NCBI RefSeq assembly: GCF_001676055.1 | Contig: NZ_LZEX01000023.1 | Span: forward strand, 186,001-250,000 | Length of the DNA: 64,000 nt | Direction: 5' to 3' | Origin: Morganella psychrotolerans | Lineage (GTDB): Bacteria > Pseudomonadota > Gammaproteobacteria > Enterobacterales > Enterobacteriaceae | Shown here: one piece after another, positions 1-64,000 of the stretch | Layout: each line of letters opens with the position of its first letter | Position numbering within the stretch: position 1 is the first letter of the stretch | The notes under the pieces: generated by a model | Seen by the model: only the letters and a program-made list of their open reading frames with translations | Databases searched by the model: none | Told to the model about the DNA's origin: nothing | Translations under genes and position numbers: made by a program

Positions 1-67
1 TAATCGGCTCGCCGCGTGCGATCATATCATTGAATTTTTTAAGTAGTGCGTCACGGGAAAGTGGCAT
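1..67 (-). CDS. Phosphoenolpyruvate hydrolase family protein, N-terminus only (cut by window edge)
   Basis: Only the first 22 codons lie in the window, starting MPLSRDALLKKF and reaching ARGEPI at the edge. A strong AAGGAG ribosome binding site precedes the ATG and lies across the end of the Tm-1-like gene upstream, so the two are in one operon. The N-terminal pattern and the pairing with a Tm-1-like (UPF0261) protein match the TIM-barrel PEP-hydrolase-like family that commonly follows UPF0261 genes. The identification rests on very few residues plus context. The rest of the protein, including any catalytic residues, is outside the window. Confidence 0.6.
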   Translation of the reverse strand, partial: MPLSRDALLKKFNDMIARGEPI

Positions 68-78
68 GCTGTGTCTCC

Positions 79-1293
79 TTATTTCGCCCGTAGTATCTGG
101 TGTTGGTTAATGACAAATCGGGTAAATTCCGGGTCATTAATATGATACGGGCATTTGAGTAAAATACGTTTTTCTGTTTGTTTATAATGAGTTTCAAAAG
201 CATCAATAAAAGCGTGGTCAGCTTCTGGTGACCAGAACGGTGCACCTTCGGCATCCAGTGCGGAAAAGCCACCTTCAGGAATGATAAAAATAACATCACC
301 ATTACAGCGGTTGAGTTTTTCTGCTATCCAGCGTCCCATTTCTGCATTTTCTGCCGGTGTGGTCCGCATCAGTGTGACCTGGGCATTATGATGATAAAAC
401 TGCCGGTCTGCGTACTTCTCCGGTACGGTAGACGGGCGGGAGAAATTCACCATATCAAGCGCGCCGCAGGAGCCGATATACGGCGTTTCTGAACGGGCAA
501 TGGCACCAAAACGGTCTTCATCACAGGCAAGAACGCCGCCGAAAAGGTAATCACACACCTCTGTCGTGGTCAGATCCAGGATACTGTCGAATAATTTATC
601 GTCCGCCAGTTTTTCCATCGCCTTGCCGCCGCTGCCGGTGGCGTGAAAGACCAGACAATCATAATCTGTATCCAGTTCTTTACTGAGTTGCTGAATACAG
701 GGTGTGGTGACACCAAACATTGTCAGTGCAATGGCAGGTTTATCAGTTACCTGCTCTTCCTGATTAAAGTAAACCGCCCCGGCAATTTGATTTGCCGCGT
801 TACGGAGAACTTTACGTGAAATTCGGTTCAGGCCGGAGACATCAGTGACAGAGTAAAGCATGGCAATATCGCTTGCGCCGATATAGCCGGAAATATCACC
901 GGATGCCATGGTGGAAACCATGAGTTTGGGAATGCCGATTGGCAGGGATTGCATTGCTGGTGTAATCAGTGCCGTTCCGCCGGATCCGCCTAAACCGAGA
1001 AGTGCTGCTATATCATGTTGTTTTGCAATAAAGCATTCAAATGCGACAGCCATCGCCGCAATAGCCTGACCGCGATCGCCGCAAAACACAGCATTTTCAC
1101 CCTCAGGGTGGCATGCCGCAACATCGCGGGCGCAAACATCGGCTTCCCGTGCTAACTGACCGGGTTTGGTGGTTAAATCTACCGTCCGTACAGTTAAGCC
1201 GGTGCGCTGAATTAACCCGCTGATGTAAAAAATTTCATCACTTTTCGTATCAAGCGTTGTGGCGATATAGATAGCGCCTTTATTGTTAGTCAT
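79..1293 (-). CDS. Tm-1-like ATP-binding domain protein (UPF0261 family)
   Basis: A 404-residue protein starting [17 protein letters not shown]. An upstream in-frame ATG exists at 1341, but the start at 1293 has a GAGG ribosome binding site at the right spacing and matches the family N-terminus. UPF0261 proteins have an N-terminal Tm-1-like ATP-binding domain. Here there is a glycine-rich GLGGSGGT segment around residues 100-106 and a conserved [13 protein letters not shown] segment in the middle. The biochemical role of bacterial members is not established. Genes of this type usually sit beside a PEP-hydrolase-like TIM-barrel gene, as here, which suggests a shared catabolic reaction. The divergent TetR gene and the palindrome between them are the likely regulator and operator. 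Confidence 0.85.
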
Positions 1294-1375
1294 TGTTAAC
1301 CTCAAAGGTATACCTGATGTCTGATAACGCATGATAACCAAAGTGAGACGACAGTATCATTTTGTTTGGCTGATT

Positions 1376-1393
1376 TTGAGACATTAGTCTCAA
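1376..1393. promoter_or_regulatory. Operator-like perfect palindrome in divergent promoter region
   Basis: TTGAGAC, a 4-nt spacer (ATTA), then GTCTCAA: a perfect 7-bp inverted repeat in the 222-nt gap between the Tm-1-like gene and the divergent TetR gene. An additional GTGAGAC half-site lies nearby around 1343-1349. Size, symmetry and position fit an operator for the neighbouring TetR protein. Binding is inferred. Confidence 0.55.
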
Positions 1394-1515
1394 TTTGTCT
1401 ATCTTTAAATCATATTTATAATAAAAAATGGTCACAATGGTGTTGCAGGCGGGGATGTTGTGTAAGATAGCGACGCAAAAACTTACAGAAAGCATGTTTA
1501 AAGGATAAATCAGTT

Positions 1516-2166
1516 ATGGCCTGTACTGATGATGGAGTGCCTTATTCCGGCACCCGGAGAAGGACATTTAATTTACTTATTAACACGGCACTGACTCTTT
1601 TTGAGCAGGGCGCGATTCCGTCAGTATCTGAACTGGCAGCCGATGCCGGTGTTTCCCGTGCAACGGCATACCGTTATTTTCCGACACAAAGTGATCTGAT
1701 TTCTGCCACCGTCAATGCCAGCCTGGGCCCGATTCTGACCTGGCGTTCGGACAGCCCGGAGACACACACCCGCATGGAGCAGTTGCTTGCATTTGCGTAT
1801 CCGCAAATGTTTAAACATGAAGGGGCATTACGTGCCGCGCTGTATGTGTCGTTACAGCAGTGGGCACAGGATCGCTCAGCATCTGCCAAATCGCAGGTTA
1901 ATGATGAGAAAAAACTGATCAGAGGGCACCGTAAAGCGATTCTGGCAAATGTGGTGGAGCCGCTGAAAAGTCAGGTGGATAACGACACGCTGGATAAAGT
2001 TATCCGTGCATTTTCATTGGTTTATGGCTCAGAAGTTTTTCTGGTGATGAAAGATATCTGGAAGATGGATGATAGCGGGGTCATCGATATTACACAATGG
2101 ATGGCAAAAGCGATTATCAACCAGGCACTGTCCGACAGCCGGGCGGATCAGGATCAGCAGCCGTAA
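1516..2166 (+). CDS. TetR/AcrR family transcriptional regulator
   Basis: A 216-residue protein with an N-terminal helix-turn-helix of TetR type (SVSELAADAGVSRATAYRYF, about residues 36-55). A divergent all-helical C-terminal ligand domain ends about residue 205. An AAAGGA ribosome binding site precedes the ATG. It is divergent from the Tm-1-like/PEP-hydrolase operon and is most likely its local repressor. The ligand is not predictable from sequence. Confidence 0.88.
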   Translation: MACTDDGVPYSGTRRRTFNLLINTALTLFEQGAIPSVSELAADAGVSRATAYRYFPTQSDLISATVNASLGPILTWRSDSPETHTRMEQLLAFAYPQMFKHEGALRAALYVSLQQWAQDRSASAKSQVNDEKKLIRGHRKAILANVVEPLKSQVDNDTLDKVIRAFSLVYGSEVFLVMKDIWKMDDSGVIDITQWMAKAIINQALSDSRADQDQQP

Positions 2167-2171
2167 CCTGA

Positions 2172-2651
2172 TTATTCTCTGACCTTAAAGCGCAGGGAAT
2201 AGACCGGATCAGAAGTGCCGCACATGGTGCGGTAGGACGTACCTTTTATATTTACCCGAACGTTTCCGCGCTCCGGCGGTGTACCCTGCAGGCGGGCGGC
2301 GATCAACGGGCGTTCTTCCGCTTTCATCACACGCGTCTGCCATTCTTCTTCTGTGATAAGCGGTATCCATTCACCGGCGTTATTTTTTGATAAAAGCGTG
2401 ACTATCATCCATTCCGGCTTACCGGTGACATCAAAGGGGATCATCCCGGAGTGAGGGGCAACCTCAATGATTTGATCATAAGGCTGAGCCACTGTTGCAT
2501 CCGGAACCGGAATTTTTGTTACAGACTCCGAAGGCGTGAACAGAGTCATACTGCCGCACATTGCACCATAAAATACTCCACAGCCGCTCAGCAGCCCGCA
2601 CAGTGCAAGAATACCTGTTTTCCTGATTAATCCGTTAACTACCGCCGACAT
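2172..2651 (-). CDS. Putative lipoprotein
   Basis: About 159 residues from the ATG at 2651. A GTG at 2687 would add 12 residues, and the choice is uncertain because neither start has an ideal ribosome binding site. The N-terminus has a short basic region, a hydrophobic stretch and a lipobox LLSGC, so the mature protein should be lipid-anchored at the Cys in GCGVFYG. The mature part has further Cys in AMCGSM and RTMCGT that could form a disulfide. It converges on the TetR gene with only a few bases between the two stop codons. No family is recognised with confidence. Confidence 0.7.
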   Translation of the reverse strand: MSAVVNGLIRKTGILALCGLLSGCGVFYGAMCGSMTLFTPSESVTKIPVPDATVAQPYDQIIEVAPHSGMIPFDVTGKPEWMIVTLLSKNNAGEWIPLITEEEWQTRVMKAEERPLIAARLQGTPPERGNVRVNIKGTSYRTMCGTSDPVYSLRFKVRE

Positions 2652-2698
2652 CCTGTTTCTTACCCCGGTTAGATCTGTGAAAAACACAACCCGCAGTG

Positions 2699-2774
2699 TA
2701 TACCCTTATCCATTCAAACTACAGGTTCGTTGGCTTCGCTCAGCCAGCCTGTAATCTGAATGACGTTGGGTATA
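2699..2774. repeat. ERIC-type palindromic element, shortened (76 bp)
   Basis: Bounded by TATACCC and GGGTATA terminal inverted repeats. It carries the conserved arms found at the other copies in this window (CATTCA, GCAGGTTCGTTGGCT-like, GAATGACGTT). It is an internally deleted relative of the 126-bp copy at 43194-43319. It lies between a lipoprotein gene and the amidohydrolase gene. Confidence 0.8.
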
Positions 2775-2942
2775 ACGAAATTACGCAGGAAAAACTGTGT
2801 GCCGTATCCGGCTGCACATAAAATCACACAATATGTACTGGAGAATACGAATTACTCTTGTTAGACTTTCATTCTGTACTGGTGGGTACAAACCCACCTG
2901 TGCGTTGATAACTAACAGTGCGATAAGCGGAGTAATAACGAA

Positions 2943-4559
2943 ATGACAGATAAAGCGCAGGATCCCTCAAGACGATCTTTTCTGAAAAATGCCGGGATAG
3001 GAACAATGGGCCTGGCGGCCGGGGCTATCGGCAGCCACTCAGCGTTAGCCGGCGGTAACCCGGTATTGACAGGCGCGGATGATAAAAATAAAACCTATAT
3101 TAAAACGGATAAACGTAACAAGCTGATTTATAACGGCTATCTCATCACAATGGATGAAGAGTTCGGGGATATTGAAGACGGCGCAGTGCTGGTTGACGGC
3201 GACAAAATTATTGATGTGGGTCCGGTATCTAAATTTGCCAATGTGGATGCGGAACTGATTGATGCTGATGGCGGTATTATTCTTCCGGGGATTATCGACA
3301 GTCACCGCCACACCTGGATGTCTCTGCTGCGCGGGATTTCGGCAGACATGTCACTGGCGGGTTTTCTTGGCTCCACGTTTTATGGCATCGGCTCGGTAAT
3401 GGAAGCAGAAGACATCCGCATGGCGGCATTAGTCGGCTCAGTGGAAGCACTGAATGCCGGTGTGACAACTATTCTCGACTGCTGTGACTGTGTGAATTCA
3501 CCTGATCACGCACCGGCGGCAATTGAATCCCTGCGTGCATCCGGGATCCGCAGCATCTACGCCTATGGTATGCAGGCGTATGATTTTAAAGGACCAAACC
3601 GTTTCCGCAGCCATCAGCAACGCCTGGATGTGATGAAACAAATGCATCAGCAATATTATGGCTCCGGCAATAAAACCCTGAACCAGATGGGTGTCCTGCT
3701 GAGTGATTTCGGGACGCTTCCGTTTGCAGATACAGCGAAAGAGATCGAGCTGGCAAATGAATTGGGTATTTTTGTGGCATCTCACACCGGGGCGGCAGAA
3801 AAATCAATCCTGCTCAAAGGCCTGCATGAACTGAAACATAATAACCTGCTGAAACCGGGACATTTACATATCCATTGTACTTCGCTGGACAACAGCGAGT
3901 GGGATATTCTGAAAGAAACCGGCGGTAAAGTGTCTATCGCACCGGAAACTGAAATGCAGATGGGGATGGGGCGTCCGCCGTTCCGTGCCAGTATCGATCA
4001 TGGTTTTAAACCGGGTCTGAGCAGTGACATCGTGTGTGTCGGTTCCGGTGACCTTTTCTCTCAGATGCGTCTGGGGCTGCAGTTCCAGCGCTGCATGGAC
4101 AGTGAAGCGGAAGCAAACCGTACCGGAAAAACCACCACTAAGATTGGTTTAGGTGTGCGCGATGCACTGACCTGGGCAACACACGGCAGTGCGGAAGCGA
4201 TGGGGATGGAGAAAGAAATCGGCTCAATTACCAAAGGTAAAAAAGCGGATATCGTGATTGTTTCTCAGAAAGAAGCCTTTGTACCATCAAGCTATCCGGC
4301 GGGCTCTGTTGTATTACAGACCACGGCATCCGGGGTGGATACGGTGATTGTGAACGGTGATGTGAAAAAACGCTTTGGTAAACTGACCCAACAGAATACG
4401 GATAAAATCCGTTCTGATGCGACAGAAGCACTGAAACGTATTCAGCATGCCGCGAAAAAACTGCCGAAACAAACCGCAGAAGAAGTGGCTAAATTCTTTG
4501 ACGCGGCACAGGATCAGGCACGTGAGAATTTCTCAGCGGGTTACAGTTATAAAAAATAA
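2943..4559 (+). CDS. Tat-exported amidohydrolase (chlorohydrolase / methylthioadenosine-deaminase-like)
   Basis: A 538-residue protein with a twin-arginine signal (SRRSFLKNAGIG, then a hydrophobic stretch to ALAGG), so it is expected in the periplasm. The mature part is an amidohydrolase TIM barrel. A HxH metal motif (H121, H123 in DSHRHTW) follows the beta-sandwich segment. Later come SHTGAAE, HIHCTSLD and a SSDIVCVGSGD segment that would supply further metal ligands. The C-terminus returns to the beta-sandwich (GSITKGKKADIVIVS). This architecture is typical of subtype III deaminases and chlorohydrolases. Export by Tat is unusual for that group, because nucleoside or guanine deaminases are mostly cytoplasmic. 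The substrate is not predictable. A GGAG site precedes the ATG, and a rho-independent terminator follows. Confidence 0.85.
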   Translation: MTDKAQDPSRRSFLKNAGIGTMGLAAGAIGSHSALAGGNPVLTGADDKNKTYIKTDKRNKLIYNGYLITMDEEFGDIEDGAVLVDGDKIIDVGPVSKFANVDAELIDADGGIILPGIIDSHRHTWMSLLRGISADMSLAGFLGSTFYGIGSVMEAEDIRMAALVGSVEALNAGVTTILDCCDCVNSPDHAPAAIESLRASGIRSIYAYGMQAYDFKGPNRFRSHQQRLDVMKQMHQQYYGSGNKTLNQMGVLLSDFGTLPFADTAKEIELANELGIFVASHTGAAEKSILLKGLHELKHNNLLKPGHLHIHCTSLDNSEWDILKETGGKVSIAPETEMQMGMGRPPFRASIDHGFKPGLSSDIVCVGSGDLFSQMRLGLQFQRCMDSEAEANRTGKTTTKIGLGVRDALTWATHGSAEAMGMEKEIGSITKGKKADIVIVSQKEAFVPSSYPAGSVVLQTTASGVDTVIVNGDVKKRFGKLTQQNTDKIRSDATEALKRIQHAAKKLPKQTAEEVAKFFDAAQDQARENFSAGYSYKK

Positions 4560-4582
4560 GTAAACGTGAGCAGTGGCTAAAA

Positions 4583-4609
4583 AAAACCGCACCATTTTGG
4601 TGCGGTTTT
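4583..4609. terminator. Bidirectional rho-independent terminator
   Basis: The stem ACCGCACCA/TGGTGCGGT is flanked by A and T runs, between the convergent amidohydrolase and afuC genes. It can serve both strands. Confidence 0.9.
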
Positions 4610-4623
4610 AATATTAATGTAAT

Positions 4624-5673
4624 TTATTGTTTTTCTTCAAGAATAAACATACCGTACGGATGAATTTGCAGGAACAAACTCTCTCCCGCAGACGGCTGTA
4701 ATTGAGTGGCATTGATTTGCAGCAGCATTGATTGCCCGTGCCAGTCTACAGTCACTTCATACTGCGGCCCCATATAAGCAACATGCGTGACTGTACAGCG
4801 CTGGCTTTCATCACCCTGTAAACTCAGGGTAATCGCTTCAGGGCGAACCCCTACAGTGACACTGCTTTTCTCTGTGACAAACTGCGGCGGACGCGGCAGG
4901 CGGTAATTGAAAATCTCCACAGCATCATGACTTAATGTGGCCGGGAAGATATTGGCATCCCCCATAAAGCTTGCCATAAATTTTGATGCCGGCTGGCGGT
5001 ACAGCTCCTGCGGTGAACCGAGCTGCATAATCTTCCCTTTATTCATTACCAGCACCATATCGGAAACGGCAAACGCTTCGCTCTGGTCGTGGGTGACATA
5101 AAGAGAGGTGATATTAAATTGCTGCTGTAATTCACGGATTTTTTCCCGCATGCTGCGGCGCAGGTTGGCATCCAGGTTACTCAGCGGCTCATCAAATAAC
5201 AGCACTTTCGGTTTGAGGATCAATGCACGCGCCAGTGCGACACGCTGCTGCTGTCCGCCGGAGATCTGATCAACAAAGCGATCGCCGAACCCGGCGAGAT
5301 CGACCATCTCCAGAGCTTCTTCCACGCGCTCTTTGATCTCTGCTTTCGGACGCCCGAGCATTTTCAGCCCGTAACCGACGTTGTCCCCGAGAGACATGTG
5401 CGGGAACAGGGCATAAGACTGGAACACCATACAGATATCACGCTGCTGGATGGAACGGTCAGTTACATCCTCGCCATCAATAAACATCTTCCCTTCAGTC
5501 GGTTTTTCCAGACCGGCAACCAGGCGCAGTACCGTGGTTTTACCGCAGCCGGACGGGCCGAGCAGTGTGACCATGCTGCCTTGCGGAATGGAAAGACTTA
5601 AATCGTCGATGACCGTGTTGGTGCCAAAGCGTTTAGTCACATTTTTTAATTCAACAAAACTACGTTGTGTCAT
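4624..5673 (-). CDS. afuC: AfuC: ATP-binding subunit of hexose-phosphate ABC importer
   Basis: A 349-residue ATPase starting [11 protein letters not shown], with GGAG upstream. The longer in-frame ATG at 5736 would extend into afuB. Walker A is GPSGCGKTT, the signature is [14 protein letters not shown], and Walker B is [12 protein letters not shown]. The H-loop is VTHDQSEAF, and a C-terminal TOBE-like regulatory domain follows. By sequence alone it belongs to the FbpC/PotA ferric/polyamine group. The substrate-binding protein and the adjacent uhp genes indicate the AfuABC subgroup, which was shown in enteric pathogens to carry sugar phosphates rather than iron. It is the last gene of the minus-strand locus and overlaps nothing. 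Confidence 0.85.
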
Positions 5674-5689
5674 GTCGGTTACTCCGTGA

Positions 5690-7768
5690 TTACTGTGCAT
5701 TTTTGGCTTTGGAACGTGAAACACGGGCTTCGCCAATCAAAAAGTCGAACAGGAAGATAATCGCCAGCATCACGACGATAAGAATTGAACCATACGCAAT
5801 CGCCACGCCGTATTCGCCGTCTTCCACCCGGTTGAGGATGTACGCGGTTGCCACGCGGGTGTCCGGTGTGACGAGGAACACGATGGCGCTGACCGTGGTT
5901 ATCGCACGGACAAAGCTGTAGATAAGTGCTGAGAGAATCGCCGGGCGCAACAGCGGCAGCAGGATGTGGAAAATTGTCCGCATTGATCCCGCGCGCAGGC
6001 TGAGTGAGGCTTCATCCAGCGATTTATCTATCTGTCCCAGACCGGCAATACCGGCACGGATCCCGACCGGAACGTTACGCATGGTCATGGAGATAATGAC
6101 GATAGCGGCAGTACCGGTGATATAAAACGGTGAATCATTAAAGGCGAGAATGTAAGAAACCCCTGCGACTGTGCCCGGTACAGCAAAGCAGAGCATGGTG
6201 GTGAATTCGATGGTTTTCTTACCCCGGAACTCCTGGCGTACAACAATGTAAGCTATCAGCAGACCAAGAACCGCCGTGATTGGTGCAGCGATACCAGCGT
6301 AGAGCAGGGTATCGAGCAGTGAAGGCCACGCGCCGTCATTCATGCCCTGACCAAACAGTTTGACAAAGTTATCCAGGGTTAAGGTGTAATCCACGCCCCA
6401 GTTTACAGTGAAGCTACCGTAGAAAATGCTGCCGTACAGTACCAGGTTGAAGACCACCCAGATTGCCAGGAAAATAGTCACAAAGGTAACCAGTGCCACC
6501 GGTAATGGCTGTACATCACCACGGTAGGATTTTCCGGAAACCGTGACGTAAGAGCGCTTGCCAATCCACATATACTGCACACAGAAGATAAGCAGGGAGA
6601 AGACCAGCAGGGATGCACCCAGGGTACTTGCTGCCTGATAATCGAGCTGGGAGCCGGTGATATAGAAATAGATCTGTGTGGCGAGCACATCAAAGTTACC
6701 GCCGAGAACCAGCGGGTTACTGAAGTCTGCCAGTGATTGCACAATAACAATCAGGAACGCATTCGCCAGCGCCGGTTTCAGCAGTGGCATAAAGACGTTG
6801 AAAAACGTCTGAAAACGGTTGGCGCGCAGGGTATAAGAGGCTTCTTCCAGCGACGGGTGAATCGTTTTGATAGCGCCGTCGAGGATCATAAAGGACATCG
6901 GTGTAAACGCGAGCACTTGTGCCAGCCAGATACCGGTGAAACCATACAGCCAGTTGGTGTTTTCAAGCCCGGCGTAAGTCGCCAGAAATTCGGTTACATA
7001 CCCGGAGCGTCCCATCATCAGTGTCACACCCAGCCCGACAATAAACGGCGGGGTAACAATCGGCAGGATAGAGAAAATACGGCCGATAATGGCAGAACGT
7101 TTGGCGATTCGGGTGGTATAAATAGCCAGGATCAGCCCGAAGAAAGTACATCCCGCACCCACGGCGAGGGAGAGAATTACAGAGTTCCAGATAACCTGCA
7201 CAATATGGGACTGCGTCAGGATCGCGACAAACGCGAAAGGCGCGAAATCCCCGTTATTGTCCGTGAACATCGGGATGAAAATCGCGACACTCGGGAAGAC
7301 AATAAATACGGCAATCAGCCCGACAACGGCAATCAGTGATCCGATAACAAACTGATCGCCACCCAGCCATTCCAGGCGTTTGAGGGCGAGGGTCATTATC
7401 ATGCCGAGTGAAATAAACAGCACAATGGCAGAGTAACCCAGTCCTTTGCCTTCCCATATTGCGCTGAGAATAGTCACAACCAGGGTCAGTGCCGCAATGG
7501 CAATATCGGTGTAGTGCCGGCTCCGCTGGTTACGGGACGCCGGTGTCAGCGGACGGAAAAACAGCACTGACGGCAGCAGATACCAGAGCCAGCTGATGTT
7601 AAGTCCGTTCCAGCCGTAAGCGGCTAAAATTTCATCTTGTGTGGAGTCGGTTAAACCATAATCCAGGCTCCATGACGGCAGCAGGGCAAAACCCAGCCAC
7701 GCGATCAGTAACCATAAGAAGATGGTATCCCGTCCCTGTTTTGAAGACAGAGTCAGGGTCTGAGACAT
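5690..7768 (-). CDS. afuB: AfuB: fused double permease of hexose-phosphate ABC importer
   Basis: A 692-residue inner-membrane protein made of two FbpB-like permease halves in one chain. An N-terminal hydrophobic region comes first. The first permease domain has an EAA-type loop ([26 protein letters not shown]) around the middle. The second permease half has another EAA loop ([26 protein letters not shown]) near the C-terminus. About a dozen or more transmembrane segments are visible. A GGGAG site precedes the ATG. It lies downstream of afuA across a 180-nt gap that holds an ERIC-like element and a stem-loop, and just upstream of afuC. Confidence 0.88.
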
Positions 7769-7787
7769 AGAAATCTCCCTTGCCCGC

Positions 7788-7890
7788 TCTCATTCAGTTT
7801 GCAGATGCATTGGCTTCATTCACAAACGGAATCACTTACAGGTGTAAGCTCATCGGTTTGTTTCATTTGCCGACCGAATGAATCAGAGCA
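7788..7890. repeat. Degenerate near-full-length ERIC-type element within the afu operon
   Basis: On the plus strand the segment reads in ERIC order: CATTCAGTTTGCAGATGC, TTGGCTTCATTCAC, ATCACTTAC, TGTAAGCTC, then a CATTTGCCG arm and GAATGAATCAG. The outer TATACCC/GGGTATA ends are eroded. It is the only copy here that interrupts an apparent operon. Confidence 0.6.
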
Positions 7891-7915
7891 ATATAATTAT
7901 TATTTAATTTAATAA

Positions 7916-7941
7916 CGCCGTGCGGCGATCACCGCACGGCG
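7916..7941. other. Strong stem-loop just after afuA stop codon
   Basis: CGCCGTGCGG, a 6-nt loop, then CCGCACGGCG: a perfect 10-bp GC-rich stem 8 nt beyond the afuA stop on the minus strand. The following sequence is AT-rich but has no long T run, so it may be a partial terminator or an mRNA-stabilising hairpin. Either would leave afuA in excess over the permease genes, as is common for binding-protein operons. Confidence 0.6.
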
Positions 7942-7948
7942 GACAACA

Positions 7949-8980
7949 TTACTTACTCATTTTGACGTCAGTGACCCATTTGTTGATCAGATCTTTACGG
8001 ATTTCGGCATCGCCGTATTTATCCATATCGTAATTGATCAGTTTCAGGTCAGCGAGTTTCAGTGACATAGGTGAGGATTCAGCCGTGGTGTTGGTCAGGA
8101 TCTGGTAAGATTTACCTTCTTTCCAGCTGATTTCCTGTGCTTCTTTGGAGAGCACGAAATCGGTGAACAGTTTGGCGTTATCCATGTTGCGGGCATTTTT
8201 CAGGATACTGATCCCGCCGATTTCATAACCGGTTCCTTCACATGGCGCGATTAATTCCAGCGGTGCACCGTTTTCGACTTCCAGAGAATAGTCATGCAGG
8301 AAGCCGATACCAATGGCTGATTCACCACGGGCGGCGTTACGCGCCGGGGCAATACCGGATTTGGTGTACTGGGAGATATTACCGTTGAGTTTTTTCAGGT
8401 AATCAAAGGCTTGTGCATTGCCCCATAACTGATCAAAGGTTGCCAGTGCGGTGTATGCCGTACCGGAGCTTTGCGGATCCGCAATCTGAATTTCGCCTTT
8501 GTATTCCGGCTTGGTCAGATCTTTCCAGCAGGTCGGGATCGGCAGACCTTTTTCTTTCAGACGATCTTTATTCACACCGAAGCCCAGGATCCCGACATAA
8601 ACGGCGGAAGAGTAGTTGCCTTTGCGTTTGGCCGGATCACGGAACTGCGGCATGATCTGGTCTAAATTCGGGGATTTGTAAGGCTCCAGCAGATCCATTT
8701 CACCCGCCTGTGAATGCGGATCTAATGTACCGCCGTACCAGACGTCGGCCTGCGGGTTACGTTTTTCAGCTTCGATTTTTGCCAGCGTACTGCCGGAACC
8801 GTTGCGGACAAACGTGGTTTTGACATCATATTTTTTGGCGAATGCCTGGGTTTCGGCTTCGCACATCGCATTGGTTGCGCTGCAATAAACAACCAGACGA
8901 CCGGCGGCATTAGCTGAGGTGGTAACAGCCGCCAGTGATAAACCGGCAGCAACAAGAGCAGAGAGGGTGTTAAGTTTCAT
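7949..8980 (-). CDS. afuA: AfuA: periplasmic substrate-binding protein of hexose-phosphate ABC importer
   Basis: A 343-residue protein starting MKLNTLSALVAAGLSLAAV, with a Sec signal peptide cleaved near SANA-AGRLVVYCS. AAAGGAA lies upstream of the ATG at 8980. The mature protein has the class II periplasmic-binding fold (NGSGSTLAKIEAEKRNPQADVWYGG). This group was first annotated as ferric-binding. The tyrosine pair of true FbpA proteins is not obvious near the C-terminus. Together with the adjacent uhpABC-like genes, this favours sugar phosphates as ligand, as described for AfuA of enteric pathogens. It is 16 nt downstream of uhpC. Confidence 0.85.
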   Translation of the reverse strand: MKLNTLSALVAAGLSLAAVTTSANAAGRLVVYCSATNAMCEAETQAFAKKYDVKTTFVRNGSGSTLAKIEAEKRNPQADVWYGGTLDPHSQAGEMDLLEPYKSPNLDQIMPQFRDPAKRKGNYSSAVYVGILGFGVNKDRLKEKGLPIPTCWKDLTKPEYKGEIQIADPQSSGTAYTALATFDQLWGNAQAFDYLKKLNGNISQYTKSGIAPARNAARGESAIGIGFLHDYSLEVENGAPLELIAPCEGTGYEIGGISILKNARNMDNAKLFTDFVLSKEAQEISWKEGKSYQILTNTTAESSPMSLKLADLKLINYDMDKYGDAEIRKDLINKWVTDVKMSK

Positions 8981-8996
8981 TATCAGTTCATTCCTT

Positions 8997-10300
8997 TTAT
9001 AGGGTTCTGTCATCGGAGAGTGAAACAGAGCCTGCCAGATGCTCGCGTTTGCTGACATTCGCAATCAGAAGAGGCATCAGCAGTAATCCCGTCAGCGCCG
9101 CAGCACTGGTCAGCAGGGTAAACATTCCCTGCCAGCCGTAATGTGCCATGACCTGAGCGAGTGGCCACCCCGCCATTGCCGCCCCTAAATAGGCGTACAG
9201 ACCGAGGTAGCCCGTTACCGTGCCGGCGGCTTTTTTATGGCAATATTCTGTCGCCGCCAGCCCGATTAACATTTGCGGCCCGAATACAAAGAAGCCGATA
9301 CTAAAGAAACATACTGCCAGCAGTCCGTAGTGATGGATTGGCATTAGCCATAAAGCGCTGACAGCAACAAACAAACCTAAGGAAAACAGCAGGATCATCG
9401 GTGCCCGCTGACCGCGGAACAAAATATCTGACCCCCATCCCGCACAGACCGCACCCAGTAATCCGCCTAATTCAAAGAGTGACAATATGGCATTGGCACT
9501 CAGCAGATTTGCACCGTGTGTTTCAGATAACCAGAGGTTCCCCAGTCGTTTATCGCCATACGGATGAGATAAACGAGAATGTAGGAAAAACCGAGTAACC
9601 AGATCATCCGGTTACATAAAATCGTCTCTTTCAGAATAGTCAGCATCGGCTGCGGCGGCGATAACTGCTCCTGGCGCAGCTCTGACGGGTCATGCCGCCA
9701 TTGTCCGACACTCGGCAGCCCCTCTTCCTGCGGCGTGCCGTGTAACCGGGTACTGAGCCACAGACCGGTCACCATGCCGATAATCCCCGGCACAATCAGT
9801 GCCATCTGCCAGCTGTACTGTGTTGCCAGCCAGGCGGTCAGCAGCGGCAGGGTAATGCCGCCGAGGTTGATGGAGATATTCCATAATCCCCACCAGAAAC
9901 CGCGCTCGTTGCGCGAATACCAGTGTGTCAGGATGCGGGCGCACGGCGGCCAGCCCCATCCCTGAAAAAAACCGTTCAGTGTCCAGACGATCAGCAAAGC
10001 AGGAAATGACAGGCACCAGGCGAATACGATATTGAGCACGCCGGTCATAAACAGCCCTGCACCCATAAACCAGCGGTAGCCTGTAATGTCGTGAAAAATT
10101 CCGGACAAAAACTTTGAGATGCCGTAGCTGAGGTAAAACGCAGTGGCTATCCAGCCGATATCGCTTTTATCCAGAAATAACTCAGCCTGCATAACCGGCA
10201 TGACAAAATTGAAACTTTTGCGGGTCAGATAAAACGTGGCGTAACCGATAATCATCGATAACATCAGTTTGTTGCGCCAAAAATGATACGTTTTATCCAT
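8997..10300 (-). pseudogene. uhpC: UhpC-like MFS sugar-phosphate sensor, frameshifted
   Basis: The frame from 10300 encodes the first 266 residues (MDKTYHFWRNK through AINDWG), then runs out of frame to a stop at 9500. The frame from 9485 to 8997 encodes the rest (SLFELGGLLGAVCAGWGSD onward). Reading across a single missing G in the C4 run (plus strand) at 9540-9543 gives continuous UhpC homology (INDWG then NLWLSETHGANLLSAN) and a 434-residue protein. That is the usual length for this family of 12-TM organophosphate:Pi antiporter homologues. UhpC senses external glucose-6-phosphate and activates UhpB. GGGAG precedes the ATG. Either the gene is recently inactivated or the base is an assembly error. 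Confidence 0.85.
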
Positions 10301-10384
10301 AGATGCTCCCGCTCAGGATGAGAAATGTAATCAATCTGTCAATGAAAAGGATGAGATAAGGTAGTAGGTGACTAGGAATTAGTC

Positions 10385-11932
10385 TTAGTTTTCATGATTT
10401 TCATCAGAAAATGTGGGCAGGTTAACAATAATCCGGGTACCGCCGCTGGTGGTCAGCGTCCAGTCGCCACCGAGCGCCTGCACCCGTTCTTCAATGCCGC
10501 GCAGGCCAAAGCCGCCGCTGCGTTTGTTATCAGGTATTCCGATGCCGTTATCACTCACATGAAGCTGTATCGTGTCACGGGTCTGTTTCAGTGAGATCAG
10601 AATATGCGTTGCCCCGGCGTGCTTGCTGATATTATTTAACAATTCCTGAACAAGCCGGTAGAGCGTAAACAGAACGGTCTCGTTTTCCGGTGCCTGTTTC
10701 AGCTCATAATGAAAATCACATTGAATGGCATTTTCCCCGAAAGCAAACTCCGCAATCAGGTGGCGCAGGGCATCTTCCAGTGACATTTCATTCAGTACCG
10801 GCGGGCGCAGTTCACGCAGTAACTGGCGGGTGGAGTGATGGATCTTCTGCGCCAGCTCGTTTATCTGTGCGGCGGCCTGACAACTGCGCGGATCAGGCGC
10901 TGTCTTTTTGACCAGCATGGATTGGATCTGAATCGCCGTAATGTTCTGCCCGATTTCATCGTGAAGCTCGCGGGCAATGGCTTTTTTGACATCTTCTTCC
11001 GTATGCACCAGTTTCTGCATCAGATCACGTCGCGCCTGCAGTTCCTGCTCCAGCCGTTCGCGGTAGCGCTGTAAATTGCGCGATAACTGCTGCTGGCGGC
11101 TGATGGCAATTCCTAATCCGATACCAATCAGCGCCTGGGTACTCATAAACATCTGTAATTCCTGAAGATCAGCAAATGCGCCGTTAAACTGCCGCGCAAA
11201 GGTGATGATCAGGCTGCCGAGCAGGGCGGATAACACGCCACCCTGCCAGCCATAGCGGTAGGCCATAAAGACATTCGGGATAAACACCAGCAGCACCAGA
11301 AGACGCTCAATCTCCGGGGTGAAAAACAGTTGTGCGCTGAGCCCCGCCAGACAGAAAAGAAAACACCACATCAGCAGTGATGTGCGCAGTTGCGGATCTG
11401 GTGAGCCATAATCTAGGATCAGGCGGAAATGCTGCTCATGGAGATATTCATAAATCAGATACACGAAAGGTGTCAGCAAAATACCGCCGGTAAAGCTGGT
11501 AAGAAATACCTGGCTGACACTCAGAGGAGTAAGCAGGGCGAACAGGACAGTATGCAGAATACTGTTGATCCCGACACCGGCAAGCAGCAGTAACAGCCGC
11601 TGCCAGTACAGTGTGTAGCGCCACCAGATAGCCTGTACGGCAAAGGCGGTAAGCAGGCTCAGCAACGGGGAGAGCAGAACAGCGGTGTGCGGCATCAGCT
11701 GTTCCTGCGATAACCAGATACTCAGCAATAATTCAGACAGCAATAATACCGGCCAGAAGCGACGCCACAGCAGGATCATCAGTGCCAGGCGTAATCCCTG
11801 CGGCAGAAATAAGGTGGACAGCATACTGTCCGGGCTGAGATAAAAACTGATGATCCAAAGCCCTATCCAGGTCAGTGAATAGGTAAACAGCAGAAACACA
11901 GATTGTAACAGCAGACGCGCACTGCGGCTCAT
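10385..11932 (-). CDS. uhpB: UhpB-like membrane histidine kinase
   Basis: A 515-residue protein. The N-terminal half is a MASE1-type multi-pass sensor (about 8 hydrophobic segments, residues 10-280). A coiled-coil linker comes next. The HisKA_3 phosphoacceptor box ARELHDEIGQ has H324, and the HATPase N-box is ELLNNISKHA with GIGIPD and GGFGLRGIEERV. It follows uhpA with a 3-nt gap and precedes uhpC. In E. coli UhpB works with UhpC to phosphorylate UhpA in response to external sugar phosphate. Here the expected output is the afuABC importer downstream rather than uhpT, which is not in the window. Confidence 0.9.
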   Translation of the reverse strand: MSRSARLLLQSVFLLFTYSLTWIGLWIISFYLSPDSMLSTLFLPQGLRLALMILLWRRFWPVLLLSELLLSIWLSQEQLMPHTAVLLSPLLSLLTAFAVQAIWWRYTLYWQRLLLLLAGVGINSILHTVLFALLTPLSVSQVFLTSFTGGILLTPFVYLIYEYLHEQHFRLILDYGSPDPQLRTSLLMWCFLFCLAGLSAQLFFTPEIERLLVLLVFIPNVFMAYRYGWQGGVLSALLGSLIITFARQFNGAFADLQELQMFMSTQALIGIGLGIAISRQQQLSRNLQRYRERLEQELQARRDLMQKLVHTEEDVKKAIARELHDEIGQNITAIQIQSMLVKKTAPDPRSCQAAAQINELAQKIHHSTRQLLRELRPPVLNEMSLEDALRHLIAEFAFGENAIQCDFHYELKQAPENETVLFTLYRLVQELLNNISKHAGATHILISLKQTRDTIQLHVSDNGIGIPDNKRSGGFGLRGIEERVQALGGDWTLTTSGGTRIIVNLPTFSDENHEN

Positions 11933-11935
11933 GGG

Positions 11936-12565
11936 CTATTGTCCCGCGATCAGATGATGCGCCAGGGCAAAATGAACCAGATCAATGGTGTTGTCACAGT
12001 GCAGTTTTCCCAGCACGTTGGCGCGGTGAACATGCACGGTTTTGTGGCTGAGTGTCAATTTATCCGCAATGGCTTTCACACTCATTCCGCCGACCAGCAG
12101 GTCAAAAACTTCACGCTCACGCGGCGTCAGGTCATTCAGTGCCCGGTTTTCCGGCGGCGATTGGCGCAGGGCGCGCATTGCATCCGCACACAGATAACAG
12201 CCGCCCTGATGCACGGAACGTACCGCCTGAACCAGCTCTTCCGGACCGCAGCGTTTGGTCAGATAGGCCGCCGCACCTGCATCCAGTGCACTCTGCACAA
12301 AAGCCGGCGTATCATAAATACTCAGAATGATGGTGCGGAAAGCCGCATTGTGCTCACGCAGGCGGGTCAGCAACTGTAACCCGTTTTCATCGGGCATGGA
12401 GATATCCATGATAGCCACATCAATATTCAGGCGGGTCAGTTCCGGCCATGCTTCTTTGGCACTGGCATATTGTCCGGCAATTGTGATATCCGGTTCCAGG
12501 GTCAGGAGTTGGGCAAAACCTGACCGTACGACTACATGGTCATCGATGAGCGCTATTTTTATCAT
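11936..12565 (-). CDS. uhpA: UhpA-like response regulator (NarL/FixJ family)
   Basis: A 209-residue protein with an N-terminal receiver domain (acidic IDDH at 8-10, phospho-acceptor D54 in AIMDISMP, K in AAYLTKR) and a C-terminal LuxR-type helix-turn-helix (LTPREREVFDLLVGG through KTVHVHRANVLGKL). It is first in the minus-strand uhpA-uhpB-uhpC-afuA-afuB-afuC run and probably its transcriptional activator. The 165-nt region upstream (12566-12730) should hold the promoter. No site was recognised there. Confidence 0.9.
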   Translation of the reverse strand: MIKIALIDDHVVVRSGFAQLLTLEPDITIAGQYASAKEAWPELTRLNIDVAIMDISMPDENGLQLLTRLREHNAAFRTIILSIYDTPAFVQSALDAGAAAYLTKRCGPEELVQAVRSVHQGGCYLCADAMRALRQSPPENRALNDLTPREREVFDLLVGGMSVKAIADKLTLSHKTVHVHRANVLGKLHCDNTIDLVHFALAHHLIAGQ

Positions 12566-12730
12566 GTCCGGACAGCGTGTTATCAGTCAGAGAGGGGGAA
12601 ATTGAGTAAAGGTTATATCAATATAGTGAATGATAATCGAGGGGATTCACGCAGAAATCAGCTATCCGGCGTTTTTTTTACAGCTTAACCGATTCGGTTG
12701 CGGGCAATTTACCGGCAACCGACAGGCTGA

Positions 12731-13075
12731 TTATTTTACGTAAGCAAGCAGTGAGAGTGAATCACGGGCAAGAGCGGTACATTTATAGTTTTCTGAGAGC
12801 TTGATCTCTTTGATGTCGAGATAATTCTCTTTATTCAATTTTGCCATCTCTTTGATGTTGTAATTGCTCATATCCCAGCGGTTACTTTGTGCAAATAATA
12901 AAATGGCTTTTTCGATCCTGGAATTCTGCAGATCCTGATAGCCACAATCATTTTTCAGATAGATAAAAACAGCGGTCAGCCCGGCAAGATCTTCAGCCTG
13001 TGACGGCGTCAGTGCTTTCGCAGGAAGGGAAAGCAACATAGCAAAGCTGATTAAAAGACTAAGTAATATTTTCAT
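12731..13075 (-). CDS. Small secreted protein of unknown function
   Basis: A 114-residue protein with a clear Sec signal peptide (MKILLSLLISFAMLLSLPAKA). The mature part of about 93 residues is mostly helical in composition and has two Cys (NDCGYQ and NYKCTA), which could form a disulfide in the periplasm. No known domain was recognised. It lies alone between uhpA and the divergent cueO and is AT-richer than its neighbours. Confidence 0.7.
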   Translation of the reverse strand: MKILLSLLISFAMLLSLPAKALTPSQAEDLAGLTAVFIYLKNDCGYQDLQNSRIEKAILLFAQSNRWDMSNYNIKEMAKLNKENYLDIKEIKLSENYKCTALARDSLSLLAYVK

Positions 13076-13191
13076 AAAGGTAGTGTACCGGTGACGCCTG
13101 TCAGTTTATGTGAAGATTTTAATAGTTTTGTCGTGAATTTAATAGCCTGACTAAAGTGGTGTAAAGCCCCTGTTTTCAGCGTGGCATTATA

Positions 13192-13222
13192 TTGACCTTG
13201 CCCTTAGGTCAGGGTTTAGCCT
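13192..13222 (+). promoter_or_regulatory. CueR-type copper-responsive promoter of cueO
   Basis: The -35 is TTGACC (13192-13197) and the -10 is TAGCCT (13217-13222). The spacer is exactly 19 bp, the overlong spacing typical of MerR-family promoters, and contains a GCCCT..AGGGT dyad. Layout and hexamers closely resemble the E. coli copA CueR promoter. It is 66 nt upstream of the cueO start. Confidence 0.75.
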
Positions 13223-13287
13223 TTGCTATAACAGAACTGAATCAATTTGTCATAGCATATCATTATTGATGATAAAGGAAGCATATC

Positions 13288-14907
13288 ATGCAACGACGTG
13301 ATTTTTTGAAATATAGCGTATTCTTAGGTGCTGCCACGATGCTGCCGGCATGGAGCCGGTTTGCCTTTGCCGCTGAAAACCGACCTTCCCTGGGGATCCC
13401 GCCACTTTTAACCTCTGATAATGCACAAAAAATCACCCTGAACATTCAGCAGGGACAGGTCTCTTTTGCTGCCGGAAAAACCACACCGACATGGGGATAT
13501 AACGGCGACTTGCTCGGCCCTGCGCTGAAATTGAAACGCGGCAAACCGGTCACCGTGGATATTGTGAATAAATTACCGGAAGCGACCACGGTTCACTGGC
13601 ACGGGCTGGAAATCAGCGGTGAGCAGGATGGCGGTCCGCAGGCGATTATTGAGCCGGGTAAAACCCGGACCGTCAATTTTACCCCGGATCAACCGGAGGC
13701 AACTTGTTGGTTCCATCCGCATACCCACGGAAAAACCGGGTATCAGGTCGCGATGGGGCTCGCGGGACTGGTACTGATTGAAGATGAAAACTCCGCCACC
13801 ACCGGATTACCGAATCAGTGGGGCGTGGATGATATCCCCGTCGTCTTGCAGGATAAGCGCCTGAAAGCAAACGGTGAAATTGATTATCAGCTCGATGTGA
13901 TGTCTGCGGCGGTCGGCTGGTTCGGCGACATGATGCTGACGAACGGCGCGGTGTATCCGCAGCATATGGCACCACGCGGCTGGTTACGTCTGCGTCTGCT
14001 CAACGGTTGCAATGCCCGCAGCCTGCGGATAGCCACCAGTGACGGGCGTCCGCTGTACGTGGTGGCGAGTGACGGCGGTCTTTTGGGTGAACCGGTAAAA
14101 GTGCAGGAATTACCGATCCTCATGGGAGAACGTTTTGAAGTGCTGGTGGATACCTCTGATGGTCAGCCGTTTGATATTATCACGCTGCCGGTACGCCAGA
14201 TGGGCATGACACTCGCTCCGTTTGATAATCCGCTGCCGGTACTGGCTGTCCGTCCGACACTGGATGCCGCGCGCGGTAAACTGCCGGATGTTCTGTCGGC
14301 AATGCCGGCGCTGATTGATGCCTCCCGCCTGCCGGTGCGTGAGTTCCGTCTGATGATGGATATGCGCCTTGATATGCAGGGCATGATGATGCTGACAGAC
14401 AAATATGGCCCGCAGGCCATGGCCGGTATGGGCAATCATGGCGGCATGGGCAATATGGGTGGCCATGGCAATATGGGCAGCGGCATGAAAGGCATGAGCC
14501 GCGGAATGCACGGCGGCGGTAACAGTGGCGGCGGTCATTGCGGCTCCGGAAATATTGATATGATGAATGCCAACAGTATTAATGGTCTGCCGTTCTCAAT
14601 GACAGAAAGTGCGTTTGATGTGAAACAAGGGCAAACGGAGCGCTGGGTGATTTCCGGCGTGGGCGACATGATGCTGCACCCGTTCCATATTCACGGCACG
14701 CGTTTTCGTATCCTCAGTGAAGGCGGACGTAAACCGGCAGCACACCGGCAGGGCTGGAAAGATATCGTCCGTATCGAAGGTGATGTCAGCGAAGTTCTGG
14801 TGAAATTTGATCATCCGGCAACCAATGCACATCCGTACATGGCGCATTGCCATCTGCTGGAGCATGAAGATACCGGGATGATGATGGGCTTTACGGTTTC
14901 TGCCTGA
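13288..14907 (+). CDS. cueO: CueO multicopper oxidase
   Basis: A 539-residue protein with a Tat signal ([11 protein letters not shown] ... AFA), so it is periplasmic. Copper motifs are HWHGLE and WFHPHTHG in the N-terminal cupredoxin domain, then HPFHIHG and [13 protein letters not shown] at the C-terminus, giving the T1 and T2/T3 sites. Between about residues 355 and 430 is a Met/Gly/His-rich segment ([18 protein letters not shown]) like the CueO methionine-rich insert that binds extra Cu(I). It oxidises Cu(I) to the less toxic Cu(II). AAGGA precedes the ATG, and the CueR-type promoter upstream explains copper induction. Confidence 0.93.
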
Positions 14908-15025
14908 TTTATTTCTGTGCATTCTGTCATCCGCGTCATTATGTGGCGCGGACACGTTTGTTCTCCCGCCCGTTATCGCGAATTTATCCGGGGTATGTTA
15001 AACTAACGCGCTTTCTGACCAGTAT

Positions 15026-15086
15026 TATACCCTTATTCATTCAGACTGCAGGTTCGTTGGCTGCATCCAGAATGACGTTGGGTAGA
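15026..15086. repeat. ERIC-type palindromic element, shortened (61 bp)
   Basis: The ends are TATACCC and GGGTAGA (one end mutated), with the same arms as the other copies. It lies 60 nt upstream of hpt. It is almost the same length and structure as the copy at 57408-57468. Confidence 0.8.
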
Positions 15087-15146
15087 AATTCCTTTCTGTT
15101 TAATACTGAACCACTGTAACAGCGTAGCGTTGACGGCAAAAAAATC

Positions 15147-15686
15147 ATGAAGAAACATACCTTAGATACAATGATCTCCGAAGCGGAGATTCAGCAGCGT
15201 GTTGCCGAACTCGGCAGTGAAATTTCCGCACACTATCGTCACAGCGATAAAGATCTGGTCTTAGTCGGATTGCTGAAAGGCTCTTTTATTTTTATGGCTG
15301 ATTTATGCCGTAAAATTGATGTTCCGCATGAAGTGGATTTTATGACCGTATCCAGCTACGGCAGCGGTACATCCTCCACCCGTGATGTGAAAATTGTCAA
15401 AGATCTGGATGAAGATATCCGCGGCAAAGATGTGCTGATCGTGGAAGATATTATTGATTCCGGTAATACATTGCATCGTGTGCGCGATATTCTCTCTCTG
15501 CGCGGCCCGAACTCTGTGTCTATCTGCACACTGCTGGATAAACCCTGCCGCCGTGAAGTAAATGTACCGGTGGAGTGGGTGGGTTATGCAATTGAAGATA
15601 AATTTGTGGTGGGCTATGGCATCGATTATGCACAGAGCTACCGCCACCTGCCGTATATCGGGCATGTGACACTGCTGGAAGAGTGA
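15147..15686 (+). CDS. hpt: Hypoxanthine phosphoribosyltransferase
   Basis: A 179-residue protein close to E. coli Hpt throughout. It has the PRPP-binding loop [14 protein letters not shown], the upstream [13 protein letters not shown] region, and the C-terminal [18 protein letters not shown]. It salvages hypoxanthine (and guanine poorly) to IMP. The ribosome binding site is weak (GACGG). It has its own terminator and is next to the ancestral neighbour can, apart from two inserted unknown genes. Confidence 0.95.
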
Positions 15687-15708
15687 TAGTTTTATTATCA
15701 TCTCAGAC

Positions 15709-15735
15709 AAAATGGCGCCGGAAAGGCGCCATTTT
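15709..15735. terminator. Rho-independent terminator after hpt
   Basis: AAAATGGCGCC, a 5-nt loop (GGAAA), then GGCGCCATTTTT. It is symmetric enough to serve the convergent membrane-protein gene as well. Confidence 0.9.
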
Positions 15736-15747
15736 TGTATCGGAATA

Positions 15748-16185
15748 TCAGCGTTTTATCAGTTTCAGGATGCCTGCCTGGATAAGCGGCGAAATAAATG
15801 CAGTTAACAGTAGTAACTGAAAATAATGAAACAGAGATGATGATATATAGTTCAGTTCTTCCGGCGCACTGGTACTGAAATATATTTTCCCGTAACAAAA
15901 GGATACAAGCATCAGCACAATAATATTACTCACTGTCATTAATATTGCGCTCATCACTGTTATTTTTTTCGTTATCGTATAAATAATACCAAATGATATC
16001 AGGCTGATACATAAGAATCCGGCCGAAAATATCAGGCTCGTGATGAAAATAGACGTAATATCATTATAAATTAATGTGCTGCCGGCCGGGAGGTAAGCGT
16101 CAGCTGCAAGCCGGACAAAAAAGTACCCGGTTAATAAATTGATAAAACCAAATAAAATGATTATCAGCAGATTATTTTTTTTCAT
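15748..16185 (-). CDS. Hypothetical four-TM membrane protein
   Basis: A 145-residue protein with four hydrophobic segments (about residues 5-27, 45-68, 75-98, 115-138) and no recognised domain. It overlaps the 3' end of the upstream 198-residue gene by 14 nt, which implies translational coupling. Both genes are clearly AT-richer than hpt and can on either side. A small membrane protein coupled to an unknown soluble protein fits an immunity protein, but this is only contextual. Confidence 0.6.
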   Translation of the reverse strand: MKKNNLLIIILFGFINLLTGYFFVRLAADAYLPAGSTLIYNDITSIFITSLIFSAGFLCISLISFGIIYTITKKITVMSAILMTVSNIIVLMLVSFCYGKIYFSTSAPEELNYISSSLFHYFQLLLLTAFISPLIQAGILKLIKR

Positions 16186-16762
16186 AACCAGCCTTAATTA
16201 AATCCAATATTTTAGTGAAATCGCTTTCATTTTTGATGATCCCCAGATGGCGGTTTTTTTTATCAAATTTTCCCAATGCTGTAGGAATACCGGTTCCGCC
16301 CTGATCTATAAAAAATTGTACATGCGGGTTATTGTATAATCTGACCGATGGTATCGGATCTTTTCCGTAAAGGTACGGGCTTGGCAGTAAATCATTATTG
16401 TAGACATATTCGGTTGTCAGCGATTTTGGTAAAAAATTATCAAATCCGGCAACCGGTGTTACATAGGTATCAAATCCGGCATATTCTAATCCGACAATAG
16501 CTTTGCCGCCCTTTTTATCTTGCTGAGAGATAAGATTTTTATCAAACAGTGCCCGCAATTGCTGCCAGGTACTGAGGTCGTTGTGATTGACCCTTTTATT
16601 TTCGTAGAAAATATCCTGCTCAAGTTTAAGTTGAAAAACCATGCGGTAAATTTGTTTCCCTGACGGGCCTATTGTATTGGCGAATGAGGGAAAACCGGAT
16701 TTAGGGTGGATTTGTTCTTTGATGAAATAAATACCCGTATCCCTGATAATCATTGTCTGCAT
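16172..16762 (-). CDS. Hypothetical protein, AT-rich
   Basis: About 196 residues from the ATG at 16762. An ATG at 16768 sits directly on the AAAAGG ribosome binding site, so the second is preferred. It begins MQTMIIRDTGIYFIKEQIH, has no signal peptide, and is rich in Lys, Asn, Tyr and Phe. A short segment FFIDQGGTGIPTALGKF and the phrase SFANTIGPSGKQIYRMVFQ may define a fold, but no family was recognised. The 14-nt overlap with a four-TM protein and the low GC suggest an acquired two-gene module. Confidence 0.6.
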   Translation of the reverse strand: MQTMIIRDTGIYFIKEQIHPKSGFPSFANTIGPSGKQIYRMVFQLKLEQDIFYENKRVNHNDLSTWQQLRALFDKNLISQQDKKGGKAIVGLEYAGFDTYVTPVAGFDNFLPKSLTTEYVYNNDLLPSPYLYGKDPIPSVRLYNNPHVQFFIDQGGTGIPTALGKFDKKNRHLGIIKNESDFTKILDLIKAGYEKK

Positions 16763-16880
16763 AAACATCCTTTTATTATGAATAAAATGAAATTTATGGG
16801 GAGTTATATTAAATTATCAGGGACAGGGCAACTAAATCCCGGGTTGTCAGGTAACTATACGTAATAAAACCAGGGTATAA

Positions 16881-16910
16881 ATAAAACAGTATCCGAAAAT
16901 ACTGTTTTAT
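16881..16910. terminator. Terminator downstream of can
   Basis: ATAAAACAGTAT, a 6-nt loop, ATACTGTTTTAT: a 12-bp stem with T-rich flanks, 22 nt beyond the can stop codon on the minus strand. Confidence 0.75.
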
Positions 16911-16931
16911 TTTACTGTATGAATCCCGGGA

Positions 16932-17591
16932 TCAGGACTGTGACATATTAGACAGCTTGGCGACCGCCTGACGATAGACCAGTTCCATTTTTTCGCGGCT
17001 GTCAGAGCTGATATCCAGATCGTGAAGCAGACCTTTGTTTATCCCGTAGATCCAGCCGTGGATCATCACGCGCTGACCGCGTTTCCATGCCGCCTGCATA
17101 ATAGTGGAGTGACCGAGGTTATACACCTGCTCAACCACGTTCAGTTCGCATAAGCGATTGATTCTGTCCTGCGGCGCGAGTTCACCCAGCAGAGAGCTGT
17201 GTTGATACCAGATATCACGGATATGCAGCAGCCAGTTATTAATCAACCCGAGTTCGGTGCCTTCGATGGCTGCCTGGATACCGCCGCAGTTATAGTGACC
17301 GCAGACGATAATATGTTCGACCTGTAAAACATCCACCGCATACTGGATAACGGAGAGACAGTTAAGATCAGTATGGATAACCAGATTTGCCACATTACGG
17401 TGAACAAACAGGTCTCCCGGGGCCGCTTCGATCAGTTTTTCGGCGGGAACACGACTGTCAGAACAGCCGATCCAGAGGAACCGCGGCTTTTGAGCCTGTG
17501 CGAGTTCTTTGAAAAAATCCGGATCTTTTTCATTTACGGATTCGGACCACTGTTTGTTATTGGCAAACAGCTCTTCGATTTTTTTCATCAT
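16932..17591 (-). CDS. can: Beta-class carbonic anhydrase
   Basis: A 219-residue protein close to E. coli Can. It interconverts CO2 and bicarbonate. Zinc ligands are visible in [10 protein letters not shown] (Cys and Asp-Arg dyad) and in [12 protein letters not shown] (His and Cys). Further family blocks are [14 protein letters not shown] and [12 protein letters not shown]. Two ATGs are adjacent (17591 and 17588) and either may be used. It is divergent from yadG, as in E. coli. Confidence 0.94.
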
Positions 17592-17774
17592 GACGGATAG
17601 CCTGTTGGAGATCCTTTCGCTAGAATCTGTGTATAAAAAATTTAAATTTTAATAATTTGTTATTAAATAATTTCAGAAAAGAAGACAAATTGTCAAGAAC
17701 CGATTCCGGTTCGCAGGTAATATTTTGGTTTATATTGCACTCAAATTTCTAAATTAAAAAGGTATTTTTCTGTT

Positions 17775-18701
17775 ATGACCTATGCACTGGAAATATCACA
17801 ATTAACCAAGCAGTATGCAGGTGGCGTACAGGCTTTGCGGGGAATTGACCTGAAAGTCAGCGCCGGGGATTTCTATGCGTTACTGGGTCCGAACGGCGCA
17901 GGAAAATCCACCACCATCGGCATTATCAGCTCTCTGGTCAATAAAACCGCCGGGAAAGTCTCGGTTTTCGGCTATGACATTGATACTGACCTGGTGCTGG
18001 CGAAGCGCCAACTGGGGCTGGTACCGCAGGAGTTTAACTTTAACCCGTTTGAAACCGTATTACAGATTGTATTACAGCAGGCGGGCTATTACGGCGTGCC
18101 GCACGATTTAGCGCAGGAGCGGGCAAAAATCTACCTGACGCAACTGGATTTATGGGGAAAACGCAATGAACGCGCTATGCGCTTGTCCGGCGGGATGAAA
18201 CGCCGTCTGATGATTGCCCGCGCGCTGATGCATCAGCCGAAACTGCTGATCCTCGACGAACCGACTGCCGGTGTGGATATTGAACTGCGCCGCTCAATGT
18301 GGGGCTTCCTGAAAATGCTGAATGCGCAGGGGACGACTATCATCCTCACGACGCACTATCTGGAAGAGGCAGAAATGCTGTGCCGCAATATCGGGATTAT
18401 CCAGCACGGCGAGCTGGTGGAAAACACCAGTATGAAGGAGTTACTCAGCAAGCTGGAGTCTGAAACCTTTATCCTGGATTTAGGCGCAAAAAGTCCGCTG
18501 CCGCAGCTTGAGGGCTATAAATATCAGTTAACAGATACCTCAACGCTGGAAGTGGACGTCCGCCGTGAGCAGGGGCTGAATGGTGTTTTTGCCCAATTGA
18601 ATGCGCAGGGGATTGATGTGTTAAGTATGCGCAACAAAGCAAACCGTCTGGAAGAGTTATTTGTGCATCTGGTTAATCATGATGCGGAGGCTGAAAAATG
18701 A
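17775..18701 (+). CDS. yadG: YadG: ABC exporter ATP-binding subunit
   Basis: A 308-residue protein. Walker A is GPNGAGKST, the signature is LSGGMKRRLMIARAL, Walker B is LLILDEPTAGVD, and the H-loop is TTHYLEEAE. It belongs to the drug/polysaccharide-type ABC-2 exporters. It overlaps yadH by 4 nt (ATGA), so the two are co-translated. The substrate is unknown. The can-yadG-yadH order is the enterobacterial one. Confidence 0.92.
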   Translation: MTYALEISQLTKQYAGGVQALRGIDLKVSAGDFYALLGPNGAGKSTTIGIISSLVNKTAGKVSVFGYDIDTDLVLAKRQLGLVPQEFNFNPFETVLQIVLQQAGYYGVPHDLAQERAKIYLTQLDLWGKRNERAMRLSGGMKRRLMIARALMHQPKLLILDEPTAGVDIELRRSMWGFLKMLNAQGTTIILTTHYLEEAEMLCRNIGIIQHGELVENTSMKELLSKLESETFILDLGAKSPLPQLEGYKYQLTDTSTLEVDVRREQGLNGVFAQLNAQGIDVLSMRNKANRLEELFVHLVNHDAEAEK

Positions 18702-19468
18702 TGTCGTTGTACTGGGTGGCGCTGAAAACAATCTGGCGCAAAGAGATCACCCGCTTTATGCGGATTTGGATACAGACACTGATCCCGCCGGTGATTACGA
18801 TGTCGCTCTATTTTATTATCTTCGGGAATCTGATAGGTAACCGGATTGGTGATATGGGCGGCGTGGGGTACATGCAGTTTATCGTGCCCGGGCTTATTAT
18901 GATGTCCGTGATAACCAACTCTTACGCTAATGTGTCGTCTTCCTTTTTTGGTGCAAAATTCCAGAAAAGTATTGAAGAACTGCTGGTCGCCCCGGTGCCG
19001 ACTCATGTGATAATTGCCGGGTTTGTCGGCGGCGGCGTGGCGCGTGGTGTGCTGGTCGGCATACTGGTTACGCTTATTTCCCTGTTTTTTGTACCGCTGC
19101 ATATCCACTCATGGTTTATGATTGTCACCACACTGCTGATGACCTCGATCCTCTTCTCGCTGGCGGGGCTGCTTAATGCACTGTTTGCGAAAAGCTTTGA
19201 TGATATCAGTATTATTCCGACCTTCGTTCTGACACCGCTGACTTATCTGGGCGGCGTATTTTACTCCCTGACACTGTTACCGGCATTCTGGCAGGCAGTT
19301 TCAAAGCTCAATCCGATTGTGTATATGATTAGCGGCTTCCGCTATGGTTTCTTAGGGATCAGTGATGTTTCTGTGGCGACAACACTCGGCGTTCTGAGTC
19401 TGTTTATTGCCGTATTTTATATTCTTACCTGGCGTCTGATAGAGAAAGGACGTGGTCTGAGAACCTGA
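18698..19468 (+). CDS. yadH: YadH: ABC-2 type permease
   Basis: A 256-residue inner-membrane protein with six hydrophobic segments, and a signature ABC-2 region (LTYLGGVFYSLTLLPAFW then NPIVYMISGFRYGF) near residues 180-215. It partners YadG. A strong terminator follows. In E. coli yadI, yadE and panD would come next. Here the serralysin cluster does. Confidence 0.92.
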   Translation: MMSLYWVALKTIWRKEITRFMRIWIQTLIPPVITMSLYFIIFGNLIGNRIGDMGGVGYMQFIVPGLIMMSVITNSYANVSSSFFGAKFQKSIEELLVAPVPTHVIIAGFVGGGVARGVLVGILVTLISLFFVPLHIHSWFMIVTTLLMTSILFSLAGLLNALFAKSFDDISIIPTFVLTPLTYLGGVFYSLTLLPAFWQAVSKLNPIVYMISGFRYGFLGISDVSVATTLGVLSLFIAVFYILTWRLIEKGRGLRT

Positions 19469-19490
19469 TCTCTGATGACAGTTGTGACAG

Positions 19491-19523
19491 AAACCCGGCA
19501 AAATTATTGCCGGGTTTTTTTTT
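19491..19523 (+). terminator. Terminator after yadH
   Basis: AAACCCGGCA, a 7-nt loop, TGCCGGGTTT, followed by a run of T. Confidence 0.9.
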
Positions 19524-19753
19524 CGCCTCATCGCACCATTTCCCCGCGTGACGTAATTATTTTTCCTCCGGTTATCTCTGATAGCTGAGCGCCTTCTTCC
19601 GTTTCCTGCCATTCCAAAACCAAATAACAGAATTAATATGCATTTATTTATCATCACATAGATTAGTTAAATTAATGTGTTTATCGTGTGCAGACTGATG
19701 GGATACATCAGTTTTACTGAATTTTTAAGGTGAGCTTCGTTCTGTTTAACGAC
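19524..19753. other. Intergenic region before the protease gene
   Basis: Together with the ERIC remnant this makes a gene-free gap of about 350 nt between yadH and prtA. The second half is AT-rich and should carry the protease promoter, but no confident -35/-10 or regulator box was recognised. No coding potential was seen. Confidence 0.5.
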
Positions 19754-21272
<1,519 letters not shown>

Positions 21273-21333
21273 TGCAGCAGACGGGCGCGGCAGGAGTCAC
21301 TGCGGCGTCCGTACCGCACAGGGAATGATTGAA

Positions 21334-21696
21334 ATGCCTGTCATATACTTAATATTATCACTATTTTCTCTTCTTTTTCTTCCGGGATACAGCATGGCGG
21401 ATAGTCAGGTTCTGCCCTCAGCGGGCGCGTTAAAAGGTGAATGGCAATTTACCGGCGGGCAACACACTCAGACGGTCATACTGACTGATATCCCGGATAC
21501 ATCGGCAAACGGTTTTGTGCTGCATTTCATGGCGGGCGCGGCAAACCAGCCTGTTACCGCCTGGCGTCCTGAGCCGGACGGTATTGCGTTTGTCACTGCA
21601 GACGGTACAGCCCGCTACTTTTTTTGTGCGGAGTCTCCCGGTCATTACCGGGCTGAAATCTGGCATGACGGTGGCGCACAGCTTGTGAAAAAGTAA
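21334..21696 (+). CDS. inh: Serralysin inhibitor (Inh/AprI family, MEROPS I38)
   Basis: A 120-residue protein from the ATG at 21334. ATGs at 21325 and further upstream are possible, but AGGGAA is best spaced for this one. A Sec signal peptide (MPVIYLILSLFSLLFLPGYSMA) is followed by a mature domain of about 97 residues with GALKGEWQFTG, VTAWRPEPDGIAFVTADG and a YFF strand. These are the hallmarks of the periplasmic beta-barrel that inserts its N-terminus into the protease active site. It protects the periplasm from mis-sorted PrtA. Compared with Erwinia Inh, the expected Cys pair is missing. One Cys (YFFCAES) remains in the mature part, so the usual disulfide cannot form. Confidence 0.82.
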   Translation: MPVIYLILSLFSLLFLPGYSMADSQVLPSAGALKGEWQFTGGQHTQTVILTDIPDTSANGFVLHFMAGAANQPVTAWRPEPDGIAFVTADGTARYFFCAESPGHYRAEIWHDGGAQLVKK

Positions 21697-21748
21697 CCCG
21701 CCACCCGGCGTGTCCGCAGCATCCTTCTCATAACAAGATTCCTGAGCG

Positions 21749-23488
21749 ATGACTCAGGCGGAGCACCTGTTTATGTTTTCCGGGAAAACCAGAAACGAAA
21801 TCACCGCATTTATCGCCACACGCAAAAAACTCTTTACCACTCTCGCATTATTCACCGCACTGATTAATCTGCTTATGCTGGTGCCGTCCGTGTATATGTT
21901 GCAGGTCTACGATCGCGTTTTACCTTCCGGTAATGATATGACATTACTGATGCTGACACTCATTATGATCGGGCTGTTTATCCTGATGGGCGGGCTGGAT
22001 TTCCTGCGTAATCTGTTGGTTATCCGTATGAGTAACCAGTTTGATATGGCACTGAATACCCGTATTTACACGGCTGCATTTCAGGCAAAACTGAACCGTA
22101 CCCCGGGTATCATACCATCAGCGGCGCTGACCGATCTGATGCTGCTGCGCCGTTTTATTACCGGCAACGGTATTTTTGCCTTCTTTGATTTACCCTGGTT
22201 CCCGGTTTATCTGCTGATTATTGCGCTGTTTAACCCGTGGCTGGGATTATTTGCATTATGCGGGGCATTGCTTCTGCTGTTTCTTGCCATTATCAACGAA
22301 CGCTTTTCCGGGCCACCGCTGACGGCGGCGAATCAGTTTTCCACCACCGCGCAACTGATGCAGAGCAGCCATTTTGAGCACACACAGCCCGCTGATGCGA
22401 TGGGAATGCAGCAACACCTGCGTCAGCGCTGGCTCAATAACCACCTTTGCTGTCTTGAGGCGCAGACTCAGGCAAGTGATGTTGCCGCTAAAATGATGTC
22501 GCTGACCAAAACCACGCGCATAGCACTGCAATCCCTGATGCTCGGGCTGGGGGGCTGGCTGGCGCTGGATAATACCATTACGCCGGGCATGATGATTGCC
22601 GGTTCTATTCTGATGGGACGCGCACTTGCACCGATCGAACAGGTTATCGGTGTATGGAAAAGCGCGAAAGAGAGCAGGCTGGCCTATCAGCGCCTGAAAA
22701 CCCTGCTGGCAGCACATCCGTTGCCGCCGGTGAAGATTGCACTGCCGGTACCAAAGGGAAATTTGTCCGTATCCGTAATGCAGGCGGGGTATCCTCACAG
22801 CAATGTGCCGCTGTTGCATAATCTGCATTTCAGTCTGGCGGCGGGAGAAGTGCTGGGGGTGATTGGCCCGAGCGGTGCCGGTAAATCGACCCTGGCAAAA
22901 CTGCTTGCCGGGCTGTGGCCTGCAATGCGGGGTGCTGTCCGGCTGGATGGCGCGGATATCAGTCAGCAGGACAAAACGGAGATTGGTCAGTACATCGGCT
23001 ATCTTCCGCAGGAAATTTCGCTTTTTACCGGTACAATCGCCGACAATATTGCCAGGTTCGATCCTCATGCGGATGCAGATAATATTATTTATGCCGCAAA
23101 AATGGCGCAAATCCATGAATTGATCCTGCAACTGCCGCAGGGATATGAAACGCTCACCGGAGCCAACGGAGAAGGACTTTCCGGCGGACAACGCCAGCGC
23201 ATTGCACTTGCCCGCGCACTGTATGGCTCACCGGCGCTGATTATTTTAGATGAACCAAGCTCTAATCTGGATGACGCGGGGATCCTCGCACTGGTCAGTG
23301 CGATTAATACGCTGAAAGAACAGAAAAAAACCGTCATTCTGATCACTCACCATAAACAGCTGTTGTCCGTTACAGACAAACTGTTACTCCTGATTGACGG
23401 GCATGCAAAGTTGTCCGGACCAACGGCTCAGGTTATTACGCAACTGAGTCATTCACCGGCAGAACGGGCAGAACATCATGATAAATAA
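21749..23488 (+). CDS. prtD: Type I secretion ABC transporter for the protease
   Basis: A 579-residue protein. The N-terminal membrane domain has about six TM segments (residues 28-300), without a C39 peptidase-like domain, as usual for serralysin exporters. The ATPase has Walker A GPSGAGKST near residue 371, signature LSGGQRQRIALARAL, and Walker B LIILDEPSSNLD. It energises export of PrtA across both membranes together with PrtE and PrtF. An ATG at 21773 is a possible alternative start. Its 3' end overlaps prtE by 11 nt. Confidence 0.9.
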   Translation: MTQAEHLFMFSGKTRNEITAFIATRKKLFTTLALFTALINLLMLVPSVYMLQVYDRVLPSGNDMTLLMLTLIMIGLFILMGGLDFLRNLLVIRMSNQFDMALNTRIYTAAFQAKLNRTPGIIPSAALTDLMLLRRFITGNGIFAFFDLPWFPVYLLIIALFNPWLGLFALCGALLLLFLAIINERFSGPPLTAANQFSTTAQLMQSSHFEHTQPADAMGMQQHLRQRWLNNHLCCLEAQTQASDVAAKMMSLTKTTRIALQSLMLGLGGWLALDNTITPGMMIAGSILMGRALAPIEQVIGVWKSAKESRLAYQRLKTLLAAHPLPPVKIALPVPKGNLSVSVMQAGYPHSNVPLLHNLHFSLAAGEVLGVIGPSGAGKSTLAKLLAGLWPAMRGAVRLDGADISQQDKTEIGQYIGYLPQEISLFTGTIADNIARFDPHADADNIIYAAKMAQIHELILQLPQGYETLTGANGEGLSGGQRQRIALARALYGSPALIILDEPSSNLDDAGILALVSAINTLKEQKKTVILITHHKQLLSVTDKLLLLIDGHAKLSGPTAQVITQLSHSPAERAEHHDK

Positions 23489-24794
23489 ACACAAAAAAAT
23501 AAACTCAGATGCGGTGACTGTGCCGGTGGACACACAGAAGTACCGGCGGGCGGGCAGCGTGATGATTATCGCCGGTTTCTGTGGTTTCTTGTTGTGGGCA
23601 GGGTTTGCACCACTGGACAGAGGTGTTGCTGCATCAGGAACGGTGATTGTATCAGGCAGCACAAAGCAGGTTCAGGCACCGGTGGACGGGGTTATCTCAG
23701 CCATAAAAGCAGAAAACGGGCAGCAGGTGGATGAAGGTCAGGTGTTGGTCAGCCTCAGCCCTGTGCAGTCACAGGCGCGCAAAGAGTCACTGGCGGAGCA
23801 ACTTGACAGCACGCAGGTCACTATCCGCCGGCTGGAAGCCGAACTCAGCGGACAGAGCGGGTTTACACTGAATGCAACGGATAAATACTACGCGCCTGCG
23901 CCTTACAGAGAAGCGCAATTACAGGCGCAAAATGCATTACTGACAGACCGCCGTCTTGAGCTGGAGAGTGAAATTCAGGGCTGGCAGGTGACCATCAGCG
24001 GGCTGACCCGGCGGCTCGGCACACTCAGCGATATTGCCCGTAACAAGCAGCAGCAACTGACCAGCCTGACCACACAGACGGCAAACCTGAAATCACTGGC
24101 GGAGGAGGGCTATCTGGCACATCACCGTTATCTGGAGGTAGCCCGTGAAAAAGCAGCGTGTCTCAGTCAGATTAATGAAAACCGTCTGCACATCAGCCAG
24201 GCAGAAGAGCAAAAGGCGTCTCTGATACAGCGGATAGCTCAGCGGCAGGCAAATTTTCACCAGCAAGCACGTGAAACACTGGCGCGCCTGACGGTGCAGT
24301 ACAGCGATTTGGAAAAGCAGCGGATTATTGAAACGGATCTGACGGATAAACATCAGATAACCGCGCCGGTGAGCGGAACGGTGATGGATATCTCTGTTTT
24401 CACACAAGGCGGCGTGGTGCGCACGGGTGAGAAACTGATGTCGGTTGTCCCGCAGGAGCAGATATTAATCATTGACGGAAAATTATCTCCACAGTGGAGA
24501 GACAAAGTGGCATCCGGTCAGCCGGTGGATCTTATTTTTACGGCATTCAACCAAAACCGGACGCCGAAGCTGCAAGGTGAGCTGACATTTATTTCAGCGG
24601 ATCGCCTGACGGATCCCGATACCCGTGAGCCGTACTATCAGATTCAGGCAACGGTGGCACAAGCGGCCGGGATCCCTGCGATAAAGCCCGGCATGACGGC
24701 AGAGATTTTCATTAAAACCGGTGAACGCTCTCTGCTCAGTTATCTGTTCAGGCCGGTAACTGATCGCCTGCATTCCGCACTGTCAGAGGAGTAA
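23478..24794 (+). CDS. prtE: Type I secretion membrane fusion protein
   Basis: A 438-residue HlyD/PrtE-family adaptor. A short cytoplasmic N-terminus precedes one TM segment (SVMIIAGFCGFLLWAGFA, about residues 28-45). Two lipoyl-like half motifs follow (GVISAIKAENGQQVDEGQVL and the ITAPVSGTVMDI region), separated by a long coiled coil rich in Gln, Glu and Arg (about residues 95-285). A beta-barrel C-terminus follows. It connects PrtD to the outer-membrane PrtF. Confidence 0.9.
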   Translation: MINKHKKINSDAVTVPVDTQKYRRAGSVMIIAGFCGFLLWAGFAPLDRGVAASGTVIVSGSTKQVQAPVDGVISAIKAENGQQVDEGQVLVSLSPVQSQARKESLAEQLDSTQVTIRRLEAELSGQSGFTLNATDKYYAPAPYREAQLQAQNALLTDRRLELESEIQGWQVTISGLTRRLGTLSDIARNKQQQLTSLTTQTANLKSLAEEGYLAHHRYLEVAREKAACLSQINENRLHISQAEEQKASLIQRIAQRQANFHQQARETLARLTVQYSDLEKQRIIETDLTDKHQITAPVSGTVMDISVFTQGGVVRTGEKLMSVVPQEQILIIDGKLSPQWRDKVASGQPVDLIFTAFNQNRTPKLQGELTFISADRLTDPDTREPYYQIQATVAQAAGIPAIKPGMTAEIFIKTGERSLLSYLFRPVTDRLHSALSEE

Positions 24795-24798
24795 CAGC

Positions 24799-26154
24799 AT
24801 GCACTATTTTTCAGGCGCACATTTTTCAGGCGCACTCTGTGCGGCAGTGTTGTGGCTGCTGACCGGAGCGGCACAGGCAATCACACTGTCTGATCTCTGG
24901 TTGCTGGCGCTGAAGTCAGATCCGCATTTTCAGGCGGCACTGAAAACCCATGAGGCGGATTTGGCTCAGGCAGATGCCGGGCTGGCACACCTCCTGCCGA
25001 CAGCCTGGCTGAGTTATCAGAATACGCCGCAAAACCGCCTGACAAAACGGGAGCCGGTTGCGGAGCAGCAGACTTACCGCAGCCATTCGCTGAATGTGGT
25101 GGTGACACAGCCGCTGTTTGATTATGCGGCCTACAGTCAGTATAAAGCGTCCCTTATCAGCCGTCCGGCGGCGGACAGCCGCAGGCAGCAGCAGCTATCT
25201 GAGCTGATGGTCAGGGTGACAAAGGCGTATCTGGCACTTGCGTATGTTCAGGATAAACAGGCACTGAACCGGAAACAGGAAGTATTACATCATGCTCAGC
25301 TGGCAGCAGCGCAGCGGCTTTATCAGTCGGGAGAAGGCATGCTGACGGATATTCAGGCTCAGCGGACACAGTTATTACTGGTGCAGGCGCAGGTGGCGGA
25401 TACCGAGCCGGAAATTGAACATGCCCGCCGCACACTGGCGGATATTATCGGTCAGCCGCAATTGCGGGCAGATGATATTGCCCGGCTGAATACGGGAAAT
25501 TTTCAACCTCCGGCGCTGCTACCGGCAGAATACCCGGCATGGGAGCAGCGGGCGCTGGCAGAAAACCCGCAGATCCTGGCGGCACAGTACGACGTGAGCC
25601 TGGCAAAACAGGCGGCAGAAGTACAGCGTGGCGCTTTCATGCCCACCGCGCAGATCTTTGCATCCTGGTCTGATAATAAATCTGACAGCAATAATATGGT
25701 GAATCAGCGTTATGAGTCACTCAGCGCCGGTGTTCATCTCTCTGTTCCGCTGTTCAATGGTGGTAAAGATATGGCGGGCATGCGTCGTGTATCTGCACAG
25801 TATCAGACGGCTCAGCATGAGCGGGATGCGGTGGTGCAGACATTGCTGCGTGAGTTATCACGTCAGTATCAGATTTGCCGGGGCGGCAGGGTAAAACTGC
25901 TGGCGTATGACCAGGCCGTAGCGGCGGCACAACAGCAGATTCAGGCGACACAAAAAAGTATTGCAGCAGGACAAGGCAGCCAGCCGGAAATGCTCAATGC
26001 AAGGACGCAGTATTACCGGGTGCTTAATGAGCAGATAAAAGCCCGCTACGACTGGCTGGAGGCATGGATTTTGTTATTGCAGTACAGTCATACGCCGGAC
26101 AGCGATACTGTCCGGCAGATTGAGGGGTATTTCAGTCAGCAGGCGGCAGATTAA
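24799..26154 (+). CDS. prtF: Type I secretion outer-membrane protein (TolC family)
   Basis: A 451-residue protein with an N-terminal signal peptide (to AAQA) and two repeated outer-membrane efflux domains rich in helical Gln/Ala stretches. It ends at 26154. The gene start is 4 nt after prtE. Its last 23 nt overlap the 3' end of the convergent panC-like gene, which marks the right edge of the protease cluster and a probable insertion junction. Confidence 0.9.
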   Translation: MHYFSGAHFSGALCAAVLWLLTGAAQAITLSDLWLLALKSDPHFQAALKTHEADLAQADAGLAHLLPTAWLSYQNTPQNRLTKREPVAEQQTYRSHSLNVVVTQPLFDYAAYSQYKASLISRPAADSRRQQQLSELMVRVTKAYLALAYVQDKQALNRKQEVLHHAQLAAAQRLYQSGEGMLTDIQAQRTQLLLVQAQVADTEPEIEHARRTLADIIGQPQLRADDIARLNTGNFQPPALLPAEYPAWEQRALAENPQILAAQYDVSLAKQAAEVQRGAFMPTAQIFASWSDNKSDSNNMVNQRYESLSAGVHLSVPLFNGGKDMAGMRRVSAQYQTAQHERDAVVQTLLRELSRQYQICRGGRVKLLAYDQAVAAAQQQIQATQKSIAAGQGSQPEMLNARTQYYRVLNEQIKARYDWLEAWILLLQYSHTPDSDTVRQIEGYFSQQAAD

Positions 26155-26992
26155 CATGCAGGCAATCAATCAGGCGGATGCTTCCCAGCCAGACAGAGGC
26201 CAGAATAACGGCTTTCTCACTGTTTACACGCACATCCTGTAGATCATCTGCATCACAGATTTCCAGGCTGATATCGCGGAAACCCGCAGTATTTAAATCT
26301 TCGCGGGCATTATCCAGGCTTTCGCTGATGGCACTCGGGCGTTCGCGGATCATATCTGCGAGTGTTTGCAGTGTCAGATAAAGACGCGGTGCTGTTTTTT
26401 TCTCATCCGCATCAAGCAGTGTATTGCAGGAACTGAGCGCCAGTCCGGTTTTTTCGCGGGCCGTCGGAATAGTTGCCAGGGCAATATCATAGTTCAGGTC
26501 GCGGATCAGGCGGCGGATGGTCAGATAGCGGGGATGGTCGTTTGTGCCGAAGAAAACAATGTCCGGACGGACAAGGTTGAATAATTTGCACATCACGGTG
26601 GCGATGCCTCTCAGACGTGTGCGCTGATGCGGCTCATCACACTGGTGAACCAGCGGCGGCACAACAACCTGTGTCTGATGTGTCAGCCCGTGAGGATAAA
26701 CATCACTGACGGCAGGGGCATAGACCAAATCAACCTGTGCTTTACTCAGTTTTTCACAATCCGCCTGCAATGTCCGCGGATAGCGTTGTAAATCTTCTTC
26801 CCGCGCAAATTGCAGCGGATTAACAAAGACGGAGACCACCACAATATCAGCCTGTGCGCGGGCTTCTTTAATCAGCGCCAGATGACCATCGTGCAGGTTT
26901 CCCATTGTCGGAATAAACGCAACACGTTTGCTGCCGGTGCGCAGGCGGGCTAACTCGTTGCGCAGGATAAGCGCTGTTTCAATAATCCGCAT
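26132..26992 (-). CDS. panC: PanC-like protein with degenerate active site
   Basis: A 286-residue protein from the ATG at 26992 (GGAG upstream), the normal length for pantothenate synthetase, which joins pantoate and beta-alanine using ATP. The N-terminal nucleotidyltransferase motif (PTMGNLHDGH, residues 28-37) and NPLQF are intact. Family-invariant positions further on are changed: the FGEKD Lys is Asn (FGTND, 148-152), the following QQ is PR (154-155), and SSRN is SSCN (187-190). The pantoate-loop segment is rewritten to HQCDEPHQRTRLRG. Its C-terminal codons run into prtF. panB and panD, its usual partners, are absent from this locus. It probably no longer makes pantothenate. An altered substrate is the alternative. 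Confidence 0.8.
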   Translation of the reverse strand: MRIIETALILRNELARLRTGSKRVAFIPTMGNLHDGHLALIKEARAQADIVVVSVFVNPLQFAREEDLQRYPRTLQADCEKLSKAQVDLVYAPAVSDVYPHGLTHQTQVVVPPLVHQCDEPHQRTRLRGIATVMCKLFNLVRPDIVFFGTNDHPRYLTIRRLIRDLNYDIALATIPTAREKTGLALSSCNTLLDADEKKTAPRLYLTLQTLADMIRERPSAISESLDNAREDLNTAGFRDISLEICDADDLQDVRVNSEKAVILASVWLGSIRLIDCLHVNLPPAD

Positions 26993-27044
26993 CAGTGTCT
27001 CCTTGTCTGTCCGGTAAGCCAAAAGTACAGAGTCCGGGTGCTTC

Positions 27045-27527
27045 TCACGACCAGAGCGTGAGCCCGTTTTCCGGGGTACGGGCGATAACGGCTGCAAGTG
27101 ATTCGCCATCCGGCAGGATAAGCCCGGGCGCTATCTCTGCCAGCGGATACAACATAAACTCACGTTCTTTCAAACCATAATGCGGTACTGTCAGCCGTTC
27201 ATCATGAATGACTTTATCACCAAACAGCATAATATCTAAGTCTAACGTGCGCGGACCCCAGCGTTCATCTTTGCGCACACGGCCTTGTGACAGTTCGATA
27301 GCCTGGGTGGCATCAAGCAGTTCATGCGGGGTCAGCGCGGTTTCCAGCAGGACAGCCAGATTGAGATAATCAGGCTGACCGGCAGGCCCCATAGGGGCGG
27401 TGCGGTAGAATGCAGAGTGGCATACCAGGCGGCTTTGCGGTATATCACCTAATGCCGCAATCGCCCGGTTGACCTGATCCAACGGTGAGTCCAGATTACT
27501 GCCGATGGCAATATAGACCGGGATCAC
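27045..27527 (-). CDS. folK: 6-hydroxymethyl-7,8-dihydropterin pyrophosphokinase
   Basis: A 160-residue protein with the HPPK signature [15 protein letters not shown] near residues 88-102, the N-terminal YIAIGSNL, and a [17 protein letters not shown] block. It transfers pyrophosphate from ATP to the pterin in folate synthesis. It overlaps the end of pcnB by 4 nt (ATGA), and the panC-like gene follows 52 nt later with panB missing between them. Confidence 0.95.
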
Positions 27528-29059
27528 GATGCACTGTTCTCATTATTCTGACGGTTACGCGGGTGACGGCGGCGCGGACGGCGTTTGAGTGTATCACTGC
27601 CCAGGTCTGACACCATTGTGCGCTGTTGCGGGGCATTCGCCAGCTGGAAATCAGCCCACCAGAGTGTCAGTTCCTGCAATTCGTGACGACCTTCCACTTT
27701 TGCGCGTAATTCCAGTAAATCAAATGCTGCACGGAATTTCTGGTTTTCGATCAGCCGGTTAGCCCGTTTACCCTGACGGCGCGGCAGACGAAGCTGTAAC
27801 TGCCAGATATCCCGCATTGCGGTTGTCAGTCGTTTAGGAATAGCAATTGCGCGGCACTGTTCATCAAGAATGTCATTAATGGCGATAGCAAAGGCTTCAT
27901 AGTAAGCCAGGCCACTTTCCTGAGCGAGTTTCTCCGCATGTTCGCACAGCGGATACCACAACATTACCGCAAACAAGAATGCCGGATTGACCCGCTGATC
28001 ATGATGGATGCGGTAATCGGTATTTTTCAGTACCTGGTCGATAATACGCGCCAGCGGCGTGTTATTACTCTCTTTTAATGGTCCGGCAACCAGCGGGAAC
28101 AACATATCCAGCAGATCGTATTCACGCAGCAGATTGAATGTTTTATATCCGTCACCGGCCTGTAACAGCTTCAGCACCTCTTCAAACAGACGGGCAGGCG
28201 GGATATCGCGCAGCAGTGTGCTCAGTGTGCGGATTGGTGCGGCGGTTTGCGGCTCAATGGTCATGTCCAGCTTACCGGCAAAGCGGATAGCACGTAACAT
28301 CCGCACCGGGTCTTCACGGTAACGGGTTTCAGGATCACCAATCAGGCGGATAATCCGCTGCTGTAGATCTGACAACCCGCCGACATAATCGCGTACTGAG
28401 AAATCAGACACGCTGTAATACAGGCTGTTGATGGTGAAATCACGGCGCACTGCATCTTCTTCGATAGTACCGAAAATATTATCGCGCAGCAGCATTCCGT
28501 TCTTACCCTGCTGAGAACGGGTTTTTTCATCGGTTCCGGCGGGTTCTTCCGCATTATCATGCGGACCACGGAAAGTGGCGACTTCAATAATATCCTGTCC
28601 GAACATAATATGTGCAAGGCGGAAACGACGACCCACCAGGCGGCAGTTACGGAATAATTTTCTTACTTCGTCCGGCGTTGCGTTAGTGGCAATATCAAAG
28701 TCTTTTGGTTTGCGATCCAGCAGCAGATCACGGACCCCCCCGCCGACAAGGTGAGCGTCAAAACCTGATTTATTCAGGCGGTATAGAACCTTAAGTGCAT
28801 TCTCACTGATGTTCTGACGGGAAATAGCGTGACTGTTACGGGGAATGACGGTCGCCCGGATTGTTCCGCTATTATTATCCATTTGTGCCGGTTTTTTACG
28901 CTTCACGGCAGGACGCGCGGGCTTAGCTCTGCGGGTGGCCGGATTCTGTGGCGTATGGTCAGCATTCGGGGCCGGCCTCTCAATGGCAGCCTCTGTGCGA
29001 TCTGGTTTATTTTCTCGTGAAATCAGACTGCGACAGAACTTTGCGACTCGATTTAAAAT
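27524..29059 (-). CDS. pcnB: Poly(A) polymerase I, probable AUU start codon
   Basis: About 511 residues if translation starts at the ATT at 29059. No ATG or GTG fits. The codon lies 6 nt after AGAGG, and the peptide that follows ([15 protein letters not shown]) aligns with the E. coli N-terminus FTRVANFCRKVLSRE, whose gene is known to use AUU. The catalytic nucleotidyltransferase motif is [24 protein letters not shown], followed by the neck region [15 protein letters not shown] and the tRNA-nucleotidyltransferase/poly(A) polymerase body. After the first 15 residues there is a Pro/Ala/Arg/Lys-rich low-complexity segment of about 50 residues before [14 protein letters not shown]. The C-terminus is the usual basic tail. 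It adds poly(A) tails that promote RNA decay. Confidence 0.9.
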
Positions 29060-29159
29060 GGTACACCTCTGTATAACAATTAAATGATCTAAAAAATAAG
29101 CGACTAATAATATCGTACACTTGTATTTTTGAGAATGCTTTACCAAAGGTAAAGCTAAA

Positions 29160-29370
29160 TTATTCCCTGTTTGCAATCATATTGTCACGGGGAATACAGG
29201 CCGTTTGCCCGGAGAGTTTACGCGCGGCAGGGCCTGGCATCAATGGTAAATGAATATATACCGGGTATAGGTGATTCACTGAGCCGGTGTTTATTGTGAC
29301 GGCGGAACGTAAGACAGCCCCGGTACAACGGCCGGAGAGCCGGAAAGAGGCGCCGGAGGAGACGGGCACG
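29160..29370 (-). pseudogene. gluQ: Decayed remnant of gluQ (glutamyl-Q tRNA(Asp) synthetase)
   Basis: In E. coli gluQ lies between dksA and pcnB on the same strand. This 394-nt gap has no intact gene. On the minus strand, 29264-29190 encodes PVYIHLPLMPGPAARKLSGQ. This closely resembles the GluQ segment around its KLSKQ motif (YIHLPL ... AKLSKQ), with the second Lys changed to Gly. Just upstream, another frame gives TPAQ-stop-ITY, like the TPRQ-IYL block of the family. The catalytic N-terminal half is gone. This is a relic, not a functional gene. Confidence 0.6.
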
Positions 29371-29410
29371 CCGCATTTTTCAGAGTATATATTTGTGCAG
29401 AAGACAGAAT

Positions 29411-29440
29411 AAAAACGGACGGCGCTGTAAAAGCGCCGTC
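29411..29440 (-). terminator. Terminator of dksA
   Basis: On the minus strand, GACGGCGCT, a 5-nt loop, AGCGCCGTC, then CGTTTTT, just after the dksA stop. Confidence 0.85.
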
Positions 29441-29453
29441 TGAGGTAAATGTA

Positions 29454-29909
29454 TCAGCCTGCCATCTGCTTTTCGCGGATTTCAGCTAATGTTTTACAGT
29501 CGATACACAAATCTGCGGTCGGGCGCGCTTCTAAGCGGCGGATCCCGATCTCGACCCCGCAGGACTCACAAAAACCAAAATCGTCGTCCTCAACCTTTTT
29601 GAGGGTTTTTTCGATTTTTTTGATCAGTTTTCGTTCGCGATCACGGTTACGAAGTTCCAGGCTGAATTCTTCTTCCTGAGCCGCCCGGTCGACCGGGTCC
29701 GGGAAGTTTGCTGCTTCATCCTGCATGTGGGTAACAGTACGGCCGACTTCGTCTCTCAGTTGGTTGCGCCATGCTTCAAGTATCAACTTGAAGTGGGCCA
29801 GCTGAGCGGCATTCATGTATTCTTCGCCTGCTTTTTCGTGATACGGCTCAACGCCGGCAATGGCAAGAATGCTCAGGGACGAGGTTTTACGTTTTTGCCC
29901 TTCCTGCAT
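29454..29909 (-). CDS. dksA: RNA polymerase-binding transcription factor DksA
   Basis: 151 residues from [12 protein letters not shown], with AGGAG upstream, nearly identical to E. coli DksA. It has the coiled coil with the acidic tip [11 protein letters not shown], and the zinc finger [10 protein letters not shown] ... DLCIDCK. It binds the RNA polymerase secondary channel and mediates the ppGpp response. An in-frame ATG 18 nt upstream is not needed. Confidence 0.97.
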
Positions 29910-30080
29910 AATGCTTCTCCTACACACGCATCTCTGACAATATCCCTTAGAGGGGAAAAAATAGGTCGCTATAGATAGCAGATGATTACGGGTAATGCAA
30001 CCCTTGCTCTCATTAGTTTTGTAAGGTGTGAAGAACAGCGTGTTTATTCGCCCACAGCTAACAAAACATCCTACTTATTA

Positions 30081-30110
30081 TAAAAAAAAACTGATATTCA
30101 CCCTGTGAAT
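30081..30110 (-). terminator. Terminator overlapping the sfsA stop codon
   Basis: On the minus strand, ATTCAC-AGG-GTGAAT followed by ATCAG and nine T. The stem includes the last codons and the TGA of sfsA. Confidence 0.65.
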
Positions 30111-30808
30111 GAAAAGGGTATTTTTTCATCAACACTAATACCATCCGGTGTTATGCGCATCTTGTAGCAGATAATTTCCATTCCGGATAGTGCTGCCTGC
30201 TGTAATAGTGATGAATATTTTTTATCAATATGTGCAGCTCCTGATACTGACTCAATCCCTGAGTGCAGTACAGCAAAAAAGAGAACTGCACGGTTTCCCG
30301 CTTCAGCAATTGCTTGTAACTCACGTAAGTGTTTTTGTCCACGTAAAGTTACGGTATCGGGAAAATAACCTTGTTCGTTTTCCAGCAATGTGACGGATTT
30401 TACCTCGATGTAGCAGGGCGCTTTATGCGGATCCGTCAGTAAAAAATCGACCCGGCTGTTTTCGCCGCCGTATCTTACTTCCTGTGCCTGAGTTTCATAT
30501 CCGGTAAGTTCCGGGATTTGCGACTGCATCAGCGCGTCACTCACTAACTGATTCGCTCGCAGGGTATTAACACAAATAAGATGTCCGTCCTGTGTCTGTG
30601 TCAGTTCCCAGCTATGTGGGTATTTGCGCTTCGTATTGGCAGACTCCGAATACCAGACTGTATCACCAGGCGTTGCACAGCCCGTCATTGCACCGGTATT
30701 GGCACAATGAATAGTGATAGTGCTGCCGTCCTGCGTGATAATATCAGCAAGAAAACGCTTATAACGCTGAATCAGCGTCCCCGCCTGTAACGGGGGATGA
30801 AACTCCAT
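30098..30808 (-). CDS. sfsA: Sugar fermentation stimulation protein SfsA
   Basis: 236 residues from [10 protein letters not shown], with AGGAG upstream. Family blocks are [20 protein letters not shown], and the nuclease-like core RVDFLLTDP ... [10 protein letters not shown] ... GYFPDT. SfsA proteins have a PD-(D/E)XK-like fold and an OB-like N-terminus. The E. coli gene was found through maltose metabolism, but the biochemical role is unsettled. It keeps its enterobacterial place next to dksA. ligT, usually between sfsA and hrpB, is missing. Confidence 0.94.
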
Positions 30809-30900
30809 AGCAACTCCTGTCAATGTGACTGCACTTTTCAGGGGGCGGCAATGCTACAATGTTGTGCGCCGAAAGTTAAGCAGAAGATGATGAGGTTTTT

Positions 30901-33350
30901 GTGACATATTCCCCCGTTTGTAACATTTACCCTGCGCTGAGTGCCGCACTCAGGCATGCGCCACAGGTATTATTACAGGCACCGACCGGCAGTGGTAAGT
31001 CCACTGTATTACCCTTGCTTATGCTTGATGATGCATCCGTTACCGGGCGGATTATTATGCTGGAACCCCGCCGTATCGCGGCCCGCAGCGTGGCGCACCG
31101 GCTGGCATCACAGCGCGGGGAAAAGGTGGGTGAGACGGTAGGTTACCGGATGCGCGGCGAAACCCGGGTCAGTAAAACGACACAAATAGAAGTTGTAACA
31201 GAAGGCATTTTAGTCCGGATGTTACAGCAAGATCCGGAATTATCTGACGTAGATATAATTATTTTAGATGAATTTCACGAGCGCAGTTTGCAGGCCGATC
31301 TCGCGCTTGCACTATTATTAGATGTGCAATCTTCACTGCGCCCTGATTTACGTCTGCTGATTATGTCCGCCACATTAAATAATGAACAATTATTATCGCT
31401 GCTGCCGGATGCTGAAGTGATCACCGCCGAAGGCCGGGCATTCCCGGTTGAACGGCGCTGGCAGCCACTCAATCCGCATCAGCCGTTTATCAGCGAAGTT
31501 GCCCGTCATGTGTTGCAGCTGTATCAGCAGAACTCCGGGTCTGTGCTGGTTTTTTTGCCGGGTCAGGCAGAAATCTGTCGTTTACAGGAGCAACTTGCCG
31601 GAAAAACAGATGCGGATACCCTTATCTGCCCGCTGTACGGGGCGCTTTCCCTTGATGAGCAGCAGCAGGCAATTGAACCGCCGCCTGAGGGAATGCGTAA
31701 AATTGTGCTGGCAACCAATATTGCGGAAACCAGTCTGACAATAGAAGGTGTCACCCTGGTGGTGGACAGTTGTCAGGAAAAAGTGACTCAGTTTGATCCG
31801 CGCAGCGGGCTGACCCGCCTGGTGCGCAGCCGGATAAGCCGTGCTGCCATGACACAGCGCGCCGGACGTGCCGGGCGCTGAGTCCCGGTATCTGCCTGCA
31901 TTTGTGCGGGCAGGCCGAGGCAGAGCGGGCGGCGGCACACAGTGAGCCGGAAATCTGTCACACGGATTTATCCGGATTAATGCTGAACCTGGCGCAGTGG
32001 GGCTGCCGTGATGTTTCTCAGCTGTCCTGGCTTGATACACCACCTGCGGTTGCGGTACGCGTTGCACAACAGTTGCTGACTGATATGGGCTGCCTTCTGC
32101 CGCAGGGCGGGCTGACGGCAAAAGGCGAAGCGATGGCGGGATCCGGCACGGAGCCCCGGCTGGCCGCACTGTGGTTATACACGCTGAATGAGTCCCCGCA
32201 GCAGATTTATTGGGCGGCAAGATTGATTGCCGTACTGGAAGAACCGCCGCGTGAGGGGAACGGAAACCTGTTACATGATCTGACTCACCCGTCTGCCCGG
32301 TGGGACAAGCGGGCGCAGCAATTACTGAGTGCCGCAGGGCTGCCGGTCAGAAAACCGGCACAACCGCCGGATAATGACTGGCTGTGCCGCACCTTATTAC
32401 AGGGATTTCCTGATCGCATTGCCGGTAATCGCGGGCGCTTTGGTATTTTTCAGCTGGCAAACGGCGTGGGGGCGGTTACAGATGAAAGCAGTCCGCTCGG
32501 CAATGAAAACGGGCTGGTAGCTCCGCTGATTTTGCAAAATGAACAATATGCCAATGCGCGTATCCTGCGCGCAGTGCCGTTTGAGCTGTCACAATTGCAG
32601 GATCTCGCCCCGCACCTGCTGAAAACAGAGAACCGGCTGACCCGTGATGAGAGCCGCGGAACATGGCAGGCGTGGCGGGCGGTGACCTGTGGTCAGCTGA
32701 TAATAGAGCGCAGACAGCTTGCCGCGCCTTCTGCTGACATTGTCCGTGAGGCATTACTGGGTTGGATAGGTGAGCAGGGATTATCCGTGCTGACGTGGCG
32801 TGATGAAAGTCAGCAGTTGCTCATCCGCTTACAGTTAGCGAAAATCTGGTTCCCGGAGAAAACGCTGCCGGCAGGGGATGATGAAACGCTGCGGGAAACA
32901 CTTGCGGTCTGGCTCTCTCCTTACCTGAATAATGTGCGCAATCAGCAGCAGCTTGCGGGAATTGATCTGTATGGCGCATTGCGCCAGCGTCTTGACTGGT
33001 CACAGCAGCAGTGGCTGGATACACAGTTTCCCCGCCATTTTGATGTTCCCACCGGTTCGCGGATCCCGGTAGAATATACATTGGATAAACCACCGGTTAT
33101 GGCAGTACGTATTCAGGAGATGTATGGTGTGGATGAAACACCGTCTGTGGCGCAGGGACGTCTGCCGGTCACCGTCAGTCTGCTGTCGCCCGCACACCGT
33201 CCGATTCAGGTCACCGCAGACCTGAAAGCCTTTTGGGCAGGGAGCTACAGGGAGGTACAAAAAGAGATGAAAGGGCGTTATCCCAAGCATTTCTGGCCGG
33301 ATGATCCGGCGAACGCGCAGCCGACAAAGCGTGTAAAAAAGTTTATGTAA
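30901..33350 (+). pseudogene. hrpB: HrpB-type ATP-dependent helicase, frameshifted
   Basis: The GTG start follows GAGG. The first frame (30901-31881) encodes the RecA1 domain and most of RecA2. It has Walker A APTGSGKST, Walker B ILDEFHERSLQAD, SATLNNEQ, TNIAETSLTIEGV and MTQRAGRAGR, and then stops. The second frame continues at once as LSPGICLHLCGQAEAERAA to 33350, with the HA2 and HrpB C-terminal domains. One missing C near 31878 explains the shift. Adding it gives one 816-residue protein, the family length. In E. coli hrpB is non-essential, so real loss is plausible, but an assembly indel is equally possible. Confidence 0.88.
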
Positions 33351-33419
33351 ATGCAAAGATTGGTTTTTTTAACGCGATTTTTGCTGTGTATGTTTCCGGA
33401 ATCGGCGACAATAGCAACT

Positions 33420-33494
33420 GATACCCTTTTCATTCAGACTGCAGGTTTGTTGGCAGCATGAAGCCTGCCTGCATCCTGAATGACGTTGGGTATA
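33420..33494. repeat. ERIC-type palindromic element, shortened (75 bp)
   Basis: The left end is eroded (GATACCC), and the right end is GGGTATA. The arms are shared with the other copies (CATTCAGACTGCAGG, TTGGCAGCATG, CATCCTGAATGACGTT). It sits between hrpB and mrcB. Confidence 0.8.
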
Positions 33495-33555
33495 TATATT
33501 ATCGCCTGTCCCGCTGAAACAACGGAAGGCGGCAGACAGACTGACGGGAGAGAGC

Positions 33556-36069
33556 ATGTCTGATTTTGATCGTGAACGCACCGGCCGCAGTGGCAAAAAA
33601 GCCGCTGCCGGTAAGAAAAGGCGCTCAGACCGCCGTCGCCGGGAAGCGGATTATGACGACGATTATGAGTATGACGATGAATTTACTGATGACGAATCTG
33701 AAGATGATGACGATTATGATGATGAGGAAGCAGCCCGCATGAGTAAAAAAGGGCGCAAAAACAAGCCGCCTAAGCGCCGCTGGCGCTGGATTTGGTTCCT
33801 TGTCAAAATTGGTGTTGTTATGGCGGTTCTGCTGGGCATTTACGGCGTGTATCTGGCCGGTAAAATCAGTGATCGGCTGGATGGCAAAGTCTGGGATCTG
33901 CCTGCGGCGGTTTACGGGCGTACCGTGAATCTTGAGCCGGGCATGGATTACAGCCAGAAAGAGATGGTGAAACTGCTGGAAGGCATGCAGTACCGTCAGG
34001 TGAGCAAAATTACCAGCGCCGGCGAATTTACCGTTAACGGCAATACGATCCAGCTGCACCGCCGTCCGTTTGACTTCCCTGACAGTAAAGAAGGGCAGAT
34101 TAACGCCCGCCTGGTCTTTGGCGGCAGCGGGCTGGAAAAAATCGAAAACGTGGATAACGGCCGTGAATTCGGTTTCTTCCGCCTTGATCCGAAACTGATT
34201 ACCATGCTGCAATCCGCAAATGGTGAGCAGCGGCTGTTCCTTGCCCGCAGTGGTTTTCCTGATGTACTGGTAAAAGCATTGTTGGTTACTGAAGACCGCA
34301 ATTTCTATGAGCATGACGGGATCAGCATTACCTCCATCGGACGTGCGCTGCTGGCAAACCTGACTGCCGGACGTGCGGTACAGGGCGGCAGTACGCTGAC
34401 ACAGCAATTGGTAAAAAATCTGTTCTTATCAAATGAGCGGACACTGGTACGTAAAGCCAATGAAGCCTATATGGCGCTCATTATGGATTACCGCTATGAC
34501 AAAGATCGCATCCTCGAACTGTACCTGAATGAAGTGTATCTGGGGCAGAGCGGTGATGAGCAAATCCGCGGTTTCCCGCTGGCAAGCCTGTATTATTTCG
34601 GGCGTCCGGTGGATGAACTGAGTCTTGACCAGGTTGCATTGCTGGTGGGGATGGTTAAAGGCGCGTCGTATTACAACCCGTGGCGTAATCCGCAAAATGC
34701 CCTTGAGCGCCGTAATGTGGTGCTTAAACTGTTGCAGACACAGGGCAATGTTATTGATCAGGATATGTATGATGTCCTGAGCGCCCGTCCGCTCGGTGTG
34801 AAAGAAAAAAGCGGGGTTATCACACCGCAACCGGCCTTTATGCAACTGGTCCGCCAGGAACTGCGTGAGAAGCTGGGTGATAAAGTGGATGATCTCTCCG
34901 GCGTGAAAATTTTCACCACGTTGGATCCTGTGTCACAGGATGCAGCTGAAAATGCCGTGGAAGAGGGAATTAAAGCTATCCGTGCTGAGCGGAAAAAACC
35001 AGGTCTGGAAGGGGCGATGGTTATCGTTGACCGGATAAGCGGGGAAGTCCGCGCCATGGTCGGCGGCTCTCAGCCGCAGTTTGCCGGGTTTAACCGCGCA
35101 ATGGCGGCAGAGCGTTCTATCGGCTCGCTGGCAAAACCGGTGACGTATCTGACGGCGTTGGGCAATCCGGATACTTACCGTCTGAATACCTGGCTGGATG
35201 ATAATCCGCTGACTATTCAGGTTCCGGGCGGCGGCGGTACCTGGTCACCGCGTAACGACAGTAAAACCTTCAGTGGCCGCGTGATGTTGGTGGACGGGCT
35301 TGCCCGCTCTATTAACGTGCCGACAGTTAACCTTGGTATGGCGGTCGGGCTGGATGCGGTAGCAGATACCTTTATCCGCCTCGGCGCACCGGCGAAAAAT
35401 ATACAGAAGATCCCGGCAATGCTGTTGGGTGCGGTTAATCTGACGCCGTTGCAGGTTTCGCAACTGTTCCAGACTATCGGCAGCGGTGGTAACCGGGCAA
35501 CATTATCGGCACTGCGTTCTGTTATTGCAGAAGACGGTACGGTGATTTACCAGAGCTTCCCGCAGGCACAGCGTGCGGTTGCACCACAGGCGGCTTATCT
35601 GACCTTATATGGTATGCAGCAGGTTGTGGTGCGCGGTACGGCAGCCCGCCGGTTAGGGCCGAAATTCGGTAAATATAATCTGGCCGGGAAAACCGGGACC
35701 ACCAACGAAATGCGCGACAGCTGGTTTGTCGGCATCGACGGGAAAGAAGTCACTGTGTCCTGGATGGGACTGGATGATAACAGTCCGTCCGGTTTGTACG
35801 GCGGCTCCGGTGCGCTGGTGCTCTATGCCCGTTATCTGGACAATCAGCCGCCGCTGGCACTGAACCTGAATCCGCCGGAAGATATTACCGATATGTCGGT
35901 TAACGCAGACGGTAATTTTGTCTGTGACGGCGTGGGTGTCGCCCGCACTCTGCCGGTCTGGACCACAGATGCTCAGGCATTATGCGGACAGCAGGCGGCA
36001 CCTGTACAGCAGGAACCTCAGTCCGGTGAAGAAGCACCGGGCTGGTTAAAAGAGATGTTTGATCAGTAA
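33556..36069 (+). CDS. mrcB: Penicillin-binding protein 1B
   Basis: An 837-residue bifunctional peptidoglycan synthase. A cytoplasmic N-terminus very rich in Asp/Glu and Arg/Lys (about residues 10-75) precedes one TM anchor ([18 protein letters not shown]). Then comes a UB2H-like segment. The glycosyltransferase domain GT51 has [13 protein letters not shown] and [16 protein letters not shown], and the transpeptidase has SIGSLAKP (SxxK), SIN and KTGTT. The N-terminal acidic tract is longer than in E. coli. GGGAG precedes the ATG, and a terminator follows. In E. coli the fhu genes come next. Here a toxin-antitoxin module does. Confidence 0.96.
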
Positions 36070-36094
36070 TCATTATGCTCTTTTATTTGCATTG

Positions 36095-36118
36095 AAAACC
36101 CGCCGCCAGGCGGGTTTT
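36095..36118 (+). terminator. Terminator after mrcB
   Basis: AAAACCCGCC, loop GCCA, GGCGGGTTTT. Confidence 0.9.
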
Positions 36119-36241
36119 GTGTTTTTGTGGTATGTTTAAGTAATAGGTAAATAATTAGTTGTAAAATCATTAGATGGCATCTTTAATCGCATTTTTTTAA
36201 GTGCTATACATGTACGGAGGATAATAGTGCGGAGGCGCAAA

Positions 36242-36493
36242 ATGACGTATCAGATACTCAGTAATACGGCTGCAAGTATTACTGATTTAAAACGTAATCC
36301 GATGGGAACGGTGCAGGAAGGTGAAGGTAACCCGGTTGCCATTCTTAATCGTAATGAACCTGCATTTTATTGTGTTCCGCCAGAGTTATTTGCCTGGTAT
36401 GTGGAACTGGCAGAAGATGCTTTGCTTAATCAGCTGGCGGATGAACGTATGAAATCACCTGAGATAGTGAGTGTATCTCTGGATGACCTATAA
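36242..36493 (+). CDS. Phd/YefM (StbD-like) antitoxin
   Basis: 83 residues from MTYQILSNTAASITDLKRNP, with GGAGG at ideal spacing. A GTG 15 nt upstream is in frame but not needed. The N-terminal part is the Phd/YefM DNA-binding fold (SITDLKRNPMGTV ... GNPVAILNRNEPAFYCVP). The C-terminal tail would wrap the toxin. It overlaps the RelE-type toxin gene by 11 nt. Confidence 0.88.
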   Translation: MTYQILSNTAASITDLKRNPMGTVQEGEGNPVAILNRNEPAFYCVPPELFAWYVELAEDALLNQLADERMKSPEIVSVSLDDL

Positions 36494-36764
36494 GCTTGAA
36501 TTTGAAAAAAAAGCACTGAAGGAATGGCGCAAGCTTGGTCATCCTGTTCAGATGCAGTTTAAGAAAAAACTGGCGGAACGTCTGGAAAATCCGCATATCC
36601 CGTCAGCACGACTGAGCGGATGCAATAACCGTTATAAAATTAAACTCAAAGCGTCCGGTTATCGTCTGATTTATGAAGTTATTGATGACTGTGTTGTTCT
36701 GTTAGTGATTGCGGTCGCTAAGCGGGAAAATAATACCGTTTATCTTATAGCTGATGGACGTTGA
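36483..36764 (+). CDS. RelE/StbE-type mRNA interferase toxin
   Basis: 93 residues from [15 protein letters not shown], the classical RelE/StbE start. Basic helices ([13 protein letters not shown]) and the [22 protein letters not shown] segment supply the positive surface. The C-terminus [12 protein letters not shown] holds residues used for ribosome-dependent mRNA cleavage in this family. It overlaps both the antitoxin upstream (11 nt) and nearly touches the HigA-type gene downstream. Confidence 0.88.
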
Positions 36765-36768
36765 CATA

Positions 36769-37101
36769 ATGAAGGCTAATCCATTGATGAAACAAGCTAT
36801 CGTTTCCCATCCCGGTGTTATTGTATCCAATATCCTTACTGATCTTGGTGTGGGAGTCCGTCAGTTTGCTAAAAATATTGGTGTGACACCGGCAACGGTT
36901 TCCCGTTTTTTATCCGGAAAAACAGCGCTTACACCCTCTTTGGCTATCCGCATAGCGGCAGCGTTAGGCAGTAATCCGGCTTTCTGGCTACGTTTACAGG
37001 CAAATTATGATTTGCACCGCCTGCAAAATGAAATCGATATCTCAGGTATCGTGTTATATGACGCTTTTGCATCTGAGAAGAAAGTATCGGAAACAAACTG
37101 A
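36769..37101 (+). CDS. HigA-type HTH antitoxin, third gene of the TA module
   Basis: About 110 residues. ATGs at 36754 (inside the toxin end), 36769 and 36787 are all in frame, and the choice is uncertain. It is an XRE-family HigA fold: [20 protein letters not shown], the helix-turn-helix [20 protein letters not shown], then [18 protein letters not shown], which is diagnostic of HigA. A HigA normally pairs with its own HigB. Here the only toxin is the StbE-like gene that already has a Phd-type antitoxin, so this makes a three-gene antitoxin-toxin-antitoxin operon. It may act as the operon's main repressor. Confidence 0.85.
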
Positions 37102-37103
37102 TA

Positions 37104-37136
37104 TAAAAAAACGCATCCGACCGGATGCGTTTTTTT
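37104..37136. terminator. Bidirectional terminator between TA module and fdnI
   Basis: A run of A, ACGCATCC, loop GACC, GGATGCGT, run of T. It serves both convergent transcripts. Confidence 0.9.
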
Positions 37137-37160
37137 GTTCAGCAACTGATTTTCAACAGC

Positions 37161-37820
37161 TTACTTCTGTTGTTTTGCGTCTTCAGCGGCTTCTTTGGCT
37201 TCCACTTCTTCATACCAGCGCGGGTGATGTTTCTTCGCCCAGCGGCGGCTGACTTTGCCTTCGATCATGCCTTTAATCGATCCTTTCACCCAGAATGCCA
37301 TATACATATGGATAAGGATGGCGTGGATCAGAATGATAGCGGCAGCCGCATGAATAAGCAGGCTCCAGCGGATCATCCACATCGGGAAGTAATGCGCGAA
37401 GTACGGACGCCAGATGACAATACCGGTGGCAAGCAGCACAAAAATCATGCTCATAATGCTCCAGAACATCATTTTTTGTCCGGCGTTGTATTTACCGACC
37501 CGTGCCACATTGTGTTCATTGCCTTTCAGCACTTCCACAATATTCTTAACCCACGAGATATCCTGGCGGTCAGGAATATTGTGTTTGACGAAGCGGAAAA
37601 ACATAAACATCAGCACGAAGAAAATCAGCACACCAAAGAACGGGTGCAGAATACGCCCCATCTGCGGTGTCCCGAATGTTTCTGTCAGCCATTGCAGTGT
37701 CGGAAAGAACAAGGCAATACCGGATAAGGAAACCATAAAAAAGCAGATAACCACGGTCCAGTGACAGGCACGATCAACAAACTTTGTGCGCAGGATCATT
37801 TTGCTTTTTTTCTTACTCAT
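37161..37820 (-). CDS. fdnI: Formate dehydrogenase-N cytochrome b subunit
   Basis: 219 residues from [14 protein letters not shown], with GAGGAGG upstream. It has four TM segments and heme-ligating His in [36 protein letters not shown]. It closely follows E. coli FdnI, including [18 protein letters not shown] and the C-terminal [14 protein letters not shown]. It passes electrons from FdnH to menaquinone. It overlaps fdnH by 8 nt. Confidence 0.94.
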
Positions 37821-38706
37821 GATGGTTTTCCTCCTCTTCTTCTTCATCGCTTACTTCTTTATTCGGTCCGATCCCCACATAGTGGAAGATAAGCCCGGCA
37901 AACGTGGCGATAAATCCGATGGCAGACAGCGGTTTCAATACGCCTTTCCAGAGGTCGATCGGGGTATCTATCTGCGGATCTTTCGGCAATCCGTGATAGA
38001 GCTCCGGGTTATCCGCATGTTGCAATACATACATGACGTGTGTGCCGCCGACGCCTTCCGGGTTATACACACCCGCATTGGCAAACCCGCGTTTTTTCAG
38101 TTTCTGTACGCGTTCATCAGCCACTTCCAGCATGTCTGCTTTGGTGCCGAAATGAATTGCGCCGGTCGGGCAGGTTTTGACACATGCCGGTTCCTGACCC
38201 ACTGTGACCCGGTCAACACAGAGCGTACATTTGTACACTCGGTTGTCTTTCGGGTTGAGGCGCGGAATATTGAACGGGCAGCCCGCAATACAGTAACCGC
38301 AACCGATACAGTGTTCTGACTGAAAATCAACGATACCATTGGCATACTGAATGATTGCCCCGGCAGACGGACAGGCTTTCAGGCAGCCCGGGTCTGTACA
38401 GTGCATGCAGCCGTCCTTGCGGATAAGCCACTCCAGCTTGCCGTTTTCTTTGGTTTCGCTGAACCGCATAACCGTCCAGGATTTAGCGCTCAGATCTGTC
38501 GGGTTATCATAAACCCCGGTACAGAATCCGACGTCATCACGGATATCATTCCACTCGGAACACGCCACCTGACAGGCTTTACAGCCGATACAGGTGGTGA
38601 CGTCGATAAGCTTCGCGACTTCAAGTTTGTCGTCACGCGCCTGCGGAGGTGGCGTTATGCTGTTAGTCGCAGAACGTTTGATAATGTCTTGAGATTGCAT
38701 GGACAT
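37813..38706 (-). CDS. fdnH: Formate dehydrogenase-N iron-sulfur subunit
   Basis: 297 residues with four ferredoxin-type Cys clusters ([45 protein letters not shown] ... CVKTC), carrying four 4Fe-4S centres. A C-terminal TM anchor (about residues 250-275) and an acidic/His tail follow. It faces the periplasm together with FdnG. Starts at 38706 and 38700 are both possible. Confidence 0.94.
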
Positions 38707-38715
38707 AATTCCTCC

Positions 38716-41700
38716 TTACGCCTTCTCGATGTTAACTAAGAACGCTTTAAATTCAGGCGTTTGCGAGTTGGCGTCACCGACTCCCGGCGTCAGTGTATTG
38801 GCGATAAAGCCTTTTTTGTGTCGCACCTTCAAAGCCCCAGTGAATCGGGATCCCGACTGTTTCGATTGGTTTTCCGTCCACCATCAGGGTTTGCAGGCGC
38901 GGTGTGACGACAGCTACGGCGCGGATAAAGCCACGTTTGCTGCTGACTTTCACTTTATCGCCACTGCTGATCCCTTTGGCTTCACCCAGTGTTTCACTGA
39001 TTTCGACAAACTGTTCCGGCTGCGCGATAGCATTAAGCCGCGCGTGCTTGGTCCAGGTGTGGAAATGCTCAGTCAGGCGGTACGTTGTCCCCACATACGG
39101 GAACTCGGTATGACTGCCCAGGCGTTTCTTGTCATCTTCAAAGATACGGGCGGCCGGGTTAGAAATCACATTCGGGTGAAGCGGGTTCGTCCCGAGCGGT
39201 GTTTCAAACGGCTCATAGTGCTCAGGGAACGGACCTTCCGCCATTTTATCGATAGCAAACAGGCGGCCTAAGCCTTCCGGTTGCATGATAAACGGCCCTG
39301 TACCGACTTCCGGTGCCGAGGTGTTGAAGTCCGGGATATCATTACCGACCCATTTCTTGCCGTTCCACTCGATAAGTATGCGGTTTTTATCCCACGGTTT
39401 ACCCTGCGGATCCGCAGACGCGCGGTTATAGATAACGCGGCGGTTCAGCGGCCATGCCCATGCCCAGCCCAGCGTGTTGCCGATACCGGAAGGATCACTG
39501 TTATCCCGGTTCGCCATCTGGTTACCTTTTTCCGTCCAGCTGCCGGTGTAGATCCAGCAGGAAGATGCGGTGGTACCATCATCACGCAGGTGTGCAAAGG
39601 TACTGAGAAGCGCACCTTTTTTCGCCAGCAGATTACCGTCGGCATCAAAAAGATCTTCCAGTGCAACACCGTTATTTTCACGGGCAACTTCATCAGATTC
39701 CGGGTGGAATTTACGTTTGTAATCCCACGACATCTTCATCAGCTGATCAACACCTTTACCGCCTTCTTCTTCATATAATTCACGGATCTTATAAAGAATA
39801 CCGGCAAGGATCTGACCATCGTTGCGCGCTTCGCCCGGGGCATCCGCTGCTTTCCAGTGCCACTGTAACCAGCGTCCGGAGTTGGCAATGGAACCATCTT
39901 CCTCAGCAAAACAGGTGGATGGCAGGCGGAATACTTCTGTCTGAATTGATGCGGTGTCCACATCATTCATCTCACCGTGGTTCTGCCAGAAATTCGAGGT
40001 TTCTGTGACCAGAGGATCGACTGTTATCAGGTATTTCAGTTTACTCAGGCAACCAACGACTTTGTTTTTGTCCGGGAAGGAGGCAACCGGGTTGAAGCCC
40101 TGACAGATGTAGCCGGTTATCTCATTCTTATTCATCATGTCGAAATACTTCAGCACGTCATACGCCTGATCCCATTTCGGCAGCCAGTCATAGCCCCACT
40201 GGTTTTCCGGCGTAGCCGCATCACCATAGAAGGATTTCATCAGACTGACAAAGAACTTAGGATAGTTGCTCCAGTAGTTCACCTGGTTCGGCAGTGTCGC
40301 TTTCGGCGTATTTGCTTTCAGGTAGCTGGTGATATCCGTCTGTTTCTCTGACGGCAGCGTCAGATAACCCGGCAGGCTGGTGGACAGCAGACCGAGATCA
40401 GTCAGACCCTGAATATTTGAGTGACCACGCAGGGCATTAACGCCACCGCCTGCCACACCCATATTTCCGAGCAGTAACTGGATCATTGCCATAGTACGGA
40501 TGTTCTGCGCACCAACGGTGTGCTGAGTCCAGCCTAAGGCATACAGGAACGTGGCTGCGCGGTTTGCCGGACTGGTAGAGGCCAGAATTTCGCACACTTT
40601 AAGGAAATCTGCTTTTGGTGTACCGCAGATTTTCTCAACCATATCCGGCGTATAGCGGGATACGTGTTCTTTCATCAGGTTCCAGACACAGCGCGGGTTT
40701 TCAAGTGTATCGTCGCGCAGCGCATGACCATTTTCATCAAACTGGTAGTTCCAGGTTGCTTTGTCATAGCGGCGTTTTTCAGCATCATAACCACTGAATA
40801 AACCGTCATCAAAAGTGAAATCCTCACGAACCAGTAAAGCGGCATTGGTATAATGGCGCACATACTCGTCATGGAATTTCCCGTTCTGTGTCAGATACAG
40901 AATAACCCCGGAAAGGAAGGTAATATCAGTACCCGAACGGATAGGAATATAATGATCCGCAACTGAGGCTGTCCGCGTAAAGCGCGGGTCAACCACGATC
41001 AGCGTAGCATCGTTATTATTTTTGGCTTCCATCGCCCAGCGGAATCCGACAGGATGCGCTTCTGCCGCATTCCCGCCCATGACCACAACGACATTGGCAT
41101 TTTTGATATCAACCCAGTGGTTGGTCATCGCACCGCGACCAAATGTTGGAGCAAGACTTGCTACCGTTGGTCCGTGTCAGACACGCGCTTGGTTATCAAC
41201 TGCCAGCATCCCGAGGGAGCGGGTAAATTTCTGGGTTAACATGCCGGTTTCATTACTGGCAGCGGAAGCGCAAAGCATCCCCGTTGTCAGCCAGCGGTTA
41301 ACTGTGGTGCCTTCGTTGTTTTTTTCAATGAAGTTGGCATCACGGTCAGCTTTCATCAGACGGGCGATGCGTTCAAAGGCATCATCCCAGCTGATACGCT
41401 GCCACTTATCCGAGCCCGGAGCACGGTATTCAGGGTAGCGCAGACGGCTGTTACTGTGGATATAATCCAGCAAACCGGCACCTTTCGGGCATAATGCCCC
41501 GCGGTTAACCGGATGATCAGGATCACCCTCGACGTGGAAAATCGCTGATTTAGCATTCATGGCACCATCGCCCATGCTGTACATCAGCAACCCGCACCCG
41601 ACTGAACAATAAGTACAGGTGTTCCGGGTCTCTTTCGAGCGGAGTAATTTGTATTCCCGTACATTAGACATTGCTACTGACGGCATAAAGCCTAACGCGG

Positions 41701-41764
41701 CGGCTGTAGTTCCGGCCAGCCCGCCCGCACAAATCTTAAAGAACTGTCTGCGGCTGAAATTCAT
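38716..41764 (-). CDS. fdnG: Formate dehydrogenase-N alpha subunit (selenoprotein), C-terminal frameshift
   Basis: The start at 41764 begins MNFSRRQFFKICAGG, a Tat signal. The in-frame TGA at 41179-41177 is codon 196, the same selenocysteine position as E. coli FdnG (NQARV-Sec-HGPTVAS). The N-terminal 4Fe-4S motif is CTYCSVGCGLLMY, with a later Cys in ALCPKGAG. The frame runs to 38774 but turns nonsensical after GFEGATQK. Removing one T from the T6 run at 38812-38817 (plus strand) restores GFIANTLTPGVGDANSQTPEF and AFLVNIEKA, ending at 38716. The corrected protein is exactly 1015 residues, the E. coli length. It oxidises formate in the periplasm with bis-MGD molybdenum. Confidence 0.93.
41177..41179 (-). 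other. UGA selenocysteine codon of fdnG
   Basis: An in-frame TGA flanked by family-identical sequence on both sides. The nucleotides just downstream can form the usual bacterial SECIS-type hairpin region and are nearly identical in order to the E. coli fdnG site. Confidence 0.93.
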
Positions 41765-41933
41765 CGCATCCTCTTTTTTTATATATTTGTAAAAAATCAT
41801 GAGGAGAATATCAGCAAAGGTTGAATTTATATTGCCTGAAATCAATGAAAGTGAACTTTAATGTTTAATTAAAATTAATCGGAGGAATCAGCACGATTTG
41901 AATAATCACAAAGTAGTAGTGATTTCTTTATAA

Positions 41934-41947
41934 TTGACGCAGATCAA
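41934..41947. promoter_or_regulatory. FNR-like box upstream of fdnG
   Basis: TTGAC-GCAG-ATCAA, one mismatch from the FNR consensus (TTGAT-N4-ATCAA), 170 nt upstream of the fdnG start. It supports anaerobic induction as in E. coli. The -10 is not clear, so the TSS is not assigned. The 271-nt gap around it is AT-rich and has no other gene. Confidence 0.6.
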
Positions 41948-42035
41948 TTAATATAAATTTCTGCTCACAGAGGGGATGAATTAAATCAACTTTAATTTCG
42001 CCGTCATAATAAGTTTAAATGCCGGAAAATACAAA

Positions 42036-42821
42036 TTAAAAATGCCGGATATCCACGTCATCCACTTTAAAATGGGAAGGTGACTGACCCATTTGTTTCT
42101 TAAACATAATAGAAAAAGCCCCCGCGCTATTATAGCCAAGATCATAAGCAATTTCTGTAATCGATTTCCCCGATAATATATGAGAAAGAGAATTAAGCAG
42201 ACACGCCTGCTGACGCCATTCTGAGAATGACATCCCGGTTTGTGTGCGGAAAAACCGGCTGAATGAGCGCTCACTTTTATGCAGTTTTTCCGCCCAGGCG
42301 CCGGGCTGGGAGGTTATCACCGGATTGCGCATAAACTCACGGCACATCAGGCCGAGCTTCTCATCCCGCGGAACCGGCACAAAAAACGGCAGGGGCCGGG
42401 CGCGGCTCAGTTCACACAAGATCAACTGCATCAGCATCCCGTCGCGCCCCTGAATATCATATTCGGCGGGCACATCAGCGGCTTCAAGCAGTAACTGACG
42501 TAACAGCGGAGAGACACTCAGAACTTCGCAATCCGCCGAATGACGCGGCTTTGCCGCCGGTTCAATATACAGGCTGCGGGTGCTGACATTCAGCATGCGG
42601 GTTTCGTGGGCGATCAGCGGAGGGATCCACACGCCACATGAGGGCGGAATAACCCATTCACCGCCTGCCGTACTGACTTCAATCAATCCCGTTGCCGGGT
42701 AGAGAAACTGCGCACGCCGGTGAGAATGGTACTCCAGCAGGGTATCCGGCAGATAATCTGTTCCGAGGGCAATAACATCCCGCGCAATATTATCCACGCT
42801 TTTCAACGGAATATTTCTCAT
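42036..42821 (-). CDS. AraC-family transcriptional regulator
   Basis: 261 residues. The N-terminal cupin domain (YHSHRRAQFLYPATGLIEV ... WVIPPSCGVWIPP) is followed by two C-terminal helix-turn-helix motifs (SERSFSRFFRTQTGMSF and SITEIAYDLGYNSAGAFSIMFKKQMGQSP). It resembles the NimR/YeaM subgroup. It is divergent from the dms-type operon across 536 nt and on the same strand as fdnG, so it could regulate either. The ligand is unknown. Confidence 0.88.
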   Translation of the reverse strand: MRNIPLKSVDNIARDVIALGTDYLPDTLLEYHSHRRAQFLYPATGLIEVSTAGGEWVIPPSCGVWIPPLIAHETRMLNVSTRSLYIEPAAKPRHSADCEVLSVSPLLRQLLLEAADVPAEYDIQGRDGMLMQLILCELSRARPLPFFVPVPRDEKLGLMCREFMRNPVITSQPGAWAEKLHKSERSFSRFFRTQTGMSFSEWRQQACLLNSLSHILSGKSITEIAYDLGYNSAGAFSIMFKKQMGQSPSHFKVDDVDIRHF

Positions 42822-43193
42822 AAGTGATGTGCTCCCCGCTTTCTGACTGAAGATGATGGCCTGCCTGCTGCTATCGGCAGGACGCCGGCTGTTATATCAG
42901 ATCCCTGTGCCGCAAAACAGGTGTTTTACGATAACATTTTGTAATCACATATACATTCAGGCGTATTGAGCAACAACTATAACGCATTAAATTAACAGTG
43001 ACGGAAAAGAGGCTGAAATTCAAATGTTCTTGTCCGGTTTGCGTATGGCAGCAATATATTAATCCATTACCATTCTGCTGCCGCCATTTTGTTTATTCAG
43101 ATTCTGATTACTTCCGGTTATTAATGTGTTGCCGGGGGCGCGGCGTTATTTCCGGTCATTTAAAATTAAATATTATTTATTATTTATTGTTTT
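42822..43193. other. Gene-free region upstream of the dms-type operon
   Basis: With the ERIC element this is a 536-nt non-coding gap. An 80-codon reading frame at 42998-43240 runs into the ERIC repeat, is Cys-rich and has no ribosome binding site, so it is not called. The promoters for araC and dmsA must lie here. No FNR box as good as those at 41934 and 51179 was seen. Confidence 0.5.
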
Positions 43194-43319
43194 TATACCC
43201 AACGTCATTCAAGTTGCAGGCAGGCGGCAAGGGAAGATAGGCGGGGAGCATACATAAGTATGTGACCCGGCTGGCTGAGTGCGGCCAACGAACCTGCGGT
43301 TTGAATGAATAAGGGTATA
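43194..43319. repeat. Full-length ERIC (IRU) element, 126 bp
   Basis: It runs from TATACCC to GGGTATA. Its middle reads GAGCATACATAAGTATGTGA, nearly the ERIC core (GAGCTTACATAAGTAAGTGA), followed by a GGCTGAGTGCGGCCAACG arm as in ERIC. It is the least degenerate copy in the window and the parent form for the shortened copies. Confidence 0.88.
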
Positions 43320-43357
43320 AATGTCGCTCTCTGTTTCTCACCCGGGGTAAATCCACT

Positions 43358-45778
43358 ATGAGTCATCAATCCGGCCATGATAATGAAGGTTCCGGCGCTA
43401 TCGGTGAAATAAGCCGCCGGCGCTTTATACAGGTCAGTTCTGTATTATCTGCGGTGCCATTTCTGGCATCAGAAAGTATTGCTTCCGTTTCACCTGATCC
43501 GGCACACATTCCTGTGCATCCGGTGGATGACGGCGTGCGGGTTGTTCCCACATGCAGCAGTTTTGACTGCGGCGGCAAGTGCGATATCCGCGCGCATATT
43601 AAAGATGGTCAGGCCATCCGTATCACGACGCGTCCGGATGCTGATTTAAATGAAGAGATGCCGATCATGCGGGCCTGTGTGCGCGGGCGCGGTTACCGGA
43701 AATTTATCTATCATCCTGATCGCCTGAAATACCCGATGAAACGTGTCGGTAAACGGGGGGAAGGGCGCTTTGAGCGGATAAGCTGGGAAGAAGCGACATC
43801 ATTAATCGCACAGCAATGGCAGCGGATCAGTGAAAAATATGGCTCCGCATCGCGCTTTGTCAGCCTGAGTACGGGTGTGACCGGCGGGATTTTCTCCGGT
43901 GCAAATATGCTGCGCCGCCTGTTTAACCTGACCGGCGGGTTCCTGGAAAATTACCACTCAGTCAGTAACGGCAATACCATGGCGGCAACGCCGTACACTT
44001 ATGGTACGTCTGCCAGTGGCAGCACACTGGATACCCTTGAAAATACGCCGCTGGTGATTTTGTGGGGGCATAACCCGAACGAAACGATTTTCGGGCACAG
44101 CAACCACTATTTTCAGAAGATGAAAAAGAACGGCACAAAATTTATTGTCGTTGACCCGCGCTATTCCGATACCGCCTCTTCCCTGGCGGATCAATGGATA
44201 CCTATCCTGCCGACCACCGATAACGCCATGATGGATGCGATGATGTATGTCATCGTGACAGAAAATCTGCACGATCAGGCATTTATCAATAAATATACTC
44301 TGGGATTCAGTGAAGATCAGATGCCGGAAGGCGTTGCTGATAATGAATCGCTGGTGGCGTATCTGACCGGTAAAAAAGACGGTATCGCCAAAACGCCTGA
44401 ATGGGCGGAGAAAATAACCAAAGTTCCGGCGGACACTATCCGCCAACTGGCGCGTGAATATGCCTCAACCAAACCGGCGGTGCTGATGCAGGGCTGGGGA
44501 CCACAACGGCATATCTGCGGCGAGCGCAGCGCCCGGGGTGCCACTTTGCTGGCAACGATCACCGGAAACGTGGGTGTGCGCGGCGGCTGGGCGGCGGGTT
44601 ACGGCATGGCACTGAATCCGGATCTGCGTAAAACCATTGCCGGACCGGCGCTGTTTGATAATCCGGTTAAAGAAAAAATCAATATCACCAACTGGGTGCA
44701 GGCGTGTGAAGACAAAAATCTGGTCACACCGGCAAACGGCCTGAAGAATGCAGAGAAACTCGGCACAGAGATCAAAATGATCTTCTCGATGGCGGGTAAC
44801 TACATGACAAATCAGAACACAGACATTCTGCATGCTGCAAAAGTGCTGGAGGATGAATCGAAGGTTGAATTTATCGTGTGCAGTGATCTCTATCTGACGC
44901 CGAGTGCGAAATACGCCGATCTGCTGCTGCCGGAGACCAGTTTTCTGGAGCGCTGGAATATCGGCGGCACCTGGAGTTACGGCGATTACCTGATCCTCTC
45001 GGAAAAAGCGATTGAACCTGATTTTGAGCGCCGCACAGACTATGACTGGCTGTGTGAAGTGGCGGAAAAACTGGGTGTATATGACGAGTTTACCGCCGGT
45101 CACCGCACGGATCGTGACTGGATTGAATTCCTGGTAAATGATGCGGCAGCTAAGCGTCCGGAAGATAATATTCCCACCTTTGATGAACTGCTGGTCAAAC
45201 GTCGTCATTTATTAACGCACCGTCCGCATACGCAAAATGTGGCGTTTGAAAAAAATATTCAGGATATCGAAAACAATCCGTTCCCGACGCCGTCCGGCAA
45301 AATCGAGATTTTCTCCAAACGTCTGTATGACATGGATAACCCGGAAATCCCGGCGCTCTCCCATTATGTGCCTGCGGTTGAAGGTCCGGAAGACAGACTC
45401 ACCACAACCTATCCGCTGCAATTAATCACCTGGAAAGGGCGGAACCGCGCTAACTCCACGCAGTTTGCCAATCCGTGGTTACAGGAAGTTCAGCGCCAGG
45501 AACTGTGGATCAACCCGTTTGACGCACAAGATCGCCGTATTAATGACGGTGACAAAGTGAAGATCTATAACGGGCGCGGCATAACGATGATCCCGGTAAA
45601 AATTACCCAACGAATTATGCCGGGTGTGGTTGCACTCCAGGCGGGAGCCTGGTGGCTGCCGGACAGTAACGGTGTTGATCAGGGCGGCTGCGCCAATGTG
45701 CTGACCTCGTCACGCAGTACGGCGCTGGCGCACGGTAATGCGCACCAGACACTATTAGTTGAGGTGGAAAAAGCATGA
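43358..45778 (+). CDS. dmsA: DmsA/YnfE-type molybdopterin oxidoreductase, catalytic subunit
   Basis: 806 residues with a Tat signal (ISRRRFIQVSSVLSAVPFLAS), so periplasmic. The N-terminal Fe-S motif is CSSFDCGGKC with a fourth Cys in MRACVRGR. The HPDRLKYPMKRVGKRGEGRFERISW block is typical of the DMSO reductase family. A Ser-rich segment (YHSVSNGNTMAA) near residue 205 is the likely molybdenum ligand region. The C-terminal molydopterin-binding domain has NPWLQEVQRQELWINPFDA. It reduces an S- or N-oxide acceptor (DMSO or similar), but the substrate cannot be fixed by sequence. It overlaps dmsB by 4 nt. Confidence 0.88.
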   Translation: MSHQSGHDNEGSGAIGEISRRRFIQVSSVLSAVPFLASESIASVSPDPAHIPVHPVDDGVRVVPTCSSFDCGGKCDIRAHIKDGQAIRITTRPDADLNEEMPIMRACVRGRGYRKFIYHPDRLKYPMKRVGKRGEGRFERISWEEATSLIAQQWQRISEKYGSASRFVSLSTGVTGGIFSGANMLRRLFNLTGGFLENYHSVSNGNTMAATPYTYGTSASGSTLDTLENTPLVILWGHNPNETIFGHSNHYFQKMKKNGTKFIVVDPRYSDTASSLADQWIPILPTTDNAMMDAMMYVIVTENLHDQAFINKYTLGFSEDQMPEGVADNESLVAYLTGKKDGIAKTPEWAEKITKVPADTIRQLAREYASTKPAVLMQGWGPQRHICGERSARGATLLATITGNVGVRGGWAAGYGMALNPDLRKTIAGPALFDNPVKEKINITNWVQACEDKNLVTPANGLKNAEKLGTEIKMIFSMAGNYMTNQNTDILHAAKVLEDESKVEFIVCSDLYLTPSAKYADLLLPETSFLERWNIGGTWSYGDYLILSEKAIEPDFERRTDYDWLCEVAEKLGVYDEFTAGHRTDRDWIEFLVNDAAAKRPEDNIPTFDELLVKRRHLLTHRPHTQNVAFEKNIQDIENNPFPTPSGKIEIFSKRLYDMDNPEIPALSHYVPAVEGPEDRLTTTYPLQLITWKGRNRANSTQFANPWLQEVQRQELWINPFDAQDRRINDGDKVKIYNGRGITMIPVKITQRIMPGVVALQAGAWWLPDSNGVDQGGCANVLTSSRSTALAHGNAHQTLLVEVEKA

Positions 45779-46419
45779 GTAAATTCATTATTTATCCGGC
45801 AGTCAGTGAAAAACAATTAGGGTTTTATATTGATTCAGCCCGCTGCTCCGGCTGCAAAGCCTGCCAGGTTGCCTGTAAAGATAAAAACAATTTAGATGTC
45901 GGGCGCCGCTTCCGCCGCGTGTATGAAATGACCGGCGGCGGTTACAGCCGTAACAATAATGGTGCGCTGATCAACAATGTGTTTGCTTATACGCTCTCCA
46001 TTTCCTGTAACCACTGCAAAGATCCGATTTGTGTCCGCAACTGCCCGACCACTGCAATGCACAAGCGCGACGGCGACGGCATCGTGATGGTCAATACAGA
46101 CAAATGTGTCGGCTGTGGTGCCTGTGCGTGGTCTTGTCCGTATGGCGCGCCGCAGATGAACCCGGAAACCAAACAGATGTCGAAATGCGATTTTTGCATT
46201 GATTTACAACAAAAAGGTGAGCAGCCGGTATGTGTCAGCACCTGTCCGCTGGGCGCTATTCAGTTCGGACCGATTGATGAGTTGCGGGCGAAATACGGCA
46301 ATCTGGATTATGTAACCGGTCTGCCTGATCCGTCCATTACACAGCCGAACCTGGTGATCAATGCGCATCACGGGGCACATTTTGATGACATAAACAGTGA
46401 GAGAAAAGAAAATGAATGA
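45775..46419 (+). CDS. dmsB: DmsB-type ferredoxin subunit
   Basis: 214 residues with four cysteine clusters ([43 protein letters not shown] ... CVSTC), transferring electrons from the membrane subunit to DmsA. The family motif CPTTAMHKR is present. It is coupled to dmsA by ATGA and overlaps dmsC by 8 nt. Confidence 0.9.
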   Translation: MSKFIIYPAVSEKQLGFYIDSARCSGCKACQVACKDKNNLDVGRRFRRVYEMTGGGYSRNNNGALINNVFAYTLSISCNHCKDPICVRNCPTTAMHKRDGDGIVMVNTDKCVGCGACAWSCPYGAPQMNPETKQMSKCDFCIDLQQKGEQPVCVSTCPLGAIQFGPIDELRAKYGNLDYVTGLPDPSITQPNLVINAHHGAHFDDINSERKENE

Positions 46420-47323
46420 GTGGTCGCTTTTAATTTTCACTTACATGATGAATGCGGCGGTGGGGTTGTGCGTTGTGAGCGGGGTGTTTGCCGCACCGCT
46501 CTCCCGCCGCCTTACGGCAGACAGTTTTAAACGTATGATGATGCTGACGATTTTTATTATCTGCATTATCGCGGGGATAGGATCAGTGGCATCAATCACG
46601 CATCTGGGCGTGCCGTTGAATGCCCCGAATGCCATTAATAATGTATTCACCGCCTGGCTCAGTCGTGAAGTGGTAGTGACGGCGGCATTTGTCGGCAGTT
46701 TAGGCGTGACATTTCTCTGGCTATGGAAGTCAGGCAAACTCTCTTTTCTGTTGTTTGGCGCGGCAATGGTGATTGGTTTGGCTGACATTTATTGTATGGC
46801 GTCGATTTACCGCTATACCTCGATTCTGACGTGGAATGATGCCAATACTTATCTGATGTTTTTCGCCACCATGCTGAGCCTCGGTGCAGCGCTGTATGTG
46901 TTGCTGATGATGCTGTCACAGCGTTTTGGTCAGAAAGCAGGGATTATTATCCCGGCAGATTATCTGTCAGTGTCCCGCTTGTGGCTGCTGTGGAGTGTCA
47001 TGGCGGTAAGCCTGACCGCGCGCCTGTTATATCAGCCATTTTATGAACACTGGCTGACCGCCACACAGTTATCGCAAAAATCGGTTACTTTTCCGCTTTC
47101 GCCAATCACGGCTTATTACAGCATTGCCGGGTTGCGGGTAAGCACCTGGATTATGGCGGTTGCCGGGCTGCTTTTGTGTGGTATCGCACTGGTTCGTGCG
47201 GTGGGACCGAAAAGGCGGGATACGGAGTATCAGGCAGCGGGCGGTTTGTTTCTTACCGGGTGTCTGCTGACCATTATTGCCGAATTTATGCTGCGTTATG
47301 TTTTCTATTATATTCACGCCTGA
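46412..47323 (+). CDS. dmsC: DmsC-type membrane anchor subunit
   Basis: 303 residues from MNEWSLLIFTYM (GAGAGAA upstream), with about eight TM helices. It has the DmsC features THLGVPLNAPNAINNVFTAWLSREVV and the conserved early His in the first loop. It oxidises menaquinol and anchors DmsAB. A TorD-type chaperone gene follows 12 nt later. Confidence 0.88.
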   Translation: MNEWSLLIFTYMMNAAVGLCVVSGVFAAPLSRRLTADSFKRMMMLTIFIICIIAGIGSVASITHLGVPLNAPNAINNVFTAWLSREVVVTAAFVGSLGVTFLWLWKSGKLSFLLFGAAMVIGLADIYCMASIYRYTSILTWNDANTYLMFFATMLSLGAALYVLLMMLSQRFGQKAGIIIPADYLSVSRLWLLWSVMAVSLTARLLYQPFYEHWLTATQLSQKSVTFPLSPITAYYSIAGLRVSTWIMAVAGLLLCGIALVRAVGPKRRDTEYQAAGGLFLTGCLLTIIAEFMLRYVFYYIHA

Positions 47324-47335
47324 CGGGAGCGCCTG

Positions 47336-47908
47336 ATGAGTAAAATCTCCCATTATGCGGCGGCATTTAACGTGCTGGGTATTTGTTATCTGTTCTCCCC
47401 GGATGATGACAGCAACCGCGTTGCTATGCGGCTGTTCACCCTGCCCGGGTTTGCGCAGCAATGGCCCTGTGAGGTGGATGAAGCACTCCGTACACAGTTA
47501 AGCCGTTCAGCCGGTTGTGATGCAGGAACACTGAAATCGGCCTGGCAGGATTTGTTTGCCGGTCCGGGAGCTCTGCCGGCGCCGCCGTGGGGCTCGGTTT
47601 ACCGGGATGCGGAAGGGTTGTTACAGGGGGATTCCACCCTGGCGCTGAATGCGTTTTTAAAGCAGGAGCGATTGAAACTGAGCACGGCGTATCCGGAACC
47701 GGCAGATCACATCGGGCTGATTTTATTTCAGGCGGCAGTATTAGCGTCTGAAATGCGGGCACCGGCAGTAAATACGCTGCTGAGTCAGCATCTGCTCACC
47801 TGGCTGCCTCAGTACGCTGAACGTCTTAATGCTCACGGACACAGCCCGTTTTATTGTGCGCTGACACAACTGGCAATGGTGACGGTTCGCGCATTTTTAA
47901 AAACATAA
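47336..47908 (+). CDS. TorD/DmsD-family chaperone
   Basis: 190 residues, all-helical, with the family signature PPWGSVYRDAEGLLQGDST and PADHIGLILFQAA near residues 85-130. Such chaperones bind the Tat signal of the cognate molybdoenzyme and proofread cofactor insertion. Its place after dmsABC marks it as the DmsD for this operon. Confidence 0.88.
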   Translation: MSKISHYAAAFNVLGICYLFSPDDDSNRVAMRLFTLPGFAQQWPCEVDEALRTQLSRSAGCDAGTLKSAWQDLFAGPGALPAPPWGSVYRDAEGLLQGDSTLALNAFLKQERLKLSTAYPEPADHIGLILFQAAVLASEMRAPAVNTLLSQHLLTWLPQYAERLNAHGHSPFYCALTQLAMVTVRAFLKT

Positions 47909-47950
47909 TATTGCGCAGTAATATAGCTTTATTACATTGCCCGCAATCTA

Positions 47951-47979
47951 TACGTCCCTTTTTCCGGGGCGTATTTTTT
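47951..47979 (+). terminator. Terminator of the dms-type operon
   Basis: TACGTCCC, a short T/C loop, GGGGCGTA (one G-T pair), then six T. Confidence 0.8.
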
Positions 47980-48034
47980 ATCTGCGCCGGGGCAGATTGA
48001 GCTGTGACAGATACGTTGTAAAAAACCTGTGGAT

Positions 48035-48361
48035 TTAACTATCGCTGAGATACGGCGGCACCAGGTCGTCGAGCAGTGCAATCAGCGCCGGGTCGTTGTA
48101 CTGGTAATCATCAGGGATTTCAAGGATGTGCAGGGTTTTATGATCGAGAAGGCGGGAGTATTCGGCTTTCAGGCGATTTTTGTGTTTCTGCTCCATGACA
48201 AAAATCACATCTGCCCACTGAAGTAACGCCGGGGTGACCCGGCGTTTTGCATTACGGCTGGTACCCGCTGAGCGGACAGACCACTGCGGATGGTTCCGCC
48301 AGTGGTGTTCGGCCGTCGGGCTGCGCCATTGGTTGCGGCTGCAGATAAACAGGATATTCAC
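48035..48361 (-). CDS. Small low-molecular-weight protein tyrosine phosphatase-like protein
   Basis: 108 residues. The N-terminal P-loop CSRNQWRS (C7, R13) is the CX5R(S/T) phosphatase loop. A conserved SAGTSRNAKRRVTPALLQWADVIFVME block follows. NDPALI near residue 89 offers the general-acid Asp-Pro. The protein is shorter than classical LMW-PTPs (about 145-155 residues). It overlaps the upstream 76-residue gene by 4 nt. The substrate is unknown. Confidence 0.82.
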   Translation of the reverse strand: MNILFICSRNQWRSPTAEHHWRNHPQWSVRSAGTSRNAKRRVTPALLQWADVIFVMEQKHKNRLKAEYSRLLDHKTLHILEIPDDYQYNDPALIALLDDLVPPYLSDS

Positions 48362-48588
48362 TGGTCACTTTCCTCATAACGGGCGTTGCGTGTCAGCATC
48401 GCCTGACTGACCCGTGGATAATCTATGCCTAACTGAGTGGCTCTGATCAGTTTATCGCCGCGGGTGTACAACATTTTCCAGCGTTTTTCGGGGGAAAAAT
48501 CATACAGACCGCTGTGGTGTTTCTGATCACGGGATTTATTTATACGATTCTTAAATTTGCGCCAGGCGCGGTTTCGGGTGTTATCCAT
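48358..48588 (-). CDS. Small basic protein coupled to the phosphatase-like gene
   Basis: 76 residues, rich in Arg/Lys/Asn and Tyr (DNTRNRAWRKFKNRINKSRD at the start, then HHSGLYDFSPEKRWKMLYTRG). No domain was recognised. The 4-nt overlap with the phosphatase-like gene suggests a functional pair. The highly basic N-terminus could bind nucleic acid. This is inference only. Confidence 0.6.
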   Translation of the reverse strand: MDNTRNRAWRKFKNRINKSRDQKHHSGLYDFSPEKRWKMLYTRGDKLIRATQLGIDYPRVSQAMLTRNARYEESDQ

Positions 48589-48697
48589 CTTTTTCTCTCT
48601 TTACGAAATTGAATTACCGGGTTCAGCAGCCGCGGTAATACGGAAAAAGGGAGGGCTAACAAGGTGAATTTTAGGCAGAGAAACACAGAATGCAAGT

Positions 48698-48726
48698 AAA
48701 AAAAAACGCGCCCGGATCCGGGCACG
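48698..48726 (-). terminator. Terminator of hemL
   Basis: On the minus strand, GTGCCCGGATCCGGGCGCG followed by about nine T. It lies 17 nt past the hemL stop. Confidence 0.85.
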
Positions 48727-48742
48727 GTTCATCAGCAGTCAG

Positions 48743-50023
48743 TTACAGTTCCGAAAACGCGTAAGCGGCTGCATCAATGGTTTTGCGGATATCTTCATCA
48801 CTGTGTGCGACAGACATAAACCCGGCTTCAAAGGCGGATGGAGCGAGATAAATGCCTTTTTCCAGCATCAGATGAAAGAACTTTTTGAAGCGCTCCACAT
48901 CACAATTCATCACATCCTGATAGCAGGTGACAGTCGGTGAATCAGTAAAGAAGATACCGAACATCCCGCCGACATGATTGACCACCAGCGGAATGCCCGC
49001 CTGTTCTGCTTTCGCAGTCAGACCTTCAGCCAGCATCTCTGTCAGTTCAGTCAGGCGCTGATGCACACCCGGCTGTGAAATTTCCTGTAAGCAGGCAAGA
49101 CCGGCTGCCATGGCAATCGGATTACCGGAGAGCGTGCCCGCCTGGTAAACCGGGCCTGTCGGCGCGAGTTTTTCCATGATCTCACCACGCCCGCCGAATG
49201 CACCGACCGGCATTCCGCCGCCGATAATTTTACCCAGGCAGGTCAGATCCGGCTCAACATCATAATATGCCTGCGCGCCGCCGAGAGCGACACGAAAGCC
49301 GGTCATCACTTCATCGATAATCAGCAGTGCGCCGAATTCATCACACAATGCACGCAGCCCCGGCAGGAAATCAGCGGCCGGCGGAATGCAGTTCATATTA
49401 CCGGCCACCGGCTCGACAATAATACAGGCAACATCGTGAGGATGTTTTTCAAAGGCTTCGCGGACAGAACCCAGGTCATTATAGGTGCAGGTCAGCGTGT
49501 GTTTGGCGAAATCCGCCGGCACACCCGGTGAGTTTGGCTGCCCGATAGTCAGTGCGCCGGAACCAGCTTTGACTAACAGGCAGTCTGCGTGTCCGTGATA
49601 GCAGCCCTCAAACTTGATAATTTTATCGCGGGCGGTGTAACCACGCGCCAGGCGGATAGCGCTCATGGTCGCTTCCGTTCCGGAGTTCACCATGCGCACC
49701 ATGTCCATGGACGGCACCAGTTCGGTGACAAATTTAGCCATTTCCACTTCATCAGCCGTCGGGGCGCCGAAACTCAGCCCTTTTTCAACCGCTTTGATAA
49801 CCGCGGTGCGGATAGCAGGGTGGTTATGGCCCAGCACCATCGGCCCCCAGGAGCCGACATAGTCAATGTAGGCTTTGCCGTCAACATCATAGATATACGC
49901 ACCGTTGGCGCGTTCAATAAACAGCGGAGTGCCGCCGACGCCGTTAAACGCGCGGACCGGGGAATTTACTCCGCCGGGGATAAAGTGCTGTGCTTCGGTA
50001 TATAAGGTTTCAGAGCGGCTCAT
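48743..50023 (-). CDS. hemL: Glutamate-1-semialdehyde 2,1-aminomutase
   Basis: 426 residues, the usual length. The PLP lysine lies in [18 protein letters not shown], with the phosphate-binding [16 protein letters not shown] and the family [12 protein letters not shown]. It converts glutamate-1-semialdehyde to 5-aminolevulinate, the first haem precursor. GGGAG precedes the ATG. Confidence 0.96.
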
Positions 50024-50116
50024 TCAGGACTCCCGTCAGTCAGTGAGCAGAAAGTTGATCACAGTGTAATGGAGAGCGCGGCTGAATCCAACTTGTCACA
50101 TTATTCTTGTGAGGAC

Positions 50117-50196
50117 TATATCCAATGTCATTCAAGATGCAGGCCGGCGGGCTGAACGCGGCCAACGAACCTGCGGTTTGAATGAATAAGGATATA
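50117..50196. repeat. ERIC-type palindromic element, shortened (80 bp)
   Basis: The ends are TATATCC and GGATATA (a matched pair of compensating changes), with arms GTCATTCAAGATGCAGG and GCGGCCAACGAACCTGCGG. It sits between divergent hemL and erpA. That both ends changed together suggests stem pairing is maintained. Confidence 0.8.
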
Positions 50197-50341
50197 TATC
50201 CTTATTAATAATATGGTTACTATGCTTTATGTGTGGCGAAACTTGAACGATTCCGTGAGGTGGTAGATAATTGATAATAATGTCCGGGAGCTGACAGCTT
50301 TCTGAGTGTGTTTACTGGTCGCGGCCAGTCTGGAGTAATAA

Positions 50342-50686
50342 ATGAGCGATGATTCAGCACTGCCCCTGCAATTTACGGATGCGGCAGCTAAAAAAGTAAA
50401 AATTCTGATTTCGGATGAAGAAAATCCGAACCTGCGCCTGCGTGTTTATATCACCGGCGGCGGGTGCAGCGGGTTTCAGTATGGTTTCACCTTTGATGAT
50501 GCCATGAATGACGGCGACATGACTATCGAGAAAGAAGGTGTGGCGCTGGTGGTTGACCCGATGAGTCTGCAATATCTGGTCGGCGGTTGTGTGGATTATA
50601 CTGAAGGGCTGGAAGGCTCGCGGTTTATCGTCACCAATCCGAATGCCAAAACAACCTGCGGCTGTGGTTCTTCATTCAGTATCTGA
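50342..50686 (+). CDS. erpA: Iron-sulfur cluster insertion protein ErpA
   Basis: 114 residues of A-type carrier fold. Cluster-binding Cys are in [14 protein letters not shown] and the C-terminal [11 protein letters not shown]. It delivers Fe-S clusters to apo-proteins, including IspG and respiratory enzymes such as formate dehydrogenase-N, whose genes are in this window. Confidence 0.96.
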
Positions 50687-50710
50687 TTGAATTACCGGCA
50701 GCTATCAAGA

Positions 50711-50737
50711 ACGGACGCGCAGGCGTCCGTTTTTTTA
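50711..50737 (+). terminator. Terminator after erpA
   Basis: ACGGACGC, loop GCAG, GCGTCCGT, seven T. Confidence 0.9.
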
Positions 50738-51178
50738 TCGGGTAAAAAGTGGATAACACTACAGGATGGATATAGCGCAGAGTTAACAGGTGTACGCGTG
50801 CTATATTATTCCGGTATGCGGGGAAATAAAGAATCTCCGGCTAAAATAAGATATTTTAATATTATTAATAACAGTTCTGGTATGGCAGTTTATGGTTATT
50901 AATACGGGTAAATTAACAAAATGAAACAAAATAATATTATTTAAAATCTTTATGATTTTAGAGTGAAATGAAGCATTAAATAAAATGTTAGTTACTTTAT
51001 TCAGCATCCCTGCATTATGTAAAAACCGGAAGATATCTTTTATCGTTTGATTTTAAAGGAATTTAATTTCATTTGTGATTTGTTGTCATATTAATGATAT
51101 TACGTTCTCTTTATAATCGTTATATATCTATATTTATATCGATAATAAGTTACAGGATAATAAAGGTGAAAACATTTT
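50738..51178. other. AT-rich gene-free region
   Basis: No credible coding frame was found. A 71-codon frame over 50687-50902 lacks a ribosome binding site and covers the erpA terminator. The stretch is strongly AT-rich from 50830 onward and leads to the FNR-type promoter at 51179. Confidence 0.5.
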
Positions 51179-51219
51179 TTGATCCTGCTCAATGACCTTA
51201 TATTTCATTCCTCTACACT
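51179..51219 (+). promoter_or_regulatory. FNR class II-type promoter of the radical SAM/dms-like operon
   Basis: TTGAT-CCTG-CTCAA (51179-51192) is one mismatch from the FNR consensus. A TACACT -10-like hexamer lies at 51214-51219. If the box centre is at -41.5, the -10 falls within one base of this hexamer, the class II geometry. The predicted leader to the first gene is about 125 nt. Confidence 0.65.
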
Positions 51220-51352
51220 AAAGATGTAAAAATATTACACCTATTCCTCCGTAAATATGAGAATAACCCGGCGTGAATCACATCACCGGCTGTTAACCAT
51301 CAAATCGTGACCCCTGCCGACTGTCCCCGGCAATATACGTAAAGGAACAGCC

Positions 51353-52701
51353 ATGATTTATCCGCTGACAGAGCAGCACCTGAGCACTTACCGCAACAGC
51401 ACATTGCAGCGCTACGCGCAGCGCTATCTCGATATTGAAAAACAGACGCAGCAGGCGATTGCGCAGTATGGACTGACATTTGAAGCGCCATACCGGCGTC
51501 AGGTGCAGATTGATACATTGCGTAGTGAAGTAAAAGCGCTGGGGGCAACGTTTTCGAATAACGGCAAAAGTATTCACAGCAAATGGCTGTCCGGTGCCTG
51601 TGTGCAATGTCGCACGGGCGAGGGCAGCTATACCACGTTTTTATCGCTGAAATGCCACCGCGACTGCTATTTTTGTTTCAATCCGAACCAGGAAAATTAC
51701 GATGGTTTTCAGCATGAAATGCGCGATGCCATTGGTGAAGTGAATGCGATTGCGCAAGAGGGCTATCCGCTGAGCCATATTGCACTGACCGGCGGCGAGC
51801 CGCTGCTGTTCCGTCAGGAAAGTATCCGTTTCTTTGAGACAGTACAGGAAAAACTGCCGGGCGTTCATACCAGACTTTATACCGCAGGGGATCCGTTGGA
51901 TCGCAATACTGCGTTGGCACTGGCGGCAGCGGGTCTGAAAGAGTGCGTTTCAGTATCAAAATTGACGATCCGCCGGAAAAACGGGAAAAAGTACTCAGCC
52001 GTATCGCACTGGCGCGGGAGATTTTCCCCGATGTGATGGTGGAGATGCCGGTTATCCCGGGCAGTGAAGAACAGATGAACGAACTGCTGCTGAAACTGGA
52101 CGCTATCGGTATCGACGGTATTAATCTGCTGGAGTTCTGCTTTCCGCTGACCAATAGTCCTGAATATCAGGCACGGGGCTTTGCCCTGAAAAATCCGCCC
52201 TATGAAGTCTATTACAACTACTGGTACGCGGGCGGGCTGGCGGTTGCCGACAGTGAACTTGCCTGTCTGCGGGTGCTGAAATTTGCTCTGGAAAATAACC
52301 TTTCCACCGGCGTGCATTATTGCTCGCTGGAAAACAAACACACCGGGCAGGTGTATCAGAACAATGCTTTCTGTAATGCGGGTCCGCATTATCTTTTTTC
52401 TTCCCGTGACTATTTTTTCAAAAGCGCCAAGGTGTTCGGTGACGATTGTTCATGTGTCGCCGCTATCCTGCGTGAGGCTGGTCTGCCGTTTCATGAAGAT
52501 ATTCTGCATGATTTTTTACAATTCAATCCTGAATCGATTATGCATCTGACCTCTTTCCCCGATCTACCTGTTGCCCTTACTTCTCATATTGCGGAAGACG
52601 ACGGGCAGGGCAATCCGTTAATTAAAGAAGTGCGGGTGGAATTCACCACACCCGCTGAATTTTCGCCTGATGATATACACGGAGGTGTATGTGAGCAGTG
52701 A
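51353..52701 (+). pseudogene. Radical SAM protein, frameshifted, first gene of a molybdoenzyme operon
   Basis: The first frame (51353-52036) encodes the radical SAM core: CHRDCYFC (C101, C105, C108) binds the 4Fe-4S/SAM centre, followed by LTGGEPLLF. After AAAGLKE it shifts. The second frame resumes as RFSIKIDDPPEKREKVLS and continues to 52701, with VMVEMPVIPGSEEQ, LLEFCFPL, HYCSLENKHTGQ and several Cys near the C-terminus (CNAG, DDCSCV). One base missing near 51942-51944 explains the break. Restored, the protein is 449 residues. It precedes a TorD chaperone and a DMSO-reductase-like trio, so a maturation or cofactor role for that enzyme is likely. No exact family name is claimed. Confidence 0.82.
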
Positions 52702-53368
52702 CAGCCGGGAACTTGATTATCTGTATGCGCGTCAGTTTGCTTATGACGTATTACGCCGCCTGCTGACAGAAGAGCCGACAGCAGAGCTGCTTGTTTATCT
52801 GCGCGATGAGGGGCTGTCTCTGTTCCCCGCCGATGAGAGCCTGCCAGCCATGCAGACCGCGCTGGATGCAATGCAGGATGATTTGAACACCCGTATGCTT
52901 AAAAGCGGTGCATCCGATTTTGAAACCCTGCACTGGGATTTCACCCGGTTGTTTATCGGGCCGGAATCCCCGCCTGCCGCGCCCTGGGAGTCAGTGTATG
53001 TCTCGCGGGATAAATTGTTGTTCCAGGAAAGCACTCTGAGTGTCAAAACCTTTTATCAGCAGCACGGATTTCATCTGCCGGAAACAGAGTATGAAGCCGC
53101 CGACCATATCGGCTACGAGCTTGATTTTCTGTGGAATTTGAGTGTGAAAGCGTCACAGGCGCTTGATCGTGAACAGATTGGGGATATTACCGCGCCGTTG
53201 CAGGCGTCAGCTGAATTTATGCAGACGCATTTACTGGCCTTTATGACGCCGTTTTGCCGTGAACTGAATAATCACGCAGAGACGGTGTTTTACCGTCAGT
53301 TCAGTATTCTTCTTGAAGTTTTTACCCGTAACGACCATAAAAAAATCAATGAATTAATAAATTTATAA
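52691..53368 (+). CDS. TorD-family chaperone of the second molybdoenzyme operon
   Basis: 225 residues from a GTG start at 52691, chosen because ACGGAGGTGTAT directly precedes it. An ATG at 52670 would place the ribosome binding site inside the gene. The family blocks are APWESVYVSRDKLLFQESTLSVKTFY and AADHIGYELDFLW. It overlaps the radical SAM gene end by 11 nt and precedes the catalytic subunit by 35 nt, so it is the dedicated chaperone. Confidence 0.88.
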   Translation: MSSDSRELDYLYARQFAYDVLRRLLTEEPTAELLVYLRDEGLSLFPADESLPAMQTALDAMQDDLNTRMLKSGASDFETLHWDFTRLFIGPESPPAAPWESVYVSRDKLLFQESTLSVKTFYQQHGFHLPETEYEAADHIGYELDFLWNLSVKASQALDREQIGDITAPLQASAEFMQTHLLAFMTPFCRELNNHAETVFYRQFSILLEVFTRNDHKKINELINL

Positions 53369-53403
53369 TAATAATTTTAAAACCTGATGATGAGGTATGA
53401 GCA

Positions 53404-55983
53404 ATGTCAGACAGACAAAAAACAGGCTTAACCCGCCGTTCATTTGTAAAATGGACGACAGCGGCATCAGCTATGGCTGCACTGCCGTTAAGCAGACAAC
53501 TTCATGCTGCGACACCGGCACCGGAAAAAACAACGCCCGACGCCGGGACTGCTGCCAAAGGGCAGTGGAAACCGGTCGCCTGCTGGCATAACTGCGGCGG
53601 GCGCTGTGTAAACAAAGCGCTGGTTGTTGATGGCGTGGTAGTCAGACAAAAAACCGATGATGTGGTTGCCGACTCGCCGGACTTCCCGCAGCAGCGCGGA
53701 TGTCTGCGCGGGCGCTCACAGCGTAAACAGGTTTTCGGTGCAGATCGCCTGAAATACCCGATGAAACGCAAAGGTTGGGCACCGGGCGGCGGGGATAAAA
53801 CCTTGCGCGGGCGCGACCAGTGGGTGCGCATCAGTTGGGATGAGGCGCTGGATATCGTCGCTTCTGAAACCAAACGGATCACCGGGCAGCACGGCAACGA
53901 ATCTCTCTGGGTGACCGGCGGGAACGGTACGGATTTCCAGAGCGTGTTCGCCAAAGCAGGCGGTTTTACCGGTGACTGGGGAACCACCTCCTGGGGCGCC
54001 TGGTTTGAAACCCCGGCACACCTGGGTCTGCTGGAAGGATTTTACACCTTCGGCACCAATGACCGCTTTGATATGCGCAACTCACAGCTGATTGTGATGT
54101 GGGGTGCGAACCCGGCCTGGAGCAGTCCGGGCAGCCCGACGTATAACTATTATCAGGCGAAAAAAGCCGGTGCGCGTTTTATCAGTATTGATCCGAGCTA
54201 CACGGCAACGGCAGAACTGATGGATGCAGACTGGTATCCGATCAATCCGGGAACCGACCACGCGCTGGCGCTGGGCATTATGTCCGCACTGCTGGAAATG
54301 GACAGCCCGGCGAACCCGCTGATTGACTGGGATTTCCTGCGCCGCTGCACAGTGGGCTTTGATGAAACCAATATGCCTGCGGGTGCGGATCGTCAGAAAA
54401 ACTTCAAAGATTACCTGCTGGGAACCTACAGCGGTGAACCGAAAACCCCGGAATGGGCATCGGACATTACCGGAATTCCGGCGTCTGATATCCGCTCGCT
54501 GGCACGCCAAATCGGCGGCACACAGCGGGTGGCGCTGTTAACCGGCTGGGCGCCTGCCCGTATTCATAACGGTGAAGGATGGGTTCAGGCGTTTTCAACG
54601 CTCGGATTTATGACCGGGCATATGGGGCGTCCGGGGCGTATGACCGGGGTGAGTTGTCACTTTGCGGCAGGTAATAACGGAACACGGCTGGTGGTCGCCG
54701 GTGCAAACGGGTTGCCTGCGGTGAAAAACCCGGTCAGCCTGAAAATCAATCACAACGAACTGAACCGCGCATTGCTGGAGAAAAAATTCCGCCAGCGCGG
54801 TACAGGTGATGTGGATGCCAATATTCAGATGATTTTTCATCCGTTTAACGCCACATTGCAGACCCGCGCCAATATCATGCAGGGAATCGAAGCCTATCGT
54901 CAGGGGGTTGAGTTTATCGCGACCGCCGCGTATGTCCCGCATACCTGTGCGAAATATTCTGATCTGATCCTGCCGGTGACGACAGAGTGGGAGCGCGAGG
55001 GAACCATTCTTAATCCGAGTAACCGCGAAGTTATTATTGCCGCGGTGAATGTCACTCCGCCACTGTATGAGGCGAAAAGTGATCAGTGGATAGCAAAAGA
55101 GCTGGGTAAACGCCTGGGTGTGAATGTGGATGAGATCTTCCCAATCTCTGAAAAACAGCAGTTTTTCAATAAACTGAATGGTGCCACTATCATCACGGAA
55201 GACGGTGTTAGCAAAGCACCGCTGTTTACGGTCACTCAGGCTGATATTGATGAATGGCAGGTAACCGGTACGCCGCAGGAAGGGCGCATCACGCTCAATG
55301 AATTCCTGACCAAAGGGAAGTATCAGGTAGAGCGTACGGCGGATGATAACTACAGTTATATTGCCTATGAAGACTTTATCCGCGACCCGGCAGCAAACCC
55401 GCGTCCGACACCGAGCGGTAAGTTTGAAATCTACTGTGAAACCCTGGTTGAGAAAGCAAAAGAGTGCGGCTGGACTGAATTACCGCCTATTCCTGAGTAT
55501 ATTCCGTCCGCCAGCGGCTATGAAGCCAGTTTCAGTGATTTCGCCAAAAAAGAGAAAGGTGATTATCCGTTCCAGGTCTATAACCCGCACTATCTGCGGC
55601 GCTCACACAGTACGCTGGATAACGTGCCGTGGCTGCGCGAGCAGTGGCCGAGCCCTGTCTATATTAACGCTTCCGATGCAAAACGCCTGGATATTAAGCA
55701 GGGTGAAACCGTTATGGTCACCAGCCCGCAGGGTAAAATTCTGCGCCCGGCGCTGGTCACCCAGACCATGAAACCCGGCGTGATCGCTCTGCCGCACGGC
55801 AGCTGGACCAATGTGGATGAAACCACCGGCATTGATATGGCGGGGGCGGATAACACACTGACTATTCAGGTGCCGACCGGGCTTGGAACATCCGGATGGA
55901 ACACGATGCTGTGTAATATCGAAAAATGGCATGGCGAACAGTTGACAGAAGATGCGCGACTGCCGCAGCGGATCATCGGATAA
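53404..55983 (+). CDS. DMSO-reductase-family molybdoenzyme, catalytic subunit (substrate unknown)
   Basis: 859 residues with a Tat signal (LTRRSFVKWTTAASAMAAL ... LHAA). The Fe-S motif is CWHNCGGRC with a fourth Cys in QRGCLRGR. The family block DRLKYPMKRKGWAPGGG and the C-terminal HSTLDNVPWLREQWPSPVYIN pterin region are present. The likely molybdenum-ligand stretch is GDWGTTSWGAWFETPAH. It differs clearly from the DmsA at 43358 (length, CX3CX3C spacing), so it is a separate enzyme and not a recent duplicate. Partners are the ferredoxin and anchor genes that follow. Confidence 0.87.
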   Translation: MSDRQKTGLTRRSFVKWTTAASAMAALPLSRQLHAATPAPEKTTPDAGTAAKGQWKPVACWHNCGGRCVNKALVVDGVVVRQKTDDVVADSPDFPQQRGCLRGRSQRKQVFGADRLKYPMKRKGWAPGGGDKTLRGRDQWVRISWDEALDIVASETKRITGQHGNESLWVTGGNGTDFQSVFAKAGGFTGDWGTTSWGAWFETPAHLGLLEGFYTFGTNDRFDMRNSQLIVMWGANPAWSSPGSPTYNYYQAKKAGARFISIDPSYTATAELMDADWYPINPGTDHALALGIMSALLEMDSPANPLIDWDFLRRCTVGFDETNMPAGADRQKNFKDYLLGTYSGEPKTPEWASDITGIPASDIRSLARQIGGTQRVALLTGWAPARIHNGEGWVQAFSTLGFMTGHMGRPGRMTGVSCHFAAGNNGTRLVVAGANGLPAVKNPVSLKINHNELNRALLEKKFRQRGTGDVDANIQMIFHPFNATLQTRANIMQGIEAYRQGVEFIATAAYVPHTCAKYSDLILPVTTEWEREGTILNPSNREVIIAAVNVTPPLYEAKSDQWIAKELGKRLGVNVDEIFPISEKQQFFNKLNGATIITEDGVSKAPLFTVTQADIDEWQVTGTPQEGRITLNEFLTKGKYQVERTADDNYSYIAYEDFIRDPAANPRPTPSGKFEIYCETLVEKAKECGWTELPPIPEYIPSASGYEASFSDFAKKEKGDYPFQVYNPHYLRRSHSTLDNVPWLREQWPSPVYINASDAKRLDIKQGETVMVTSPQGKILRPALVTQTMKPGVIALPHGSWTNVDETTGIDMAGADNTLTIQVPTGLGTSGWNTMLCNIEKWHGEQLTEDARLPQRIIG

Positions 55984-55998
55984 GGGGCACAGACAGAT

Positions 55999-56541
55999 AT
56001 GGACAAACAAGTAGGATTTTATATTAATGTCGCTGCCTGCATCGGTTGTAAAACCTGTGTTGTGGCGTGTAAGGATAAGAACGATCTCGAGGTCGGGCGT
56101 AATTTCCGCCGGGTTTATGACATTGAGGTTGGTGAGTATCCACGCCCGCGCCGCTGGCATCTCTCCATCGCCTGTAACCATTGTGACGACCCGCAGTGTG
56201 TCAGCCATTGCCCGACCACGGCAATGCATAAGCGGGAAGAGGATGGTGTGGTGCTGGTGGATCATGATAAATGTGTGGGCTGCCGTTATTGCACCTGGGC
56301 GTGTCCGTATGAAGCGCCGCAGTTTGACCCCGCTATCGGGATGATGACCAAGTGCGATACCTGCCTGGATCTGCGTGAGCAGGGCGGTAATCCGATGTGT
56401 GTGGATTCCTGTCCGATGCGTGCAATTGAGTTCGGTCTTATCAGTGAACTGCGTAAAAAACACGGTACGAACGCGGATATCGCCGGGCTGCCAAGCTCAT
56501 CCATTACCAAACCGAACCTTGTGGTCGGGATGAAAGGATAA
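55999..56541 (+). CDS. DmsB-like ferredoxin subunit
   Basis: 180 residues, four Cys clusters (CIGCKTCVVAC, CNHCDDPQCVSHC, CVGCRYCTWACPYEA, CDTCLDLREQ ... CVDSC), with CPTTAMHKR as in DmsB. It is shorter than the other DmsB (214), mainly at the N- and C-termini. It moves electrons between the anchor and the catalytic subunit. Confidence 0.9.
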   Translation: MDKQVGFYINVAACIGCKTCVVACKDKNDLEVGRNFRRVYDIEVGEYPRPRRWHLSIACNHCDDPQCVSHCPTTAMHKREEDGVVLVDHDKCVGCRYCTWACPYEAPQFDPAIGMMTKCDTCLDLREQGGNPMCVDSCPMRAIEFGLISELRKKHGTNADIAGLPSSSITKPNLVVGMKG

Positions 56542-56552
56542 GGAGAATTATC

Positions 56553-57407
56553 ATGCATGAACTGCCTCTTGTTATATTCACCTTATTTATGCAGGCGTCA
56601 GTCGGCTGTCTGGTGATCACATTGCTCTGCTATTTCCGTCTGTTCGGCAGCAAAGATCCTCAAATTGCGATGAAATGGGTGCGTGCGCCACTGATCGCGA
56701 GCTTCCTGCTGGGCTGCGCCGGGTTGCTCGGCTCCCTGTTCCACATGGGAAATCCGCTGCACATGTTTTACACCCTGATGCACGTTTCTTCATCGTGGAT
56801 GAGCCGTGAGGTTCTGGCAACCGCTGTCTATATGGGGTTGTTGTTCCTCAGTGTTGCACTGCTGCTGTTAAAACAGAAAGTGAATGGTTTGCTGCTGCTG
56901 TTAAGTGCCGCAGCAGGGCTGGTGTATATGTATGCGATGTCTGCCCTTTACGCCGATACCCTGTTCACGCTGTGGAGTGGTTTGTTCACATTTGCCGGTT
57001 TTGCCGGGACGATGCTGCTGACAGGCGGGATAATCTCTGCACTGCTGCTGGTAACAGCACTGGGCTATGCCCGTGAAGATGAACTGATCCGCCGTGTCGT
57101 AAAAATTGCACTGGCGGCAGGTGTGGCAGGGCTTCTGCTGATGCTGCTGGGCGCACTGTCGCTGCTGGGTAATATCGGCGAGCCAATCTATATGGGTATG
57201 ACACCACGGGCGATGCCGGAAGGATTGCTGAGCCTGAATATTATCCGTGTTGTACTGATTGGTCTGGGATTATTTTTTGCCGGGCGTCTGCTGTGTCAGA
57301 AACAGGCTGAGATAACCAATGCCACGCTGATAATGTCACTGGCAACAGTCTGTGTTTTTGCCGGGGAAGCGGTGGGCAGGGTAGTCTTCTTCTCTCTCGG
57401 TGGCTGA
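56553..57407 (+). CDS. DmsC-like membrane anchor subunit
   Basis: 284 residues with about eight TM helices. It shows DmsC-type SLFHMGNPLHMFYTLMHVSSSWMSREVLA in the second/third helix region. It is the quinol-oxidising anchor. Its stop is immediately followed by an ERIC-type element. Confidence 0.87.
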   Translation: MHELPLVIFTLFMQASVGCLVITLLCYFRLFGSKDPQIAMKWVRAPLIASFLLGCAGLLGSLFHMGNPLHMFYTLMHVSSSWMSREVLATAVYMGLLFLSVALLLLKQKVNGLLLLLSAAAGLVYMYAMSALYADTLFTLWSGLFTFAGFAGTMLLTGGIISALLLVTALGYAREDELIRRVVKIALAAGVAGLLLMLLGALSLLGNIGEPIYMGMTPRAMPEGLLSLNIIRVVLIGLGLFFAGRLLCQKQAEITNATLIMSLATVCVFAGEAVGRVVFFSLGG

Positions 57408-57468
57408 TATACTCTTATTCATTCAACCTGCAGGTTCGTTGGCTGCATCCTGAATGACGTTGGGTATA
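57408..57468. repeat. ERIC-type palindromic element, shortened (61 bp)
   Basis: The ends are TATACTC and GGGTATA, and the arms are as in the 15026 copy. It starts on the base after the DmsC-like stop codon, so it forms the 3' UTR hairpin of that operon, just ahead of the terminator. Confidence 0.82.
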
Positions 57469-57489
57469 TAATTAATTGAATCATCGATA

Positions 57490-57525
57490 AAAAAAATCCG
57501 GATGAGAATGCATCCGGATTTTTTT
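57490..57525. terminator. Bidirectional terminator
   Basis: A run of A, ATCCGGATG, a 6-nt loop, CATCCGGAT, run of T, between the DmsC-like gene and the convergent macrodomain gene. Confidence 0.9.
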
Positions 57526-57554
57526 ATGCTGTACTTACAGAGGGCAGAGGGTAA

Positions 57555-58523
57555 TCAGCGGGTCAGGATCACTTCTCCTAAAATATTATCTTTCAGCAAC
57601 CCGCCATTTTTTGCCTGATAAAGAACAAAATCAATATCACGCGCCTGATAACGTTCGCGCAGAATAGTGGTGATTTCTTTAATCGGCTTGCCCTGTAATA
57701 ACCCGTCAATCACCATCGCCAGCATCAGTGACTGATCACTGTATGTCAGTGGATTAAGTGAGCCCATCACCCGGTTCAGGTAATGATCAAACGCCGGCAG
57801 CGGATTCTCCGGATTCTCCCGGTTCAGTTTGATCTGAACATCAATCAATGTATTAAAATCAATACCATGATTAGCAATCCAGTCACGTAATTCATTGACG
57901 TAGGCATCCACATCATCTGAATGCAGGGTGCTGATGGTGCCGCTGAAATTAAACAGATTCACCCCGCTGAGCCGCTGCAGAATATAAATTGCAACATACA
58001 GATTATAGCGGGATGGGATCAGCAGGCAGTTATCAATCCACCAGACTAATACATGGCGCGGGCTGATACGGTCATCAATATATTTCGCCGGCGGATACAC
58101 CATGATATCAACATCGGTTAATTCACCCAGGTGAGTCTGGATCAGGTTATCCACCTGACGCCAGTCCAGCCCGCCGCTGCCACAGCCGAGTGCGGGCATT
58201 GCCACCGATTTCAGTCCCTGTTTTTTAATCAGTGCTTTCAGTTCCCGCAGGCCATTTTCGATAAATTCATAGCCGGAGGGAGAGTCCCATTTGTCACGGG
58301 TCGGAAAATTAATAATATTCCGGCCGTGCTCTTCGGTAACGGATAACTGTCCGATACCGATCTTATTGCTTTTACACAACGCCTCATAGGCCCGTGCATT
58401 TATCGGATAATCCAGTTTGAATTGATAGGCTATTCCTTTCCCCATTACACCCTGGCAGTTAACCGCGTTAACCAGACCCCGGGCATCCGATCTCAGTAAA
58501 TCGCCTTTAAGGTATTTAATCAT
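57555..58523 (-). CDS. Macrodomain protein with DarG-like architecture, no DarT partner
   Basis: 322 residues. Residues 1 to about 150 are an ADP-ribose-binding macrodomain: YLKGDLLRSDARGLVNAVNC, QGVMGKGIAYQFK, and the C-terminal PALGCGSGGLDW loop. These are the features of DarG and ALC1-like macrodomains that remove ADP-ribose from DNA or protein. Residues about 155-322 form a second helical domain (RHVLVWWIDNCLLIPSRYNLYVAIY onward), similar in size to the DarT-binding part of DarG. darT would be expected directly upstream, but only a btuF relic and an AT-rich leader are there. It may be an orphan antitoxin, an anti-effector hydrolase or a defence component. Confidence 0.82.
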   Translation of the reverse strand: MIKYLKGDLLRSDARGLVNAVNCQGVMGKGIAYQFKLDYPINARAYEALCKSNKIGIGQLSVTEEHGRNIINFPTRDKWDSPSGYEFIENGLRELKALIKKQGLKSVAMPALGCGSGGLDWRQVDNLIQTHLGELTDVDIMVYPPAKYIDDRISPRHVLVWWIDNCLLIPSRYNLYVAIYILQRLSGVNLFNFSGTISTLHSDDVDAYVNELRDWIANHGIDFNTLIDVQIKLNRENPENPLPAFDHYLNRVMGSLNPLTYSDQSLMLAMVIDGLLQGKPIKEITTILRERYQARDIDFVLYQAKNGGLLKDNILGEVILTR

Positions 58524-58554
58524 CGTTGCAGTCCGTTTCTTTTTTCACTCAATT

Positions 58555-58701
58555 CCTCCGCGGCCTTTAATCACAGGCAGATATGCCCCGAACCAATCCG
58601 GAATTATTCAGATTATAAATTATCCGGTTGCGGAGACCAGAATCCTCTGACATTGTCGCTTTCTCCGGCACCGACTGATATCAGAATCTTCTTGGGTTTG
58701 T
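58555..58701 (-). pseudogene. Decayed 3' fragment of btuF
   Basis: On the plus strand this segment parallels btuF 60655-60805 in order and orientation: GCGGCCT, CAGGC, GAACCAATC, TTGCGGAGACCAGAA, then GATATCAGAATC. It corresponds to about the last 50 codons of BtuF, with stops and small indels. The intact btuF lies 2 kb to the right, so the two copies flank the dCTP deaminase cassette as direct repeats. Confidence 0.8.
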
Positions 58702-58854
58702 TGTGAAAATAAAAAATTATCTAAGTAAAAATAATTAGCTAATATATTATTTGGAGTTCAATTTAAATAATTTGTCGTCATTGAAATATAGATATTGGTC
58801 ACTGAAATTATTTTTATACACACTAGTATTTATTCTTTTTTGATAGGGTGCCAT
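58702..58854 (+). ncRNA. AT-rich leader, candidate AvcI/DifV-type antitoxin RNA region
   Basis: 153 nt of very AT-rich sequence directly 5' of the dCTP deaminase gene, with no ORF. In the Vibrio AvcID/DcdV-DifV systems an inhibitory non-coding RNA is encoded just 5' of the deaminase gene and keeps it inactive until phage infection. The position is right. No sequence match could be tested, and RNA ends are not known. The candidate may extend into the btuF relic. Confidence 0.35.
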
Positions 58855-60261
58855 ATGGAATATAATTACAATGGATATCAGGATTCAGAAATAGTCATTG
58901 GTTTGGTCGGGGCTGTAGGTGTTGATTTAAATCAGGTAATTGACAATCTTAAAGATCAATTTAATTTCTTTAGTTATAATATAAAAATGATAAAAATATC
59001 AGAGCATGTAATATCGGTTCTGAGTAGTGAATTTGATGCTCCCCCTAAAAGATGTGACAGAGTTAATTACTTAATAGAAAAAGGAAATACATTAAGAGAA
59101 AAAACAAAAGATAATGCATTTATGGCTAAAGCAGTTGCTGCAAATATTAGTTTTTACAGAAATATCAATAAAAAGAAAGCAAAAAAAGACAATCCGTTAG
59201 GACGGGTTGCATTTATCATTTCATCATTAAAAACACCTGATGAAGTTCATGAGTTACGGAAAATATATTCTGATGGTTTTTTTCTGATAGGTGTTTATTC
59301 ATCTGAATCGTTAAGATTATCGGAGTTAACTAAAAAAAATATGACAGAAGAAGAAGCAGAGGAACTAATAGACAGGGATAGTGATGAATCCCATAAATAT
59401 GGACAGAAAACACGTGATACTTACCATTTATCCGACTTTTTTATAAATTATGATGGAAGTCCATCTAAACTTTCAAATGATACAAAACGTATAATTGATT
59501 TGATATTTGGTCATCCATACATTACACCAACTTTTGATGAATATGCGATGTTTATGGCATTCTCAGCGTCGCTACGTTCGGCTGATTTATCGCGGCAAGT
59601 CGGCGCTGTGGTGACAAATGATAATCAGATCCTATCCACGGGAGCAAATGATGTACCCGCTTATGGTGGTGGTTTGTACTGGCCCGAATATAATATTGAC
59701 AATAAAAAAATAGAAGACTATCAGGATGGACGGGACTATATAAGGGGGTTTGATTCAAATAAAAATGAACAGACTAATATTATTGATAGCATTATTGATG
59801 ATCTTGAGAATGATTCCAATATTGAACTTACTTCAGAACAACTGAAGGAAATAAAAATAAGATTAAGAAAGTCAAAAATAAAAGATATCACAGAGTACGG
59901 CAGAGTTGTTCATGCTGAAATGGAGGCAGTGTTATCTTGTGCAAGAAATAATATATCAACAAAAAATGCTACTCTTTATTGTACTACATTCCCATGTCAT
60001 AATTGTGCAAAGCATATTATTGCATCGGGTATTAAAAGAGTTTTATATATTGAGCCATATCCGAAAAGTAAAGCATTGGAATTTCATAATGATTCAATTT
60101 CTCTTATAGATGCAGATAAAGATAAAAAACATAATAAAGTGATTTTTGAACCATTCGTTGGTGTAGGACCAAAATCATTTTTCAAGTTGTTCTCAATGAA
60201 TATTGGTATCGGAAACATAATAAAAAGAAAAGATCATGAAGGAAAAAAAAATAGATTTTAA
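58855..60261 (+). CDS. avcD: AvcD/DcdV-type anti-phage dCTP deaminase
   Basis: 468 residues from the ATG at 58855 (AGGG upstream). A TTG 60 nt earlier is in frame but not credible. The N-terminal half has a P-loop-like glycine-rich strand-turn (VIGLVGAVGVDLNQVI, residues 12-27). It lacks the usual GK(S/T) but matches the GxVGxD form of this family, followed by kinase-like segments. The C-terminal deaminase has zinc motifs HAE (H353, E355) and PCHNC (C381, C384). Such proteins deplete dCTP/dCMP pools during phage infection. Base composition is strongly AT-rich and unlike btuF and dgt, indicating transfer. Two small genes follow in overlapping frames. Confidence 0.87.
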   Translation: MEYNYNGYQDSEIVIGLVGAVGVDLNQVIDNLKDQFNFFSYNIKMIKISEHVISVLSSEFDAPPKRCDRVNYLIEKGNTLREKTKDNAFMAKAVAANISFYRNINKKKAKKDNPLGRVAFIISSLKTPDEVHELRKIYSDGFFLIGVYSSESLRLSELTKKNMTEEEAEELIDRDSDESHKYGQKTRDTYHLSDFFINYDGSPSKLSNDTKRIIDLIFGHPYITPTFDEYAMFMAFSASLRSADLSRQVGAVVTNDNQILSTGANDVPAYGGGLYWPEYNIDNKKIEDYQDGRDYIRGFDSNKNEQTNIIDSIIDDLENDSNIELTSEQLKEIKIRLRKSKIKDITEYGRVVHAEMEAVLSCARNNISTKNATLYCTTFPCHNCAKHIIASGIKRVLYIEPYPKSKALEFHNDSISLIDADKDKKHNKVIFEPFVGVGPKSFFKLFSMNIGIGNIIKRKDHEGKKNRF

Positions 60262-60367
60262 TCGTGAAAATGCTAAACTTAAAACGGTAATGCTTCCTTC
60301 ATCTTATATTGAAAGAGAACGTTATGCAGCATCACAATTAGTTGATATGATGGAGAAAATAAAATGA
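60236..60367 (+). CDS. 43-residue ORF overlapping the deaminase gene
   Basis: MKEKKIDFNRENAKLKTVML and so on, ending DMMEKIK. It starts 26 nt before the avcD stop codon and ends in an ATGA overlap with the next ORF. It is charged and helical in composition, with no recognised motif. The overlap at both ends suggests deliberate translational coupling, because random AT-rich sequence rarely keeps such an arrangement. Function is unknown. It may be part of the defence cassette. Confidence 0.55.
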   Translation: MKEKKIDFNRENAKLKTVMLPSSYIERERYAASQLVDMMEKIK

Positions 60368-60546
60368 ATGATGACGAAAAAGAAGCATTTTTAAACCATA
60401 TAAGAGAATCCAAAGAAATTGTTGACGGATGGCCGGCATGGAAGCGTGAAAATAGTGATAGTATCAGAAATAATAATCACGAAAATCCACTTTATGATCG
60501 TCAACCGACCATTCGGCATAGCTCTGAAACTGAAACAAAGTCCTGA
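60364..60546 (+). CDS. 60-residue ORF, last gene of the deaminase cassette
   Basis: It begins MNDDEKEAFLNHIRESKEIV and contains DGWPAWKREN near residues 22-31, followed by a Ser/Asn/Arg-rich tail. The (x)WPxWK pattern recurs, as I recall, in small proteins of mobile elements, but no family name is claimed. Its ATG overlaps the stop of the 43-residue ORF (ATGA). It ends 75 nt before the end of the convergent btuF. Confidence 0.6.
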   Translation: MNDDEKEAFLNHIRESKEIVDGWPAWKRENSDSIRNNNHENPLYDRQPTIRHSSETETKS

Positions 60547-60620
60547 GTCATTTCTATTGATAAGCCACCCGTACCGCAGGTGGCGTTAATCCTGATAAAT
60601 TCGCCTTCTATACCATGATG

Positions 60621-61442
60621 TTATCCGGCAGTATTATTAATCTTCTCACATAACACTTCTGCGGCCTGTAACAGGCGGGGCGTGCCACGCTGGAACCAAT
60701 CAGCATTTATTGTGATGATGGGCACATCCAGTTGCGGAGACCAGAAGCGCCGGACGTTGCCGACTTCCCGTTCATCACCGGATATCAGAATCATTTCCGG
60801 TTTGCGCGTCAGTACCTGTTCCCGGTTGACCTGCGGCCAGGGCACCGGGCTGTCAGCAAAGATATTTTTGCCCCGGCACAGGGAAACCACTTCACTTTGT
60901 AATGTCGCGCCGGAGGCGGTAAAAATCGGGTTCTGACCAAACTGGAGAAAAATCGGTTTTTCCTGTTTGTCCTGATAGCGCGTTTTCAGTGATTCAACAC
61001 CCCGGCGCATATCTTCTGCGGCTTTTTCAGCCAGTGCCGGTTGCACGCTGTAGGGTGCCAGACGATCAAGGTCGCCTGCGATATCATCTAAGTTTTTCGG
61101 ATCGAAATACTCAACTTTTATTCCCAGATGCTCCAGCTGGCTCAGCGGACGCTGCGGGTTACCACCGCGCCAGGCCATAATGAGATCGGGTTTGAGCGCG
61201 ATGATGCGCTCAAGATTAAGCCCCTGCCAGTTGGACACCTGCTCAATATCTTTCGCCTGCGGCGGGTAATCCGCATTGGCGCTGACGCCGACCAGGTTAT
61301 CACCCATGCCCGCGGCATACGCCATTTCAGCCAGAGAGGGCGACAGTGCAATCACCCTCTGTGCGGCGGCCTGTGCTCCGCAGGCTGCGAGCAGCAACAG
61401 CGGAAGGCACAGACGGCGGACAAAACAGGAAACCGGGATCAT
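60621..61442 (-). CDS. btuF: Vitamin B12-binding periplasmic protein
   Basis: 273 residues with a signal peptide (to AQAAA). Two lobes are linked by a long helix, and the family blocks are [58 protein letters not shown]. It captures cobalamin for BtuCD, which is not in the window. Its 5' end overlaps mtnN by 4 nt. A fragment of its 3' part is duplicated at 58555-58701. Confidence 0.93.
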
Positions 61443-62140
61443 CTCAGTGTATCAATATTGGCGAGGATCTCTGTCACCATCAGGGAAGACTGCTTTGCTG
61501 CCAGAGGCAGGAATTCGTCAAAACTGAGGTGAGATGCTTTATCCGCCACATCAGAGATTGCGCGAACAACCACAAACGGCACATTGTACTGATAGCAGAC
61601 ATGACCAATCGCGGTGGATTCCATTTCAACCGCAACCACGGACGGGAAGTTTGCACGGATACGTGCCAGCGGCTCTGCACCGTTAATAAAGGCATCACCG
61701 CTGCAGATCAGGCCACGGACAGCATTCAGCCCCGTCGTTTTAATGCATTTTTCTGTCAGCGCGATAAGACCGGCATCGGCAATAAATGCCGGCGGGCATT
61801 GTGCCATCTGACCCGGTTCATAACCGAATGCGGTGACATCCGCATCGTGATAACGCACTTCAGTGGAGATGACGATATCACCGACATTCAGATGTGTTGC
61901 CAGACCGCCCGCAGAGCCGGTATTAATGACCACATCAGGTTTGCACAGCTCCAGCAGCAGGGTGGTGCCGATAGCGGCGGCCACTTTACCGATGCCGGAT
62001 TTGAGCAGCGCCACATCTGTGCCGTTAATTTGTCCGGTATAGATTTCACAACCGCCGTGACTGAGGGTTTGCATGTTGGTAATCTGATTACGCAGCAGGG
62101 TTACTTCCTGCTCCATCGCACCTATGATACCGACTTTCAT
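61439..62140 (-). CDS. mtnN: 5'-methylthioadenosine/S-adenosylhomocysteine nucleosidase
   Basis: 233 residues from [13 protein letters not shown], with GGGAG upstream. The catalytic general-acid region is E12 in GAMEQE and the Asp in VRAISDVAD. The MTN blocks are TGSAGGL and [14 protein letters not shown]. It cleaves MTA and SAH in methionine salvage and AI-2 formation. The longer in-frame extension upstream is not coding. It is coupled to btuF, as in E. coli. Confidence 0.95.
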
Positions 62141-62278
62141 TATGTCATACTCCCTGAATAGAAATTGAACTGCAGAATAGCGAATCAGCAACAGTTTATC
62201 ACTGAATCCCGGCGGAATGTGTCTTTTCCCGTCCGTCAGAATGTCACGCCGCGGGCTGAATAGAAAGACGGAGGCAAT

Positions 62279-63796
62279 GTGCCGGTAATTGATTTTAAAA
62301 AGAAGCTGAATTTTCACCGCCAGTTCGGACCGCAATCTGAAATATGTGCTGAAGAACATATTGTTAATCAGGCATTTGAAAGTGATCGCGGGCGTATTAT
62401 CAATTCTGCCGCTATCCGCCGGCTGCAACAAAAAACCCAGGTATTCCCGCTTGAACGCAACTCGGCTGTCCGCAGCCGCCTGACGCATTCGCTTGAAGTT
62501 CAGCAGGTGGGGCGCTATATCGCCAAAACGATCCTCCGTCAGTTAAAACAGGCGGGAAAGCTTGCGGAGTATGGTCTGGATGAGCGCCCTGATGCCTTTG
62601 AGAGTGTCGTCGAAATGGCCTGCCTGATGCATGACATCGGCAACCCGCCGTTCGGGCACTTTGGCGAGGCCGCTATTCAAAAATGGTTCAGTACGCTGCT
62701 GGGTGAACCGCACAGTGAAAATGAAGCAGAAGACAATTGTCAGATTGCGGTACTGAAACTGACCGGAAATCCGCAGGCAGATGAACTGCGGCGCATATTG
62801 CGCCGGGATTTGTGTCAGTTTGAGGGCAATGCGCAGGGGATCAGAATGGCGCATCATCTGCTGAAACTTAACCTGACCTTTGCTCAGCTCGGTAGTGTGC
62901 TGAAATATACCCGGCCTGCGTATCAGCAGTCATCTGTACCGGATGAATTCAGCTATCTGACGAAAAAACCGGGTTATTACTGGTCTGAAAACGCCCTGAT
63001 CCTGCGGCTGCGTGAAGAACTGCAACTCGGCGAATTCTGCCGCTTTCCGCTCTGTTATATTATGGAAGCGGCGGATGATATCTCTTATTGCATTGCGGAT
63101 CTGGATGATGCTGTGGAAAAAGGCATTCTGACGCCGGACTCCCTGGTTGATTATCTGCGCCTGGAGTGGCGGGCACTGGAGGGAGATCCTGATTCAGCCC
63201 TGTTCAGCGAAACCGTGGAGCGTGCATATACCTCGCTTGCGCGCGATCATCACCGCAGCGCTCAGGATCAGTTTTTTATGTATTTGCGGGTGTATATCAC
63301 CAATAAACTGGTGCCCTGTGCGGCGCAGCGGTTTATTGATAATCTCCCGGCGCTGTTTGACGGCACCTATAATCAGGCGCTGCTGGAAGATAAAAGTGAA
63401 GAACACCGCCTGCTGAAAACCCTGAAACGTGTTGCCTTTAAGTATGTATTTACGCATCACGAAGTGGAAGAACTGGAATTACAGGGATTTAAAATTATTA
63501 ATGGTCTTCTGGATTTTTACCGGCCGCTGTTAATGATGTCCGGTCCCGACTTTGCAGAACTCGTCCGTGAAAACTTCCATAAACGCTATTTTATTGAAAC
63601 CAGACTGTTGCATAAACTGTCCCGCAAACAGAGAGCGGCATACAGTGAAGCCGTGGAAGCGCTGGCAGATAAACCGGAAGATGAACGGAGCATATCGGAA
63701 TTTTATTACCGCGCCCGGCTGATTCAGGATTATATCAGCGGAATGACCGACCATTATGCTTATGAAGAATACCGGCGCTTTTCCGTTTGTCAGTAA
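62279..63796 (+). CDS. dgt: Deoxyguanosinetriphosphate triphosphohydrolase
   Basis: 505 residues from a GTG start at 62279 (GGAGG immediately upstream). The HD-domain metal sites are [12 protein letters not shown] and [15 protein letters not shown]. The N-terminus [12 protein letters not shown] is typical of Dgt. It hydrolyses dGTP to deoxyguanosine and triphosphate. E. coli Dgt homologues can act as dNTP-depleting phage defence. Here it is at its ancestral place next to mtnN, so its nearness to the dCTP deaminase is probably coincidental. Confidence 0.95.
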
Positions 63797-64000
63797 CCTG
63801 CTGATTAATGACATAACAATTCCTGTTCATTATTTCTGGTATTGTTGCTACGATTAATCAACAGGTGTTGTTGAAATAGATGCACTGTATTCAGTGCGGA
63901 ATAGTTGTTATTTTATAAAGTAACAACAGCATAAATTGCTGTTGAAATGTTAATTAATATAAAGTGATTAGTTATTATCTGTGCATCATATTATCGCTGT
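63797..64000. other. Intergenic sequence to the window end
   Basis: 204 nt of AT-rich sequence after dgt. A short inverted repeat AACAGC ... GCTGTT lies at 63925-63943 without a T run. In E. coli degP would follow, so this may be its promoter region. Nothing else was recognised. Confidence 0.4.

Follow-up and report, generated by a model that had tools for sequence, protein, structure and literature searches.

The closest described systems are the AvcID modules, type III toxin–antitoxin systems in which a deaminase of the same family as the one analysed here is reported to deplete deoxycytidine nucleotides upon infection. As described in the accessible sections of two studies, the AvcD enzymes of Vibrio cholerae and V. 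parahaemolyticus are inhibited by the RNA AvcI, and phage shut-off of host transcription depletes AvcI and leaves AvcD free to deaminate deoxycytidine nucleotides (PMC10511110, PMC12409362). A minimum AvcI length of about 171 nt is given in the accessible part of the first study (PMC10511110). Within the available text of the open-licence literature, this RNA-controlled system is the only one for which control of the deaminase in the absence of infection is described. ComEB and T4-type dCMP deaminases have the deaminase domain fold and the zinc site in common with AvcD-type enzymes, but lack the kinase-like domain and have chains of 126–193 residues.

The locus described here lies within a 64,000-nt stretch of Morganella psychrotolerans DNA, hereafter the window. 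An AvcI-like RNA was not detected at the locus, where a small protein partner with a WPxWK motif is encoded instead or in addition. With slightly better than even confidence, the locus is read as a two-gene dCTP-depleting defence operon in which the WPxWK protein would regulate, and probably restrain, the enzyme. A dedicated protein partner, if a true regulator, would represent a second mode of control for anti-phage dCTP deaminases.

The deaminase and its relatives

The 468-aa open reading frame (58855–60261, forward strand, ATG start) scored 497.2 bits against the curated NCBIfam equivalog NF041025 (cut-off 400 bits), with the match spanning residues 12–449 and model positions 1–433 of 437. 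Fold prediction placed an adenylate-kinase-like domain at residues 13–218 and a zinc dCMP-deaminase fold, zinc motifs included, at residues 225–444, giving the fusion of a nucleotide-kinase-like N-terminal domain to a zinc dCMP-deaminase domain that marks the family. The HAE and PCHNC motifs are each present in 57/57 aligned rows and GxxxxGK[ST] in 0/57, the N-terminal glycine loop being P-loop-like and degenerate. The match above the curated cut-off, the two-domain architecture and the HAE/PCxxC zinc site are shared with AvcD/DcdV (dCTPase in PADLOC), and membership of the anti-phage dCTP deaminase family is virtually certain. An ordinary ComEB dCMP deaminase was rejected as an identity, the score of 71.7 bits being far under the ComEB cut-off of 219.45 bits. 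A preliminary description of the window had proposed an AvcD/DcdV-type protein with a degenerate P-loop-like N-terminus and a zinc deaminase C-terminus, as distinct from a ComE-type dCMP deaminase; that assignment stands. Its inventory of the locus included the deaminase but neither the partner gene nor the out-of-frame C-terminal tail, both of which are described below. Depletion of dCTP by the window enzyme would follow by analogy with AvcD, the family member for which it has been published.

Relatives of the deaminase at 46–63% identity are spread across many phyla. The nearest carry a C-terminal tail of the LPxSYIERE type and a WPxWK partner, whereas deaminases of 33–38% identity from enterobacterial and Vibrio-genus genomes have a different tail and no partner. 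Deaminases of the distant kind were also observed on Klebsiella pneumoniae plasmids of about 4.6–4.7 kb (36% identity) and, without a partner, elsewhere in one of the Morganella genomes (36–38% identity; L177, G001:C31:8410-9759).

The cassette and its site beside btuF

The interval 58701–60560 has a GC content of 0.311 against 0.498 for the window as a whole, with sharp edges, in agreement with the strongly AT-rich island originally reported. Its left flank is a DarG-like macro-domain gene (57555–58523, reverse strand) found at this position in all six Morganella genomes compared, the match in G003 being without the first 51 residues. The DarG score of this gene, 200.5 bits, is under the curated cut-off of 250, and its neighbours are a DmsC-like gene on one side and the deaminase cassette on the other, with no DarT immediately adjacent. 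On the right, the last codons and stop of btuF (60621–61442, reverse strand) lie at the cassette junction. The cassette is closed by a GC-rich hairpin recognized by eye (60564–60584), and a similar hairpin occupies the same place in the Morganella genome FAM24679; it is absent among the sites of the computed promoter scan, which returned 7 sites against 11.4 expected.

At the left edge of the cassette lies a decayed duplicate of the 3' end of btuF (about 58590–58700, reverse strand). This copy adjoins the macro-domain gene both in the window and in genome G005, which has no deaminase, and shorter pieces of the btuF 3' end were seen by eye in the other Morganella genomes compared. Given its presence in the deaminase-free genome, the copy was not created by insertion of the cassette and is older than it, and a reading of the repeat as att-like scars of the cassette was rejected for the same reason. 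The decayed duplicate reflects an older event at btuF in Morganella, either an insertion or a duplication.

The deaminase lies between btuF and the macro-domain gene in two of the six Morganella genomes, the window genome and FAM24679, whose copy at the same site is 63% identical to that of the window. The other four (G001, G002, G003 and G005) have about 0.2–0.5 kb at the site and no deaminase, so the gene is not universal at this locus in Morganella. Judged from sequence, acquisition of the cassette from outside is supported, the horizontal character noted at the outset being upheld by the base composition (GC 0.31), the presence at the site in two of six genomes and the scatter of relatives over many phyla. 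The accompanying suggestion that btuF could be a recurring integration hotspot was not demonstrated, the cargo at the site being of a single kind and present in those two genomes alone. Between them, pS was 0.68 for the deaminase, 0.47 for the tail and 0.36 for the partner, and for the flanks 0.62 (btuF), 0.56 (macro-domain gene), 0.55 (dgt), 0.50 (dmsC-like) and 0.45 (dmsB-like), with mtn omitted as misaligned; protein identity was 64.5% for the deaminase against 84–96% for the flanks. With a single kind of cargo in two genomes, two separate acquisitions and a single old one, with later losses and rapid change of the protein, are equally possible.

The displaced tail and the leader

At a run of nine A (60243–60251, forward strand) the reading frame of the window deaminase departs from the family C-terminus. 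The family tail (LPSSYIERE...), similar to the in-frame tail of FAM24679, is encoded in another frame by a 43-aa ORF (60236–60367, forward strand), the stop of which overlaps the ATG of the following ORF at 60364–60546. Within a set of 80 deaminase loci, from which L007 had been dropped as a duplicate of L032, the tail is in frame in 79, the deaminase frame reaching at least position 488 in the count of the window protein; L108 is the exception. An SYxERE-like stretch is present in the tails of many relatives, and certain tail residues are nearly invariant. The displaced tail falls outside the curated NF041025 model, and the window copy lacks the in-frame tail that characterizes the partner-bearing clade in our own, unpublished grouping.

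The displacement may signal that the window copy is impaired. A decaying pseudogene, in which the shift of frame within the A9 run strips the conserved tail and the operon is no longer functional, would agree with the in-frame tail of 79/80 relatives and with its nearly invariant residues, but the remaining ORF is open and retains its zinc motifs. Moreover, relative to FAM24679 the tail is conserved above the deaminase body (79% identity over 38 codons against 64.5% over 453), and pN is below pS for the tail (0.13 against 0.47) and the partner, the body having a pN of 0.22 with a pS of 0.68; loss of function is placed on the unlikely side. The conservation of the tail points to a frame change that is recent, artefactual or bypassed by slippage. 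An assembly or sequencing error in the homopolymer, leaving an ordinary and intact gene, is a tentative possibility that fits both the occurrence of a nine-base run within a draft assembly of 46 contigs and the preservation of the start–stop overlap with the next ORF in the frame of the tail. The window copy is either altered or mis-assembled, or it makes both protein forms via slippage at the A9 run.

The AT-rich leader (58701–58854, forward strand) bears on an arrangement of the AvcID type, in which a leader RNA antitoxin would hold the deaminase and the WPxWK ORF would be an accessory protein, for instance in infection sensing or enzyme assembly. Such an arrangement has its precedent in the AvcI-inhibited enzymes of V. 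cholerae and V. parahaemolyticus, to the extent described in the accessible sections of PMC10511110 and PMC12409362, and some close relatives of the window locus are alignable over about 200–280 nt upstream. However, the leader measures 154 nt from the btuF remnant to the ATG against the AvcI minimum of about 171 nt, has no match in Rfam and shows no unusual RNA fold (z = +0.33), and eight Photorhabdus leaders covary weakly (term −0.09). No AvcI-like RNA was detected by these three routes (Rfam, fold z and the Photorhabdus leaders, used without an AvcI model), and control of the window enzyme by a leader RNA is considered unlikely.

The WPxWK gene and its linkage to the deaminase

The ORF at 60364–60546 (forward strand) encodes a 60-aa protein with the WPxWK motif and is conserved beside the deaminase. 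Searches of Pfam, NCBIfam and PADLOC gave no match, and the match in PHROGs was phrog_38465 (E 1.5e-4), a nameless phage-library family whose entry gives neither a function nor a link to deaminases. This family was matched by 23 of 28 partner sequences at E ≤ 0.01, while the same 28 gave zero matches in NCBIfam and PADLOC; the partner is thus a gene without a model in the PADLOC defence library. A villin headpiece match in Pfam, single among the 28 members (E 0.0035), and a PDB match of WPxWK ORFs (E 0.24) were both rejected as support for an identity. WPxWK genes are about 37–75 codons in size, and only W, P, W and K are invariant in the profile built from the 28 sequences (A1); a joint alignment with the fused copy of locus L055 (A2) was discarded as the wrong Trp-Pro had been matched up. 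Substitution patterns indicate that the partner is under purifying selection, with pN below pS in 45/45 pairs from seven groups of near relatives, dN 0.20 and dS 0.48 between the window and FAM24679, and dN 0.05 and dS 0.48 between V. ostreicida and the V. nigripulchritudo plasmid. No description of the partner was found among the listed open-licence papers; the two studies of 2022 that founded the field (Tal et al.; Hsueh et al.) lie outside that scope and may mention the ORF. The term 'deaminase' is absent from the main text, the part of the source covered by the term search, of a 2026 survey of M. morganii toxin–antitoxin systems (PMC13227991).

An ORF with the motif W[PA].W[KR] was found by regular expression at −60 to +500 nt from the deaminase stop in 44 of the 80 loci; of 1767 equally sized windows drawn at random from the same loci, 9 contained the motif. 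With profile A1 at E ≤ 1e-3, a threshold that excludes L093 (E 0.62), the partner was recovered in 49 loci, consisting of the 44 already found, L082, L099, L104, L109 and the fusion L055, and it lies directly downstream of the deaminase in all 48 unfused cases. The partner was not found in the remaining 31, two of which, L083 and L108, are on contigs that run out no more than about 125 nt from the stop codon of the deaminase, too early for judgement. In 31 of the 44 regex loci, the partner start, picked by rule, comes before the deaminase stop has ended, in 14 of them by exactly 4 nt. In L055 (2529–4109), the C-terminus of a Methylocucumis deaminase is extended in frame by the WPxWK segment, and the predicted model of this fusion has a pLDDT of 91.2 overall, about 86 over residues 501–510 and about 71 over residues 511–520. 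As in two-protein toxin–antitoxin systems, a small protein is encoded beside the candidate toxin.

When whole genomes were searched with the profile (36 of the 80), all 23 regex-positive genomes matched, 22 once and G431 twice (second match E 1.2e-4), together with three of 13 regex-negative genomes (G449, G452 and G453), where each match begins no further than about 20 nt downstream of the deaminase stop. Since the positives had been preselected by the motif and as profile sources, the weight of this search lies on the lack of extra copies and on the three negatives. Across 394 genomes of the order, only the window genome gave a strong partner match (E 3.7e-16), eight further matches at E 0.001–0.009 being near chance for that number of genomes. 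The deaminase was above cut-off in 11 of the 394, and the 12 other deaminase loci of this search (L124–L135, two just below cut-off) were all without partner, L127 at 52% identity among them. Sixteen of 392 genomes of the family had a deaminase at E ≤ 1e-40; all eight deaminases of at least 56% identity were accompanied by the partner and the eight at 33–38% were not. In the genus of Vibrio ostreicida (196 genomes), six had a deaminase, two with the partner and four (33–38%) without. Nine of the ten partner-positives of the family and Vibrio searches were the window or loci of the set of 80, with only L169 new, and these nine were therefore left out as further support.

Two more partner-positive deaminase loci were found on a Vibrio nigripulchritudo plasmid (L112) and in record MT838710 (L113), and an E. 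coli plasmid (L114, 38% identity) has a deaminase without partner. A plasmid search with one partner sequence gave no match, yet plasmid L112 has the partner, so that search was insensitive. MT838710 is an unverified 'Bacteriophage sp.' scaffold of 4954 bases that encodes a deaminase of 55% identity together with the tail and the WPxWK partner; given that its deaminase groups with those of the Pseudomonas fluorescens group in the tree, it is perhaps no phage. Ten viral contigs carried a relative of the deaminase. Among the seven included in the partner count, the four with a full-length deaminase at 51–56% identity (L185–L188) all had the partner, and it was not found in L189 (end cut), L190 (partial) or L191 (32%); L192–L194 (31%, deaminase domain only) were left out. 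On a quick tree of 88 deaminases with some long branches, the partner label needs 7 changes against a shuffled mean of 28.6, and 22 rows at 47–52% identity form a supported clade without partner. Partner-bearing systems occur in Pseudomonadota, Myxococcota, Acidobacteriota, Bacillota and Planctomycetota. On this genomic linkage, the partner is very probably a real gene dedicated to the deaminase.

Possible roles of the partner and of its phage counterparts

In the proposed two-gene operon, the enzyme would upon infection turn dCTP and dCMP into dUTP and dUMP, and phage DNA synthesis would stall. The gene that follows, overlapping or abutting the deaminase stop in most relatives, would encode the small WPxWK protein, which would bind the enzyme and regulate it, most probably by keeping it inactive until its release on infection. 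The role of inhibitor taken by itself falls a little short of an even chance, and linkage and sequence data do not separate inhibitor, activator and subunit. The many family deaminases without a partner indicate that the enzyme can work without one, and the L055 fusion is hard to reconcile with a free, labile antitoxin. The protein could alternatively be an activator or phage sensor that resembles a segment of a phage protein and licenses the deaminase when the true phage copy or the infection state competes for the site that it occupies. The fusion to the enzyme in L055 and the core held in common with phage proteins are compatible with such a role, the many deaminases without a partner speak against it, and it is considered improbable.

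The WPxWK core was found in phages with one bacterial partner query, which returned 28 phage records at E 6e-4 to 0.4: MT838710, in which the deaminase is also present, and 27 records of Pseudomonas phages, among which several are duplicate deposits. The window partner returned MT838710 and three phage records at E 0.3–1, and a Photorhabdus partner MT838710 alone. Three Nankokuvirus phages (PAK_P3, Epa16 and PH826) have the core within proteins of 378–474 aa, and phage D3 has it within a 426-aa protein; these large proteins adjoin small genes, and in two of the phages Ead/Ea22-like genes are close by. Stand-alone versions occur in the Erwinia jumbo phage Kaldavass (38 aa) and in Xanthomonas phage XbC2 (37 aa, 79% identical over 29), and in two Demerecviridae the core is inside a 158-codon gene (tblastn E 0.4–0.6). 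In both of these jumbo phages, Kaldavass (L199 2492–2608) and XbC2 (L202 1501–1614), the ORF was observed three to five genes beyond a polynucleotide kinase.

The phage matches are individually weak, with a best tblastn E of 6e-4, most at 0.03–1 and many inside large proteins, and a search of viral contigs with the partner alignment gave nothing useful. Among the 1036 ORF segments of nine phage loci, profile A1 scored nine at 29.7–43.7 bits; as the loci were chosen by similarity, these scores support homology and are not a survey. Only MT838710 and MT839973 in the phage collection had a deaminase match covering at least 80% of the query, and a core carried within phage proteins, in records without a full-length deaminase, is what would be expected of a decoy. 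It is conceivable, though doubtful, that a large set of deaminases is controlled by a WPxWK protein antitoxin replacing the AvcID RNA, and that phages from several groups unrelated to one another (jumbo phages, Demerecviridae, Nankokuvirus and D3) carry the domain as decoy antitoxins that would keep the enzyme off during infection. The assignment of the phage copies as decoys is speculative, and the tiny genes would make this counter-defence idea testable.

Elsewhere in the window, a SECIS_3 selenocysteine insertion element was observed at 41124–41182 on the reverse strand (Rfam, 84.3 bits).
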